Shown here: positions 1-63,409 of the stretch, piece by piece
Position numbering within the stretch: the first letter of the stretch is position 1
Layout: every line of letters begins with the position of its first letter
DNA from: Opitutia bacterium
GTDB lineage: Bacteria; Verrucomicrobiota; Verrucomicrobiia; Opitutales; UBA953
Assembly: GCA_947470855.1 (NCBI GenBank)
Contig: CANIUQ010000009.1
Location: forward strand, 1 to 63,409
Direction: 5' to 3'
DNA length: 63,409 bases
Made by a program: the position numbers and the translations under genes
The notes under the pieces: generated by a model
Seen by the model: the letters and a program-made list of their open reading frames with translations, nothing else
The model's database searches: none
Told to the model about the DNA's origin: nothing

Positions 1-103
1 GAAGCACAACAAAAAACCACCACAAAAGCCCTGCCGCCGACCCCCATGTGCCAGGAGCTTTAAGTTTTCCCAACGGACCGAGAGTAGCAATCGAGACAAT
101 CAT
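1..103 (-). CDS. pgpA: Phosphatidylglycerophosphatase A, N-terminal fragment cut by window edge
   Basis: Only the first 34 codons lie in the window. The minus strand opens with ATG at 101-103, overlapping the pgsA stop as ATGA, and reads MIVSIATLGPLGKLKAPGTW and onward. The KAPGTWGS motif is the hallmark of the PgpA family N-terminus. PgpA dephosphorylates phosphatidylglycerophosphate, the direct product of PgsA, to give phosphatidylglycerol, so the overlap with pgsA fits a two-step operon. A hydrophobic stretch (LLWWFFVVL) begins just before the edge, as expected for the first membrane helix. The rest of the gene lies outside the window. Identity rests on one motif plus context. Confidence 0.8.
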   Translation of the reverse strand, partial: MIVSIATLGPLGKLKAPGTWGSAAGLLWWFFVVL

Positions 104-750
104 TCGGATTCAGAAAGACCGGGAAGATGACGACGGTGACGAATGAAATAACTCAAACCCGAAACAACCGTGAGAATAACCGATAACCAAAAAATTCCGG
201 TAATGATTACCTCCCATCGTTGATGCCAAACTGCGGAAAGCTTCCAGTGGGTTTCGTAGGCTCGGAGCCCAATCAAATGTCCAATCGCTAAAATCTGGAG
301 AAATGTTTTTATTTTTCCTAATCGTTCGGCTTCAAGAACTTGCCCTTTAGCCGCTGCAACTAAGCGCAGTCCCGTAATCAAAAACTCGCGCATCAAAATT
401 AAAATCACGCCGAAGGCTGAAATTAAAACTGCCCAGTGATTGGTCACGGTAGCCACTCCAGCGTCATCCCACTTTTGAACCGGAAGACAATCGATAGCCA
501 TCAAAGCGACCAATAATCCGAGGATAAAAATTTTGTCCACCAAGGCATCCATCAATCGACCAAAATCAGACACTGCTCCCAGTTTGCGGGCTATCCACCC
601 ATCAAAAATATCAGTCAATGCAGCGAAAATAAACAGAGCCAAAGCCGCGCTTGCCCAAACCCCCGCCCAAGAGGTCCAAAGGGCGATGACAAAGACAGCT
701 GGGAGACGCAGAGCCGTCAAAAGATTGGGGATATGTTTAAAACTTTGCAT
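100..750 (-). CDS. pgsA: CDP-diacylglycerol--glycerol-3-phosphate 3-phosphatidyltransferase
   Basis: This inner-membrane enzyme makes phosphatidylglycerophosphate from CDP-diacylglycerol and glycerol-3-phosphate, the committed step to phosphatidylglycerol. The product is 216 aa, close to the usual 180-220. The CDP-alcohol phosphatidyltransferase signature DxxDGxxAR...GxxxDxxxD is intact (DIFDGWIAR ... DFGRLMDALVD, about residues 50-75). Several hydrophobic helices surround it. The frame stays open another 102 codons upstream, but that part lies antisense to coaD and has no membrane character. I therefore start at ATG 750, where the sequence begins MQSFKHIPNLLTALRL, typical of the family. It overlaps pgpA downstream by ATGA and is divergent from coaD, with 54 bp between starts. 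Confidence 0.93.
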   Translation of the reverse strand: MQSFKHIPNLLTALRLPAVFVIALWTSWAGVWASAALALFIFAALTDIFDGWIARKLGAVSDFGRLMDALVDKIFILGLLVALMAIDCLPVQKWDDAGVATVTNHWAVLISAFGVILILMREFLITGLRLVAAAKGQVLEAERLGKIKTFLQILAIGHLIGLRAYETHWKLSAVWHQRWEVIITGIFWLSVILTVVSGLSYFIRHRRHLPGLSESE

Positions 751-804
751 GCGGGCTTGCCGTGATAGTGTTCTAGGACGAAAGTGAGTCGCAACAGGAA
801 AACC

Positions 805-1296
805 ATGGCCCGCAAGCAAAGCATCGCTGTTTACCCCGGCACCTTCGACCCCATCACCTTGGGACACATCGATGTTCTCCGTCGTGCCTCTCGACTTTTT
901 GACCGTGTCATCGTTGCCGTCGCCCCGAGCGATGCCAAAAACCCTTGGTTTTCCATAGCCGAACGTGTCGCGATGGCTCGTGAAGCCACGCGGGGTATGA
1001 GCAAAGTAAAGGTCGCCGTTCTCGAAGGACTCACGGTCGAATTCGCCCGCAAACATTGTGCTGTAGCGATTATTCGTGGCTTAAGAAAATTTAGTGACTT
1101 CGAATTCGAATTTGATTTGGCACATGCCAATCGGTTGATGGACCCCCAAATCGAAACGGTCGTCCTTATGCCCAGTCAGGATCAGTTTGTAACCTCTTCC
1201 TCTTTTGTTAAGGACATTGCCCGACACAAACTCAGCCAAGCGGCCGCCTTTGTACCTCGTTGCGTCCTGCCAAAACTGAAAAAACGGCTCAGATAA
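805..1296 (+). CDS. coaD: Phosphopantetheine adenylyltransferase
   Basis: CoaD transfers AMP from ATP to 4'-phosphopantetheine to give dephospho-CoA, the penultimate step of CoA synthesis in the cytoplasm. The product is 163 aa, the normal size. The nucleotidyltransferase motif PGTFDPITLGHIDV (T/HxGH) is at the N-terminus. IIRGLRKFSDFEFE and a VTSSSFVKDIA segment near the C-terminus are also family landmarks. I choose ATG 805 because it sits directly before MARKQSIAVYPGTFDP and has an AGGA-like ribosome site about 5 bp upstream, one of the few in this window. An in-frame GTG at 784 would add seven residues. The gene is divergent from pgsA. Confidence 0.95.
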   Translation: MARKQSIAVYPGTFDPITLGHIDVLRRASRLFDRVIVAVAPSDAKNPWFSIAERVAMAREATRGMSKVKVAVLEGLTVEFARKHCAVAIIRGLRKFSDFEFEFDLAHANRLMDPQIETVVLMPSQDQFVTSSSFVKDIARHKLSQAAAFVPRCVLPKLKKRLR

Positions 1297-1412
1297 GGCC
1301 TAAATCGGGGTTTGCCTCCGCTGTTGACCGTTGGAGTTTGTTCCCTTTGCTCCACCTTTCCCCCTGAACGCCCTGTTCGGGGTATATCAAAAACTTTCTA
1401 AATAAAGCATCC

Positions 1413-2720
1413 ATGGAAATTAAAATTCAAGTCACCAACCCTACTCGTCGCAGTGTCACAATCACTATCCCTGCAGCGAGTGCCCTCTCCACAGAAAAAG
1501 AGGTCATTAAAGATTTCATGAGCAAAGCCAGCCTTCCCGGCTTCCGCCCTGGCAAAGCTCCCGAATCGATTGTCCGCCAAAAATATGGCAAAGACATCAC
1601 AGAAGAAGTTAACCAACGCCTTCTCTCTCAAGGCTATGAGCGCATCCGCGAGGAAAAAGGTCTCACCATTTACACCCTCGCTGACGTGAAAAAAGACGAT
1701 GCCTCTAAAGGTAGCGACATCGTCATCCACTACGAAGTTGATGTTCTTCCAGAATTCAAGACACCCGATTGGAAAAAAGTTAAAATTGCGATTGAACCTG
1801 TCACGGTTACCGATGCCGACGTAGAAGAACACTTGAAAAAAATTCTCCAACAACGCGCTCGCTTTGAAAAAACCGAGTCCGCTGCCACTGCGGGTGACTA
1901 CGTACGCCTTGGATACACGGGCACCATCGATGGTAAAGACGTAAAAGAATTTGACGCCGAAGCTGGTCATTTGGCTGGAGCAGAGTCCACCTGGGAAGAA
2001 GCGGGTTCGACTAATGAAATCGTGGCTATTCCTGCTATCTCCCAAGCCGTTGTCGGCCTAAAAGCTGGCGACACCGCTAAGACTGAATTCACCGTCCCTG
2101 CTGACCACGCACGCGAAGTCTTACGAGGTAAGAAAATTCAGTATACTTTAACCGTTGCCGAAGTTCGTCGCAAAGAACTGCCCGCTCTGAATGATGAATT
2201 TTTCAAGTCGGTGGGAGTGAAAGACGAAGCTGATTTACGCGATCAACTCCGTAAAGGTATCGAAGGCACCAAGCGACAAGCTGCTGAAACCGCTCGTCGC
2301 GAAAAAGCCGTGGAAGCACTCGTGGCAGGATTGGAACTACCTCTTCCACCCTCAGCCGTTGATACCGTCGCTCGCGACCTTTTCATCCAGTATGCCCAAA
2401 TGCGTATGCGCAACGGTATGCAACCGAACGAACTCGAATCCAAACGCGAAGAAATTGTAACCGAGGCGCGTAAGGCCGCCGAAGTGCGCGTCCGTGCTCA
2501 AGTCGTACTCTCCAAGATTGCTGAAGAAGAAAAGGTCGACCTCAGCCAAGAAGAATTCACTCGAGCCATTATTAATACAGCCTACGCCGAGAAAACTCCC
2601 CCTGAAAAGATTGCCAAAGATCGTCAACGCATCGCCGCTATCCGTCGCGATGCGATTCTGAATAAGGCCCTCGACCTCGTTTTAGCCGATGAAAAGGCGG
2701 AAACGGTTGAGAAAGTTTAG
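1413..2720 (+). CDS. tig: Trigger factor (ribosome-associated chaperone / prolyl isomerase)
   Basis: Trigger factor binds at the ribosome exit tunnel and shields nascent chains. The 435-aa product has the standard three-part layout. The N-terminal ribosome-binding domain contains the exposed loop GFRPGKAP (about residues 43-50). A central FKBP-type domain follows (about 155-245; DYVRLGYTGTIDGK). The C-terminal half is a charged helical chaperone domain. The start ATG has no Shine-Dalgarno sequence. It begins a co-directional run with clpP (32 bp gap) and clpX, the classic tig-clpP-clpX order in many bacteria, linking folding with proteolysis. Confidence 0.96.
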   Translation: MEIKIQVTNPTRRSVTITIPAASALSTEKEVIKDFMSKASLPGFRPGKAPESIVRQKYGKDITEEVNQRLLSQGYERIREEKGLTIYTLADVKKDDASKGSDIVIHYEVDVLPEFKTPDWKKVKIAIEPVTVTDADVEEHLKKILQQRARFEKTESAATAGDYVRLGYTGTIDGKDVKEFDAEAGHLAGAESTWEEAGSTNEIVAIPAISQAVVGLKAGDTAKTEFTVPADHAREVLRGKKIQYTLTVAEVRRKELPALNDEFFKSVGVKDEADLRDQLRKGIEGTKRQAAETARREKAVEALVAGLELPLPPSAVDTVARDLFIQYAQMRMRNGMQPNELESKREEIVTEARKAAEVRVRAQVVLSKIAEEEKVDLSQEEFTRAIINTAYAEKTPPEKIAKDRQRIAAIRRDAILNKALDLVLADEKAETVEKV

Positions 2721-2734
2721 TTTTCTCCTAAACT
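2707..2734 (+). promoter_or_regulatory. Candidate promoter for clpP
   Basis: TTGAGA (2707-2712) and TAAACT (2729-2734) are separated by 16 bp and overlap the end of tig. The predicted start of transcription would leave a leader of roughly 12 nt before clpP. The same 16-bp spacing recurs at other promoter candidates in this window. This is a consensus match by eye only. Confidence 0.35.
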
Positions 2735-2752
2735 AGGCAAAACACACCTCCC

Positions 2753-3349
<597 letters not shown>

Positions 3350-3354
3350 TTTTT

Positions 3355-4659
3355 ATGTCGGGAACTCAAGCCGAGTCCTGCTCGTTTTGCGGCAAACCCG
3401 CCTCCCAAGTCGGCAAACTCATTGCAGGCCCAGAGGGTGTGGGCATTTGCGATGTGTGCGTTTCTACCTGTGGACGATTAATCGAACGCGAGAACAAAAA
3501 GACTCAATCTACCAAGAGCGAAACAGCCACCTCCAAGGCTCCGCTCTCCCCTGTTAAGCTCGTGACTCCAGCACAGTTGCGTGCAGAGTTAGACGCCTAT
3601 GTCATTGGCCAAGACCACGCCAAAAAAGTTCTCTCGGTTGCAGTCCACAATCACTACAAACGCCTGAACGATCGATTGCAAAAATCATCTTCGGAAAATA
3701 AAGGTGAACTTGCCGAAGTCGAATTAGACAAAAGTAACGTGCTTTTGATTGGACCCACGGGTACAGGAAAAACACTTTTAGCCAAAACTTTGGCTCGCAT
3801 GCTCGATGTGCCATTCGCCATCGCGGATGCCACAACGTTAACGGAAGCAGGTTACGTTGGTGACGATGTTGAAACTGTCATTTTACGCCTACTCCAAGCA
3901 GCAGATATGGATGTTGAACGGGCGCAACGTGGCATCATTTTTATCGATGAAATTGATAAAATTGGTCGAAAGTCCGACTCCGCGTCTATCACTCGTGATG
4001 TTTCCGGTGAAGGTGTTCAACAAGCCCTCCTGAAACTTCTCGAAGGAACCATTTGCAATGTTCCTCCGGCTGGGGGCCGCAAGCACCCCGAGCAACAATG
4101 CATTCGTGTCGACACGAGCGACATCCTCTTCATCGCTGGGGGTGCGTTTGTGGGGCTCGACCGCATGATTGCTCGTCGCACGGGAACTAAATCCCTCGGC
4201 TTTGTGCAAGGCGGAGACATTTCACCTAACCTATCCGCCGAACAAGTTCTCGCCGGCCTACAACCCGAAGATCTTTTCTCCTTCGGCATGATTCCTGAGT
4301 TTGTTGGACGACTTCCTGTTATCTCTGTTCTCGAGCCTCTAAATCGTGAAGCACTAGTGCGTATTTTAACCGAACCACGCAACGCACCCACAAAACAATA
4401 CCGCAAACTTTTTGCTCTTTCTGGAATGTCCTTGGAGTTTACCTCCGATTCACTGAACGCCGTAGCCGATCGAGCCTTAGAACTAGGCACGGGTGCACGT
4501 GGCTTGCGCTCTGTTCTCGAAGGAGTCCTCTTGGAGACAATGTATCATTTACCCGAAGCCACTCCAGGCTCGACCTTTACCGTAACGGCTGAAGCGATTC
4601 GCGGGCAGAAACCCGTAAGCCTCTCCGCCCCCGACGAAAAAAATAAAAAACGCGCATGA
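3355..4659 (+). CDS. clpX: ATP-dependent Clp protease ATP-binding subunit ClpX
   Basis: ClpX is the AAA+ unfoldase partner of ClpP. The 434-aa product starts with a zinc-binding domain whose four cysteines are Cys9, Cys12, Cys32 and Cys35. The Walker A motif GPTGTGKT is near residues 133-140 and Walker [11 protein letters not shown] near 200. The sensor and arginine region is intact, and the C-terminal domain contains [16 protein letters not shown], as in all ClpX. The start lies 5 bp after clpP and the stop overlaps hisA by ATGA, so the two are probably translationally coupled. Confidence 0.97.
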
Positions 4660-5390
4660 GTCTGACTGTTTATCCTGCCATCGATATACGTGGAGGGCGT
4701 TGCGTTCGCCTCAGCCAAGGACGCGATGACGCACGTACTCATTATTACGAAGATCCTGTTGAGCCCGCGAAGCAATTTACTCAGGCAGGAGCAGAATGGA
4801 TTCACGTAGTAGACCTTGATGGTGCCTTCGGTGGTGCTCCACTTAATTTAGGCATACTTAAACGCATTGCTAGCCTCGGGCCCAAAGTACAATTCGGTGG
4901 TGGCATGCGCGATCGTGCTTTAGCAGAATCAGCTTTTGCTGCGGGTGCACAACGTGTCGTGATTGGCACCCGAGCCGCCACAGACCCCGCCTTTTTACGC
5001 GAGATGGCACAAGCCCATGGAGCTAAACTCGCTGTGGGTATTGATGCGAAAGATGGCCTCGTCGCCGTGAAAGGCTGGACGGCTGTTACTGGTCTCAAGG
5101 CAACAGACTTTGCGAAAGAAGTTGGCGAACTTGGTATCTCAACCGTCATCTACACCGATATCGCAACCGATGGCATGCTAACAGGGCCAAATTGGAAATC
5201 TCTAGAAACACTTTTACGTGTATGCCCCTGTGGTGTCATTGCCTCAGGAGGTGTCGCGAGCACTGACGACGTCGCTAAACTTGCACAACTTGCCCGAGCC
5301 TACCCGAACCTTGTTGGTACTATCGTCGGCAAAGCTCTTTATGAGGGACGAACAACGGTCGGTGATTTACTGCAAGCCTCACGCAGCTAA
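4656..5390 (+). CDS. hisA: ProFAR isomerase (histidine biosynthesis)
   Basis: HisA converts the ProFAR intermediate to PRFAR by an Amadori rearrangement in histidine synthesis. The 244-aa TIM barrel has the first catalytic aspartate in YPAIDIRGG, a phosphate-binding FGGGMRD, and the second catalytic aspartate in [14 protein letters not shown]. These features favour HisA over its paralogue HisF. Its ATG overlaps the clpX stop, so a histidine gene is embedded at the end of a proteostasis operon instead of in a his cluster. hisD follows one gene downstream, so the two his genes may share a transcript. Confidence 0.95.
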
Positions 5391-5486
5391 ATAGCTCGTT
5401 TATTCCTTATCTTTATTGGCCTGAGTTATACCTCAGCCATTCCTGTGCTTGCAAAAAACCACCCCCTAGGCAGATTCTACACTCTT

Positions 5487-6230
5487 ATGGCACACCTCCG
5501 CCTTATGCTCATTGCCTTGGCTTTATGGCTCGTTCCCCAAGCCAGCCAAGCCGCTGATTTAAGCGCTCGAGAAATCATCGAGAAGGCTCGTGCCGCAATC
5601 GCCAAAGATCCCCAAGCTCTTAACAAAATTAAGGGCGTAAGGTATGAATTGCGCTTTACTGACCCCGAAAAAAAACCTCTCGGACTAACGATTCTCGATG
5701 AAGTGGGCGTTTCGCGCCGCCAAGTGGACTATAATACAGATTATACTTTAGAAAATATCACCGCAAGCAACGGCCTCGAAGGTTGGGCCGCTCGGCGTAA
5801 TCTGACCAACGGACAAGGTGAAAGTAAAATTATCGGGTTTGCTCAGGTTGCTCGTATGCGCGAGATGACCACCGATGAACTAAGTTTCTTTGCTGCGCCC
5901 GCCAAGGAAATCGGAAGCGTGAAGTTAATCGGCAAAGACAAGGTTAATGAACAAAATGTGTATGCCCTCGAGTATCGCTACAAGAACGGCTTCGCCGTGA
6001 CGCGCTTCTTTAACACAGAAAACTTTAAGTTGGTCGCCTACGATCAGAAAACCGAAGCTGGACAACAACAGCGTCAAAAAGTAGAAGAATTTACCACCGA
6101 GGGTGAGGTTACGTTCGTCAAACGCGAAAAAGTATTTATCGACGGCAAGCACCTACTCAACGTGACATACGAAAAAATCACCCTTAACCCCAGCGTGAGC
6201 GAGGATATCTTCGCTTTCCCCGTTCGTTAA
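5487..6230 (+). CDS. Secreted LolA-like fold protein of unknown role
   Basis: The 247-aa product from ATG 5487 begins with a clear Sec signal peptide (MAHLRLMLIALALW...SQAAD, cleavage after SQA). An upstream start at 5445 would add 14 residues before the signal, so I reject it. The mature part alternates short beta strands (LGLTILDEVG, YALEYRYKNGFAVTRFF) in the manner of LolA/LolB-like outer-membrane lipoprotein-sorting proteins. I see no diagnostic catalytic motif. The N-terminal motif LSAREIIEKARAAIAKD resembles secreted LolA-like proteins of Verrucomicrobia and Planctomycetes, from memory. It sits between hisA and hisD, ending 4 bp before hisD. Confidence 0.6.
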   Translation: MAHLRLMLIALALWLVPQASQAADLSAREIIEKARAAIAKDPQALNKIKGVRYELRFTDPEKKPLGLTILDEVGVSRRQVDYNTDYTLENITASNGLEGWAARRNLTNGQGESKIIGFAQVARMREMTTDELSFFAAPAKEIGSVKLIGKDKVNEQNVYALEYRYKNGFAVTRFFNTENFKLVAYDQKTEAGQQQRQKVEEFTTEGEVTFVKREKVFIDGKHLLNVTYEKITLNPSVSEDIFAFPVR

Positions 6231-6234
6231 GACC

Positions 6235-7533
6235 ATGCCAGTACTTCGGGCCAGCGACAAAGACTTCCCCGCCAAACTTCGCGCCTTTGTGGGCAATGGC
6301 GAAGCGGCTGCAGAAATCCGCCAAGCGGTCAGTGCAATTATTGACGATGTTCGTACCCGCGGTGATGTAGCGGTGCTTTATCACACCGCTCGCTTTGATC
6401 ACGCTAAGCTAAACATTCGGCAATTACGCATCTCCGCTGAACAGTTACAAAAAGCGGCTGACCAATGTGCGCCTGAAAAAAAACAGGCCATGCAAGAGGC
6501 CATTCGCTGTATCGAAGATTTTCATCGCAAAACTTTACCTAAAAACTGGAAAGCCAAGAACCCCCACGGCGCCCTCGTCGGAGAGCGTTACCATGCGATT
6601 CAGCGTTGCGGACTCTACATACCCGGCGGGCAAGTTCCCCTTGTCTCCACGGTTTTAATGACAGCAATTCCAGCGAAGGTAGCAGGTGTTCCTGAAATCT
6701 GTGCCTGCACTCCCCCTAACGCTGAAGGAAAAATTAATCCCGATATCCTAGCTGCTCTGCATTTTTGTGGCGTCAAAGAAGTTTATGCAGTCGGTGGCGT
6801 ACAAGCTATTGCGGCGATGGCTGTTGGCACAGGTTGCATTCCCGCAGTCGATAAAGTTTTTGGTCCAGGCAACGCCTACGTAACTGAAGCAAAGCGACAA
6901 CTTTTTGGTTTAGTAGGCGTCGATCTTCTCCCTGGCCCCAGTGAAGTGATGATTATCGCCGATCGCTCAGCCAAGCCTGCTTGGGTCGCTGCCGATCTCT
7001 GCGCTCAGGCCGAACACGGTAGCGGAAAAGAAAAACTTTATTTGGTCTGCGATAGTGAAGCCCTCGCCGAACGTTACTTATCTGAAGCTCGAACCCAATC
7101 GAACAACCTCAAACACGGAGAAAAAATTCGTAAAGCAATCGAGGCGATGACTTGCGTGGTTGTGGTCGATCAAATTGAGGACGCCGTCCGCGTTGCCAAC
7201 CTAGTAGCACCCGAGCACCTCGAGTTAATGGTCGCTGCGGGAAAACAAAAAAAGATTTCTGAAGGAATTACCACCGCAGGCGCCTTACTTCTCGGCCATG
7301 AGACCCCGACTGTCTTGGGCGATTTTACTGCCGGCCCTAGCCACACTCTACCCACGGGAGGAACGGGTCGATTTTTCAGCGGATTACGCGTTGCTGACTT
7401 CTTACGTCGGACCAGCTTTGCTCGCTACGACAAAGCCTCTTTGAAAAAAGCCGAAGCCGTGGTGGAAGCTTTCGCTAAAATGGAAAGCCTCGATGCCCAC
7501 GGTCAGTCCCTCAAAGTCCGATTAAAATCCTAA
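6235..7533 (+). CDS. hisD: Histidinol dehydrogenase
   Basis: HisD oxidises L-histidinol to L-histidine in two NAD-dependent steps. The 432-aa product matches the normal size. Visible landmarks are YIPGG, FGPGNAYVTEAK, the zinc-site region CAQAEHGSGKE (about 255-265), LGDFTAGPSHTLPTGGT, and the C-terminal histidine in DAHGQSLKVR. The zinc-ligand Gln, His, Asp and His positions therefore all appear conserved. It starts 4 bp after the LolA-like gene without a Shine-Dalgarno sequence. It ends 1 bp short of the convergent hisN stop. Confidence 0.96.
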   Translation: MPVLRASDKDFPAKLRAFVGNGEAAAEIRQAVSAIIDDVRTRGDVAVLYHTARFDHAKLNIRQLRISAEQLQKAADQCAPEKKQAMQEAIRCIEDFHRKTLPKNWKAKNPHGALVGERYHAIQRCGLYIPGGQVPLVSTVLMTAIPAKVAGVPEICACTPPNAEGKINPDILAALHFCGVKEVYAVGGVQAIAAMAVGTGCIPAVDKVFGPGNAYVTEAKRQLFGLVGVDLLPGPSEVMIIADRSAKPAWVAADLCAQAEHGSGKEKLYLVCDSEALAERYLSEARTQSNNLKHGEKIRKAIEAMTCVVVVDQIEDAVRVANLVAPEHLELMVAAGKQKKISEGITTAGALLLGHETPTVLGDFTAGPSHTLPTGGTGRFFSGLRVADFLRRTSFARYDKASLKKAEAVVEAFAKMESLDAHGQSLKVRLKS

Positions 7534-7534
7534 A

Positions 7535-8326
7535 TTAAACGCCGAGCGTTTGCAGTACAGCGGCGTGCAACTGTGGAGCAGCGGCTATCACATTGCCCGC
7601 GGATAAAGCGTCTCCGCCCTGCCAACTCGTCACCTTCGCTCCGGCTCCTTTTAATAGGGGGAGTATCGGAATGATGTCCCAAGGATTCATCACGGGGTCG
7701 ACGACAACTTGGGCGCGCCCCGTGGCCACCAGTAAATAACCGTAACCATCTCCCCACGTACGAGTGTGGGCAACGGCATCAGCCAATCGCGTCCAGTGAG
7801 CTTGAGGTTGGTAGCGACGAATATGATCAAAGTCTGAACCAACAATAACGGCCTGATTTAAAGGAACCTCTTTAGCGTGCACTATTTTCCCATTAAATTT
7901 AGTCACCATTCCATCGCCAACAACACGTTCACGCAATACTGGTTGATCAATCAACCCTAAGCTCGGCTGCCCTTGATAACGTAAACCAATCAAAGTAGTA
8001 TAAAGAGGAACGCGCGAAAGAAATGACTTTGTTCCATCAATCGGATCAAGCACCCAGCAATATTCAGCGTCCGCATTTTCTGCCCCAAACTCCTCACCTA
8101 AAATTCCGTGATGCGGGTAAGTCTTCTTAATTTTGGCCCGCATCAACGCCTCCGCTTCGCGGTCCGCAACTGTTACCGGCGTGCCGTCTGATTTGATTTC
8201 GATGGCTGTTTCGGACTGAGTATGTGCCTGCAAGAGTAGCGGCCGAACCTCATCCGCCAAAGCTTCGGCAAATCGGAGCAACTCGGCGCGTTGAAGTTCA
8301 GAAAGCATAGAGAAGGGGTAAGCCAT
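7535..8326 (-). CDS. hisN: Histidinol-phosphatase, inositol monophosphatase family
   Basis: This is a Mg-dependent phosphatase of the inositol monophosphatase superfamily, 263 aa. The metal-binding motifs are GEEFG (about residue 85) and DPIDGTKSF (about 101-109). The C-terminal block WGDGYGYLLVATGRA...DPVMNPWDIIPILPLLKGAGA matches the HisN subgroup that removes phosphate from L-histidinol phosphate. Convergence with hisD supports that assignment. A broader inositol-phosphatase activity cannot be excluded by sequence. The start is ATG 8326; a second in-frame ATG lies six codons later. Confidence 0.85.
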   Translation of the reverse strand: MAYPFSMLSELQRAELLRFAEALADEVRPLLLQAHTQSETAIEIKSDGTPVTVADREAEALMRAKIKKTYPHHGILGEEFGAENADAEYCWVLDPIDGTKSFLSRVPLYTTLIGLRYQGQPSLGLIDQPVLRERVVGDGMVTKFNGKIVHAKEVPLNQAVIVGSDFDHIRRYQPQAHWTRLADAVAHTRTWGDGYGYLLVATGRAQVVVDPVMNPWDIIPILPLLKGAGAKVTSWQGGDALSAGNVIAAAPQLHAAVLQTLGV

Positions 8327-8455
8327 TTAACGCCTTACTCCAAGCGAAATTGCTCGGAAAGATTGAGGGTTTTATGCGCAAGCGTTGGTGCGTCCTTGCG
8401 AAAAAGAGAACAATGACTTGCTCTCTTTGCTACGAGGTATCCCTTAAAAGTACCC

Positions 8456-9118
8456 ATGCGCAAGAAACTTACTACCTATCGCCACGCCGTATGGGATTGG
8501 AATGGAACTTTGCTAGATGACACCTGGCTTTGTTGCGAAGCATTGAATCAAATTTTAGCCGAAGAAAAACGCGCTTTACTCGATCCTCATCACTACCGGC
8601 AAATTTTTGAGTTTCCCGCAATCAAGGTTTACGAAAAACTTGGCTTCACAACCGACCAAGTAACCTTTGAGTCGCTCTCAGCTCGATTCATGTCTGCTTA
8701 CGAGATGAAGAAGGCTCACTGCCAACTCCATCATCAAGCGAAAGATTTACTCCAAAACCTTTCTCTTCACGGACTGACTCATTCGATTCTTTCTGCCTAC
8801 GAACATCAACTACTGCGCCAAACCTTGTCAGAGCATGGACTCGCAGACCTCTTTATTAAAACCTGCGGGAGTGGGGACATTTACGCTGGCAGTAAAGAGC
8901 ACCGGGCCAGAAATCACCTGCAAGACCTCTCTCTCCAGCCCGAAGAAGTCATTTATCTCGGGGATACGGCTCATGACTATGAAGCAGCCCAAGCCATGGG
9001 GGCCGACTGCATTCTCATCGCGCACGGCTATCAGCATCGCGATCGCCTTGAGGGCCTAGGGGCCCGGGTGGTCAATAATTTCAGCGAACTTCTGCAAGAA
9101 TTAACCGCGGGTAGGTAG
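8456..9118 (+). CDS. HAD-superfamily phosphatase, phosphoglycolate-phosphatase-like
   Basis: The 220-aa product has the four HAD motifs: WDWNGTLLDD (nucleophile Asp14), a serine in LSAYEHQ, a lysine in GSKEH, and GDTAHDYEAA. The helical cap lies between motifs I and II, as in subclass I phosphatases. The residue two after the nucleophile, usually Asp acting as general acid/base, is Asn16 here. The physiological substrate is unknown; phosphoglycolate or another small phosphate ester is a guess. The gene is divergent from hisN (129 bp between starts) and precedes acs. No Shine-Dalgarno is seen. Confidence 0.75.
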   Translation: MRKKLTTYRHAVWDWNGTLLDDTWLCCEALNQILAEEKRALLDPHHYRQIFEFPAIKVYEKLGFTTDQVTFESLSARFMSAYEMKKAHCQLHHQAKDLLQNLSLHGLTHSILSAYEHQLLRQTLSEHGLADLFIKTCGSGDIYAGSKEHRARNHLQDLSLQPEEVIYLGDTAHDYEAAQAMGADCILIAHGYQHRDRLEGLGARVVNNFSELLQELTAGR

Positions 9119-9185
9119 AAAATCGACCCCAAGGAAATAGGCCAAGAGGGTAAAAAGAAAAATTAGTGTCCAAGGCCACCCGTTT

Positions 9186-9213
9186 TTGTTGCCCTCGGCA
9201 GGGCAATTATGCT
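9186..9213 (+). promoter_or_regulatory. Candidate acs promoter with a palindrome in its spacer
   Basis: TTGTTG (9186-9191) and TATGCT (9208-9213) are 16 bp apart, upstream of acs. A perfect 7-bp inverted repeat, TTGCCCT-CGGC-AGGGCAA (9189-9206), occupies the space between the two boxes. In this position it could be a repressor or activator site. The palindrome is not followed by a T-run, so it is unlikely to be a terminator of the preceding gene. Confidence 0.4.
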
Positions 9214-9238
9214 CTGATGCTCGCCCCCAACATTCACC

Positions 9239-11383
9239 ATGGTATTGCTTAATAATACTAACGTTAACACCTTCGCCGATAAGCCCTTCTTATTCCTCAC
9301 TCTGGCTATGGTGATTATCTTCGCCGTTTACTTGATTCTACGGAAAAAAGAAAGTGACAGTGGGTCGGTGAATGAGGAAATGGCCGATGTAAAGAAAGCC
9401 GCCTCCGAGGGCTTTGGTGATTCTGAGCAAGTTTTCCCTCCCTCTGCCGAATTTGTCGCTAAAGCACGCGTCAAAGGTATGGATGGTTATCAAAAGCTTT
9501 ACCGTCGCTCGATTGATGATCCCGAAGGTTTTTGGGGCGATGAAGCAAAGGAACTGACCTGGTTTGAACCATGGACCAAAGTCATCGATGAATCTAAAAA
9601 GCCTTTCTTCCGCTGGTTTGTTGATGGTAAAACCAACATCGCTTACAACTGCCTTGATGCGCAAATCACCAAGGGTTTAGGCGACAAAGTCGCCATCGTC
9701 TTTGAAGGCGAACCCACCACGAATGGTGAAGCCGATGAAATTCGTCGCATCACTTACCGTGAACTCCTCAAAGAAGTCAGCCGCTTCGCCAACGTACTTA
9801 AAAACTTAGGCCTCAAAAAAGGCGACACCGTGGCAATTTACATGCCCATGGTGCCCGAGCTAGCGATTGCCGTACTCGCTTGCGCACGTATCGGCGTCGT
9901 TCACTCCGTTGTCTTTGGCGGCTTCTCCGCTGAATCCATTCGCGACCGAGTCAATGATGCTAAGTCGAAGGCCGTTATCACCATGGATGGTGGTTATCGC
10001 CGAGGCAAATTCTTACCTTTAAAACAGACCGTTGATGAAGGCGTGAAAGACTGTCCTTCCTGCCAACATGTTCTGGTTTTAGAACGCCACCCTGGAAAAC
10101 CTGATGCAGCTTGTACCATGCAAGCAGGTCGAGATGCTTGGTATCACGAACTCGCGGCAAAGGTGAGCACCGATTGCCCAGCCGTCTGGCAAGAGTCGAA
10201 CGACATGCTCTTCCTGCTCTACACTTCAGGATCCACTGGCAAACCCAAGGGCATTATTCACGGCACTGGAGGCTACATGCTCCAAGCTTACACCACGAAT
10301 AAATACGTTTTCGATTTACGCGATGAAGACTTGTTCTGGTGTACTGCCGATGTGGGTTGGGTTACTGGCCACACCTATGTTGTTTACGGTCCCCTCTTAA
10401 ACGGTTCCTCCGTTCTCATGTATGAAGGCGCACCTGATGCTCCTGACTTCGGTCGCTTCTGGAAAATTATTCAAGATCACAAAGTCAGCGTTTTCTACAC
10501 CGCACCTACAGCCATCCGCGCTTTCATGAAATGGGGCGACGAATGGGTAACGAAGCACAACCTCAAGTCGCTACGCCTCTTGGGATCAGTTGGTGAACCC
10601 ATCAACCCTGAAGCATGGCTTTGGTACCATCGTAAAATCGGCGCAGAACGCTGTCCGATTGTTGATACATGGTGGCAAACCGAGACAGGTGGCCACATGA
10701 TTACGCCGATTCCTGGTTGCACTCCTACCAAACCCGGTTCGGCAACTCTTCCTTTCTTCGGCGTTGATGCTGCCGTTTTAGACGAAAATGGCAATGAGAC
10801 GGACAGTGGAATCTTAGCTATTCGTAAACCTTGGCCGGGCATCACCCAAGGCATTTATGGTGACGAGAAACGTTACATCGAGGCCTACTGGAGTCGTTGG
10901 GGTGGCAAATACTACTTCCCAGGCGACGGCGCGATTAAAGATAAAGATGGATATCTCTGGATCACGGGTCGCGTTGACGACGTGGTGAATGTTTCAGGAC
11001 ACCGCATTGGCACCGCTGAGCTTGAAGCCGTCTTCATTGAAAATGAGGCGGTTGCTGAATCAGCGGTTATCGGCGTTAAGCATGACCTCAAGGGACAAGG
11101 CTTAATGGCCTTTGTGACACTTAAAGCCGCTCATGCCAAAACTGTTAAAGAGGATGTCTTAGCCAAAACCCTCAACGGCATGGTCGATGCGAAAATTGGT
11201 AAATTCGCTCGCCCCGAACGTATCGTTTTTGTTCCAGACTTACCTAAGACTCGTTCAGGCAAGATTATGCGTCGCCTATTGCGAGATATTTCAGAAGGTC
11301 GAGAACTCGGTAACGTCTCAACTCTCGCCGACCCCGCGGTGGTTGATGCCATCCGCCACAAGTTTAACGCCAAATCCTCCTAA
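9239..11383 (+). CDS. acs: Acetyl-CoA synthetase with N-terminal membrane helix
   Basis: Acs activates acetate to acetyl-CoA through acetyl-AMP. From ATG 9239 the product is 714 aa. About 60 of these residues precede the normal Acs N-terminus, and they include a hydrophobic segment at about 17-34 (FLFLTLAMVIIFAVYLIL) followed by RKKE. The enzyme body is complete. It has the AMP-binding motif YTSGSTGKPKG, WWQTETGG with the tryptophan that limits the pocket to acetate, the hinge region ITGRVDDV, and the C-terminal PKTRSGKIMRR whose lysine is the known acetylation switch. The helix would place the enzyme on the inner face of the membrane. A shorter soluble form starting at ATG 9380 is possible, preceded by GAGGAA but with no spacing. 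A strong terminator follows. Confidence 0.93.
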   Translation: MVLLNNTNVNTFADKPFLFLTLAMVIIFAVYLILRKKESDSGSVNEEMADVKKAASEGFGDSEQVFPPSAEFVAKARVKGMDGYQKLYRRSIDDPEGFWGDEAKELTWFEPWTKVIDESKKPFFRWFVDGKTNIAYNCLDAQITKGLGDKVAIVFEGEPTTNGEADEIRRITYRELLKEVSRFANVLKNLGLKKGDTVAIYMPMVPELAIAVLACARIGVVHSVVFGGFSAESIRDRVNDAKSKAVITMDGGYRRGKFLPLKQTVDEGVKDCPSCQHVLVLERHPGKPDAACTMQAGRDAWYHELAAKVSTDCPAVWQESNDMLFLLYTSGSTGKPKGIIHGTGGYMLQAYTTNKYVFDLRDEDLFWCTADVGWVTGHTYVVYGPLLNGSSVLMYEGAPDAPDFGRFWKIIQDHKVSVFYTAPTAIRAFMKWGDEWVTKHNLKSLRLLGSVGEPINPEAWLWYHRKIGAERCPIVDTWWQTETGGHMITPIPGCTPTKPGSATLPFFGVDAAVLDENGNETDSGILAIRKPWPGITQGIYGDEKRYIEAYWSRWGGKYYFPGDGAIKDKDGYLWITGRVDDVVNVSGHRIGTAELEAVFIENEAVAESAVIGVKHDLKGQGLMAFVTLKAAHAKTVKEDVLAKTLNGMVDAKIGKFARPERIVFVPDLPKTRSGKIMRRLLRDISEGRELGNVSTLADPAVVDAIRHKFNAKSS

Positions 11384-11412
11384 ACCACTCGTTTTTCGAG
11401 GAAGTTAGCCTA

Positions 11413-11453
11413 AAACCCTCGCTCAATTAAACTTGAGCGAGGGTTTCTTGTTT
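11413..11453 (+). terminator. Rho-independent terminator after acs
   Basis: The arms AAACCCTCGCTCAA (11413-11426) and TTGAGCGAGGGTTT (11433-11446) are perfectly complementary. They enclose a 6-nt loop and are followed by CTTGTTT. Its position 30 bp after the acs stop fits termination of acs. Confidence 0.93.
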
Positions 11454-11460
11454 ATAGCAT
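11433..11460 (+). promoter_or_regulatory. Candidate promoter overlapping the acs terminator
   Basis: TTGAGC (11433-11438) lies in the 3' arm of the terminator. TAGCAT (11455-11460) follows after 16 bp and 18 bp before the next gene. If real, the terminator stem doubles as the -35 region for the thioredoxin-like pair. This is a weak consensus call. Confidence 0.35.
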
Positions 11461-11478
11461 AAGAAGTCCATTCCAACT

Positions 11479-12075
11479 ATGAATCGATTCATTCAAACTA
11501 TTTCTATTGTTTGTTCGTTATCCGCTGCCTTCATTTTTTCGGGATGCAAAAAATCTGAAGAAAAGAAATCGGAAGCCGCACCTCAAACTACCTCGGCCAA
11601 CAAGAGACTTAAGCGAGGAGATATGGCTCCATCATCTCGCCCCGAAATTCAAGTGCAGGGTGAACCAGTGCGTGAATTCGAGAAAGGAAAACTCTATGTC
11701 TTCGCTTGCTGGGCCACTTGGTCCGATCCTTCGTTAAAAGCCATTTCTCAACTCAATCAGTTTCACCGCAATCTCAGCTCCCAGGGTGTCGTGGTTACTG
11801 GCGTAAGCATCTGGGAAGCCGATGCTGAGGGTGATAAACCCGAAATGTCTGTAGCCAGAGTAAGAAAATTTATAGCGGAGAATCATTCCGAAAAAATTGA
11901 GTACCCTCTCGCCGTCACAGGTAAAGCTTTCTACGACGACTGGATTCGCAATGCTTTAGTCATCGAGGTTCCTTACATCTTTGTGGTAAACGGTGATGGC
12001 CTTCTTCTCTGGATGGGTAAACCCGATGCCTTAACTGAGGACATGCTCAAGTACTACCTCGCGTATAAACCTTAA
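11479..12075 (+). CDS. TlpA-like thioredoxin-fold lipoprotein lacking CxxC
   Basis: The 198-aa product starts with a lipoprotein signal (IFSGC lipobox, Cys22), so it should be membrane-anchored on the outer face. Residues 45-190 form a TlpA/ResA-like thioredoxin fold that aligns with the next gene, as in RPEIQVQGEPVREFEKGKLYVF. The active-site CxxC is replaced: WATWSDPS stands where the neighbour has WATWCPPC, so no dithiol redox chemistry is possible there. It is probably a duplicated copy repurposed for binding or assembly, or a decaying copy. It lies 10 bp upstream of the intact paralogue and probably shares its transcript. Confidence 0.8.
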   Translation: MNRFIQTISIVCSLSAAFIFSGCKKSEEKKSEAAPQTTSANKRLKRGDMAPSSRPEIQVQGEPVREFEKGKLYVFACWATWSDPSLKAISQLNQFHRNLSSQGVVVTGVSIWEADAEGDKPEMSVARVRKFIAENHSEKIEYPLAVTGKAFYDDWIRNALVIEVPYIFVVNGDGLLLWMGKPDALTEDMLKYYLAYKP

Positions 12076-12085
12076 TTCTATCTCC

Positions 12086-13180
12086 ATGTTTCGCCCGCTT
12101 TTAGTTTGGTTATCCTGTGTTATCGCCTGTCAGGCAAACACACTAAAGGTCGGCGATCAGGCTCCTGATACTCGCCCTGAGATTCAAATCCAGGGCGAGC
12201 CAGTGAAGACATTCGAAAAAGGTAAGATTTATATCTTCGAATGCTGGGCCACCTGGTGTCCACCTTGCGTAGCTTCCATCCCCCATCTCAACGAACTCCA
12301 TCGCAAGATGGGCCCGAAAGGAGTTGTCATTACTGGAGTCAATGTCTGGGAAGGAGAAAAAAGCCCCGAAGCTGCGGAAAAAGTTCGGGATTTTGTTAAG
12401 AGCAAAGGGGATAAAATGTCCTACGCTGTCGCCATTGGGGGTAATCAATTCATGAAAGACTGGCTAGAAGCAGCTCGGGTAGAAGGCATCCCTCACGCTT
12501 TCATCGTTGATGGAAACGGGAAGTTAATCTGGGAAGGCCATCCCGCCGAACTTAACGAAGAAATGTTAGGCGACATGATTACGGGAACTTTTTCACCCGC
12601 CAAAAGCGAAACTCAATCAACCGAGGCAGAGAAACAAATTAATATCGCCCGCGAAAAATTCACTCAACTTGATCAAGCCCTCGCTAAAAAAGATTGGGCT
12701 CTAGCTGAAAAGATTGCCCCCGAACTCATTGCCCTTTTGCCAGAAAAAAATCGTGAAGAAGTGAAACGCTGGCTAGAATTCAAGATTGCTTACGGTAAAG
12801 GCGATCAGGCCAAAATTTACGGACATCTCGAAAAAATGGCGGAAGAGAAAAAATCTGACCCCAACATTCTAAATGAAATCGCCTGGGATATCATTACCAA
12901 TCCCCTTTTTGAGAAAGACGTAAATCTCGCTTTGGCTGAAAAATGTGCCACGCAAGCCACCCAGATAACGAAAGAAGAAAACCCTGAAATCCTCGATACC
13001 CTTGCGCGCATCCGCTTTATGCAAGGAAAACAAGAGTTGGCTATTCATTTACAGGAAAAAGCCATCGCTAAGGCATCTTACACCACCTTAAAGGAAGAAC
13101 TTCAATCGACATTGGAATCTTACCAAAAAGGCGTCCTTCCGAAAATCAACGAAGAGGCGGCCGTCGAAAGCCCGAAATAA
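12086..13180 (+). CDS. Periplasmic TlpA-family thiol:disulfide oxidoreductase with C-terminal TPR-like domain
   Basis: The 364-aa product has a short signal peptide (MFRPLLVWLSCVIACQA). A thioredoxin domain (about 20-170) follows with the active-site WATWCPPC and the cis-proline region GIPHAFIVDGNGKLIWEGHP. Residues 185-360 are helical with TPR-like repeats (for example ILDTLARIRFMQGKQELAI). Such proteins keep cysteines reduced in the periplasm, for instance during cytochrome c or CuA maturation, both relevant to the caa3 oxidase in this window. The substrate is not known. The N-terminal half is a clear duplicate of the preceding gene. No Shine-Dalgarno is visible. Confidence 0.85.
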   Translation: MFRPLLVWLSCVIACQANTLKVGDQAPDTRPEIQIQGEPVKTFEKGKIYIFECWATWCPPCVASIPHLNELHRKMGPKGVVITGVNVWEGEKSPEAAEKVRDFVKSKGDKMSYAVAIGGNQFMKDWLEAARVEGIPHAFIVDGNGKLIWEGHPAELNEEMLGDMITGTFSPAKSETQSTEAEKQINIAREKFTQLDQALAKKDWALAEKIAPELIALLPEKNREEVKRWLEFKIAYGKGDQAKIYGHLEKMAEEKKSDPNILNEIAWDIITNPLFEKDVNLALAEKCATQATQITKEENPEILDTLARIRFMQGKQELAIHLQEKAIAKASYTTLKEELQSTLESYQKGVLPKINEEAAVESPK

Positions 13181-13265
13181 TCCACCAGCCCTCTCGCCAG
13201 CCCGAGAGCCCGCTTGCTTCTCGCTTATATTTTTATAAGGGTTGAGCCATAGTCTGGCCATCCCA

Positions 13266-14690
13266 ATGACCCAACGCACTGCCATCGAACGCGCTCGCTC
13301 TGCCTTGCACCTGCGACTTCTCGCTTTGCAAAGAAGGGCGATTGAAAAACGACATGGTGTAATGATTCTCATTGGCGGTAACGACCGACTAGGAGCATCT
13401 GAATTAGCCAATCAGCTGCACGAATGGTTTGATGCTCGATTCGTGCGTCTTTGTGCCCCCGACGTACAATCACCCGAGATAACCCGAAAGCCTTTCCTGT
13501 GGCCCTACTGGAATCAAGTCCCTGCACAAGGGCATTCTCTGATTGTCGTGGGTGATTGGGTCACTCGCACCGCCCTCGCCGCTACACAGGGCGAACTCGC
13601 TGGCGAGTCCCTCCGCAAACGAATCAAAGGTATAAAAAACTTCGAAGAAACTTTAGCAGATAATCAGATTATTCTCTGTAAAATCTGGATTGATACTCCG
13701 GAAAAATCTTTACGAAAACGTCTGCGCGAGGCGAAAAAAACGGATGCGAGCGATTGGGTTGTTAACCCCGATGATGAGGTCTTAACCAAATCGAAAGCTC
13801 ATGAAGCAGCGAAGCAGATTCGCTCTAGTTCGTCGGGAAAAGGGATGCCATGGAAAGTCGTTAACGGATCCGATGCTAAACACCGCGATCTTCTTGCCGG
13901 ACGAAGCATTGTAACACAAATCTCGGTCGGGCTTCGTCGTCGCCAAACTAAAATCCGCAAATCAAACGGTCGTCCACATGGTTTGCTCGAAAGTGCTGCG
14001 AGTACCGACCCGCTGAATAAGAAGGATTACAGCCAGCAAATGGCCAAGTTACAAAATCGATTTGGACGACTCTCTCGCTTGGCTGCTAAAAAAGGCCTAT
14101 CCACTATTATTGCACTCGAAGGAGTTGATGCCGCTGGCAAAGGAGGAGTGATTCGACGTCTGGTCGCCAAAGCCGATGCCGCTCATTATCAAGTACACCC
14201 CACCTCCGCTCCCACCGCCGATGAAAAAACCCGTCACTATTTATGGCGCTTCTGGAATAAAATTCCCACCGCTGGTCATGTTGCCATCTTCGATCGTTCT
14301 TGGTACGGTCGCGTCATGGTGGAACGCGTGGAAGGTTTTGCTCAAACCGACGAATGGTATCGTGCCTATAACGAAATCAACCACTTTGAAACTCAACTCG
14401 CCGAAGCAGGCGATATTGTTCTCAAATTTTGGATCAATATTTCAAAAGAAGAACAACTCCGTCGTTTTCGTAGTCGTGAAGAATCACCACACAAACGACA
14501 CAAGATGACGAAAGAAGATTACCGAAATCGGAAGAACTGGGAGTCGAATCAGCGAGCAGCGGAAGACATGATTGCTCGCACAGACACTCCGCACGCCCCC
14601 TGGCACGTCATTCCAGGCAACGACAAGCGCCACGCCCGTATCATGGTGCTTAAAGCAGTCTGTCGCGCTTTGTCAGACCGTCTGGATTGA
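13266..14690 (+). CDS. pap: Polyphosphate:AMP phosphotransferase (tandem PPK2 domains)
   Basis: Pap uses polyphosphate to convert AMP to ADP, regenerating nucleotides from storage polyphosphate. The 474-aa product contains two PPK2 domains. The C-terminal one has an intact Walker A (GVDAAGKGG, about residues 285-293), DRSWYGRVMVERVEG, and the RRFRSREESP lid region. The N-terminal one has a degenerate loop (GGNDRLGAS, about 37-45) and is presumably structural, as in characterised two-domain Pap enzymes. I choose ATG 13266; a TTG at 13242 would add eight residues. Its last 41 bp overlap the end of mutY on the opposite strand. Confidence 0.88.
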   Translation: MTQRTAIERARSALHLRLLALQRRAIEKRHGVMILIGGNDRLGASELANQLHEWFDARFVRLCAPDVQSPEITRKPFLWPYWNQVPAQGHSLIVVGDWVTRTALAATQGELAGESLRKRIKGIKNFEETLADNQIILCKIWIDTPEKSLRKRLREAKKTDASDWVVNPDDEVLTKSKAHEAAKQIRSSSSGKGMPWKVVNGSDAKHRDLLAGRSIVTQISVGLRRRQTKIRKSNGRPHGLLESAASTDPLNKKDYSQQMAKLQNRFGRLSRLAAKKGLSTIIALEGVDAAGKGGVIRRLVAKADAAHYQVHPTSAPTADEKTRHYLWRFWNKIPTAGHVAIFDRSWYGRVMVERVEGFAQTDEWYRAYNEINHFETQLAEAGDIVLKFWINISKEEQLRRFRSREESPHKRHKMTKEDYRNRKNWESNQRAAEDMIARTDTPHAPWHVIPGNDKRHARIMVLKAVCRALSDRLD

Positions 14691-15717
14691 GCCAATCGCG
14701 AAGCCAACGAAAGTGCGGACCAGTCAAAGCCGCATTGGCTAGTTGATGAATCCTCACCCATTCAAGTTCGGAGTTTTTCTTGAGTCGACTTTGCCAACTT
14801 ACCTTGGGTTTAATACGAAAAACCTGCTCTTCATAAGTCACCGCACCGATTGTCCTACGTTTGCTCAACCAAGGTGATGAAGTTGGCTCCAATGCCAAAT
14901 CCGAAAGCAAGGGAATCTCTGCCATACCCGCTAAACGTCGAGCCGTGAGTGGATACCGCTTGATTAATAATTTCTCAGCACGCAAAACCAAGGCCCGATG
15001 AACCACAACTTGGCGCAAAGTTTTTGTCGCAAATTTTGGTATGCTTTCCGCCTTTCCTTGAACTTTAGCTTGGCACCAACGCGCCACGGGACAGTTGGCA
15101 CAATCGGGATTACGCTTTCGACAAACGAGAGCTCCTAACTCCATCATCGCTTGGTTAAAATCTCCTGGCTTACGTGGATCGATTAACGCATTAGCTAACG
15201 GTGTAAAATATTTCACCGAAGCTGAGCGATCCTGCCATTGTTTAGTTGAAGCAGTCAAGCGAGCCAACACCCGCACCACATTGCCGTCTACGACCGCTAC
15301 AGGATCCGCAAAAGAAATACTCGCAATCGCCGCCGCTGTATAGGGTCCAACTCCCTTGAACTTTACCCACTCGGCAGCCGTACGTGGAGAATTTTTTTGC
15401 TCCACGACTTGGCGAGCCAATTGCCATAAATGTCTCGCCCGACTGTAATAGCCCAATCCTGCCCAAGCTGCTAAAACTTCACTTTCCTTGGCCTCGGCCA
15501 AAGCCTCGAAGTCAGGCCATTTTTTTACCCATTTTTCAAAGTAAGGTACCACCGTCGCTATCTGCGTCTGTTGACTCATTAACTCTGAAACCACCGTGCG
15601 GTAAGCGGAGGATTTTTTGCGCCAAGGTAAAGGCCGTTGATTCTTAAAAAACCACAGTAGCAAGGACTTGCGAAAGACTGGTGCCGCAGAAATGAGTTTG
15701 GGTTCGCCAAAAGACAT
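14650..15717 (-). CDS. mutY: A/G-specific adenine DNA glycosylase
   Basis: MutY removes adenine mispaired with 8-oxoguanine. The 355-aa product from ATG 15717 has the catalytic glutamate in VSELMSQQTQ, the helix-hairpin-helix KGVGPYTAAAIASI, and the catalytic aspartate in VAVVDGNVVRVLAR. The 4Fe-4S ligands are spaced C-x6-C-x2-C-x5-C (CRKRNPDCANCPVARWC). The C-terminal NUDIX-like domain that recognises 8-oxoG is present (about 225-350). The frame stays open 28 codons further upstream but with no conserved sequence. It converges on and overlaps pap by 41 bp. It is divergent from rnhC, so two nucleic-acid quality-control functions sit together. Confidence 0.93.
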   Translation of the reverse strand: MSFGEPKLISAAPVFRKSLLLWFFKNQRPLPWRKKSSAYRTVVSELMSQQTQIATVVPYFEKWVKKWPDFEALAEAKESEVLAAWAGLGYYSRARHLWQLARQVVEQKNSPRTAAEWVKFKGVGPYTAAAIASISFADPVAVVDGNVVRVLARLTASTKQWQDRSASVKYFTPLANALIDPRKPGDFNQAMMELGALVCRKRNPDCANCPVARWCQAKVQGKAESIPKFATKTLRQVVVHRALVLRAEKLLIKRYPLTARRLAGMAEIPLLSDLALEPTSSPWLSKRRTIGAVTYEEQVFRIKPKVSWQSRLKKNSELEWVRIHQLANAALTGPHFRWLRDWLNPDGLTKRDRLL

Positions 15718-15764
15718 GGGATGGGGCTGGATTAAGACACCAACTCCCCTAGACCTTGAGGGCA

Positions 15765-16778
15765 ATGAAGAGAAAAGCAAAGCCGGACTCCGAAGACACA
15801 CTGAAAAAGGTTACGATGCATACCCTTAAATTGGATGCTTCGCAGGCCGAAAAACTCCGTCTCCTCTGCCTCGGTAAAGGTTGGGTAAGTGCCGTCGTGG
15901 ATCATGCTGCTTTTGCTTTCAAAGGACCGCAAATCAATGTGGTACATTATCAATCTGGTAAATGCGTCATCTCCGGCAAGGGCACCGAAGAATTTGTGAA
16001 GTTCATCCTCGAACCCGAGGTCACTGGCCAAGCGGTTTTAGGCTACGACGCTGAACTTAATCCCGAATGGTTTGAAGAACACGCTGGTCTCGATGAGTCA
16101 GGCAAGGGAGACTTATTTGGTCCGGTAATTTCGGCCTGCGTTATTGCTGATGGCGATACAGTAAAGCAATGGATTAAACTGGGGGTTAAAGATTCCAAAA
16201 AACTCACCGATGGTCGCATCGCTGAATTAGATAAAATGATTCGCGAGACACCGGGAGTGGCAGTGCGTACGACCTTTGCGCGAATGGCGAAGTATAACGA
16301 ACTACATTCACGCTTCGGAAAAAACCTTAATCGCCTACTCGCTTGGATGCATGCGACCTCGTGCGAAGAAGCTTTAAAGGCTTACGAGCAATTGCATGGT
16401 CGACGACCTGCCTGGGGCCTGCTTGACCAATTCTCGGAAGAGCCACTCGTACAAAAAGAGTTAGCCAGAAAAAATGTAAATTTTGATCTTCGCATGCGCA
16501 CGAAAGCTGAATCGGATCCAGTCGTAGCAGCCGCCTCCATCGTTGCTCGCGCCGCCTTTGTTCGTGAACTCGAGCGCCTCTCCGCTGACGGAAATGTAAA
16601 ATTACCCAAAGGTTCGGGGGCTGATGCCAAAGCCGCAGCCATGGAATTAGTCGGCCGTCTAGGTCCCGCCATCTTGGTCAATTTTGCCAAACTACATTTT
16701 CGAACCGCCTACGAAGCGCGAGGTCTCGAACCCCCCGAAGCCAAACCTTTTATCCGAGGCCGCAAAAAAGCGGAGTAA
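15765..16778 (+). CDS. rnhC: Ribonuclease HIII
   Basis: RNase HIII cleaves RNA in RNA/DNA hybrids. The 337-aa product has an N-terminal TBP-like substrate-binding domain (about 10-95) and the catalytic domain with GLDESGKGDLFGPV, the DES/G variant typical of HIII. KDSKKLTDGRI and ASIVARAAFVREL carry further family residues. I choose ATG 15765, preceded by GAGGG at short spacing; a TTG at 15756 or a later ATG is possible. rnhB follows after 3 bp, so the organism carries two type-2 RNases H in one transcript. Confidence 0.92.
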   Translation: MKRKAKPDSEDTLKKVTMHTLKLDASQAEKLRLLCLGKGWVSAVVDHAAFAFKGPQINVVHYQSGKCVISGKGTEEFVKFILEPEVTGQAVLGYDAELNPEWFEEHAGLDESGKGDLFGPVISACVIADGDTVKQWIKLGVKDSKKLTDGRIAELDKMIRETPGVAVRTTFARMAKYNELHSRFGKNLNRLLAWMHATSCEEALKAYEQLHGRRPAWGLLDQFSEEPLVQKELARKNVNFDLRMRTKAESDPVVAAASIVARAAFVRELERLSADGNVKLPKGSGADAKAAAMELVGRLGPAILVNFAKLHFRTAYEARGLEPPEAKPFIRGRKKAE

Positions 16779-16781
16779 CTT

Positions 16782-17531
16782 TTGGCCTCACTTGCACAGT
16801 TTGACCGCAAAAAAGGCAACGGTCGGCCTGGCATCACGGGCATTGATGAAGCGGGTCGAGGCTCTCTCTGCGGACCAGTTGTCGCCGCCGCTGTTTTTTT
16901 AGACGCAGGTTTTTATGGCGAACCTCGCTGGGTGCGAATGCTCTCTGGCGCCAACGATTCCAAAAAACTTTCCCCTGCTAAAAGACTCGAACTCCATCAA
17001 ACAGTGATGGAAATGCAAAGCGAAGGAAAGCTTCGGGCAGTTTGGGCGGAAGCCTCCGTCTTAGAAATCTCTGCCCATAATATTTTAGGTGCCACACGAC
17101 TCGCAATGGGAAGATGTCTGACGCAACTCGCTCAAGGAGTGATGGCCAACCTGTACCCAGCAGCTGGCACCGAAGGCGAGTTATTTGGACGAAGCGACGA
17201 GCGAAATATTTTAGTCCTCGTCGATGGTTTACCGCTTCGACCATTTAGTTGGGCTCACGAAGCCGTTAAAAAAGGCGACGGCAAAAGTCTAACTATCGCC
17301 CTGGCCTCCATTGTGGCGAAAGTTGAGCGCGATCGACTACTCACCGAAATGGATGCTCAATACCCCGAGTACGGGTTTGCGAATCATAAAGGGTACGGCA
17401 CGCCCGAACATGTAGAGGTTTTACGAAGACTGGGAGCCTGCCCTGCTCATCGAGAATTGTTTGTTCGGGGAATTTTGGCGGGCGAAGAACCTCCCCCGGA
17501 ATCGCATCCCGAGTTCGATTTTAATACCTAA
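16782..17531 (+). CDS. rnhB: Ribonuclease HII, TTG start
   Basis: RNase HII nicks DNA at embedded ribonucleotides and hybrids. The 249-aa product has GIDEAGRGSLCGPVVAAAV, NDSKKLSPAKR, VDGLPL, LASIVAKVERDRLL and HKGYGTPEH, all catalytic-core landmarks. It is longer than usual because of an insertion around residues 118-138 (LYPAAGTEGELFGRSDER). No ATG precedes the catalytic motif, so the start must be TTG 16782. A good GGAG ribosome site at 16772-16775, inside the end of rnhC, decides this. The stop abuts the bioC stop on the other strand. Confidence 0.93.
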   Translation: MASLAQFDRKKGNGRPGITGIDEAGRGSLCGPVVAAAVFLDAGFYGEPRWVRMLSGANDSKKLSPAKRLELHQTVMEMQSEGKLRAVWAEASVLEISAHNILGATRLAMGRCLTQLAQGVMANLYPAAGTEGELFGRSDERNILVLVDGLPLRPFSWAHEAVKKGDGKSLTIALASIVAKVERDRLLTEMDAQYPEYGFANHKGYGTPEHVEVLRRLGACPAHRELFVRGILAGEEPPPESHPEFDFNT

Positions 17532-18233
17532 TTAAAGGGCAACAGCATCGACCAATAACCAAGCCCAAGTGGCCACAACCCCATCGGCCTTCGGATGAAG
17601 TCGATCGTAATCGCGAATAAGCGCTCGCAAAGTGCCCGGGCTCATCCGCAGCGCTCCCGTAACTCCACTACCATGCAAGGCACGAAACAAATCGATGGCT
17701 GAAGGATAAATTTCTTCCGATTCCAAAACTCCATGTGCTTTTACTTCAAATCGAGCATGACTCAAAATTTGTAGCCACTGTGTCTCATCTCTCCAACGCA
17801 AAGGCCCCTCCCCCATCAAATCCCTTAACTCATAAAGACAGGGATCACACGGCACCCCTAATAAAAGTCTGCCATTCTTAGGTAAAGCATCGTGCCAATC
17901 TTTTAAAACCGCTACTGGATCAGCCGCCCAATGCAAAAGACCAGAAGAGGCAATCGCGGGGGTAGGCGGAATCTTGGTGAATGCATTGCGCACGCTCCAA
18001 ACTGCAGTGGGTGCATTGATCTTACCGATGGCGACCATCGCTGGCGAATTATCAGTCGCCTCAACCGAAGCTCCTTGGGCTAATAAAGCGTTAGTTAAAA
18101 ACCCCGTCCCCGCTCCCAACTCAAGCACCCTATCTCCAAGGTGGAAAGGGGCAAAGGCCGCCAAAGCTTCAGCAAATCGACGCTGCGGTGCCGCATGTTG
18201 ATCGTAACTATGAGCATGATCGTCAAATCGCAT
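17532..18233 (-). CDS. bioC: Malonyl-ACP O-methyltransferase (biotin synthesis)
   Basis: BioC methylates malonyl-ACP so that fatty acid synthesis can build the pimeloyl chain. The 233-aa product is a class I SAM methyltransferase with the glycine-rich loop LELGAGTGFLTNALL (about residues 39-53) and the acidic VEATDNS that follows. The start FDDHAHSYDQHAAPQRRFAEAL resembles BioC proteins (F...A..YD..A..Q...A). It is the last gene of the bio operon, and its start overlaps the stop of the esterase by one base (TGATG). Assignment as BioC and not a generic methyltransferase rests on the N-terminal motif and context. Confidence 0.85.
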   Translation of the reverse strand: MRFDDHAHSYDQHAAPQRRFAEALAAFAPFHLGDRVLELGAGTGFLTNALLAQGASVEATDNSPAMVAIGKINAPTAVWSVRNAFTKIPPTPAIASSGLLHWAADPVAVLKDWHDALPKNGRLLLGVPCDPCLYELRDLMGEGPLRWRDETQWLQILSHARFEVKAHGVLESEEIYPSAIDLFRALHGSGVTGALRMSPGTLRALIRDYDRLHPKADGVVATWAWLLVDAVAL

Positions 18234-18850
18234 CAGAGTGAGGAGGGGCTGTTTAAAAAATCAGGCAAATGGTGCCCGAGCCCCTCAATTATCTGACATC
18301 CGATGACTGCCTGACAAACTCCTTCGGGATTTAAAAGAGGATCTTCCGAGCCAACATATGCCTCCCAGCCAGAGGGCAAGCCTTGCCGTGCAAAAGTAAT
18401 TAAAGAAATTCCTGCTGGTTCAGCCAAGATATCAAGTCCAGCAAGCAAATGCCCCAGCTCATAAGGCAACTTCGCCTCTGGCATGAGAGGTAAACCTGCT
18501 CGATGACGAAAATCGGATAAGGCTGTTAGAGGTTCCTTCTCTAACCAACGACGTAACCAACGCACCTGGGATTCACTCACTTTACCGCATTTTCCATGCT
18601 CGGAACAAAAGGAAGTAAAAGGTGCAATCAGTAAAGCACGCGCGGGTAATTTCACTCCACGAGCCGCCGCTTCATACAACAAATGAGCACCGAGCGACCA
18701 GCCAATCACGGCATCGCAAGTGACTAAATTTTCCGCAGCGCCTAAAACAGGCGGGTAAATTAAATGTTGAGCTTCAGGTGCATGAGCGACCGCGATGGGA
18801 CGCAACTCCTCCAAAGAGATTCCCCATCCACCAATCCAACCGATTTTCAT
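18233..18850 (-). CDS. BioH-like alpha/beta hydrolase in bio operon
   Basis: The 205-aa product is a small alpha/beta hydrolase. The N-terminal GGWG corresponds to the HGWG oxyanion segment of BioH. The nucleophile elbow is GWSLGA (serine about residue 51), GSEDPLLNP supplies an acid, and GLGHHLPDF supplies the histidine. It sits between bioF and bioC, where BioH, BioG, BioJ or BioK type pimeloyl-ACP methyl ester esterases are often found. I infer that it cleaves the methyl ester after chain extension. It is shorter than E. coli BioH (256 aa), with a reduced cap. The stop and start overlap both neighbours, indicating tight coupling. Confidence 0.7.
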   Translation of the reverse strand: MKIGWIGGWGISLEELRPIAVAHAPEAQHLIYPPVLGAAENLVTCDAVIGWSLGAHLLYEAAARGVKLPARALLIAPFTSFCSEHGKCGKVSESQVRWLRRWLEKEPLTALSDFRHRAGLPLMPEAKLPYELGHLLAGLDILAEPAGISLITFARQGLPSGWEAYVGSEDPLLNPEGVCQAVIGCQIIEGLGHHLPDFLNSPSSL

Positions 18851-19992
18851 AAGGACACTCCTTTCAAGGTAGAAACAAAAGCGGCTAAGTGCTCAGGTTT
18901 TAATCCACGACGCAAAGAAATACGTAAACGGGCGGTGCCTAGTGGAACAGTCGGTGGACGAATCGCTGAAACCATAAAACCCGCAGCACGTAAAGCCTGT
19001 GCCACCGCTTGAGTTCGTTGAGCATCTCCCAAAACAATCGGAATGATAGGCGAATCACCTTCTGGCACCGCATAACCCGCCTTGATGAATTCCTGACGCC
19101 ATTCCCGAGAAAGTTGATGAAGTTGATCTCGCTCACCATTCATCGCTTGCACTCGAGTCATCGCTGCTAAAGCGGCAGAAGCGCAAGCAGGAGCGAGATA
19201 GGTGGAATAAATAAACTCACCAGCAAAATTAATCAAAGTATCGCGAATCTCGGTACGCTGGCAAAGCACATAAGCCCCCTGTGAACCCAAACCCTTACCG
19301 AGTGTACCCACCACAATATCCGCAGACCCACGAACGCCACAGACTTCTTGCAAACCTGATCCAGTCTTTCCATACCACCCCGTGGCATGAGCCTCATCTA
19401 AAATCCAACAAAAACCAAAACGTTTACGTAAATCCGCCAATCGAACTAAGTCCGGGGCATCACCATCCATCGAATAAACACTTTCAGTAACGACAAAGAC
19501 CGCACCCTCATGGTGTGTCGCTTCCTGTAACAAAATCTCCAAAGCATCCAAATCATTATGGGGAAATCGTCGCAGTTTTGCCTCGGACGATAAAATCCCC
19601 TCCAGCATGCTCGCATGGACTAAACGGTCCGCCAAAACTAAATCCCCAGCCTGTGGTAAACCACCGAGAACAGCGGTGTTCGCGGCGTAACCAGAATTAA
19701 AAATCAAGCCATAGGAATATCCATGCCAAGCAGCCAAAGCTTCTTCGAGTTGCCGATGTAAATCAGTATACCCCGTTACCAGAGGCGAGGCAGAGGCAGA
19801 AGCACCCCACTCTCGCAAAGCATTCACCGCGGCTTGAACAACCGCAGGGTCTTTCGCCATTCCCAAATAATCATTATCAGCAAGATTGATTCGCGAATCA
19901 CCAGAACTCCGCGCTTCTAAGCGGCGTATCAATCCGGCCGCTTCACGCTCCGCTAAAGCTTTCTGCAGACGCTCGAACAAATCCTGACTCAT
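18847..19992 (-). CDS. bioF: 8-amino-7-oxononanoate synthase
   Basis: BioF condenses pimeloyl-ACP with L-alanine, a PLP-dependent decarboxylative step. The 381-aa product is of usual length. Visible motifs are LADNDYLGMAKDP at the N-terminus, the glycine-rich FNSGYAANTAVLGGL, the cofactor-binding DEAHATGWYG, and the PLP lysine in GTLGKGLGSQGAY. It overlaps bioD and the esterase by ATGA on both sides. Confidence 0.95.
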   Translation of the reverse strand: MSQDLFERLQKALAEREAAGLIRRLEARSSGDSRINLADNDYLGMAKDPAVVQAAVNALREWGASASASPLVTGYTDLHRQLEEALAAWHGYSYGLIFNSGYAANTAVLGGLPQAGDLVLADRLVHASMLEGILSSEAKLRRFPHNDLDALEILLQEATHHEGAVFVVTESVYSMDGDAPDLVRLADLRKRFGFCWILDEAHATGWYGKTGSGLQEVCGVRGSADIVVGTLGKGLGSQGAYVLCQRTEIRDTLINFAGEFIYSTYLAPACASAALAAMTRVQAMNGERDQLHQLSREWRQEFIKAGYAVPEGDSPIIPIVLGDAQRTQAVAQALRAAGFMVSAIRPPTVPLGTARLRISLRRGLKPEHLAAFVSTLKGVSL

Positions 19993-20621
19993 ACCCAGAA
20001 TTTTTTACGAAAGATTCCCCGAGAACGTTGATAAGCCGATTCCCCAGCTAAATGTATACCGGCCTGACGCAATCCATCGCGCGTGGTTTGAGCCACAGCG
20101 GCAGAGGGCCGACGAGTACTAGCGTTCAACCAAACCCCGATACGTCCGCGATATTTTTTTTCTAAATGGGCGACACTCAAACGTGCCTGATTGATGGCAC
20201 CCAAGCGATCTTCGACAACGACAACAACATAATCGGGCTTTACCGCACGAGCGAAATCGGCCCAGTCGTGATTCTGCAAATCAAGTGGCACCGCCACTCC
20301 ACCCGCTCCTTCAATGACTTGATACTCTGCTGGTTTCAATTTTCGGTAAGCAGATAATAATTTTTTTAGTGAAAGTTTCTGACCCGCGCGAGCAGCCGCC
20401 GAAATCGGGGCCAAAGCTTCGGGTAAAGAAATAAAGGTATGGGCTTCAGCCCAACGACCCGCCGCTTTCGGAGCATCCGCGGGACGCCACACGGAAACTC
20501 CTGATTCCACTGGCTTAATCACCTGTGTCGGTCCTCGACGGGCAAAATGCCGAGCCAAGATTCCGCACACATGAGTTTTCCCCACGCCCGTGTCGTTGCC
20601 TGTAACAAAAATAATAGCCAC
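19989..20621 (-). CDS. bioD: Dethiobiotin synthetase
   Basis: BioD closes the ureido ring of dethiobiotin using CO2 and ATP. The 210-aa product from GTG 20621 starts MAIIFVTGNDTGVGKTHVCG, which carries the P-loop exactly where the family has it. VIKPVESG and VIEGAGGVAVPL are further conserved blocks. A TTG at 20645 would extend the protein by eight residues and overlap bioB; it has a GGAAGG-like upstream sequence, so it cannot be dismissed. The alignment of the N-terminus favours GTG. The gene follows bioB by 5 bp and overlaps bioF by ATGA. Confidence 0.92.
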   Translation of the reverse strand: MAIIFVTGNDTGVGKTHVCGILARHFARRGPTQVIKPVESGVSVWRPADAPKAAGRWAEAHTFISLPEALAPISAAARAGQKLSLKKLLSAYRKLKPAEYQVIEGAGGVAVPLDLQNHDWADFARAVKPDYVVVVVEDRLGAINQARLSVAHLEKKYRGRIGVWLNASTRRPSAAVAQTTRDGLRQAGIHLAGESAYQRSRGIFRKKFWV

Positions 20622-20626
20622 AGGAT

Positions 20627-21700
20627 TTAAGCTGAACAGCCACAACCACCTTCCGAACAGGAACCTCCTTCTTTCTGAGCAGCCACCAGCTCTTCAATCT
20701 TAGGCCAAGGAGCAGACTGTGCCGCGGAAGGTTCAATTTCCCCACGATGCACACGTCGTGCTTCATCAGGATGCAAAGGATGAAGCCCCAGTCGCTTCAT
20801 TAAATTCATATCTTCTTCGATATCGGGATTACCCGTGGTGAGCAATTTCTCTCCTAGGAAAATGGAGTTCGCTCCTGCGAGATAGCACAACGCTTGCGTC
20901 TCGTCCGACATATTCGCTCGACCCGCAGAGAGTCGCACCATGGCTTTAGGCATCAAAATGCGTGCAACCGCTACGGTGCGAACAAACTCGATACTATCGA
21001 CAAAACGGCGACCGGCTAAAGGTGTGCCTTCAACGGCGACCAGAGCATTGATAGGAACAGAATCAGGTTGAGGATCCAGGTTCGCTAATTCGACCAGCAT
21101 CTTTAATCGATCATCCACGGTTTCGCCCATACCAATGATGCCACCCGAACAAACCTCTAATCCCGCTTTGCGGACATTCGACAAGGTTTGCAGACGATCA
21201 TCATAAGTTCTGGTGGTGATAATTTTTGAATAATGCTCCCGAGAGGTGTCGAGATTGTGATTATAGACATCACAGCCCGCTTCCTTCAAACGCTTTGCCT
21301 GTGCTTCCGACACCATACCCAGCGTACAACAAACTTCTAAACCCATTTCTTTAACACCCGACACGGTATTTAAAACGCTATCAAACTGCTTACCGTCAGC
21401 GACGCGACGCCAAGCGGCACCCATACAAAAGCGCGTTGCGCCACCGGCTTTCGCGCGACGAGCGTCGGCCAAAATCGTCTCGGTCTCCATGAGCGCTTCC
21501 GCTTCGACAAATGTATTATGATGCACTGATTGCGGACAGTAAGCGCAGTCCTCTGGGCAAGCACCGGTTTTAATCGACTTCAAGGTGCAGAGCTGAATTC
21601 CAGCAGGATCTTGCTGCGCTTGGTGCGCTTGCTGCGCCTTGAAAATCAAGGTGTTAAGCGGCAAATCATAGAATGCGCGCGCTTCGGCTAGGTTGGGCAT
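20627..21700 (-). CDS. bioB: Biotin synthase (radical SAM)
   Basis: BioB inserts sulfur into dethiobiotin. The 357-aa product has the radical-SAM cysteines in [11 protein letters not shown] (C-x3-C-x2-C) and the conserved [23 protein letters not shown] and [12 protein letters not shown], which carries the arginine near the 2Fe-2S cluster, are also present. The C-terminus ends in an unusual cysteine-rich tail ([13 protein letters not shown]). I choose ATG 21700, 13 bp after the bioA stop. An ATG at 21754 would overlap bioA by 41 bp and add 18 unconserved residues. Confidence 0.94.
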
Positions 21701-21713
21701 AGGAGTGGGTGTT

Positions 21714-23096
21714 TTAGGAAAGTGAGTGAACTTCGAGTTTAGGTAAAACTTCATCGACCGCTAAACGCACGGCTTTAACGAGATGGCGAATCTCATCAGG
21801 CTTAATCGCAATCGGAGGAACAAAAAGAATGCTGTCAGCCAGAGGGCGAATAATCAGACCATGCTTTCGCGCGAGGAGAGAGACTTGATACCCTGCCCTC
21901 AAATCCATGGGCCAATGACGACGACGATCCGCTGGAGAAAAATCAATGGCAGCGGTTAAACCAAGCTGGCGATAACCACAAACATGGGGATGGGCAGCAA
22001 AGTTCTGCCTAATCTCACGACCGAGCAATGATGCACTTTCCGCCAACTGACCCGACTGTATCATGGGTCGTAATTTTTTCAAAGAGGCTCGCGCCACCGC
22101 ACAAGCAAGTGGATTCCCCGAAAAAGTATGCCCATGGAAAAAAGTTTTTCCCTCGGAAAAATGCCCCTGAAAAGCCGAGAAAATCGACTCCCTAGTCAGA
22201 GTCGCCGCCAGGGGTAAATAACCAGCGGCGAGTCCTTTGGCTAAACAAAGAAAATCGGGAATAACCCCTTCTTGTTCGGCGGCAGTTAAAGAACCTAAAC
22301 GTCCAAACCCGGTAAAAACTTCATCAAGAATCAAATGCACTTGGTATCTTTGGCACAAGGAGGCCACAGACTTTAAAAATCCCCAAGGCTGCTGACGCAT
22401 GCCGGCTGCACCTTGCACCCGCGGCTCGAGAATCAAGCAAGCGATACGTGACGACTCGTTTTGTAAAATTTTTTCTAACTCTTGGATCGACGATTGAACT
22501 TCCGTGGCTTGCACCTGCCCCGCGCACTCCACATGCGAAGGCGCGGAAAAGATTTTCGAATGAAATAACCAAGGCGTAAAACGCTGATGAAACCCTGAAC
22601 TATCTCCCACCGACATGGTGCCAAATGTATCCCCATGATACGCACCGCGCATGCTAATCACGCCGCGTTTTTCCTCCCGACCCATTAACTGCCAATATTG
22701 AAAGGAAAGTTTAAGTGCCACTTCGATAGCATTACTTCCATTATCCGTAAAAAAGCAGCGCGGCAAAGCTCCGTCCGTTAAACTGGCTAAGTCCTCCGCC
22801 AATTCGGAAGCGACACGATGATTTAACCCTAAAAGGGTAACATGTGCCACTTGTTCGAGTTGAGCTTTAAGGGCGGCATTCAAATCTGGATCATTATGCC
22901 CATGCACATTCGTCCAAACCGAAGCATTACCATCGAGATAACGATTCCCCTCCGCATCAATTAACCACGACCCCTCTCCTTTAACCAAGTGCAGACGCGG
23001 ATTACTGAAATACTCCTGCATCTGAGTAAAAGGATGCCAGGCGTGCTTACAGTCAGAAGCATCGATAGGAGTTATGGGGTCAGCCGAAGGCACCAC
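21714..23096 (-). CDS. bioA: Adenosylmethionine-8-amino-7-oxononanoate aminotransferase
   Basis: BioA makes 7,8-diaminopelargonic acid using SAM as amino donor and PLP. The 460-aa product has the diagnostic HAWHPFTQM near the N-terminus, [29 protein letters not shown], the PLP lysine in [16 protein letters not shown], and [15 protein letters not shown]. No in-frame ATG precedes the conserved start, so initiation must be at GTG 23096 or the adjacent GTG 23093. An ATG at 23100 is out of frame and soon stops. It is the first gene of the bio operon and lies just downstream of a BirA-type operator. Confidence 0.94.
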
Positions 23097-23106
23097 CCAT
23101 TGTTAG

Positions 23107-23121
23107 TAGGGTAAAACCCTA
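23107..23121 (-). other. Short perfect hairpin in bioA leader
   Basis: TAGGGT (23107-23112) and ACCCTA (23116-23121) form a perfect 6-bp inverted repeat with a 3-nt spacer, 11 bp before the bioA start and next to the BirA operator. It could limit ribosome access or serve as a second protein site. No T-run follows, so it is not a terminator. Confidence 0.35.
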
Positions 23122-23153
23122 TTGTTAAGCCCCAAGTGGATGTAGGTTTACAA
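23122..23153 (-). promoter_or_regulatory. Predicted BirA operator of the bio operon
   Basis: On the minus strand the site reads TTGTAAACC, 14 bp, GCTTAACAA. The established BirA operator is TTGTnAACC, 14-15 bp, GGTTnACAA, so the first half-site matches fully and the second differs at one base. It lies 26-57 bp upstream of the bioA start, where a bifunctional BirA repressor with biotinyl-AMP would block transcription. birA itself is not in this window. Confidence 0.8.
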
Positions 23154-23204
23154 TTAAAACTTAACTTAAATTACTGAATTGCAACAGTTTAAGAAAAACT
23201 TCTT

Positions 23205-23501
23205 TTACTCGAAGTCGTAAATCTTCACCGAAGACCAGTAAGATTTACAGGAATTAACGAAGTCCACGTGAATCGGGTCCACCTGATAGGCATCATGGTC
23301 GGCCTTATTTTTAAAGATAAAGATTTCCGCAAAATCGTAGGAACTATCGATGATAGGACGATCCGCAACCGTAGGACGACCGACATAACTCGAGTGTATC
23401 GATTTAATCTGCGAAAGACCGCGTAACTTCGATTCGAAGTCGGCACGCTGTGAAGCGGTTAAATCTTTGCGTAGATAAAAAAAGACGAGGTGGTGAAACA
23501 T
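23205..23501 (-). CDS. Dabb (stress-responsive alpha/beta barrel) protein
   Basis: The 98-aa product starts MFHHLVFFYLRKDLTASQRA and has the Dabb-fold features: an N-terminal histidine-bearing strand, DFAEIFIFKNKADHDAYQVDPIHVDFV near the C-terminus, and a full-domain length of about 95 aa. Dabb domains are ferredoxin-like dimeric barrels. Some cyclise polyketides and most are of unknown role. The sequence gives no substrate. It stands alone between the bio operator and rsmG. Confidence 0.8.
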   Translation of the reverse strand: MFHHLVFFYLRKDLTASQRADFESKLRGLSQIKSIHSSYVGRPTVADRPIIDSSYDFAEIFIFKNKADHDAYQVDPIHVDFVNSCKSYWSSVKIYDFE

Positions 23502-23591
23502 GGAAGGAGACTTTGGCCGAGCCGAAGAAAAAGGAAACCGTAAATTGCCATCCTTGCCAAGAATACTGGCATGTTCATTGTGCTAAGACTA

Positions 23592-24260
23592 ATGACGCCA
23601 GAACTCCGCGAAATCTTTCCTGAAATCACAGAGGAACAATGGACAAAACTCAGTCAGATGGCGGCCTTACATCGCGAATGGAACGAAAAAATTAACCTCA
23701 TTTCTCGAAAAGACATCGAAAATATCGAGCGACATCACTACGCACCCTGCCTCGCGGCGATTAAATTTTGGAAACTTCTACCAGGAGCTCGCGTGATTGA
23801 TATCGGTACGGGTGGCGGATTCCCTGGTCTAATTCTGGCCATACTCTACCCCCACGCAGAATTCACATTAGTCGATTCAGTAGGTAAAAAAATTATGGTC
23901 GTTGAAGATATCGTTCGTCGACTAGGTTTAAAAAATGTCGCCGTACTCAACGCCCGTGCTGAGACCCTAAACCACGACCACGATTTCATCACTGGCCGGG
24001 CGGTAGCCGATTTACGAACGTTTGTTCATCAAACCAAACAACTGATTATTCACGGGACGAAACATTCCCTGCCGAACGGAATTCTTTATTGGCAAGGCGG
24101 TGATCCAGCCACCGAAAAAGCCACTTCTGGCATCAGCCCCTTCTTTAGTTTCGAACTGCGACCACTACTCTGGAATGATGAGAAATTTGAGGGAAAACGG
24201 ATTGTTCTCTACCGAGCCCAAGACCTCCCCAAGTGCAAAAAGCCCGACCTGCCTCAATGA
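23592..24260 (+). CDS. rsmG: 16S rRNA (guanine(527)-N7)-methyltransferase
   Basis: RsmG (GidB) methylates G527 of 16S rRNA with SAM. The 222-aa product has the N-terminal segment WNEKINLISRKD, the SAM-binding VIDIGTGGGFPGLILAI (about residues 72-88), and LVDSVGKKIMVVEDIVRRLGL. TGRAVADL, in the GRA(V/F) position typical of the family, is also present. ATG 23571 in the same frame would add seven residues; I prefer 23592 because the conserved sequence starts there. metH follows after 57 bp. Confidence 0.93.
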   Translation: MTPELREIFPEITEEQWTKLSQMAALHREWNEKINLISRKDIENIERHHYAPCLAAIKFWKLLPGARVIDIGTGGGFPGLILAILYPHAEFTLVDSVGKKIMVVEDIVRRLGLKNVAVLNARAETLNHDHDFITGRAVADLRTFVHQTKQLIIHGTKHSLPNGILYWQGGDPATEKATSGISPFFSFELRPLLWNDEKFEGKRIVLYRAQDLPKCKKPDLPQ

Positions 24261-24317
24261 CAAGGTTTGGGTCGCCTGTGCCTTGACCCTCGTCCAGATA
24301 ACCCCACGTTAACCCCG

Positions 24318-27300
24318 ATGGCTTTTTCACCTCTACCCTTAACTCGCCAAGGAGAGAACCTGGTCGCACTCTTGCACCAGCGCATCGTCTATCTGGATGG
24401 GGCGATGGGAACCATGATACAGCAACTGAAGTTGCAAGAGAGTGACTATCGCGGAACACAGTTTCTCCAACACCCCACTGAGCTCAAAGGGAATAATGAT
24501 CTCTTAGTCCTCACCAAACCTGAAGCGGTCTTAAATATCCATCGTGCATACTTAGCCGCTGGGGCAGATATTTTAGAAACCAATACTTTTAATGGTACGG
24601 CAATTGCCTTGGAAGACTACAAGATGGGTCACCTGGTCAAAGAGCTCAACACCGCCGCCGTAAAGTTAGCTAAACAAGCCTGCACCGAAGCGATGGCCCA
24701 AACTCCTGGGCGACTTTGTTTTGTCGCCGGAGCCATCGGACCAACAAACAAAACGCTTTCGATGTCGCGAGACGTCAACGATCCCGGCAAGCGCGATGTC
24801 ACCTTCAATCAAGTGCGCGATGCTTACCGTGAACAAGTGGAGGCCTTGATAGACGCCGGCGCCGACATCTTACTCTGCGAGACAGTTTTTGACACACTGG
24901 TTCTCAAAGCCGCTTTATTCGCCATTGATGAAGCCTTTGCTGCCCGAGGATTTCGACTGCCCCTCATGATTTCGGGCACAATTACCGATGCCTCAGGTCG
25001 CACCTTAACTGGACAAACCACCGAAGCTTTCTGGAACTCAGTTCGCCACGCTAATCCTATCAGTATCGGAATGAACTGTGCTCTGGGTGGCGAACAGATG
25101 CGCCCACACATCGATGAATTATCACGTAAAGCCGATGTGTTCGTCTCCTGCTACCCTAATGCAGGCTTACCCAATCCACTTTCGCCTACAGGATTCCCAG
25201 AAGGCCCCGAAGACACGGCTGCGATTCTCGAAACTTTTGCGCGTGATGGTCTGGTTAATATTTTAGGTGGATGCTGTGGCACCACACCCGAACACATCGC
25301 CGCCATCCGACATCGCACCGAAAAATATTCACCACACACCCTGCCTCAACTCGCTCCAGCATTGCGAGTGGCTGGACTCGAAGCACTCAACATTGTTGGC
25401 GGAGCTCAATCGTTTGTAAATATCGGCGAACGGACCAACGTCGCAGGATCGCCCAAATTTAAAAAATTAATCGAAGAAGGTCATTATAAAGAAGCGATTG
25501 CCGTGGCTAAACAGCAAGTCGAGGCAGGCGCTGGCATTATCGATATTAATTTCGATGCGGGTCTTTTAGATGGCAAGGCCGCCATGGTTAAATTTCTCAA
25601 TCTCATCGCCACGGAACCCGACATTGCTCGCGTACCGGTGATGATTGATTCCTCCAAATGGGAAATCCTCGAGGCAGGATTGCAGTGTATCCAAGGAAAA
25701 GGCATCGTTAATTCTCTTTCCCTAAAAGAAGGAGAAACGGAATTTATCCGACAGGCTAAACTTTGCCGACGCTACGGTGCTGCTATGGTGGTGATGGCTT
25801 TCGATGAAAAAGGTCAGGCAGCAACCTTTGCCGATAAGGTTAGAATCTGCGAACGAGCCTATAAAATTCTCACCGAGAAAGCGGGCATCGACCCCCAAGA
25901 TATCATTTTCGACGCCAATATCCTCACTGTCGCTACGGGCATGAAGGAACACGACAGTTACGCCCTCGATTTCATTCAAGCGGTCAGCGAAATTAAAAAG
26001 CGCTGCCCTGGGGTTCGCACATCGGGCGGCCTCTCCAATGTCTCTTTCTCGTATCGCGGCAACAATCCCGTGCGTGAAGCGATGCATTCTGCCTTCCTCT
26101 ATCACGCCATCGCAGCGGGATTAGATATGGCGATTGTCAACGCCGGCATGCTCGAAGTCTACACCGACATTAATCCTGAACTTCGCACGCTCGTTGAAGA
26201 TGTTCTTCTCAACCGCCACGAAAATGCCACGGAGCGCCTCACCGCCGAAGCTCCACGCTTTGCCGGTAGTAAAACGGAAGTCGACTCCTCCAAGAAAAAT
26301 GAATGGCGACAACTCCCTGTCGAAAAACGCCTCGAGCATGCTTTAGTCAAAGGCATCGATGAATTTATCATCGCTGACACCGAGGAGGCCCGACAAAAAC
26401 TCGGACGACCCCTCCTCGTCATTGAAGGCCCGTTAATGGACGGCATGCGCGTTGTCGGCACGCTTTTCGGTGAAGGGAAAATGTTCCTCCCCCAAGTCGT
26501 CAAATCGGCACGAGTTATGAAAGCCGCCGTGGCTCACCTCGAGCCCTTCATGGCAGCTGAAAAAGTGGGCGGATCCAGCCAAGGAAAGTTCCTTATCGCC
26601 ACCGTGCGTGGTGACGTACACGACATTGGCAAAAATATCGTCGGGGTTGTACTCGCCTGCAATAATTACGCCGTCACCGACCTTGGGGTAATGACACCCG
26701 TCGAAAAAATTCTCGATGAAGCACGCCACCTGCAACCCGATTTCATCGGCTTATCCGGTCTAATCACACCTTCACTCGATGAAATGGCTACGGTGGCCAA
26801 AGAGCTAAAACGAGCCGGTTTCACTACACCACTTTTGATTGGTGGCGCTACGACTTCGCAAGACCACACCGCGATTAAACTCGCTGAACACTATGATGGC
26901 CCTGTGGTTCATGTCAGCGATGCCTCCTTAGTCACGGGCGTCTGCAGCGACCTCCTTAACCCAGTTCGTAAAGAAAGTTATATTGCTGACCTAAAAGCTG
27001 AACAGGCACAAACCCGCGAAGCTTATGAAAAACGTCAGCCTCGTGTCATTGTACCTTTAACCGAGGCACGCCAACGCCCACTGACACTCAATACTTCGCC
27101 GGCTCCAGCTCCTCAAAAACTCGGTGTTAGCCTCTTTGAAAGAATCGATCCAGCTGCCGTAGCTGAGGTTATTGATTGGACGCCCTTCTTTGTCACCTGG
27201 AGCCTAAAAGGAACTTTTCCTAAAATTTTTAAGTCGGAAAAATACGGCGCTGAAGCACGTAAACTTTTCGATGATGCGCGTCGAGAACTCGACCATCTCA

Positions 27301-28007
27301 TCAAAGAAAATCGCGTGCACCTGCGCGGAGTTCTAGGTCTGTGGGCAGCCCGTCGTAGTGGCGACGATGTTATTCTTTATACCGACTCAACCCAAAAGAA
27401 AGAGCTGGGTCGCCTCCACTTTTTACGCGATCAGTTATCGCGCCCGGCCGTTAAGACCTGTCGCTCGCTCGCCGATTACATTTCCGAGCAACCCGGCGAT
27501 TACTGTGGTGCTTTTGCGGTAACCGCAGGTCAAGAAATTGAAGAGTACGCTCAATCCTTCAAAGAAACTAATCCCTATCGCCACATTCTCATTCAAGCGA
27601 TTGCTGACCGTTTAGCCGAGGGATGCGCAGAGTGGCTTCATCGTGAAGTACGAACAAAACTCTGGGGCTACGCTCCTGAAGAAGAATTAAGCGTCGAAGA
27701 TTTAGTGGAGGAAAAATATCAAGGGCGTCGCCCTGCTGCTGGTTACCCCGCCTGCCCTGAACACACAGAAAAAGCCGAAATTTGGCGCCTCTTGGGAGCC
27801 AATCAAATCGGCTGCACCCTGACAGAGTCGTTTGCGATGAATCCCGCAGCCTCAGTCTCTGGTTTGTATTTTGGACATCCGCAATCCATCTACTTCGATG
27901 TCGATGGCATCGGTCGCGATCAAGTCGAAGACTATGCTAAACGAAAAGGCTGGACCATAGCCGAGGCTGAAAAATGGTTAGCTCCCGTGCTTGGTTATAA
28001 AACTTAA
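24318..28007 (+). CDS. metH: Cobalamin-dependent methionine synthase
   Basis: MetH transfers a methyl group from methyltetrahydrofolate to homocysteine through cobalamin. The 1229-aa product is full length with all modules. The homocysteine domain (about 15-330) has its zinc cysteines in MNCALGG and [10 protein letters not shown]. The pterin domain (about 355-620) contains [13 protein letters not shown]. The cap and B12 domains (about 640-880) have [10 protein letters not shown], whose histidine is the lower cobalt ligand. The C-terminal SAM-dependent reactivation domain starts at about 900. ATG 24318 fits best; TTG 24267 would add 17 unconserved residues. I see no cobalamin riboswitch in the 57-bp leader. 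ahcY and metK, its cycle partners, lie 10 kb downstream. Confidence 0.97.
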
Positions 28008-28009
28008 AG

Positions 28010-28336
28010 ATGGAAGAGCGAGAGTACCAAAAATTGGTTAATGCTATCGGGCCGTCCGACGCGGAAGTAATTCGTCGTTTTTTTGGCGAGTCCTGTTCGC
28101 TTTGCCAGATTGCCGAAGCTGCCGAGCAAGTTGAGCTCGATTGGCCCGAGTGGGCTAAGGCGGCCGTCGTCCTACAGCATTGGCTGGAAGCGCATCAACG
28201 CACAGACGACGCTCAGCGAAAAATCGGATACCTTTCGTGCACCGCTGAGAGTTTTAAAAATGTGCCGTTAAGCATGCGGCCTGACCTCGCCACTGCTGTC
28301 AGCCGCATGCTCAAGCAATTCGGCTTCGCTGAATAA
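28010..28336 (+). CDS. Small helical protein of unknown function
   Basis: The 108-aa product is not recognised. It is acidic to neutral and predicted helical throughout. It contains a C-x2-C pair (SCSLCQ), isolated and so not enough for a classic zinc finger, plus a third cysteine (SCTAES). It starts 2 bp after the metH stop and ends directly before the next ATG, so it is surely translated with metH and the flavoprotein. No signal peptide or membrane segment is present. The tight packing is the main evidence that it is a real gene. Confidence 0.65.
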   Translation: MEEREYQKLVNAIGPSDAEVIRRFFGESCSLCQIAEAAEQVELDWPEWAKAAVVLQHWLEAHQRTDDAQRKIGYLSCTAESFKNVPLSMRPDLATAVSRMLKQFGFAE

Positions 28337-29566
28337 ATGGCCTACGCCTCTCAAGTCGCTGTAATCGGTGGTGGAGCCGCCGGATTCTTTGCGGCCATTA
28401 CCTGTGCCGAGAAACTAGGTTCACGCGGTCAGGTCACGCTCTATGAAGCAACTCCTCACCTCTTATCCAAAGTTAAGATTTCTGGTGGCGGGCGTTGCAA
28501 TGTAACCCACGCCTGCTTTGAACCCGCCGAATTAATTAAAAAGTACCCTCGCGGAGGACGTGAACTTCTCGGAGCTTTTCATCGATTTCAACCACGAGAT
28601 ACTATTGCCTGGTTTGCCGAACACGGTGTGGAAACAAAAACGGAGGCTGACGGGAGAATGTTTCCCGTTTCTGATGACTCAGCGTCGATCGTTGAAGCCT
28701 TAAAAAAAGCCGCCACTCGTGCAGGCGTAAAAATTCTTACCGGACAAGGAGTGCGTAAAGTACGTCGCCACGAAAGTCGTTTCGAACTTGTTTTTAATGA
28801 TAACACAACCGCATCTTGCGACCGCCTAATCATTGCGACTGGAGGCAATAAGTCGTCGACCGGACTCACCATCGCGCAGTCTTTTGGACACACGATTATT
28901 CCCCCCGTCCCCTCTCTTTTTACTTTTCATATTCAAGACCCTCGTCTTGCCGAACTCTCTGGCCTGTCCGTTGAAAACGTTGCGGTGCAAGCACACGGCA
29001 CAAAATTAAAAACAGACGGCCCTCTACTTATCACCCATTGGGGCCTTAGTGGACCAGCTATCTTAAAATTATCCGCTTGGGGCGCGCGGATTTTCGCCGA
29101 GGCAAATTATCAATTTAAAATCCTCGTTCATTGGCTGCCCGCCTTTACCGCCGAAGCACTACTGAAAGAGCTCAACCACATTCGCGAGATAAATGCACGG
29201 AAACAAATTACTACCTTCAGTCCGGTCGCTTTGCCGCAACGTCTCTGGGAACGTTTCGTGATTGCCGCAGGCATCTCACCCACCACGCCTTGGGCCCATG
29301 TAAGCAACACCAACCTGCAAAACTTAATTAACCAACTCACTCGCAGTGAATTCACCGTTGATGGCAAAAGTATGTTCAAAGATGAATTTGTGACCAGCGG
29401 AGGTGTCAAACTATCCGAAGTTAACTTCAAGACCATGGAGAGTCGCCTACAGCCTGGACTCTATTTTGCGGGCGAAGTTCTGGATATCGATGGCGTTACT
29501 GGTGGCTTTAATTTTCAAAATGCCTGGACGACAGGCTGGTTGGCAGGGCAATCATGTGCGGAATAG
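28337..29566 (+). CDS. HI0933/YhiN-family flavoprotein (FAD-dependent oxidoreductase)
   Basis: The 409-aa product begins with a dinucleotide-binding VAVIGGGAAGFFAAI (about residues 7-21). The family-specific KVKISGGGRCNVTHA follows, then ATGGNKSSTGLTIAQSFGHTI and the C-terminal FAGEVLDIDGVTGGFNFQNAW that closes the FAD site. These match the HI0933/BaiN family. Proposed roles vary between members, and the substrate here is unknown. It abuts the small gene upstream, within the metH transcript. Confidence 0.88.
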   Translation: MAYASQVAVIGGGAAGFFAAITCAEKLGSRGQVTLYEATPHLLSKVKISGGGRCNVTHACFEPAELIKKYPRGGRELLGAFHRFQPRDTIAWFAEHGVETKTEADGRMFPVSDDSASIVEALKKAATRAGVKILTGQGVRKVRRHESRFELVFNDNTTASCDRLIIATGGNKSSTGLTIAQSFGHTIIPPVPSLFTFHIQDPRLAELSGLSVENVAVQAHGTKLKTDGPLLITHWGLSGPAILKLSAWGARIFAEANYQFKILVHWLPAFTAEALLKELNHIREINARKQITTFSPVALPQRLWERFVIAAGISPTTPWAHVSNTNLQNLINQLTRSEFTVDGKSMFKDEFVTSGGVKLSEVNFKTMESRLQPGLYFAGEVLDIDGVTGGFNFQNAWTTGWLAGQSCAE

Positions 29567-29609
29567 AAATAGTTCGCCTAGGTCGATTGAACTGTTTGAA
29601 TAAAAAAGA

Positions 29610-30065
29610 ATGAACGAAGCATCGTCAGCCGGCGAGCCACAGCTAGGCGACTGTGTTGACGGTCAAATTCTCGTCGCCGTCGGCCTCGATTTCACCTTCA
29701 CCGAAATACTTCCTTCCCACCAAGAGATGTTTCAATCTCTCGATCAGTGGCTAACTGGCATCCGCACTTATTCATTAGAAAATCGTTTTGATACCGATGC
29801 TGTGCTTTGGAATGAGCTAGAAGACTGTGGTTACGAAATTGGCGAAGGCGAAATCGACGATAAAGGTAAAGTTCTTAAACTCTACGACGTCTGGGTAGCC
29901 ACCGAGTCACTCGCCGATGGGCTTCTCCAAGTGGAAAATCGTCTGCAACAATTTAAAAAGACGGCCTTGGAAATTATCCCGCAAGGCTTACATCATATCG
30001 CTCAATCTAATCCCGAGCCTAAAGCCATCATTGAACTCATCGCCAAACTAGCTGAACCAGAATAA
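29610..30065 (+). CDS. Hypothetical acidic protein
   Basis: The 151-aa product is not recognised. It is acidic, has no signal peptide or membrane helix, and mixes short strands (ILVAVGLDFTFTEI) with helices (LLQVENRLQQFKKTALEII). It lies 43 bp after the flavoprotein gene and 36 bp before the TerC-like gene, on the same strand. Codon usage by eye matches its neighbours, which supports it being a true gene. Confidence 0.6.
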   Translation: MNEASSAGEPQLGDCVDGQILVAVGLDFTFTEILPSHQEMFQSLDQWLTGIRTYSLENRFDTDAVLWNELEDCGYEIGEGEIDDKGKVLKLYDVWVATESLADGLLQVENRLQQFKKTALEIIPQGLHHIAQSNPEPKAIIELIAKLAEPE

Positions 30066-30101
30066 TGGCGTGACACACTTTTTATCTATTTTCTAAGCCA
30101 A

Positions 30102-31286
30102 ATGATTGAACCAATTCTTCTTAACGCTAACCCCGCCGAACTGAAAGCTTGGGCCTATATTGGTTTTATAGGTCTCGTTATTGTTTTCCTCGCACTCGAC
30201 TTAGGAGTCTTTCACCGAGAAGCGCGAGAGGTGACAATGAAAGAGGCCAGTATCTGGTCAGCTATCTGGCTCGCTTGTGGTATCGCCTTCTCGGGAGTCG
30301 TTTATAAAGCCTACGACTCACATTGGCTTGGATTGGGACTCGAAACCCCACGGTATAACACACATGAACTCGCTGGCCAATCTCCCGAGCACCCCATCAT
30401 CATTTCTGGCGAGGTAACAGGTTCGGAAGCCGCCAATCAGTACCTTGTCGGCTACGTCGTCGAAAAATCATTGGCGATGGATAATATTTTTATCATCGCG
30501 ATTATCTTTTCCTTCTTTGCCGTCCCCACCAAATATCAACACCGAGTGCTTTTCTGGGGAATTATCGGAGCCCTGCTCATGCGCGGTGGTATGATTGGCT
30601 TGGGGGCGGGGATTATCATGAATTACCAATGGATTCTTATTATCTTTGGATTCTTCCTGATACTCACGGCACTAAAAATGGCTCTGATTAAAAGTAATGA
30701 CGATCCTTCGCAAAACCATGCGGTGCGTTTGTGTAAACGATTTCTTCCCACAGTTGATTTCTACGATGGCGAAAGATTTTTCACCCGTCGCACCATCAAG
30801 CCCACTTATCGCATCGACCCATTGACCAACCAAGAGGTCATGGAGCCTCCTGCTCCGCAAACCCTATCTTCTCATTGGTCAATCACTCCTCTTTTCCTCG
30901 CCCTCATTCTCGTGGAAATCACGGACCTTATTTTTGCGGTCGATTCCATTCCTGCCATCTTTGCTATCACGCCCGATCCGTTCATTGTTTTCACCAGTAA
31001 TATCTTCGCGATTCTTGGCTTACGCTCTCTTTACTTCTGCTTGGCTGCCATCATCCCACGCTTCCGCTTCCTTAAACCAGCCCTGATTCTCATTCTCGCC
31101 TTTGTCGGAATAAAACTTCTTTTACTCAGTGGCCCACCCTACTTAGACATCATCGGACTGGAGCCCCAGAAATCGATTAAGATTGGTACGATTACCTCTC
31201 TCTTAATCGTTGTTGGAACTTTAGTCGGTGCGGTCATCCTGAGCGCCCTACTTCCAAACAAAAAAACGGTAACGCCTAATCATTAG
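30102..31286 (+). CDS. TerC-family integral membrane protein
   Basis: The 394-aa product has about nine hydrophobic helices. It carries the TerC/Alx hallmarks: acidic residues in membrane helices in LALDLGVF, VVEKSLAMDNIFI and LVEITDLIFAVDSIPAIFAIT. Family members are linked to metal export (manganese) or tellurite resistance. Residues 85-125 form a longer than usual loop between the second and third helices. No yybP-ykoY manganese riboswitch is recognisable in the 36-bp gap upstream. The exact ion is unknown. Confidence 0.88.
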   Translation: MIEPILLNANPAELKAWAYIGFIGLVIVFLALDLGVFHREAREVTMKEASIWSAIWLACGIAFSGVVYKAYDSHWLGLGLETPRYNTHELAGQSPEHPIIISGEVTGSEAANQYLVGYVVEKSLAMDNIFIIAIIFSFFAVPTKYQHRVLFWGIIGALLMRGGMIGLGAGIIMNYQWILIIFGFFLILTALKMALIKSNDDPSQNHAVRLCKRFLPTVDFYDGERFFTRRTIKPTYRIDPLTNQEVMEPPAPQTLSSHWSITPLFLALILVEITDLIFAVDSIPAIFAITPDPFIVFTSNIFAILGLRSLYFCLAAIIPRFRFLKPALILILAFVGIKLLLLSGPPYLDIIGLEPQKSIKIGTITSLLIVVGTLVGAVILSALLPNKKTVTPNH

Positions 31287-31310
31287 GTAGTAAACCTCAA
31301 CGACAAGAGA

Positions 31311-31337
31311 TTGTTAGCGGAGACAAAAGTTTAAACT
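31311..31337 (+). promoter_or_regulatory. Candidate promoter for secreted cassette
   Basis: TTGTTA (31311-31316) and TAAACT (31332-31337) are 15 bp apart. The -10 box ends 7 bp before the GTG start at 31345, a geometry that would give a leaderless transcript. Confidence 0.35.
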
Positions 31338-31344
31338 AGGTGGG

Positions 31345-34074
31345 GTGAAAAAAATACTCCACCCTGCTCTCCTCTACCTCGCTGTTTTTCTAACCCAAAC
31401 CTTCGTAGCTTCGGCAAAAGATGCTACCACGTCTATCGATACCGATGGCGATGGCATCAGTGATGCCGTTGAAATAGCATGGCGATTTAATCCGCAAGAT
31501 CCCAATGACGGACAATCTGATACCGATGGTGACGGACTTAGACTCTATCAAGAGTTTAAGCTAGGAACAAATCCCTTTGAAAAGGATACTGATGCCGACG
31601 GAGTAAGCGACTTCGATGAAGTCATCGTCGGTCAAGACCCCTTAAACCCCCAAAGACCCATTGATGAACTTCACCAAGCAGAACCCATCAAAAAACTTAA
31701 CTTCACCGTCAGTCTTCCCGTAGATTACATTAGAAATGGCAGTTTTGATTCGCCGTTAAACTTCACGCAGGCGAATGTCGAACCCGACGAGGACCAAACG
31801 ACCCTCGCTAAAAAATTCCCAAGTATCCCAGGCTGGACTGGCGTCCAAGGCAACCTCGAGGTTTATCGCCAAGGAAATAACCAGTTTCTAAAAATCGATG
31901 AAGGAGTTCTTCAAAAGCTTAATCTGAATGGACCTGGATCTTATGTGCTAACCTGGAAAATGCGTGCGCTTAACCGTGGAGATTATCGCACGACTTGCAC
32001 CGGAGCGATAGTTTACTCGAGTCATTTCAAAATTCTTAATACTCGGTTTGATCTCATTCACCAAGGTGGCCCGTGGAAACAATACTGGCTGTCATTTCAC
32101 GCATCGGCAGAAGACATCAGACAAGGCATCTGGATTTATCTAGGAATTGCTGAAGGCGAATACATTAATTGCTGCGTGGATGATTTACGGCTCGTAAGAG
32201 CGGGTATCAACATCGACGCCAATCGCGATGGTTCGATTGATGACGGCGAAACCATGAAGGAAGGCTGGCCTTTCTTTTTCTGGATTAATAATGATCAAGA
32301 CCAAGAGGAAAGTGCTGGCAACGACCTTCCAACAACGGACCTTTTTGCAGCAGACTGTAACAACCAGGTCATCGACTCGACTCGAGATCTCATCGATTTC
32401 TTTCCGATAAGTTTAAACATTGGTGAATTAATTAGATTATTCCCGCCAGATGGGAAGACCCGTTACACGCTCAGTCAGCAGGACAGCGCCCTTAATTTTG
32501 TGGTCACTTCGTTAAGGCCCTGCAAAGCAGGCGAGCCAAATCAAACGATTGGAATCAAAAATTGCGGCAACCACTTAAACCAACCGCTGGAAAAAGCTAC
32601 GGTACAACGAATCACGGGCGAAGTTGATTTACCCATTCCTTTTTTAGAATCGATTCTAAATCATGGACGGAGCGTTCTTCTTTTTGAGGTTAATAAAAAG
32701 TCCTATGCACCCTTGATTTTCACCATTCGTCGTGGCAACGAAGTGCTTATTCAACTCGAGCAATTTTTATACTTCTCGGAAGTCGAACAGATGTACCGAC
32801 ACCTCAACTTAAGGAATCTCACCTGTAATTATGAAGGCGAACCTATCCAAGATAAGTCAAACCATACAGGAATGAGCACCGACCTTGATCCGCCCAGGGG
32901 ATTGCCTGACCGACTCTCCCCTCCAAAATATTTTATCTTTATTCACGGCTTCAATGTCACGGCACAACAAGCCCGAGGATGGAACGCTGAAATGTTTAAG
33001 CGTTTTTATGTTTCTGGTAGCCAAGCTAAATTCATCGGCGTCAGTTGGAATGGAGATGCCTCTCCCGATTACCATGAGGCGGTTTTTCGGGCTTTTCAGG
33101 CCGGCGAAGTTTTACCAGCCCAACTCAACTACCCCTTTAATCAAAGCCCCATAATCATTGCCGGACACAGCCTCGGTAATGTTGTTGCCGCTAACGCAAT
33201 TCAACGTGGTGGATTAAAACCTGTCGCCTATTTAGCAATAAATGCCGCCGTTCCAGCGGAGGCTTATGTAGCCCAACGACCACAAAGCAACGAGGAGAAA
33301 GGAATGACCGAGTGGAACTGGAGAAAATACGAACCACGGCTTTATGCTAATCAGTGGTATAAATTATTCCCCGCGAACGATGCCCGAAGTCAACTGACCT
33401 GGAAAAATCAGTTTTCCAAAGCCGCAAGTGTACTAAAGAATTATTATTCTCCAGGAGATGAAGTTGTCGCAGCAGCGGATGAAATCAATCGAACGGAAGT
33501 TAGTAACTTTATCTCACTTTACGGCTTTAACTTCTCACGCGGCGCTTGGAAATATCAGGAAATCATCAAGGGCACAACTCCCTCCTCTTCGCTCGCAGGT
33601 TTCATCATCAGTCGCCCACAAGCGGGCTGGGAATTTAGCAACGAGTGGTTTTTTCCTGTTTATTCAGGAAAAGAAAAAACTCATCGATACTATTCTCCCG
33701 ATGAATCGAAACGCATTTCATCCGAAAGCCTAAAAACAAAACCCTTTTTCTGGAGATTTAGAGAGCAGGAATTACACCACGCTAATACCGCAGTGGCTTC
33801 GGCCAAAGCCGAGGAAAAGAAAGTAATCTACGACCTCCTCGCTCGAGGAATTCCCTCTAGTAGCTATGCTCTGGCTATTGTAAGCGTCCCCTACAATGGT
33901 ATCGAGAATTTCAACTGCGAAATGACAGGCCGAAAGGTGGACCAATGGCCAAAAGACTCAAGCCGCGAGGGCTACAAAAGTGGGCGATGGTTACACAGTG
34001 ACATTAAAAATGTCGCCCTACCCGTCATACGCCAAACCTACGATTCGATGATCGAGAAAGGAAAACTAAAATGA
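31345..34074 (+). CDS. Large secreted alpha/beta hydrolase with calcium-binding repeats
   Basis: The 909-aa product starts at GTG 31345 with a signal peptide (MKKILHPALLYLAVFLTQTF, cleavage near ASA). Residues 31-105 hold thrombospondin type 3-like calcium repeats (DTDGDGISD, DTDGDGL, DTDADGVSD). Residues 128-285 look like a beta-sandwich, possibly carbohydrate-binding. Residues 288-320 contain another calcium loop (DANRDGSIDDGE) and a WPFFFWINND motif. From about 530 there is an alpha/beta hydrolase: FIHGFN oxyanion region, GHSLGN with the nucleophile serine near residue 608, YYSPGDEVV as likely acid and WLHSDIKNVALP as likely histidine. The substrate is unknown; an ester in the envelope or environment is a guess. 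It overlaps the next gene by ATGA. Confidence 0.75.
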   Translation: MKKILHPALLYLAVFLTQTFVASAKDATTSIDTDGDGISDAVEIAWRFNPQDPNDGQSDTDGDGLRLYQEFKLGTNPFEKDTDADGVSDFDEVIVGQDPLNPQRPIDELHQAEPIKKLNFTVSLPVDYIRNGSFDSPLNFTQANVEPDEDQTTLAKKFPSIPGWTGVQGNLEVYRQGNNQFLKIDEGVLQKLNLNGPGSYVLTWKMRALNRGDYRTTCTGAIVYSSHFKILNTRFDLIHQGGPWKQYWLSFHASAEDIRQGIWIYLGIAEGEYINCCVDDLRLVRAGINIDANRDGSIDDGETMKEGWPFFFWINNDQDQEESAGNDLPTTDLFAADCNNQVIDSTRDLIDFFPISLNIGELIRLFPPDGKTRYTLSQQDSALNFVVTSLRPCKAGEPNQTIGIKNCGNHLNQPLEKATVQRITGEVDLPIPFLESILNHGRSVLLFEVNKKSYAPLIFTIRRGNEVLIQLEQFLYFSEVEQMYRHLNLRNLTCNYEGEPIQDKSNHTGMSTDLDPPRGLPDRLSPPKYFIFIHGFNVTAQQARGWNAEMFKRFYVSGSQAKFIGVSWNGDASPDYHEAVFRAFQAGEVLPAQLNYPFNQSPIIIAGHSLGNVVAANAIQRGGLKPVAYLAINAAVPAEAYVAQRPQSNEEKGMTEWNWRKYEPRLYANQWYKLFPANDARSQLTWKNQFSKAASVLKNYYSPGDEVVAAADEINRTEVSNFISLYGFNFSRGAWKYQEIIKGTTPSSSLAGFIISRPQAGWEFSNEWFFPVYSGKEKTHRYYSPDESKRISSESLKTKPFFWRFREQELHHANTAVASAKAEEKKVIYDLLARGIPSSSYALAIVSVPYNGIENFNCEMTGRKVDQWPKDSSREGYKSGRWLHSDIKNVALPVIRQTYDSMIEKGKLK

Positions 34075-35060
34075 GATTTATCCTCATTGTGGCTTTATCC
34101 GCTCACTGGCTTTTGGCGGATGACATCCAAGTAGCGATGCGCATCGTTGACGAAAAAGGCCAGCCAGTCGAAAAAGCGAATGTTAATCTCTACCTTGCTT
34201 TCCCCAAAGCAAAAGAACCAATCAGTCGCGACATCCTGACAAATTTTCGGGGATTAATCAGTAGTCCCGTCCGCACCAAAGCGGGCTTCCATGTATTTAT
34301 CAAAAAAGAAGGCTATTATGACAGCGATTTATTGGACCAACCTGGTGATAAAAATTACTACCAAGAAATTATTTTAGCCCGCAAAGTAAACCCTACAGCC
34401 CTTTATGCGAAATTCTACCCAGGGTGGAAAAACAGTGGTCTTAAGTTTCCTCGTTTTGATGAGTGGTTTCAGTATGACTTAAAAGTCGGCGACTGGCTTC
34501 CTCCGGAGGGTAAGGGTGAAACGGCGGATGTGCGAATGAAGTTTAACCGTGAATTCAAAGGCGAATGGCACATTACTGAAAGAGACTACCAAGATTTCCG
34601 TCAACAACCTGAATTCATTAATCAAACCGAGGAACAGCTAAAGGAATTATGGGGAGCATGGGAGATGCGTATCGAAATTCAACCCGTAGACAAAAAGGGC
34701 GGAATCACTAAAATCGCTCCTTTTCTCTCTTATTCCCAATTAAAAATGCCTCACGAAGCCCCTGAATTTGGTTATCAAAAAAACTGTCTCCTCACCTCGG
34801 TTATCGTAAACCAAGAAGGCGGATTTTTTATTCGCTCGAGAGTGGTAACGGACAACAACGGACGAATCGTTTCCGCTAATTACAGCAAAATCGCAGGTTT
34901 CCCCTTCTCACTTCATAATTCAGGCGTGTGGGGATTTGTTCACTACTTCAACCCGACAGCAAACGATCGAAACTTAGAATTCGAGACGACTAAAAACCTC
35001 TACCAACCCACCAATAAAGACCCTAGTTTTCGATTCCAACCGCCTCAACTTCCGCCCTAA
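34071..35060 (+). CDS. Secreted companion protein of unknown function
   Basis: The 329-aa product has a short signal peptide (MRFILIVALSAHWLLAD). Residues 20-105 resemble a carboxypeptidase-regulatory or Ig-like fold (AMRIVDEKGQPVEKANVNLYL, GFHVFIKKEGYYDSDLL). The remaining 220 residues are not recognised; they are rich in aromatics (EWHITERDYQDF, GVWGFVHYFNPT). The start overlaps the hydrolase stop by ATGA, with AAAGGA upstream as a plausible ribosome site. The two are almost certainly co-expressed and act in the same compartment. Confidence 0.6.
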   Translation: MRFILIVALSAHWLLADDIQVAMRIVDEKGQPVEKANVNLYLAFPKAKEPISRDILTNFRGLISSPVRTKAGFHVFIKKEGYYDSDLLDQPGDKNYYQEIILARKVNPTALYAKFYPGWKNSGLKFPRFDEWFQYDLKVGDWLPPEGKGETADVRMKFNREFKGEWHITERDYQDFRQQPEFINQTEEQLKELWGAWEMRIEIQPVDKKGGITKIAPFLSYSQLKMPHEAPEFGYQKNCLLTSVIVNQEGGFFIRSRVVTDNNGRIVSANYSKIAGFPFSLHNSGVWGFVHYFNPTANDRNLEFETTKNLYQPTNKDPSFRFQPPQLPP

Positions 35061-35158
35061 TCGATGATTAACTACCTTTTCCAGGGGCGAGAAAAGAAGG
35101 TATACCAACACCTAAAATCTGAAGTTATAAATCTCCTGACTGAAAAACCCAATCGTTT

Positions 35159-36235
35159 TTAAAGAATCAACATCGCGTCACCATAACTAAAAAAGCGATA
35201 TTTCTCCTTCACGGCTTCAGCGTAGATTTCTTTTAACCACTTAAGTCCTTCAGGCGAACCGGGGGTTAAGAAAGCAGAAACGAGACAGAGGAGAGTCGAG
35301 CGTGGTAAATGAAAATTAGTTAAAAGGTGCTCACAGCAACGAATGGTGTCGCCTGGCAAAATGTAGAGAGAAGCCTCTGCCGAAAAATCACCAGCGGGCA
35401 CACGACCAAAATCACCCCATTGACGAATACAGTCCTCCGCCGATCGCACTGTCGTTGTTCCAATCGCGAGTCGAGGCCTGCAATCGCGTAAAGCAGCCAT
35501 GGTTCGCTCAGGAATACGATAAGTCTCTCGATGCATCACGTGTTGGTCGATGTCCTTAACTTGAATCGGCTGAAATGTTCCCGCGCCGACATGGAGAACA
35601 AGGTCGAATGACTCATGTCCGCGTTGTTCTAATTGCTGCAACAACTCTGGAGTAAAATGTAAACCAGCCGTCGGCGCCGCCACCGCCCTGGCTGGCCCAG
35701 AATCAGCATAAACGGTCTGATAACGAGTCTCGTCGTTCACCTCTTTAACGCCTCGTTTTTTTCGAGCCTCAACGATGTAAGGAGGTAATGGCAGTTCGCC
35801 GACTTTTTCCGCCCATTGCTCAACGCTTTCCCCAGGGGGTAAATCAAACTGCACCACATAATCTCCACCTTCTCCCACATGCGTAACGATAGCGCGCCGT
35901 CCCTCGACCAGAAAACCCGCGGCATCAGCAGCACGCTTCCCTGGACGCAGAAGACAGTGCCAAGCGTTGGGTCGATCAGCTGGTCTGATCAACAAGCACT
36001 CAACCTTACCTCCCGTCGGCCGCACTCCATGTAATCGTGCCTTTAAAACACGAACATTATTTCGAAACAGCGTGGTGCCAGCAGGGAGGATTTCAGGTAA
36101 TTCGTAAAAGTGACGGTGCTCAACCTTTCGGGTCGCACGATGCACCACCAAAAGACGTGAGGCATCGCGTTTAGCGACGGGCTGGTCCGCAATCAATTCC
36201 GACGGTAAATCGAAATCCAACTCCCCGATATCCAT
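35159..36235 (-). CDS. queA: S-adenosylmethionine:tRNA ribosyltransferase-isomerase
   Basis: QueA transfers and isomerises the ribosyl group of SAM onto 7-aminomethyl-7-deazaguanine in tRNA, making epoxyqueuosine. The 358-aa product matches the family length. Conserved blocks are the N-terminal [36 protein letters not shown], the signature [14 protein letters not shown], and THTVGAGTF-like [11 protein letters not shown]. It starts 3 bp after the nuclease gene stop, so the two form an operon. SAM use links it to metK nearby. Confidence 0.95.
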
Positions 36236-36238
36236 AAG

Positions 36239-37228
36239 TTATCGTGTCTTGGGAGGAGTAAGTAACAACTGCCCATCAATCGCTCGCAATGGAGTAAACT
36301 CCAGGCCTTGAGGCGCCTTTCGCAGCTCTTCCTCAATCGCAGAAAGTTTCGCATCCATATCATCTAATCGAGCCACAAACACAGCCTCCGGAGTCGAGGG
36401 CGTTTGGCATGCACCATATTCACGCATGGTGTGATGACTCAGTAAAATATGTTCTAAACGCTCACGCAGCGAGACATCGAGTCCTACTTTTGTGGCATGC
36501 TCGCGCACAATGAACGCTCCTAAAACTAAGTGCCCATGCAAATTACCAGCCCGAGTAAAACCAGCTCGAGACATTCCGGCCTCAAGCCGCGTGTATTCCT
36601 GAATTTTCCCGATATCATGCAAAACGGTGCCAGCTAAAGTGAGGGCGACATCAACACGAGGATAGAGTGGCAACAACGCTTCCGCACAGCGTGCCATACG
36701 CAACGTGTGTTCGAGCAAACCATGTCGATAAGCATGGTGCATACCCATCGCTGCGACCGACTCACAAAAACGCTCACCGTGTTCGGCAAAGACGGATTCA
36801 ACCGTTGCACGTAATGTCTCATGAGGAATGCGCGAAACAATCGCCATTAACTCCGAGCGCATCTTAGTCGGATCAAATTGCGAAACGGGGGTCAATCGAC
36901 CCATGATGGTAGGGTCAGATTTTTCCGAGTCCGTCAAAGGAGCAAGTGAATCAACTTTTAATTCTGGTCGTCCATTAAACTCTCCCACCACCCCACCCAC
37001 ACGCACGGGAGTTCCAGATTTTAAAGTCGTTAAAACGGGCTTAATCGGCGAATCAGAAAAAACGCGAACCTTCATGTCATCCGACGCATCGGCGATAATA
37101 AATTCAAAATAAGAAGAGCCATTCTTTGTTGGCTTGGTACTCACCTCTCCCACCGAACAAATCGAGAAAAACCTCGTCCCTACTGGACTGGTTTTACTTT
37201 CACGCAAAGAAATAACGGATTCTGACAT
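36239..37228 (-). CDS. YhaM-like 3'-5' exoribonuclease (OB fold + HD domain)
   Basis: The 329-aa product has an N-terminal OB-fold nucleic-acid-binding domain (about 18-110; TRFFSICSVGEVSTKPTKNG). An HD domain follows with HHAYRHGLLEHTL and GTVLHDIGKIQEYTR supplying the metal-binding His and Asp residues. This architecture matches the YhaM/CbfI 3'-5' exonuclease family, 313-330 aa. I choose ATG 37228, just before SESVISL; the frame is open 34 codons further but not conserved. A weak promoter-like pair (TTGTCT, 16 bp, CACAGT) ends 6 bp before this ATG. queA follows after 3 bp. Confidence 0.85.
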   Translation of the reverse strand: MSESVISLRESKTSPVGTRFFSICSVGEVSTKPTKNGSSYFEFIIADASDDMKVRVFSDSPIKPVLTTLKSGTPVRVGGVVGEFNGRPELKVDSLAPLTDSEKSDPTIMGRLTPVSQFDPTKMRSELMAIVSRIPHETLRATVESVFAEHGERFCESVAAMGMHHAYRHGLLEHTLRMARCAEALLPLYPRVDVALTLAGTVLHDIGKIQEYTRLEAGMSRAGFTRAGNLHGHLVLGAFIVREHATKVGLDVSLRERLEHILLSHHTMREYGACQTPSTPEAVFVARLDDMDAKLSAIEEELRKAPQGLEFTPLRAIDGQLLLTPPKTR

Positions 37229-37351
37229 AGGGGCACTGTGCCTAGTGTGGGCACGGAGACAAATAAATAGAGAAAGGGGCGAAGCGCAAATCGCCCAATA
37301 ATGTTGGGGAATTTCACCGAAAAATCCCAAAACAGCCAGCCCCCTATTTAT

Positions 37352-37379
37352 TTGTCAGTCTACATTCTTGGTGTAGAAT
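37352..37379 (+). promoter_or_regulatory. Strong promoter candidate, leaderless, for K+ channel
   Basis: TTGTCA (37352-37357) and TAGAAT (37374-37379) each differ from the sigma-70 consensus by one base and are 16 bp apart. The -10 box ends 6 bp before the ATG at 37386. Transcription would start at or next to the A of the ATG, leaving no room for a Shine-Dalgarno sequence. Confidence 0.65.
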
Positions 37380-37385
37380 TTGTTT

Positions 37386-38159
37386 ATGCGCATCGATCAT
37401 GAGCTGAGAGAGCGACTTCATGCCTGGGATTGGTCGGTTTTATTCGTCGCGATGGTGGCCTTGTTGGCACTAATCATTGAAACCTTCGTGCCACTCTCTG
37501 CCTCGACCTTACACAACTTACTTATCGCTGATCGCTACAGCTGTTACATCTTTATGATTGATGTACTCGTGCGCTGGCGACGCATGGGATGGTCGGCGAA
37601 ATATTGGAAATGGGGATGGCTCGATTTACTGGCCAGCCTTCCGCTTGATGCAGCGTTCCGAGCGCTCCAAGCGATTCGCATCTATCGCTTCTTCCGTCTC
37701 GCAAGAATCATTTATAAATTCAAAGGGGTTACTGCTGGCACCACCCTCAGCGAAAAAATCTTGGCCGTCCCTGTCGTTGTCTCTGTCGCCATACTTTTTT
37801 CTTCAGCCCTTATCATCGAAGCCGAAAAATCTTCACCTAATGCGATGATCAAAACCGGAGGAGATGCCATTTGGTGGGCGCTTTCAACGGTCACGACAGT
37901 GGGCTACGGTGATATTTATCCAGTCACCACGGAGGGACGATTTATCGCTGCTATTCTTATGCTTTTCGGGGTTGGACTCTTTGGATCCATTTCCGCCTAT
38001 GTTATCTCAAAAATTCTTTTGCCCAAAGAAATCCGAGACCACGAAGGGGAAATGCGCGAGATTCGTGCCTTGCATAAAGAGATTAAAGAATTGCGAGACG
38101 AAATTCGCAAACACGCTCCGCCAGACAACAAAGACAAGCCCCCTTCCCTGCCTAGTTAA
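37386..38159 (+). CDS. Voltage-gated-type potassium channel
   Basis: The 257-aa product has six predicted membrane segments. Helix 4 carries spaced arginines (RALQAIRIYRFFRLARII), a voltage-sensor pattern. The pore contains the selectivity filter TTVGYGD (about residue 170) preceded by the pore helix AIWWALST. A cytoplasmic C-terminal coiled coil (EIRDHEGEMREIRALHKEIKELRDEIRK) probably assists tetramer assembly. The start ATG 37386 is set by the promoter; a TTG at 37380 adds two residues. It is divergent from the nuclease-queA operon and convergent with ahcY. Confidence 0.9.
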   Translation: MRIDHELRERLHAWDWSVLFVAMVALLALIIETFVPLSASTLHNLLIADRYSCYIFMIDVLVRWRRMGWSAKYWKWGWLDLLASLPLDAAFRALQAIRIYRFFRLARIIYKFKGVTAGTTLSEKILAVPVVVSVAILFSSALIIEAEKSSPNAMIKTGGDAIWWALSTVTTVGYGDIYPVTTEGRFIAAILMLFGVGLFGSISAYVISKILLPKEIRDHEGEMREIRALHKEIKELRDEIRKHAPPDNKDKPPSLPS

Positions 38160-38181
38160 ACTTGTCGTTTAAGTAAGCAGG
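38147..38181. terminator. Imperfect hairpin between convergent channel gene and ahcY
   Basis: Arms 38147-38161 and 38167-38181 pair with two mismatches around a 5-nt loop; the inner TTAAAC/GTTTAA and outer CCTGC/GCAGG are perfect. It spans the channel stop codon and lies 17 bp beyond the ahcY stop. A T-run follows only after a gap, so bidirectional termination is plausible but not certain. Confidence 0.4.
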
Positions 38182-38197
38182 AGAAGTTGGCAGGTTT

Positions 38198-39634
38198 TTA
38201 GTAACGATAGTTTTCGGGCTTAAATGGGCCATTGGGATTAACCCCCATATAGTCCGCTTGAGCCTTTGTTAACTTTGTTAAACGAGCACCGAGTTTTTCT
38301 AAGTGTAAGCGAGCCACTTCTTCGTCGAGATGTTTAGGCAAGACAACCACGCTGGGCTTAGCCTGAGTGCGAGTCTCCCAGAGATGCAGTTGAGCTAAAA
38401 CCTGATTCGAGAAAGAAGTAGACATCACATAACTCGGATGGCCGGTAGCACAGCCCAAGTTCACCAGACGACCTTCCGCTAAGAGATAAATCTGTTTTCC
38501 GTTAGGTAAGGTATAGCGATCCACTTGAGGCTTGATGGTCTCTTTTTTCACGCCTTTACGCTGATTAAGACGACTTACCTGGATTTCATTATCAAAGTGT
38601 CCGATATTACAGATGATGGCTTGGTCTTTCATCTTCAGCATGTGTTCCAGCGTGATGATGTCGCGATTGCCCGTAGCGGTAACGTAGATATCCGTGTTGC
38701 CTAAAGTTTCTTCGATACGCACGACGCGGTAACCCTCCATGGCTGCTTGAAGGGCACAAATCGGGTCAATTTCGGCCACCTGAACGGTAGCTCCAAGACC
38801 GCGTAAAGATTGGGCGGAACCTTTACCAACATCTCCATAACCAAGAACGAGAGCGACTTTACCAGCCACCATCACATCGGTCGCGCGCTTGATGCCATCG
38901 ACCAAAGACTCACGACAACCATACAAATTATCGAATTTGGATTTGGTGGCCGTATCATTGACGTTAACCGCAGGAACCAATAACTCACCTTTTTCTAACA
39001 TTCGGTATAAACGCTTAACGCCCGTGGTGGTTTCTTCCGAAACACCCTTCCAAGCGGCCACAACTTTGTGCCAGTGACCTGGGCGCTCTTTAGCGACCTT
39101 CTTTAAGAGGTTCTTGATGATTTGTTCTTCTTCCGACTCCGATTTCGTGTTCACCCAATTGGAACCATTTTCCAGTTCATAACCCTTGTGAATGAGTAAG
39201 GTCGCATCGCCACCATCGTCGACGATTAATTCAGGTCCTGAACCGTTCGGCCAAGTCAAAGCTCGGAAAGTACAATCCCAATATTCTTCCAAGGTTTCAC
39301 CTTTCCAGGCAAAGACAGGATAGCCTGCTTTTGCAATCGCCGCCGCGGCATGGTCCTGAGTGGAGAAAATATTGCAAGAAGCCCAACGCACATCGGCGCC
39401 TAACGCACCTAAAGTCTCAATCAAAACCGCCGTCTGAATCGTCATGTGCAACGATCCCGTAATACGTACACCTTTGAGTGGCTGTTTCTTAGCGTAACGA
39501 GCGCGCAGTGCCATCAATCCAGGCATCTCATGCTCGGCAATTTGTAATTCTTTGCGACCCCAGTCAGCCAAACCTAAGTCGGCCACTTGGAAATCGGTTT
39601 TCTTCTTTGAAGATTTCAGGGAGGGGGAATACAT
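38198..39634 (-). CDS. ahcY: Adenosylhomocysteinase
   Basis: AhcY reversibly splits S-adenosylhomocysteine to adenosine and homocysteine, relieving product inhibition of methyltransferases. The 478-aa product is complete: [15 protein letters not shown] at the active site, [15 protein letters not shown], the NAD-binding [17 protein letters not shown], and a C-terminal YRY ending typical of the family. It starts 10 bp after metK on the minus strand, so metK-ahcY is an operon. Homocysteine can be remethylated by MetH encoded in this window. Confidence 0.97.
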
Positions 39635-39644
39635 GATGATAAAA

Positions 39645-40826
39645 TTAGTCGTGCAGAGCCTTCACAAAGGCGGCGAGTTTAGAGGGAGTTTCCCACGGCA
39701 GGCCTTTTTTACCAAAGTGCCCATAATGCGTACTGGCTCGATAAAGAGGACGACGTAAATCCAACTGACGGATAATTTCAGCGGGATTAAAGAGAAAAAC
39801 TTTTTTCACAGCGGCCAAAATCTGTGCATCGGAAAGGGTTCCTGTACCAAAGGTATCTAAGTGCAAACTCGTTGGCTCAGGATGGCCAATCGCATAAGCC
39901 GCCTGTATTTCGCAACGCTCGGCAGCACCCGAAGCCACAATGTGCTTTGCCACCCAGCGTGCCATATAAGCAGCGGAGCGATCCACTTTCGTAGGGTCTT
40001 TGCCAGAAAACGCACCACCACCATGGCGACCCATGCCTCCATAGGAATCGACGATAATTTTTCTGCCTGTTAAACCACAATCGCCTTGTGGGCCACCAAT
40101 AACAAAACGCCCTGTAGGATTGATTAAAAACTCTGTTTTCCGATTCATTAAATCGCTCGGTAAAACTTTGCGAATGACCTGCTCAATACAGAACTTTTCA
40201 ATCTCTCGATGAGAAACATCGGCCGTGTGTTGTGTAGAGATAACAACATTTTCAATCGCGACGGGCTCACCATCAACATAACGAACGGCCACCTGCGATT
40301 TACAATCGGGACGAAGCCAAGCGGTACCACGAGCACCCGACTTGCGTAAACGCGCCAACTCACGATTTAGCCGATGAGCAAACATCACTGGCGCAGGCAT
40401 TAGTTCAGGTGTTTCCGAGGAGGCATAACCAAACATAATACCTTGGTCTCCTGCCCCCATCTTCGAGTGCTTCTTCCCGTCAGCTTTACGTTCATCAACG
40501 CCTTGTGCGATATCCGGCGATTGTCTGGTCAGTAAATTGGTAACAAAAACCTTATCGGCATGAAAGACATCGTCATCGTTAATATAACCAATTTCGCGGA
40601 TGGCTCCGCGGACGACTTCTTCAAAATTCACTTTGGCTTTAGTGGTTAACTCTCCTGCAATCACCACGTGATTGCTTTTAACCAAAGTCTCACAAGCAAC
40701 CCGCGACAACTTGTCCTGACTTAAACAAGCATCGAGAATCGAGTCCGAGATAAAATCGGCTACTTTGTCAGGGTGGCCTTCGCCAACAGACTCAGAGGAA
40801 AAAGTGAAAACATCGCGGTGTGCCAT
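39645..40826 (-). CDS. metK: S-adenosylmethionine synthetase
   Basis: MetK makes SAM from methionine and ATP. The 393-aa product has [18 protein letters not shown] at the N-terminus, the ATP-binding [12 protein letters not shown], and the phosphate loop [27 protein letters not shown] appears as [12 protein letters not shown]. It is the first gene of metK-ahcY. Its leader of up to 160 bp holds two hairpin-capable sequences but no SAM riboswitch I can recognise. The ATG has no Shine-Dalgarno. Confidence 0.97.
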
Positions 40827-40875
40827 GGTGAGTTAAGCCAAAGCAATAAAGACGGGTTAGCAAGTGTTCATCAAT

Positions 40876-40895
40876 GTATCTTGATAAAAAGATAC
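40876..40895 (-). other. Hairpin in metK leader
   Basis: GTATCTT (40876-40882) and AAGATAC (40889-40895) form a perfect 7-bp inverted repeat with a 6-nt loop, about 50 bp upstream of metK. A second inverted repeat (40937-40958, core AGCC-TGCA-GGCT with CGAG/CTCG outside) lies further up. Whether these act on metK or on the divergent GH20 gene is unclear. Confidence 0.35.
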
Positions 40896-40951
40896 GTCAT
40901 TAAGGCCTTTCGGGCATCAAAACCGCATCTCCAGCACGAGAGCCTGCAGGC

Positions 40952-40979
40952 TTGCTCGATAGAAAGACATGATTAACGA
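40952..40979 (+). promoter_or_regulatory. Candidate promoter for GH20 gene
   Basis: TTGCTC (40952-40957) and TAACGA (40974-40979) are 16 bp apart. The -10 box ends 9 bp before the ATG at 40989, predicting a leader of at most a few nucleotides. Confidence 0.35.
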
Positions 40980-40988
40980 TGAAATGGC

Positions 40989-42734
40989 ATGCGCGCTCAA
41001 CTGCCTAAGTTGTTTCCCCGACCTCGAGAATTGAGCCTGCGTGGAGGTTTTTTAGCGGTGCCCCCAGCCCCCCACCCCACCCGTCATTTTCTGGATAGTT
41101 TACCCCAGAACATCGCTGAAGCGGAACGGGCATTAGATGAAAATCAAAAAACACCTTGTCGTCTGGAGTATGCCGAGTCACTGGATCGCGAATCGTATTT
41201 TCTGGAGATAACCTCGAGCGGGATACATTTAAAAGCACGCGACGCCGCGGGACTTTTTTATGGAGCTCAAACTTTACGACAAATTGCGGAGCAAAATCCT
41301 GAAGCCCTACCCTGTTGTGACATTTTAGATGGTCCCGATTGTTCGGTCCGTGGATTCATGTTAGATATTTCACGCTGCAAGGTGCCCACGCAAAAAGAAT
41401 TGCGTCGATTGATTCGTGCCTTGGCACACTTACGCGTGAATCAATTGCAGTTGTATATCGAACATTCATTTGCCTTTCCCGGACACGAAACGGTTTGGGA
41501 AAATGCATCGCCACTTTTACCTGCAGAAATAGAACAGCTCGATCGAGAGTGTGCTAACCTTGGCATCGAACTTGTTCCTAATTTCAATACATTCGGCCAC
41601 ATGGAACGGTGGCTTCGCCACCCCCGCTATCGTGCCTTGGCTGAATGTCCTAATGGCTGGACTCACCCACTAACGGGTCAATTTAAAGAGCACCCGAGTA
41701 CGCTAAAACCCGATCAAGACTCCCTCGAGTTTATCCGTTCCCTGCTCGATGCTTACCTTCCCCACTTCCGCAGTCGCCAAGTGAACATCGGTGGCGACGA
41801 GCCTTGGGAATTAGGACAGGGACATAGCAAAGAACAAGTCGAGCGTCAGGGAAAACACTCTGTCTACCTCGCTCACCTAAAAAAACTTTGTGCCTTAGTC
41901 GAAGCCCGTGGTCGCACACCTCAGTTTTGGGGCGATATTTTATTAGAGGACCTCACCTACGCAGCCCAGGCTCCAGTACTCGCCATCCCTGTCATTTGGG
42001 GATACGATGCTGGCCACCCCTTCTTAGAACAAGCTGGTCGGCTCAAAGAATTGGGGCGATCCTACCTTATCGCGCCTGGCACAAGCACTTGGCAAAGTTT
42101 CACTGGTCGTTTGCCTAACGCCCTAACCAACCAAGCCGAAGCCATTAGTGCGGCCATTCGATGTGAAGCTCAAGGGGTCTTACTCACAGCCTGGGGAGAC
42201 AATGGAACCCATCAACCTTGGCCGACTGCCTGGCTGCCAATGGGAGCAGGCTTGGCCCAAGCGTGGTGCTTTGCCGCCAATCAAAAAGACGATGCCGATA
42301 AAGCCTGTGCGATTCTAGGCGAACTCGATGCGCAAGATGCCACCATCACCGCACAAGCCTTACGCCATCTTGGAAAACTTGATTCGTGTATCGAAAAATC
42401 CATTCGCAATAAGAGTTTGAGTTGGGAGTTTCTCACTGCCCAACCCGAGAATCTCAAGCAAGCCGTCGAGGGAGTGAGTTTAGCCAAGATTAATCGTGCT
42501 TTAGACTACTTAGAAGAAGGCCGCGAACTGGTTATGCAGATTGCGCAAGAAACAGTGCGCGAAGAACTTTTAGTGGGCATTGATTGTGCTCAAGCGGGAT
42601 TCAATCGCGCACGAGGCTTTGCCTTGGATTCATTCCAAGCCCAGCAACTTCTCTCACGCTACCGCGAAGCTTGGCTAAAGCGTGCCCGTCTGGGCGGACT
42701 CGAAGAAAGCCTTCGTGGACTTAACCTTGGTTAA
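40989..42734 (+). CDS. Cytosolic glycoside hydrolase family 20 (beta-N-acetylhexosaminidase)
   Basis: The 581-aa product has an N-terminal GH20b-like domain (about 1-115) and a TIM barrel starting RGFMLDISRCKVPTQ. The catalytic Asp-Glu pair is in NIGGDEPWELG (about residue 265). FNTFGHMERWL and WGDNGTHQ are further family blocks. GH20 enzymes use substrate-assisted catalysis to release terminal N-acetylglucosamine or galactosamine. No signal peptide is present, so it should act on imported oligosaccharides or cell-wall fragments in the cytoplasm. It is divergent from metK and ends in a strong terminator. Confidence 0.87.
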   Translation: MRAQLPKLFPRPRELSLRGGFLAVPPAPHPTRHFLDSLPQNIAEAERALDENQKTPCRLEYAESLDRESYFLEITSSGIHLKARDAAGLFYGAQTLRQIAEQNPEALPCCDILDGPDCSVRGFMLDISRCKVPTQKELRRLIRALAHLRVNQLQLYIEHSFAFPGHETVWENASPLLPAEIEQLDRECANLGIELVPNFNTFGHMERWLRHPRYRALAECPNGWTHPLTGQFKEHPSTLKPDQDSLEFIRSLLDAYLPHFRSRQVNIGGDEPWELGQGHSKEQVERQGKHSVYLAHLKKLCALVEARGRTPQFWGDILLEDLTYAAQAPVLAIPVIWGYDAGHPFLEQAGRLKELGRSYLIAPGTSTWQSFTGRLPNALTNQAEAISAAIRCEAQGVLLTAWGDNGTHQPWPTAWLPMGAGLAQAWCFAANQKDDADKACAILGELDAQDATITAQALRHLGKLDSCIEKSIRNKSLSWEFLTAQPENLKQAVEGVSLAKINRALDYLEEGRELVMQIAQETVREELLVGIDCAQAGFNRARGFALDSFQAQQLLSRYREAWLKRARLGGLEESLRGLNLG

Positions 42735-42744
42735 GTCCACGAAG
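42711..42744. terminator. Bidirectional terminator between GH20 gene and sdhB
   Basis: A near-perfect inverted repeat: 42711-42726 (CTTCGTGGACTTAACC) pairs with 42729-42744 across TT, giving at least a 14-bp usable stem. It overlaps the GH20 stop codon and lies 16 bp beyond the sdhB stop. Short T-rich tracts flank it on both sides (CTTCTT; on the minus strand GCTTTCTTC). It probably serves both converging transcripts. Confidence 0.8.
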
Positions 42745-42760
42745 CTTCTTAAACAAAAGA

Positions 42761-43582
42761 TTATTCGCCGCCCTTGCTGGGCTTGCCGGTGGAAGAGAAG
42801 AACTCTTTCACGCGAGCGCGCAAATAGTCTCGATTGAGTTTAGCAATCACATCCAGCGTGATGCTCTTAGGACAGTGAGCTTGGCACTCACCATAGTTAG
42901 TGCAGTTACCAAAGCCCGCTTCGTCCATCGTTTTCACCATCGCTAAAGTACGACGTTCACGCTCGGGCTGGCCTTGGGGCAGAATGTTCAGGTGATTAAT
43001 CTTAGCGCCCACGAAAAGCATCGCCGAACCATTCTTACAAGAGGCCACGCAAGCTCCACACCCGATACATTCCGCAGCATCCATCGCCTCATCGGCAACC
43101 TGCTTGGGGACGAGAGTATGATTAGCTTCCGGAGCCGAACCCGTGCGCACGGTGATAAATCCGCCAGATTGAATGACTTTATCGAAAGCAGAACGATCAA
43201 CCGCCAAGTCTTTCAGAACAGGGAAAGCACGAGCGCGCCAAGGCTCAACGGTAATGGTTTCACCATCGCGGAAATTGCGCATGTGCAACTGGCAAGTGGT
43301 GACGCCAGGCAATGGACCATGGGGCATACCATTAATGGTCATCGAGCACATGCCACAAATTCCTTCACGGCAATCGTGATCGAATGCAAAGGTATCCTTC
43401 CCTTCACGGATTAATTGCTCATTGAGCATGTCCATCATTTCCAAGAAGGACGCTGTTTCTGGCACTGCGGCAAGAAAGTGCTCTTCGAAGTGACCGGGTT
43501 GGCCACGATTTTGACGCCAAACACGCAGACGCAAAGAGAGCGTGTGGCCGTGTTGATCGGAATTTCCGTTTTCCTTTACCAT
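42761..43582 (-). CDS. sdhB: Succinate dehydrogenase iron-sulfur subunit
   Basis: SdhB carries electrons from the flavin subunit to quinone. The 273-aa product has a plant-type 2Fe-2S site ([15 protein letters not shown]) and two ferredoxin-type clusters ([14 protein letters not shown] and [14 protein letters not shown]). The asparagine in CTNYGEC and overall style match the group with five-helix SdhC (B. subtilis, epsilon-proteobacteria, Bacteroidetes). It is the last gene of sdhCAB, 5 bp after sdhA, and is followed by a bidirectional terminator. Confidence 0.95.
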
Positions 43583-43587
43583 AAAGA

Positions 43588-45516
43588 TTATTTGTAAGAG
43601 CGAGTGGTGAATTGAACCTCTTCATAGACGAGAGGCTCGATATGACGAACGGGATGCTTGTTTTCACCCTGCCACTCCCAGACTGCAGCATGGGCAAATT
43701 GATCATCATTACGCTTCGCTTCCCCACTGTCTTGATACTCCGTGCGGAAGTGACCTCCGCAGGATTCTTCACGTGAGAGGGCATCGAGACACATCATGAT
43801 ACCAAAATCAAGGAAGTCGGCCACGCGACCCGCCCGTTCTAGTTCGGGAGCTAATTGCTCACCTGAACCGACAACTCGCACATTCTTCCAGAAATCGGCA
43901 CGGAGCGCTTCGAGGTCTTTAATGGCTTGCTGTAAGCCAGCTTTGTCACGCGCCATTCCACATTTCTCCCAAACAATCTTACCGAGCTCTTTATGGTAGC
44001 TACGAGCAGAACGCGTACCCTTATTCTGTAAAAACCATTGCGTGCGGTCTTGGACTTCCTTCACCGCCGCTTTAAACTCAGGTCGATCCACGGAAGGACG
44101 ACCCGATAATCCTACACCCGCCAAGTAATCCGTCACTGTGTAAGGTAAAACAAAGTAACCATCGGCAAGCCCCTGCATAAGCGCCGAAGCACCTAAGCGA
44201 TTGGCACCGTGGTCCGAGAAGTTTGCTTCACCGCCCACGAACAATCCAGGAATGTTCGACTGCAAATTATAATCTACCCAAAGACCACCCATGGTGTAGT
44301 GCACGGCAGGGAAAATACGCATCGGCTGACGGTAGGCATTCTCTCCCGTGATATTTTCATACATATCAAAGAGGTTGCCATAACGTTCGCGAATCGCCGA
44401 TTCGCCGAGACGATTAATAGCCGCAGAGAAATCAAGATAAACACCGAGGCGCTTACCGTCGACCATTTGACCAACCCCACGTCCTTCGTCACAAACCTCC
44501 TTGGCTGCACGCGAAGAAATATCGCGTGGAGCAAGATTGCCGTAGCTGGGGTATTTGCGCTCGAGGAAATAATCGCGACGGTCCTCAGGAATTTCCGAAG
44601 CAGGCTTTCCGCAGTCCGCCTTATCTTTAGGTACCCAAACTCGCCCGTCATTGCGGAGTGATTCGGACATTAAAGTTAACTTCGACTGATCTTCACCGTG
44701 AACAGGAATACAGGTGGGGTGAATTTGCGTATAGCAAGGATTCGCAAAACCTGCACCACGACGGTGCGCACGGAAAGTCGAGGTCACATTACAGCCCTGT
44801 GCATTGGTCGAAAGATAGAAAACATTACCATAGCCTCCCGTGCAAAGGACGACGACATCGGAAGCCCAGGCTTTGATTTCGCCATTCACTAAATTACGGG
44901 TAACGATACCTTTCGCTTGGCCGTCCACTAAAACCAAATCAAGCATCTCGTGTCGTGCATACATTTTTACCGTACCTGCACCGATTTGACGCGAGAGTGC
45001 GGAGTAAGCTCCCAGCAAAAGCTGCTGACCCGTTTGACCACGAGCATAAAAAGTGCGAGAAACCTGAGCGCCACCGAAAGAGCGATTCGCTAATAAACCA
45101 CCGTATTCACGGGCAAAAGGAACACCTTGAGCAACACACTGGTCGATAATCGAAGTCGAAACCTGAGCGAGGCGATAGACGTTCGCTTCGCGTGCTCGAT
45201 AGTCTCCTCCTTTAATCGTGTCTAAGAACAAACGGCGAACACTGTCGCCATCATTTTGGTAATTCTTCGCTGCATTAATTCCGCCTTGAGCGGCAATGGA
45301 GTGAGCACGGCGGGGACTATCTTGATAACAAAAACAGGAAACCTCATAACCCATTTCCGCAAACGAAGCCGCCGCGGCTGAACCAGCCAAACCGGATCCA
45401 ACCACAATGATGTGGTATTTACGACGGTTGGCAGGGTTGACCAAGCGCAGCTTTGCTTTGTGGTTATTCCACTTGTCGGCGAGTGGACCAGCGGGAATTT
45501 TTGATTCGAGTTTCAT
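43588..45516 (-). CDS. sdhA: Succinate dehydrogenase / fumarate reductase flavoprotein subunit
   Basis: SdhA oxidises succinate to fumarate with covalently bound FAD. The 642-aa product has the dinucleotide-binding [19 protein letters not shown], the FAD-attachment [15 protein letters not shown], and the active-site segment [47 protein letters not shown] is also present. It is of the SdhA type found with single-subunit cytochrome b. It lies 5 bp after sdhC. Confidence 0.95.
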
Positions 45517-45521
45517 AGGGC

Positions 45522-46193
45522 TTACTTAATGCAGCCGAGAAGAACGGCTAAGGGGATGGAAATAAAACCAAGGGCAACAATCCAACCATAAGCGGTAGCG
45601 ATTAAATCAATGCGACCGCGCCAACGTTCATTACGCAGACCCAAGGTTTGGAAAACACTGCTCACACCATGACTTAAGTGCAGGCAGAGTAAAAGCATGC
45701 TTACGATGTAGAAAACAGCAACCACCGGACTGGAAAAACCGAAAACCACCATCGCGTAAACATCTTCACCAAAATCCTTATCCCCCAAAGCCACTTTACG
45801 CAAAGTGAAATGGAGAAGGTGAAAAACAATGAAAGCAAGAAGCACGATACCCGAATAGGGCATTGTCCGAGAAGAGATTGATGCACGGCGCGTTGCATCA
45901 ACCGCAGGTCCACCTGCCCGAGCTGCGCGATTTTCTAAAGTGAGAAGAATTCCAGTCCAAATATGACCAACCACACTGAGAATCAAAATAACGCGTGCGA
46001 TCCAAAGAGCTTCAGGATGGTTGTGTAACCATTCGGCGTAAGCGTTAATCGCTTGGGGACCCTTAAACATTAATAAATTTCCCGCCATGTGACCGAGAAC
46101 AAAACCCGCCAAGACCAAACCCGTAAGGGCCATAATGATTTTTTTGCCGATGGAGGCAGGCTGGCAGCAGGGAGAACAAGAACTTTCAGGCAT
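45522..46193 (-). CDS. sdhC: Succinate dehydrogenase cytochrome b subunit (five-helix type)
   Basis: This membrane anchor binds haem b and quinone. The 223-aa product has five hydrophobic helices and histidines suited to two haems ([36 protein letters not shown]). That fits the type B subunit that stands in for separate SdhC and SdhD and is usually paired with menaquinone. The N-terminus before the first helix is unusual, with three cysteines in [14 protein letters not shown]. It is the first gene of the operon. A possible promoter (TTGCAC 46230-46235, TTAATA 46207-46212 on the minus strand) lies 13 bp upstream. Confidence 0.93.
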
Positions 46194-48080
<1,887 letters not shown>

Positions 48081-48103
48081 ACCAACCTCAGGTGGCTTTG
48101 TCC

Positions 48104-48131
48104 TTGGACTCGTGGCTTAGAATGGTATCAC
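48104..48131 (+). promoter_or_regulatory. Candidate promoter for LptF/G permease, leaderless GTG
   Basis: TTGGAC (48104-48109) and TATCAC (48126-48131) are 16 bp apart, and the -10 box ends 7 bp before the GTG start at 48139. An overlapping TAGAAT (48119-48124) is an alternative -10 box. Confidence 0.5.
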
Positions 48132-48138
48132 TTTCTTT

Positions 48139-49284
48139 GTGCGCATTCTTGATCGCCACATTTTAAAAGAGACGGCTTTTGTCAGCGCTGCGGCGACGGC
48201 AGCCTTCATCTTTGTCATGGTGGCACAAAATCTTTTACGCCAAGTCGTCTCGGCGATTGCCGCAGGTCGAGTGGACGGAGCGGAGGGTTTAGAGTTAATG
48301 GCTCTGCTCATTCCTGGGGTTTTACCTTACGCACTGCCGATGGGTATGTTGACGGGGACATTGATTGCCTTCGGACGTATGAGCGCCCAACAGGAAATCA
48401 CGGCGATGAAAGCGAGTGGCCTTAGCCTAACCCGCATTGCTCGCCCAGCTTTGATTTTAGCCATGGGGCTAGCCAGCCTATCCGCCTGGATCAACCTCGA
48501 GGTCGCCCCTTGGGCGAATACTCAGTATCGTCGCATGCTCGTGGGGTCACTCAAAGATAACCCCACGGCCATTATTGTCCCTGGCGAACTAAACCGTCAG
48601 TTCAAAGGTATCGTGATTAAAACAGGCGAACGCGAAGGAGATAGCTTAAAAGATTTCTGGCTCTGGCGTGTCGATGAAAGAGGAAAACTCATTCAATCGA
48701 TTCATGCCAAAGAAGCCCATTTTGAGCGGGTTGATAAACCGAATGGAGAAATTTTCTTACGCGTCAATCTCACCGAAGCGCGCATGGAAAGTCGCCCTTC
48801 AGAAAAAGATAGTTTCGCGAAACCCGCTTCCTTTGCCGCAGCCGTAAACACCTCGATGGAGTTCCCAGCGACGGAGATTCTCAAAGATACGAGTAATTAC
48901 ATGCGAAAACTTCGCTGGCTAACGACCAGTGAATTATGGGAGGCGATGGACAAAGGCTGGAATGCCTCACCCCAGTCAACCGCCGAGGAAATAGCCCAAA
49001 GCAAAATGGAAGCACGCAAACAGTTTAATGCCCACCTCGCTTCGGCTTTTTCCATTTTTTCTCTCTCATTACTCGCCATACCTTTAGCCATGCGAGTGGG
49101 CCGAGCGGAAACTTTTGTTAATGCTACCCTCGCTTTAGTCATCTCTCTGCTCTACTATGTTCTGACCTCGGCAGCGGCTTGGGTAAAAGAGCCTTCACTG
49201 CGACCCGATATTTTGGTGTGGATTCCTAATCTCATCGTCGTCGCCCTCGCCTTACACTTTTTACGAAAAGTTGAACGTCGCTAA
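48139..49284 (+). CDS. LptF/LptG family permease (lipopolysaccharide export)
   Basis: The 381-aa product begins with the family-typical RILDRHILKETAFVSAAATAAF. Three N-terminal helices carry the GVLPYALPMGMLTGTLIAFGRMSAQQEITAMKASG region that contacts the LptB ATPase. A periplasmic beta-jellyroll follows (about 120-260), then three C-terminal helices. LptF and LptG form the inner-membrane channel that extracts LPS; sequence alone does not say which this is. No ATG is available near the conserved start, so GTG 48139 is used. Its presence implies an outer membrane with LPS-like lipid. It converges on ctaG with 2 bp between stops. Confidence 0.88.
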   Translation: MRILDRHILKETAFVSAAATAAFIFVMVAQNLLRQVVSAIAAGRVDGAEGLELMALLIPGVLPYALPMGMLTGTLIAFGRMSAQQEITAMKASGLSLTRIARPALILAMGLASLSAWINLEVAPWANTQYRRMLVGSLKDNPTAIIVPGELNRQFKGIVIKTGEREGDSLKDFWLWRVDERGKLIQSIHAKEAHFERVDKPNGEIFLRVNLTEARMESRPSEKDSFAKPASFAAAVNTSMEFPATEILKDTSNYMRKLRWLTTSELWEAMDKGWNASPQSTAEEIAQSKMEARKQFNAHLASAFSIFSLSLLAIPLAMRVGRAETFVNATLALVISLLYYVLTSAAAWVKEPSLRPDILVWIPNLIVVALALHFLRKVERR

Positions 49285-49286
49285 GT

Positions 49287-50066
49287 TTAACGATCGCGCC
49301 GATACCAAGCAAAGAACGCCCAGCCCATCGTGCTCAGCGAGAAGACCTCATTAAAGGCCTTCATAATAACCGCGCCCAAAATCATATCCTGACTCGCTGT
49401 CATCCAGGTGATGCGTGGAGCCAAGGTGTAGGTTTCATAAATAGGATTCTCGGCAAAAATCAGTGCCGCCCAAAGTGGCAAGTCAGCAACCATGAGGGCA
49501 AATGAGTATACCATCATCCCTCCGTAACTAATACGGGGTAAAATTTTGGACCGAGAAACCAAAGGCCAAGTCATGAGCAAAGCTGGCAAAAACATCATCC
49601 AGTGTTCGATGATGTGCACCGTGCGATTGCGTAAGGCCAATTCGTAAAGTTCTGGAAAATGCCAAACCGAAAAAGATAAGTTAAAAATAAGCCCAGCGAA
49701 TAACGGATGAACCAGAACCCGCAGAACCCTGGTCAGTCGCGGACGAGCCTCGAGAAAAGGATCCAACATCTGTGGAGGTATCCCCGATACAATTAATGGA
49801 GCTGCCAGATAAATAAGCAGCATGTGCTGGGCCATGTGAGCCGTAAAAAGAAAACCCTCACCCAATTGGTCCAACGGAGAGCCAACGGCAATATAACCCA
49901 ACAAAACACCAAGGTGAAAACGTACCGATGGCCAAAGGGGATAGGATTTTAAATCGGGTGCTAACTGGCGACGCCAAGGCCCGCAGGCCAAAGCATACAA
50001 CCACGAAGCCCCTACAATCACCATCAGAAGGAGAGGCTCAGTGTGCCAGTGGAGGGTAATGTTCAT
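49287..50066 (-). CDS. ctaG: Cytochrome c oxidase assembly protein CtaG, caa3 type
   Basis: The 259-aa product has about seven membrane helices. It carries CtaG_caa3 family landmarks: FTAHMAQHMLLIYLAAPLIV, VWHFPELYELALRN, HIIEHWMMFLPALLMTWPLV and DMILGAVIMKA. Conserved histidines in the membrane are thought to help copper delivery to CuB in B. subtilis-type caa3 oxidase. It is unrelated to the Cox11-type protein also called CtaG. ATG 50066 is preferred over a TTG at 50093. It is the last gene of the cox operon. Confidence 0.88.
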   Translation of the reverse strand: MNITLHWHTEPLLLMVIVGASWLYALACGPWRRQLAPDLKSYPLWPSVRFHLGVLLGYIAVGSPLDQLGEGFLFTAHMAQHMLLIYLAAPLIVSGIPPQMLDPFLEARPRLTRVLRVLVHPLFAGLIFNLSFSVWHFPELYELALRNRTVHIIEHWMMFLPALLMTWPLVSRSKILPRISYGGMMVYSFALMVADLPLWAALIFAENPIYETYTLAPRITWMTASQDMILGAVIMKAFNEVFSLSTMGWAFFAWYRRDR

Positions 50067-50131
50067 TAAACGATTGTGGACTCCACCCAGCAAAAGGGCT
50101 CGAAAGAAAATTTCGAACCCGAGAGAGATTT

Positions 50132-50461
50132 TCAGCTAAACCATTTCGTGTCGATACGATCGACATGAAACAAAGCCAACAAGGCAGCAAAGGTAGCAAA
50201 AGCTAAAGCCAAACCTGCGATAAAAACCCAGAAAAGCAGGCGATGGTCATAAATCAAATGCATGAACCAGAGAATAACCGCAAAGAACTTCACGGCCGAA
50301 AGAAGACAAAGCAGAGTGAAGATAACGGCCAGAGGTAGAGGGATGAAAATCAACACGATTTCCACGCCCGTGATGGCAGCCAACCACAGTGCTAGCGTAA
50401 TGAAGTGATGATATCGACGAACTTCTTCGGTGAGAAATTCTTTGGCTAAAGGTGCAGACAT
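50132..50461 (-). CDS. coxD: Cytochrome c oxidase subunit IV
   Basis: The 109-aa product has three hydrophobic helices and matches the bacterial COX4/CtaF (prokaryotic subunit IV) pattern: a hydrophilic N-terminus, LSAVKFFAVILWFMHLIYDHRLLFWVFIAG, and a short tail. The subunit stabilises the oxidase. It lies between subunit III (12 bp upstream) and ctaG. Confidence 0.85.
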   Translation of the reverse strand: MSAPLAKEFLTEEVRRYHHFITLALWLAAITGVEIVLIFIPLPLAVIFTLLCLLSAVKFFAVILWFMHLIYDHRLLFWVFIAGLALAFATFAALLALFHVDRIDTKWFS

Positions 50462-50473
50462 GATGAAGAAAAA

Positions 50474-51139
50474 TTATTTAGCGATGGGTAAACCCGTACC
50501 CCAGAAGCCATTCGGTCCTAGGTATTCGATGAGATATACCACAGTGAAGATGATAATCCAAACGATATCAACGAAGTGCCAATAAAGGCCAGCGACTTCA
50601 ACATCGAGCGCGCCCACATGGCCACCTAGTTTGCCAGTGAAACTATAGAAATAGAGTAAGATAAGCCAAAGCACACCGATAGCAACGTGGGTACCGTGCG
50701 TACCAGTCAACACGTAGAAGGTCGATCCGAACACACTGTTCTGTATCGTCAGCCCCATGTGATAGAAGTGAGTGAATTCGTAAACCTGACAGCCCAAGAA
50801 GATGAGACCAAAGATAATCACACCCAAAACATTACGACGGAAGGATTTGATTTGCCCTTTGTGCATCGCCGAAACCGCCAAAGCCATCAAGAACGAGGAC
50901 ATGAGGAGGATAAACGTCGAGAACGAGGTCAACTCGATATCAAACAAACGCTGCACGAAGTGTTGATGGCCTTCGGCATCGGTGAAACCCGTTGGATAGA
51001 GTTTACGATAGATTAAGTGGGTCGAAATGAGTGTTCCGAAGAACATGCAATCCGAAGCCAAAAAAAGCCACATGATGAGCTTCTTGTGGTCGATGCCCGT
51101 CGAAGTGGGGGCATGAGACGATTCAGCAACTTGAGACAT
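50474..51139 (-). CDS. coxC: Cytochrome c oxidase subunit III
   Basis: The 221-aa product has five to six membrane helices and the haem-copper oxidase subunit III signature: LIMWLFLASDCMFFGTLISTHL, FGSTFYVLTGTHGTHVAIGVLWLI, GLYWHFVDIVWIIIFTVVYL. It is a short form without the two extra helices of mitochondrial subunit III. It lies 21 bp after coxA. Confidence 0.92.
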   Translation of the reverse strand: MSQVAESSHAPTSTGIDHKKLIMWLFLASDCMFFGTLISTHLIYRKLYPTGFTDAEGHQHFVQRLFDIELTSFSTFILLMSSFLMALAVSAMHKGQIKSFRRNVLGVIIFGLIFLGCQVYEFTHFYHMGLTIQNSVFGSTFYVLTGTHGTHVAIGVLWLILLYFYSFTGKLGGHVGALDVEVAGLYWHFVDIVWIIIFTVVYLIEYLGPNGFWGTGLPIAK

Positions 51140-51160
51140 GAGATGAAAACGAGAAGAGAA

Positions 51161-53203
<2,043 letters not shown>

Positions 53204-53212
53204 GTGATAAAA

Positions 53213-54496
53213 TTATTTAAGGGTGAGTAAATATTCAGCGAGAGCGTCGAGTTCTTCATCAGTGAACTTCTGATGGCTTTCACGAAGACCAACGACATTG
53301 AACATCTTGTAGTAATGCATGCGGTTGCCGGGTTTAACATCTGCCGTCGGCTTGCCATCAGCCCCATGGGCAACACCAGAAGATCCAATCCACTTGATTA
53401 AATTCGCCTTCAACTGCGCTGAATCGACAGGCATCGATGCTTCTGTGTTCTTTTCTTTAAGTTCTAAAGCTAACTGAGCTTTGGGATCACGATTGTCGAG
53501 CCATGCACCAGCGAGCGATTTACGGGAAGCAATATGAGTCAGGTCAGGACCAAAATTTCCTGCACCGAAGTGACCAGAAATATTGTGGCACATGGCACAA
53601 GTCTTAGCTGCAAAGAGGGCTTTTCCTTTTTCAGCCTTAGATCCAGCCACGACAGGGACAGCATCAGTTTTTTGTGCCTTAACCCACTGAGCAAAAACTT
53701 CGGGTTCCACAACTTCACAGCGGAAAAGCATGTAAGCGTGAGAATCACCACAGAATTCAGCACACTGACCATAGTAGTGGCCGACTTCATCACCCTGAAT
53801 CCACATATAATTTTTACGACCTGGAATTAAATCCACCTTACCCGCGATTTTAGGAATCCAGAATGAGTGAATGACATCTTCGGAACGAAGATTGATGCGC
53901 ACAGCTTTGCCGCGTGGAATATAAATTTCATTAGGCACCGTTCGCTTTGCATCACTGGTTAACCCCAGTTGAGGATACTCAAAACGGAACCACCACTGCT
54001 TGCCAATCACATCGATTTCTAAAACTTGATCGGCGACTTCCTTAGCATAATTTTCTTTTCCACTGGCATCAACTCGAGGGTACCAAGCAGAGAGTTTAGA
54101 TGTGGCAACCGCTTCTTGGGGAACATCGTCTGTATACCAAATCGCGCTCAGTGTCGGAATCGCGATAAAAACTAGCGCCCCGATTGAGGCAGTAATTAAA
54201 CCAATTTCCACCAATGGATTGCCGTGACCCTCTTCCAACTTCGGCTTCACGACCTCACCAGGACGTGAACGGAATCGAGCGACAGCATAAACTAAGAGAC
54301 CACCGACCAAGACAAAGAGGACAATCACCAGATACACAGTGTCCATAAACACGTCGTACTGCACCTGAGCGACAGGCCCCTTGGGATCCAAAGTGGACTG
54401 ACGAACTTCAAGGTCGGCCCGAGAACAGGCGGTCATGAGCAGACCAAGGAAAGGGAGGACCAAAATGCCTACCCGATGGAAAAAGCGTGAAAACAT
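53213..54496 (-). CDS. coxB: Cytochrome c oxidase subunit II with fused cytochrome c
   Basis: The 427-aa product starts with a lipoprotein signal (LLMTAC, Cys24). Two membrane helices follow, then the cupredoxin domain with the CuA site (HSFWIPK, CAEFCGDSHAYM near residue 245). A C-terminal cytochrome c domain has CAMCH near residue 300 and a methionine in EASMPVDSAQL as likely sixth ligand. The fusion defines a caa3-type oxidase that receives electrons from a soluble or membrane cytochrome c. It is the first gene of coxB-A-C-D-ctaG. The leader next to the ATG shares the minus-strand motif AACCTTTCTT with sdhC. Confidence 0.95.
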   Translation of the reverse strand: MFSRFFHRVGILVLPFLGLLMTACSRADLEVRQSTLDPKGPVAQVQYDVFMDTVYLVIVLFVLVGGLLVYAVARFRSRPGEVVKPKLEEGHGNPLVEIGLITASIGALVFIAIPTLSAIWYTDDVPQEAVATSKLSAWYPRVDASGKENYAKEVADQVLEIDVIGKQWWFRFEYPQLGLTSDAKRTVPNEIYIPRGKAVRINLRSEDVIHSFWIPKIAGKVDLIPGRKNYMWIQGDEVGHYYGQCAEFCGDSHAYMLFRCEVVEPEVFAQWVKAQKTDAVPVVAGSKAEKGKALFAAKTCAMCHNISGHFGAGNFGPDLTHIASRKSLAGAWLDNRDPKAQLALELKEKNTEASMPVDSAQLKANLIKWIGSSGVAHGADGKPTADVKPGNRMHYYKMFNVVGLRESHQKFTDEELDALAEYLLTLK

Positions 54497-54749
54497 AAGA
54501 AAGGTTAATGTCAGTCGTCATCGAAGTTCCCTAAAACTATCACATTGGCAAGCATCGGCCTGCACTCGTTTGCGAACTTGAAACAAAAAATCCCTATCTA
54601 TAGTAAAATTATTTCTTAAGTTGTTAATAAACAGTTATTTATATTAAAAAATGCCCCATCATTTTCCCTTATGCCCCCAACCCTGCTCTCTTCTAATCAT
54701 AACAGGCCTTGGGTATTGCACTCAAAGAACGACGGTTTAACCCATCTTT
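54497..54749. other. 253-bp AT-rich intergenic region between coxB and folP
   Basis: Divergent genes flank this stretch. It has an AT-rich core (about 54590-54650), which includes a weak plus-strand TTGTTA / 15 bp / TATTAA pair. The folP promoter candidate is at 54716-54743. No frame with coding character is seen. The coxB promoter must lie here but I cannot place it with confidence. Confidence 0.55.
54716..54743 (+). promoter_or_regulatory. Candidate leaderless promoter for folP
   Basis: TTGCAC (54716-54721) and TAACCC (54738-54743) are 16 bp apart, and the -10 box ends 6 bp before the ATG at 54750. Confidence 0.45.
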
Positions 54750-55598
54750 ATGTCTTGGAAAAGTCCTCATGGCACTCCTCTGCCCGATTGGAGACAACGC
54801 ACCTTGATGATGGGAATCATCAACGTCACCCCTGACTCCTTCTCCGATGGCGGGCAGGCCCTCGAAATCGACAACGCCCTCAACAAAGCCTCTGAACTAC
54901 TCGAGCAAGGAGTCGATATTTTGGATCTGGGGGCCGAATCCACTCGACCAGGTTCAGAATTTATTTCCGCCGAAATCGAGTCTGCTCGACTGCTCCCCGT
55001 CCTTCGTACACTGCGAAAAAAATTTCCGCACGTCCCACTTTCAATTGATACCTATAAAGCCAGCGTAGCTAAAAGTTGCCTCGAAGAAGGAGCAGACATC
55101 ATTAACGATGTCGAAGGCGCACGTTATGAGAGTCGCGAAACCGATTCACCGATGGCTCGACTCTGCGCTCAAACAGGAGCCCCTCTCATTCTCATGCACC
55201 GCCGACGAGAAGTTATCACGCAAGATTTCTGGGGCTCCCTGATTCATGATTTAAAATTCAGTGTGCAACTCGCACTTCAAGCTGGAGTTAAACCAGAACA
55301 AATCTGGCTCGATCCAGGATTTGGATTTGGAAAAACACCGGCACAAAATCTGTGGCTCATTCGCCATTTAGAAAAAATCACGGCTTTAGGTTTTCCTGTT
55401 TTATTAGGAACAAGTCGCAAATCGACCTTGGGCTTGGTTCTTCAAGAAGCCGATCCGCTTAAGCGCGAGGAAGGCAATGAAGTCACCGCCGCTTGGGGGA
55501 TCGCTCAAGGATGCTCCATGATTCGAGCTCACGATTTTCGGCGACTCAAAAAAGTCATTACGGTGGCCGATGCCATTCGCCATAGTCCAAACCGGTAG
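54750..55598 (+). CDS. folP: Dihydropteroate synthase
   Basis: FolP condenses p-aminobenzoate with the pterin pyrophosphate to form dihydropteroate in folate synthesis, and is the sulfonamide target. The 282-aa TIM barrel has MMGIINVTPDSFSDGG, ILDLGAESTRPGSEFI, SIDTYKA, IINDVEG, and the phosphate/pterin site LLGTSRKSTLG. HDFRRLK near the C-terminus closes the site. It lies upstream of an antisense tRNA gene. Confidence 0.95.
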   Translation: MSWKSPHGTPLPDWRQRTLMMGIINVTPDSFSDGGQALEIDNALNKASELLEQGVDILDLGAESTRPGSEFISAEIESARLLPVLRTLRKKFPHVPLSIDTYKASVAKSCLEEGADIINDVEGARYESRETDSPMARLCAQTGAPLILMHRRREVITQDFWGSLIHDLKFSVQLALQAGVKPEQIWLDPGFGFGKTPAQNLWLIRHLEKITALGFPVLLGTSRKSTLGLVLQEADPLKREEGNEVTAAWGIAQGCSMIRAHDFRRLKKVITVADAIRHSPNR

Positions 55599-55622
55599 CT
55601 ATAAAAACTTTACCCCGTGGGG

Positions 55623-55698
55623 TGGAGCCAGCAGTCGGACTTGAACCGACAACCTGCCGCTTACAAGGCGGCTGCTCTGCCAATTGAGCTATGCTGGC
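55623..55698 (-). tRNA. tRNA-Thr (anticodon UGU)
   Basis: The minus strand folds into a complete cloverleaf. The 7-bp acceptor is GCCAGCA with TGCTGGC, the D arm is AGCTCAATTGGCAGAGC, and the anticodon arm GCCGC-CTTGTAA-GCGGC gives anticodon TGT (codon ACA). The T arm holds GGTTCAAGTCC, and the 3' CCA is encoded. The length is 76 nt including CCA. It lies alone between folP and a lipoprotein gene. Confidence 0.96.
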
Positions 55699-55824
55699 AA
55701 ACCCTCGAATAATCACTCTTTGTCAGCCCATCAGCCCATGTCAACCCATTGCCTTCCCTCTTTTAGGGGTTGAACCATGGGTTTAAATTGGCGAGAAAGT
55801 CACACCGTCTCAATAAAACACCCT

Positions 55825-57060
55825 ATGCGTTTTACCATCGCCCTTACAGCCCTCGGTCTTGGCTTAGTTGGTTGCTCTTCTTTGGAAGACAGCGAGGTTC
55901 GCCAGCAAACCATCGCCATCAGTTCCCAGCCGACAGGTGCAGCCGTTCGCATTGACGGTGAAGCCGTGGGACGTACCCCGACAACCATCACCTTAAGCAC
56001 AGATCAAGATTACGAACTCACTGCCGGCAAGGGAGGATTCAAGCCTGTCATCGCCACTCTCAAGCCCAAGCTTCGCAATAAATCCGACGGTAAAACCGAG
56101 TACGGATTCCCTGAAAAAATTAAAGTGACTCTAACAAAGTTACCAGGATCTGACGAAGTCGATGTTCCCAATGAATCGAAAGCCGAATTTGAATCGCTCG
56201 TTAATAAAGCCAATCCACCACCCGAAGGTCTCTCGAATAAAGTACACAATTCTACCGAATCTCTCGAAGAGAATGTCGCTGAAATGCGTTCCGCTGTAGC
56301 CGAAGTCAAAGAGCAGGAACTTAAACGCAGTCGAGAAGCAAACCGCAAACTAGAAGAGCTCGAAAAATCTTTAGCGAACAATCCTAACGCTGAACAAATT
56401 GCCGCCCTGCAAGCCTCGATTGAGGCTCAAAGAAAAGCCAACGAAGAAGCAGCTAAGAATTCCGATGAGTTAATTAAAGCCCTCTCTGAACGCAGCGAAA
56501 AGTTAATACAACTCAGCCAAAAAGCTAAAAATCCCCAGGCTGCTGAAGACCGCGAAGAAGCGGCTAAGCTTTACGCTGAGACGAAAGAAATGATGGAAAA
56601 AACTTTAGCCGAAATTAATGCCAAAACTACCGAAGCCATTGCGGCTCAAAAAGCTACACAAAGTGCCAATGCTGAATTGGGCGAAAACACCGCCAACTTG
56701 TTGAAGGCCTTGCAAGAGCACAAAGAAGAGAAACAGGCTAAGATGATTTCCACTAACAATATCAAAGCTAAACCTCCTGTTTCTGAATCCGATGAGGATC
56801 GCGAAGAGGCGGAGAAAATTTACGCTGAAGCCCGCAAAGTAGCCGGGGTGCCTGCCAACGAAAAATCGAGCGAAATGGAAACTCAACTCGCCAAAGCTAA
56901 AGCGGAAGCGGCTGCTGCCAAAGCCGAAGCCAAACGTCGCATCTACGCCGAATTCAACAGTCGAGTTGCCCTCCTCGAAAACCGTCAACGCTACGGCGAT
57001 ATCTCAGAAGAAGAATTTAAAGAACAACTCGCCGCCCTTCGCAAAGAGCTGGAACAGTAA
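55825..57060 (+). CDS. Lipoprotein with PEGA domain, long coiled coil and SHOCT-like tail
   Basis: From ATG 55825 the 411-aa product starts with a lipoprotein signal (MRFTIALTALGLGLVGCSS, Cys17). An upstream ATG at 55777 is in frame but would bury the signal. Residues 25-95 form a PEGA domain (ISSQPTGAAVRIDGEAVGRTPTTITL). Residues 105-370 are a highly charged Ala/Glu/Lys-rich coiled coil with repeated EDREEAxKxYAE units at about 235 and 330. The last 30 residues (LLENRQRYGDISEEEFKEQLAALRKEL) resemble a SHOCT oligomerisation motif. I infer an elongated, membrane-anchored structural or scaffold protein in the periplasm. A strong terminator follows. Confidence 0.8.
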   Translation: MRFTIALTALGLGLVGCSSLEDSEVRQQTIAISSQPTGAAVRIDGEAVGRTPTTITLSTDQDYELTAGKGGFKPVIATLKPKLRNKSDGKTEYGFPEKIKVTLTKLPGSDEVDVPNESKAEFESLVNKANPPPEGLSNKVHNSTESLEENVAEMRSAVAEVKEQELKRSREANRKLEELEKSLANNPNAEQIAALQASIEAQRKANEEAAKNSDELIKALSERSEKLIQLSQKAKNPQAAEDREEAAKLYAETKEMMEKTLAEINAKTTEAIAAQKATQSANAELGENTANLLKALQEHKEEKQAKMISTNNIKAKPPVSESDEDREEAEKIYAEARKVAGVPANEKSSEMETQLAKAKAEAAAAKAEAKRRIYAEFNSRVALLENRQRYGDISEEEFKEQLAALRKELEQ

Positions 57061-57083
57061 AAACACTTCTTTTTTACTAAATC

Positions 57084-57113
57084 AAAAGCCCAGCAACAAA
57101 CTGGGCTTTTTTG
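57084..57113 (+). terminator. Rho-independent terminator after lipoprotein gene
   Basis: AAAAGCCCAG (57084-57093) and CTGGGCTTTT (57101-57110) pair perfectly around a 7-nt loop, followed by more Ts. It lies 24 bp after the stop codon. Confidence 0.93.
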
Positions 57114-57147
57114 TTGGAACATTCAACAAAGATGGCACCTTGAGTTC

Positions 57148-58239
57148 ATGTCCGAACCATTGCAGCGCACTCCTCTTTACGACCTCCACGTCGAACTTGG
57201 CGCCCGCTTAGTTCCCTTTGCTGGATGGGAAATGCCCGTGCAATATTCAGGCATCATCGAAGAGCATCTAGCGGTCCGACGCGCTGCAGGTTTATTTGAT
57301 GTCTCACACATGGGAGAAGTACGCGTACGTGGACGAGATGCGGCAGCTTTCTTGGATCGAGTAATGACCAACGAAATGTCTACACTCAAACCTGGAGCAG
57401 CTCGCTATACCCTCATGTGCCAACCCGACGGTGGCTGCGTGGATGATTTAATCGTCTACCGTTTTTCTGAAAATGAGTTTTTCATCTGCCTCAACGCATC
57501 CAATGCAGCCAAAGACATTCAATGGCTTCGCGACCACGTGGGTACGGCGAAAGTTGAAATCATCGATGAATGCAAACTTTGGGCGCAACTAGCTTTACAG
57601 GGACCTCTCGCAGAAAAAATTCTCAGTCTAGTCACAACCCTACCCCTCGCCTCAATTAAACGGTTCGGCTTCTTAGTTGGAGAAATAGCGGGCGCCTCAG
57701 GTTGCGTTGTCTCGCGCACGGGCTACACTGGCTCCGCAGGCTTTGAAATTTACCTTCCCGCCGCCTCTGGCATTCAAGTCGAGCGTGCGCTTCTGACCTC
57801 TGGCAAAGCACATGGACTCATTCCCGTTGGACTCGGCGCCCGAGACTCACTCCGACTGGAAGCCAATTATCCGCTCTACGGTCACGAAATTTCTGAACGA
57901 ATTTCTCCCATCCAAGCCGGCCTTGGCTGGACGGTGAAATTTAATAAAGAACAATTCATTGGTCGCGAAGCACTGCGACGCCAAGCCGAAGGCGGACCTA
58001 CCTCCTCGGTTGTTTTGTTTTCCCTTAATGATCGTCGCATTGCCCGACAAGGGGCCACGGTATACGCAGGCGAAACGCCCGTTGGCGAAGTTCTCTCGGG
58101 CACCTTCTCGCCAACCATGAATAAACCCATCGGCACAGCCCTCGTCGCCGCAGGATACGTAAATTCTGAACAATTAACCGTCGACATCCGAGGAACTCGT
58201 CTACCATTAACCATCTCTGTCACCCCCTTCGTAAAATAA
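57148..58239 (+). CDS. gcvT: Glycine cleavage system T protein (aminomethyltransferase)
   Basis: GcvT transfers the methylene group from the H-protein lipoyl arm to tetrahydrofolate and releases ammonia. The 363-aa product has [33 protein letters not shown], and [37 protein letters not shown], the catalytic Asp/folate region, is also intact. It lies 14 bp before gcvH. No gcvP or lpd is in the window. Confidence 0.95.
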
Positions 58240-58253
58240 TCCTCACGCCACCT

Positions 58254-58634
58254 ATGAGCCAAGTTCCTGCCACCTTACGTTACACCAAAGACCATGAATG
58301 GGTAAGACAAGAATCTGACGGCACGGTAACAATCGGCATCACCGATCACGCTCAAGCCGCTTTGGGCGATGTCACTTTTGTTGACCTACCTAAGGCCGGT
58401 AAAACCTTCTCCACTGGTGAAGTTTTTGGCACAGTGGAATCAGTCAAAGCCGCCTCCGATCTTTACTGCCCAATCGCTGGCGAAGTTGTCGAAGCCAATG
58501 CTCAATTGAACGACAGCCCCGATTTAGTAAATCGGGAGCCCTACGGCGGTGCGTGGATGATCCGAGTTAAGCCCAAAAATCCCGCAGAAGTGAATCAGCT
58601 CCTCGATGCGGCGGCCTACTCAGCGACTCTCTAA
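58254..58634 (+). CDS. gcvH: Glycine cleavage system H protein
   Basis: GcvH is the lipoylated carrier of the glycine cleavage complex. The 126-aa product has YTKDHEWV, GITDHAQAALGDVTFVDLP, and the lipoylation site lysine in GTVESVKAASDLYCP (about residue 64). It ends with the family-typical C-terminus. It follows gcvT by 14 bp and has no Shine-Dalgarno. Confidence 0.96.
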   Translation: MSQVPATLRYTKDHEWVRQESDGTVTIGITDHAQAALGDVTFVDLPKAGKTFSTGEVFGTVESVKAASDLYCPIAGEVVEANAQLNDSPDLVNREPYGGAWMIRVKPKNPAEVNQLLDAAAYSATL

Positions 58635-58662
58635 GACGCTCTCGAGAAGGCCACAGGCACAC

Positions 58663-58690
58663 TTGCCCTTTGGCGACGAAGGTTTATTGT
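58663..58690 (+). promoter_or_regulatory. Candidate leaderless promoter for thiH
   Basis: TTGCCC (58663-58668) and TATTGT (58685-58690) are 16 bp apart, and the -10 box ends 7 bp before the ATG at 58698. It separates thiH from gcvH. Confidence 0.5.
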
Positions 58691-58697
58691 GCCTGTA

Positions 58698-59837
58698 ATG
58701 TCTTTTGCCGAAATCCACGCCTCCTACCCTTGGGAGAAAGTTCTGCAATCCATTCAGGCAAAAACGCCTTCGGATGTTCAGCGCGCCATCATGCGTGCGG
58801 AAAACGGACAGTGCGATTTAGACGATTTTCAGGCTTTGATTTCTCCCGCAGCCACTCCTTACCTCGAAACCCTCGCTCGCCTTAGCCAAGAAAAAACCCT
58901 TCGTCGATTTGGTCGTACCATCCAACTCTTTGCTCCCGCCTATCTCTCCAACGAGTGTCAAAACGTCTGCACTTATTGCGGATTTTCAGCAGGGAATAAA
59001 ACCCCCCGCCGCACTTTAAATCCTGCGGAAATTTTACGCGAAGCGGGCGCACTCAAGAAACTTGGTTTCGAGCACGTGCTTCTCCTCACGGGAGAATCGA
59101 ATAAAATCGCCGTTCCCTATTTCACCGCCGCCCTCGATTTACTACGCCCTCACTTTTCCTCGCTCTCGATGGAGGTGCAACCAATGGAAACTGCCGAATA
59201 CTTAGAATTACGAAAACACGGATTAAACGCGGTTTTGGTTTACCAAGAAACGTATCACAAAGAAACGTATCAACAGCATCATCCGAAAGGCAGAAAATCT
59301 GATTTCGCTTGGCGTCTCGACGCCCCCGATCGCATCGGCCAAGCCGGAGTACATAAAATCGGTTTAGGCGCCCTCTTTGGTTTAGAAGACTGGCGAACAG
59401 AATGTTTTTTTACCGCACTTCACTTACAATGGCTCGAGCGTAAACATTGGCGCAGCCGGTTTAGCGTTTCTTTCCCGCGCCTACGTCCCCACGAAGGAAA
59501 TTTAAGTCCCAAAGTGGAAATGACTGATCGCCACTTAGTCCAAGCGATTTGTGCTTTTCGAATTTTCAATGGCGAACTCGAACTCACTTTGAGCACTCGC
59601 GAAAGTCCCGCCTTCCGCAATCACGCTTTCAAGTGCGGTATCACGACGATGAGTGCAGGCTCACGAACAAACCCCGGAGGCTACGCCGAGGGTAAAGAAG
59701 CATCGCTCGAACAATTCGCCATCGAAGATGAAAGGTCTCCCACAGAAATCGCGTCGATGTTGCGGGAAGCTGGCTACGAAACGATTTGGAAAGACTGGGA
59801 CCTTTCTTACGATCAACCCGTTGCTTCTGTTTTATGA
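58698..59837 (+). CDS. thiH: 2-iminoacetate synthase (radical SAM, thiamine biosynthesis)
   Basis: ThiH cleaves tyrosine with a 5'-deoxyadenosyl radical to give dehydroglycine (2-iminoacetate) for the thiazole ring of thiamine. The 379-aa product has the radical-SAM cysteines in NECQNVCTYCGFS (about residues 84-96). LLLTGESNK, VYQETYHKETYQ, GLGALFGLEDWR and SFPRLRP are further ThiH landmarks. I choose ATG 58698 over GTG 58689. No other thi gene is in the window. Its stop overlaps rsmE by ATGA. Confidence 0.92.
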   Translation: MSFAEIHASYPWEKVLQSIQAKTPSDVQRAIMRAENGQCDLDDFQALISPAATPYLETLARLSQEKTLRRFGRTIQLFAPAYLSNECQNVCTYCGFSAGNKTPRRTLNPAEILREAGALKKLGFEHVLLLTGESNKIAVPYFTAALDLLRPHFSSLSMEVQPMETAEYLELRKHGLNAVLVYQETYHKETYQQHHPKGRKSDFAWRLDAPDRIGQAGVHKIGLGALFGLEDWRTECFFTALHLQWLERKHWRSRFSVSFPRLRPHEGNLSPKVEMTDRHLVQAICAFRIFNGELELTLSTRESPAFRNHAFKCGITTMSAGSRTNPGGYAEGKEASLEQFAIEDERSPTEIASMLREAGYETIWKDWDLSYDQPVASVL

Positions 59838-60583
59838 GTCCACAACGCGCCTGGCTAGAACCCTCACAAGCTAAACAATGCTCCACCGGCGCTCAGATTA
59901 AACTCTCGCCCGAGGAGAGCGCCCATGTGGTGCGCAGTCAACGTGCACGACGAGGTGATGTTTTAATCTTAATCGACGGTGAAGGGCTTTTAGCTGAAGG
60001 AAAACTCATTTCCGCTGATGGCGATGGCGCAATGGTTGAAGTCGTACGCACACGCACTTCGCCTCGCCCGACACCCGAAATTCACATCGCACAAGGGATG
60101 CCCAAAGGCGGGACGATGGATGACTTAGTACGCAATGTATGCGAGGCTGGCGTCAGCGTGGTCATCCCCCTAGAAACAGCACGGTGCGAACTCAAACTAG
60201 ACGAAGAACGCAAACGCACCAAAATGCTACGCTGGCATCAGCAGGCCATCGAGGCCTGTAAACAATCGGGCAATCCTTGGCTGGCACATATTGAAACACC
60301 GCTACGTTTTGCCGAATGGATTGAAAAATTGCCTACACGAACTGAGGGTGAAATTCGCCTCCTTGGATCTCTAGACTTCGATGCTGTTGCCATCCGCGAT
60401 TTATCACTCAAATCTTCCTCTAAAATTCTTTGGCTCATCGGCCCCGAAGGCGATTTAACTTCGGCGGAACAAGAAGCAGCCAGAGTCGCGGGGTTTATTC
60501 CCGTCTCACTCGGACCCACCGTCCTTCGTGCGGAAAATGCCGCACTCGCCTGCGTTGCGATTACAAACGCGCTAGCAAGATAA
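59834..60583 (+). CDS. rsmE: 16S rRNA (uracil(1498)-N3)-methyltransferase
   Basis: RsmE methylates U1498 of 16S rRNA and belongs to the SPOUT (knotted) fold. The 249-aa product has an N-terminal PUA-like part (HVVRSQRARRGDVLILIDGEG). The SAM-binding knot follows with AIEACKQSGNPWLAHIETP, WLIGPEGDLTSAEQEAARVAGF and SLGPTVLRAENAALACV. The start ATG overlaps the thiH stop; the frame stays open upstream inside thiH but is unconserved. A repeat-derived hairpin follows. Confidence 0.94.
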   Translation: MSPQRAWLEPSQAKQCSTGAQIKLSPEESAHVVRSQRARRGDVLILIDGEGLLAEGKLISADGDGAMVEVVRTRTSPRPTPEIHIAQGMPKGGTMDDLVRNVCEAGVSVVIPLETARCELKLDEERKRTKMLRWHQQAIEACKQSGNPWLAHIETPLRFAEWIEKLPTRTEGEIRLLGSLDFDAVAIRDLSLKSSSKILWLIGPEGDLTSAEQEAARVAGFIPVSLGPTVLRAENAALACVAITNALAR

Positions 60584-60589
60584 TAGAGA

Positions 60590-60683
60590 CTCGGGTGCCA
60601 GGTGTCAGGTGTCAGGACGATTTTGGTTATCGGGCGTCAGGCACCAGGTTCCAGAAAATAAATCCTGACACCTGATACCCGAG
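60590..60683. repeat. Degenerate GTGTCAGG repeat cluster forming a large inverted repeat
   Basis: Arms 60590-60609 and 60664-60683 are 20-bp inverted copies with two mismatches (CTCGGGT...AGGTGTCAGG). Between them lie further units (GTGTCAGGA, GGGCGTCAGGCACCAGGTTCCAG). A T-rich run starts just beyond, at the end of patB. It has the look of a dispersed intergenic repeat and may also act as a terminator between convergent rsmE and patB. I noticed no second copy in this window. Confidence 0.7.
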
Positions 60684-60694
60684 ACCTTAAAACT

Positions 60695-61849
60695 TTATTT
60701 TTTCGCCTTAGCCACCACTCGCTTCATCCGATTAAGAATTTCCTGTAGGCGGCTACGGGGACACCCAAAGTTGATTCGCACATAACCTGGTCCTCCAAAA
60801 TCAGTCCCATTGCTGAGTCCGACACCACCCTTCTCGAATTCAGCATGGGGATCCTCAAAGCCTAAAGCCCGCACATCCAGCCAAGCCAAGAAACTGGACT
60901 GAGGGCGTTGATGCAAAATCACTCCCGGCATTTCTTTTAATTCTTTTTCGATGAGATCGAGATTCCCTCGCAAGTAATCAATACAAGCTAAACGCCATTC
61001 TTCGCCGTCATCAAACGCCGCCTTGGTCGCCGCCAAACCAAACATATTTTGATCCAAGGACAGGCCTTGTAAAATACGACGAAAACGCGTGCGCAACCCA
61101 GCGTCGGAAATAATGGCAAATCCACAAGTCAGCCCAGCAATATTATAGGTCTTACTCGCCGCCATCAACGTCACCGTCCGCGACGCAGTGTCTTCATTTA
61201 ACGAAGCAAAAACCGTGTGTCTCGCCTGTGGGTCCAAAATTAAATCACAATGAATCTCATCGGAACACACGGTGAGATCATATTTCTTCGCAAGCGTGGC
61301 CAAGCGCTCTAATTCATCCCGTTTAAAAACACGGGCTAAAGGATTGTAAGGATTGCAGAGTAGCAAAACTCGGGATGCGGATTGAGCGCAGGCTTCTTCC
61401 AACTTAGCCCAATCAAAAGTCCAGTAGCCATTCACCAAAACCATTTCGCATTTAATCGCATTACGCTCGGACAGAGTTGGCGCGGTCAAAAAAGGCGGAT
61501 AAGCTGGTGAAGTCGTCACGACTGTCTCTCCAGACTTACTGGCACAACGAATAGCGCCATGAATTCCTGGTACAAGAGAGGACATAAAAGTTATCCACTC
61601 TGGACGAATCTCCCAACCATGCCGACGGCGCATGTAACGGACAATCGATTCGAAAACTTCATCGCGTTGCGCAGGATAACCAAAGACTCCGTGGGCGGCC
61701 CGTCGCTGAATCGCCTCCACCACTGCCGGAGGAGAAACAAAATCCATATCGGCAATCCAACAAGGAATAACATCCCGGTTAGCATACTTATGCCACTTCG
61801 TGCTGTCCGTGCCTGCTCGCTCGGGGCAGCTGTCAAAATTGAAAGCCAT
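60695..61849 (-). CDS. patB: PatB/MalY-type aminotransferase (putative C-S lyase)
   Basis: The 384-aa product is a fold-type I PLP enzyme of the MalY/PatB group. It has NFDSCPERAGTDSTKWHKYANRDVIPCWIADMDF at the start, GIHGAIRC, LLLCNPYNPLARVF, VCSDEIHCDLIL, the PLP lysine in AASKTYNIAGL, and a C-terminal YVRINFGCPRSRL. These enzymes usually cleave cystathionine or other cysteine conjugates to homocysteine or thiol, pyruvate and ammonia. The tyrosine-for-glycine and other specificity positions cannot be judged by eye. ATG 61849 is chosen; a start 15 codons upstream is unconserved. Confidence 0.85.
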   Translation of the reverse strand: MAFNFDSCPERAGTDSTKWHKYANRDVIPCWIADMDFVSPPAVVEAIQRRAAHGVFGYPAQRDEVFESIVRYMRRRHGWEIRPEWITFMSSLVPGIHGAIRCASKSGETVVTTSPAYPPFLTAPTLSERNAIKCEMVLVNGYWTFDWAKLEEACAQSASRVLLLCNPYNPLARVFKRDELERLATLAKKYDLTVCSDEIHCDLILDPQARHTVFASLNEDTASRTVTLMAASKTYNIAGLTCGFAIISDAGLRTRFRRILQGLSLDQNMFGLAATKAAFDDGEEWRLACIDYLRGNLDLIEKELKEMPGVILHQRPQSSFLAWLDVRALGFEDPHAEFEKGGVGLSNGTDFGGPGYVRINFGCPRSRLQEILNRMKRVVAKAKK

Positions 61850-61978
61850 AACTAGGGTGAACCTTGGATTGAACCGCGTTGCGGGTAAACGCAATTTATA
61901 CCCTCAACGATTCACAAGGTAAAGAAATCCCGACGCCAAACTCACCCATGACAGAACTTTTCCAGGAACTTTTATTCT

Positions 61979-62707
61979 ATGTCATTCCTCGATGACCTCG
62001 ACCGAGGCCTGCTTGACTTGATTTTCCCTAGGGATTGTGCCGTGACGCAAGAGCCCATGGATGAAGGCGAAAGACTTCATCTCTCCGATGCCGGCTTAGC
62101 CTTGCTTCCCCGGATTTTCGACCCCCGTTGCTTTACCTGCGGACATCCCTTCGACGGTTGGCTCGAGGGAGATCGGACCTGCCCCCACTGCCTCGACCTT
62201 CATCCCGCCTTTCATCGTGCACTCTGCGCTTTCCGAGCCCAAGGCCCAGTTCGCCACATCATCCACCGAATCAAATACGAAAAATCCCCCTACCTAGCCG
62301 ACGACCTCGTTGCCGCCGCCATACAAGACACTGCCTTCCATCGGCACCTCGCAGGGTCACATTTAATTCCCGTTCCCCTACACCGCAATCGCTACCGCAC
62401 TCGCGGCTACAATCAAGCAGAGCGAATCGTTCGCCTACTTGCACAAAAAATTCCTGGCTGCTCTTGGTCGCCCGCCCTTCACAAAAAACACCTGACGATT
62501 TCGCAAACTCAACTCGGACGCGAAGAACGACGGAGAAATGTCGCCGAAGCCTTTTCGGTAAATCCAAACTACCCTATTCGACCAGACATCCGCTACGTGG
62601 TCATCGACGATGTTTTAACCACGGGATCGACTTTACACGCTTGCGCCAAAACACTGCGCCAAGCTGGCGCCTTATGGGTTGATGCCGCCGCTCTCGCTCA
62701 CGGTTAA
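61979..62707 (+). CDS. comF: ComF-family phosphoribosyltransferase-like protein
   Basis: The 242-aa product has an N-terminal zinc-finger-like region (CFTCGHPFDG...CPHCLD, about 52-77). The ComF blocks RHIIHRIKYEKSPYLADDL and VPLHRNRYRTRGYNQAERI follow, then the PRPP-binding loop VVIDDVLTTGSTLHACAKTL. ComF proteins act in DNA uptake or processing in competent bacteria, although many non-competent species have them. Its last 36 bp overlap the end of the pseudouridine synthase on the other strand. Confidence 0.9.
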   Translation: MSFLDDLDRGLLDLIFPRDCAVTQEPMDEGERLHLSDAGLALLPRIFDPRCFTCGHPFDGWLEGDRTCPHCLDLHPAFHRALCAFRAQGPVRHIIHRIKYEKSPYLADDLVAAAIQDTAFHRHLAGSHLIPVPLHRNRYRTRGYNQAERIVRLLAQKIPGCSWSPALHKKHLTISQTQLGREERRRNVAEAFSVNPNYPIRPDIRYVVIDDVLTTGSTLHACAKTLRQAGALWVDAAALAHG

Positions 62708-63409
62708 CACGCGTTGCACTTCTTGCGCAGAGAAACCCATACGCTCGACCATAAATTGAAGCATATCCGAAGCCAGCGGAGCGCGAAAAGTGCGCTGAAA
62801 ATTCGGGGCTTTGAACTCTAGCCGACTTGCATGCAAGGCCTGCCGAGACAAAGCGCACTGCTTAGCCAATCGTTCAGTCCAACCATGTTCAACAAATTCT
62901 AAATATAACGAATCATCTCCACCATAAAGTTTATCTCCGACAATGGGATGCCCTAGCCATTGAGCGTGGATACGGATTTGATGTTTTCGCCCTGTATGCG
63001 GCTGAACTCGTAGTAAACTATATCCCTCACCACATAATAGAGGCTCAAAAAATGTGGCGGACGGCAAAGTCCCTGGCCCCGTTCGCACCGCAGATTTTAC
63101 AGCTACTTTACTCGTCTCATCAGCCCCCAAAGGCTGATCGACTTGCACGGGCTCTTTTAACTCCCCTTTAACTAAAGTGTAATAAGTTTTGGTCACCCAT
63201 CGACGTTCCATCGCGGTCTGCGAAAGCGATGCCGCCTTGGCATTCTTAGCGATTAAAATGATTCCACTGGTTTCACGGTCCAAACGACTCACTAAATGCA
63301 ACGTTTCTAAACCACGCCACTCGCGCACCGCACCAACCAGCGATGACCACGGGCCGTCTTTCGAAGGATGACAAACGAGCCAGCCGGGCTTATCGAAAAC
63401 TAAAAAATC
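62672..63409 (-). CDS. RluA-family pseudouridine synthase, N-terminus cut by window edge
   Basis: The frame runs to the window end, so the start lies outside; 245 residues are visible. The first visible residues (DFLVFDKPGWLVCHPSKDGP) match the N-terminal KPxGxxxHP block of RluA proteins. The catalytic segment reads SRLDRETSGIILIAK, with serine where HRLD is usual and the catalytic Asp kept. KTYYTLVKGEL, LRVQPHTGRKHQIRIHAQWLGHPIVGD and ALHASRLEF are also family blocks. The RNA target cannot be named. A GTG at 63328 is not the true start. It overlaps comF by 36 bp, tail to tail. Confidence 0.9.
   Translation of the reverse strand, partial: DFLVFDKPGWLVCHPSKDGPWSSLVGAVREWRGLETLHLVSRLDRETSGIILIAKNAKAASLSQTAMERRWVTKTYYTLVKGELKEPVQVDQPLGADETSKVAVKSAVRTGPGTLPSATFFEPLLCGEGYSLLRVQPHTGRKHQIRIHAQWLGHPIVGDKLYGGDDSLYLEFVEHGWTERLAKQCALSRQALHASRLEFKAPNFQRTFRAPLASDMLQFMVERMGFSAQEVQRVLTVSESGGINP

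Follow-up and report, generated by a model that had tools for sequence, protein, structure and literature searches.

A predicted BirA operator upstream of a six-gene biotin operon in an Opitutia bacterium

The window, i.e. the whole 63,409-nucleotide stretch of DNA analyzed, contains a two-armed BirA-type palindrome (positions 23122-23153, minus strand) immediately upstream of a biotin operon with the gene order bioA-B-D-F-hydrolase-C. The site is conserved in related genomes, and a BirA protein with a helix-turn-helix (HTH) domain is encoded in the same genome. Judged from these sequence data, the site very probably serves as operator in a classical BirA circuit controlling the operon. The finding is correct and ordinary, since it places a well-known control circuit in an Opitutae-type lineage, and what appears modestly new is limited to the half-site, which is asymmetric, fixed in the lineage and likely to overlap a promoter. 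A search of open-licence papers revealed no description of BirA operators in the Opitutae-type group. The result presents the classical BirA circuit as a module that can be predicted in an Opitutae-type lineage known mostly through metagenomic data, and the footprint is sharp enough for the promoter and the start codon of the operon to be placed.

Sequence and position of the predicted operator

The minus strand (23153-23122) reads TTGTAAACC TACATCCACTTGGG GCTTAACAA, exactly the sequence and position proposed in the sequence-only reading of this DNA. The left half-site, TTGTAAACC (23145-23153), is an exact match to the published half-site. The right half-site, GCTTAACAA (23122-23130), is almost invariant across the order and departs from the classical half-site at two of nine bases. 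One further base on either side belongs to the dyad (ATTGT...ACAAT), which with the flanking A and T spans 34 bp (23121-23154); both flanking bases are conserved as well. The site thus comprises inverted TTGTwAACC-type half-sites with the spacing of about 14-15 bp that is typical of such operators. It is located in the promoter region of biotin genes, 25 bases from the first GTG of the frame of bioA, the first of six bio genes.

Compared with TTGTwAACC-N14-GGTTwACAA (16 fixed bases, N14), the operator contains one mismatch. The strict BirA consensus, which PMC545781 quotes from Rodionov et al. 2002 as TTGTAAACC-[N14/15]-GGTTTACAA, gives two mismatches over its 18 bases, a G-to-C and a T-to-A change that both fall in the right half. 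The earlier count of one mismatch in 18 half-site bases therefore holds when A or T is accepted at position 5, but becomes two against the strict consensus.

Assuming the base composition of the window, the expected number of sites differing at no more than one of the 16 fixed bases is 0.016 per 1.36-Mb genome and 3e-6 in a single 250-bp upstream region. A search of the genome returned the bioA site as the sole match at one mismatch; all others had three, and three-mismatch matches were as common as those of a reversed-pattern control. The two-arm match is far above chance and would be highly improbable as a coincidence.

The sequence-only reading also suggested looking for the same site at biotin transporter genes, and this expectation was not borne out. 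BioY was not found in the genome (the control was positive in 9 of 14 named genomes), and relaxed N14 and N15 scans for a second operator gave only hits at or near the control level. Within these N14 and N15 scans, which covered the assembled 96% of the genome, the regulon appears to consist of the single bio operon.

Conservation of the site in related genomes

Within the genus, the site is located directly upstream of bioA with a 14-bp spacing, and it was detected in 28 of the 28 testable genomes that carry bioA (26 with an HTH-containing BirA and two in which BirA was not found). Among the remaining genomes of the order sample it precedes bioA in 22 of the 26 encoding HTH-BirA, with N13 or N14 spacing and at most two mismatches in 12 positions; the other four have no clear site at bioA. 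Two apparent exceptions, G002 and G125, were left out of the counts because of contig ends. The site is absent from the two bioA-carrying genomes of this sample whose BirA has no HTH (G229 and G048), and with only two such controls the association between the site and HTH-BirA in the order is suggestive only.

These frequencies represent conservation above background, though the sequences are related and the counts are therefore not independent events. Information content reaches 1.3-2.0 bits per column in the operator arms and does not exceed 0.42 in the 19 bases upstream, beyond the flanking A, so that the footprint has a sharp edge. The DNA upstream of the operator is unrelated among the same-genus genomes. 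Since this upstream sequence is not conserved, the match cannot be put down to common ancestry alone. The sequence-only reading depended on the site being kept by relatives, and every readable bioA locus of the genus does have the operator.

In a class-wide sample, the site was found upstream of bioA in one of 14 HTH-positive genomes (an order member) and in one of 26 HTH-negative genomes; bioA is possibly internal to operons there. The HTH-negative exception (G408, locus L234) carries a perfect-looking palindrome, TTGTAAACCTACTCATACAATGTGTTTACAA, about 213 bp upstream of bioA, and its BirA match is without an HTH region. In another genome (G016, locus L210, contig C12), which apparently had the site without bioA, the gene is present and split by frameshifts, with the operator intact; the frameshifts reflect either sequencing errors or decay.

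The biotin operon and its BirA regulator

The bio genes run along the minus strand from 23096 to 17532 and overlap or nearly so. Those of bioA (21714-23096; homologous start probably the second GTG, 23093), bioB (20627-21754; true start probably downstream of that of the ORF) and bioD (19989-20645) encode products scoring over the cut-offs of models TIGR00508, TIGR00433 and TIGR00347, respectively. They are followed by bioF (18847-19992; best model TIGR00858, 381 bits, under the 426-bit cut-off), a gene for a BioH-like alpha/beta hydrolase (18233-18850) and a gene for a bioC-like methyltransferase (17532-18233; TIGR02072, 95 bits, under the cut-off). The predicted six-gene order was confirmed both here and in relatives with sufficiently long loci, down to about 55% BioA identity; loci L012 and L039 showed no bioB match. 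Upstream of bioA in this genome there is a Dabb-domain gene on the same strand (23205-23501), whose conserved 3′ end is visible in the nearest relatives only (L010-L012). Two adjoining plus-strand ORFs (15756-16778 and 16782-17531) are convergent with the operon and, by sequence reading, each resemble type 2 ribonucleases H (RnhC- and RnhB-like).

The hydrolase is a compact, divergent protein (model pLDDT 94) with BioH among its top structural matches (TM-score up to 0.74, 4nmw). It resembles the BioH pimeloyl-ACP methyl ester esterase in its alpha/beta-hydrolase fold, its Ser-Asp-His triad (invariant Ser52, Asp170 and His193) and the linkage of its gene to bioC, but shares only 14-16% identity with BioH and is about 50 residues shorter. 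No match to any NCBIfam model, including a curated BioH-type model, was obtained, and the sole Pfam match, Abhydrolase_6, was under the cut-off. The protein possibly represents an unnamed family of pimeloyl-ACP methyl ester esterases.

A Pfam search of the genome revealed two ligase-type genes, one of BirA length and one shorter, which we take to be lipoate-ligase-like. The former encodes the only BirA-type biotin ligase of the genome (329 aa), with HTH_11 (residues 7-58, E 9.5e-12), BPL_LplA_LipB (92-214) and BPL_C (282-327) domains, all over the Pfam cut-offs; it can be aligned with 1bia and 4wf2, structures of E. coli BirA, over residues 15-327. The protein thus has the N-terminal HTH, catalytic and C-terminal domains of a bifunctional (group II) BirA, as anticipated in the sequence-only reading, which would have failed on a BirA lacking a DNA-binding domain. 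The best NCBIfam models were those of bifunctional BirA, at 195 bits (cut-off, 362), and TIGR00121, describing the ligase domain, was the only NCBIfam model passed. Equivalog models are narrow, and the domain composition therefore outweighs this cut-off. The HTH segment, SGDRLAKELGVSRVAIWSRLERLR, is near-invariant in the genus. The birA gene is located on another contig than the bio operon, between genes that are presumably nadC-like and coaX-like. Two genomes of the same genus (G011 and G253, about 94% complete) encode a full-length HTH BirA and no bioA was found in them; the repressor there is possibly without a target, or contigs are missing.

Ligand-driven dimerization and the switch between repressor and ligase are established features of E. 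coli BirA, and they are carried over here. With plentiful biotin, BirA would synthesize biotinyl-5′-AMP and the liganded protein would dimerize, its two winged-helix domains each binding one half of the 34-bp dyad. The bound dimer would block transcription of bioA-B-D-F-hydrolase-C by covering the promoter. Accumulation of unbiotinylated carrier protein would engage BirA as a ligase, so that the dimer would be lost and the operon expressed.

It is unlikely that the site instead serves another repressor whose palindrome is similar, the BirA HTH having lost its regulatory role. The divergence of the right half from the classical half-site would suit such a replacement, as would the palindrome of G408, found with no HTH-bearing BirA match, and the full-length BirA of G011 and G253, which indicates that the HTH can persist without a detected bioA target. 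However, left half, spacing and flanks all agree with the BirA signal given in PMC545781, the HTH is near-invariant in the genus, and within the order the site accompanies HTH-BirA (with the two HTH-less controls as the only comparison).

Candidate promoter, half-site asymmetry and known BirA systems

In several families of the order the right half hardly ever departs from GCTTAACAAT. The left half varies between TTGTAAACC, TTGTTAAGN and TTGTTAATN, and the spacing between 13 and 14 bp; one clade (L028-L030) retains an intact right half beside a left half that has drifted to CCGTTAACC. The right half-site contains a candidate −35 box, TTAACA (23123-23128, minus strand), and a candidate −10 box, TAACAAT (23099-23105, minus strand), is located 17-18 bp from it. 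Of 46 distinct sequences, 65% carry TA 17 bp downstream of TTAACA (other positions, at most 20%), and four AT-rich relatives have TATATT, TATGGT or TAAGAT 16 bp after it. A generic promoter scan listed TTAACA-18-AACAAT at this locus unprompted; in total it gave no more hits than shuffled sequences, and the −10 match is weak in this genus. As it is near-invariant, contains TTAACA and is followed by the conserved TA 16-17 bp on, the right half probably doubles as a −35 box, in which case BirA would repress by blocking the promoter.

A good −35 box, the conserved TA and the drifted left half of clade L028-L030 beside an intact right half are also what one would see if the conserved block were mainly a core promoter, with TTAACA as its −35 box and the palindrome incidental. 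This explanation is nevertheless very improbable: a promoter needs no left half, yet in the rest of the genus the left half is near-perfect, including the outer A, and a two-arm match of this quality is hardly to be expected by chance.

In most sequences of the genus the start codon (GTG or ATG; 23093 here) lies at a constant distance of 28 bases from the operator, which makes the predicted start of transcription coincide with the start codon. The bioA mRNA of the genus may accordingly be leaderless. Between the operator and the start codon there is a short dyad, TAGGGTTTTACCCTA (window positions 23104-23121, minus strand), whose register shifts and which is GC-rich in relatives (mean fold z −1.9 for 32 related sequences). 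Such a shifting dyad is the one feature in keeping with an element acting as RNA, e.g. a 5′ leader hairpin. We regard this as the most improbable of the explanations considered, since no Rfam family (riboswitch or other RNA) was matched, the operator dyad is the BirA sequence itself, and the only conserved promoter candidate places the dyad in untranscribed spacer.

For the DNA-level BirA operator, a more specific evolutionary scenario may be offered tentatively, as possible rather than probable. The operator of this order may have turned asymmetric, with the frozen GCTTAACAAT half doubling as the −35 box, drift in the other half and in the N13/N14 spacing, and the bioA mRNA of the genus leaderless under repression.

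The predicted system is like the E. coli BirA/bioO system in combining a full-length HTH-BPL-BPL_C protein with an operator of two TTGTwAACC-type arms at the biotin operon. Unlike bioO, the operator described here precedes one co-directional six-gene operon with a hydrolase gene inside, has GCTTAACAA as its right half and probably overlaps the −35 box of a single promoter. According to PMC545781, the predicted BirA regulons of delta-proteobacteria have N14 or N15 spacing and one or two sites per genome, and birA is often located apart from the operon, without a site of its own. The present system belongs to another group, in which some order members have N13 spacing and CTTAACA is the fixed form of the right half, but it shares with the delta-proteobacterial regulons the spacing of the operator, the small number of sites per genome and a separate, siteless birA.
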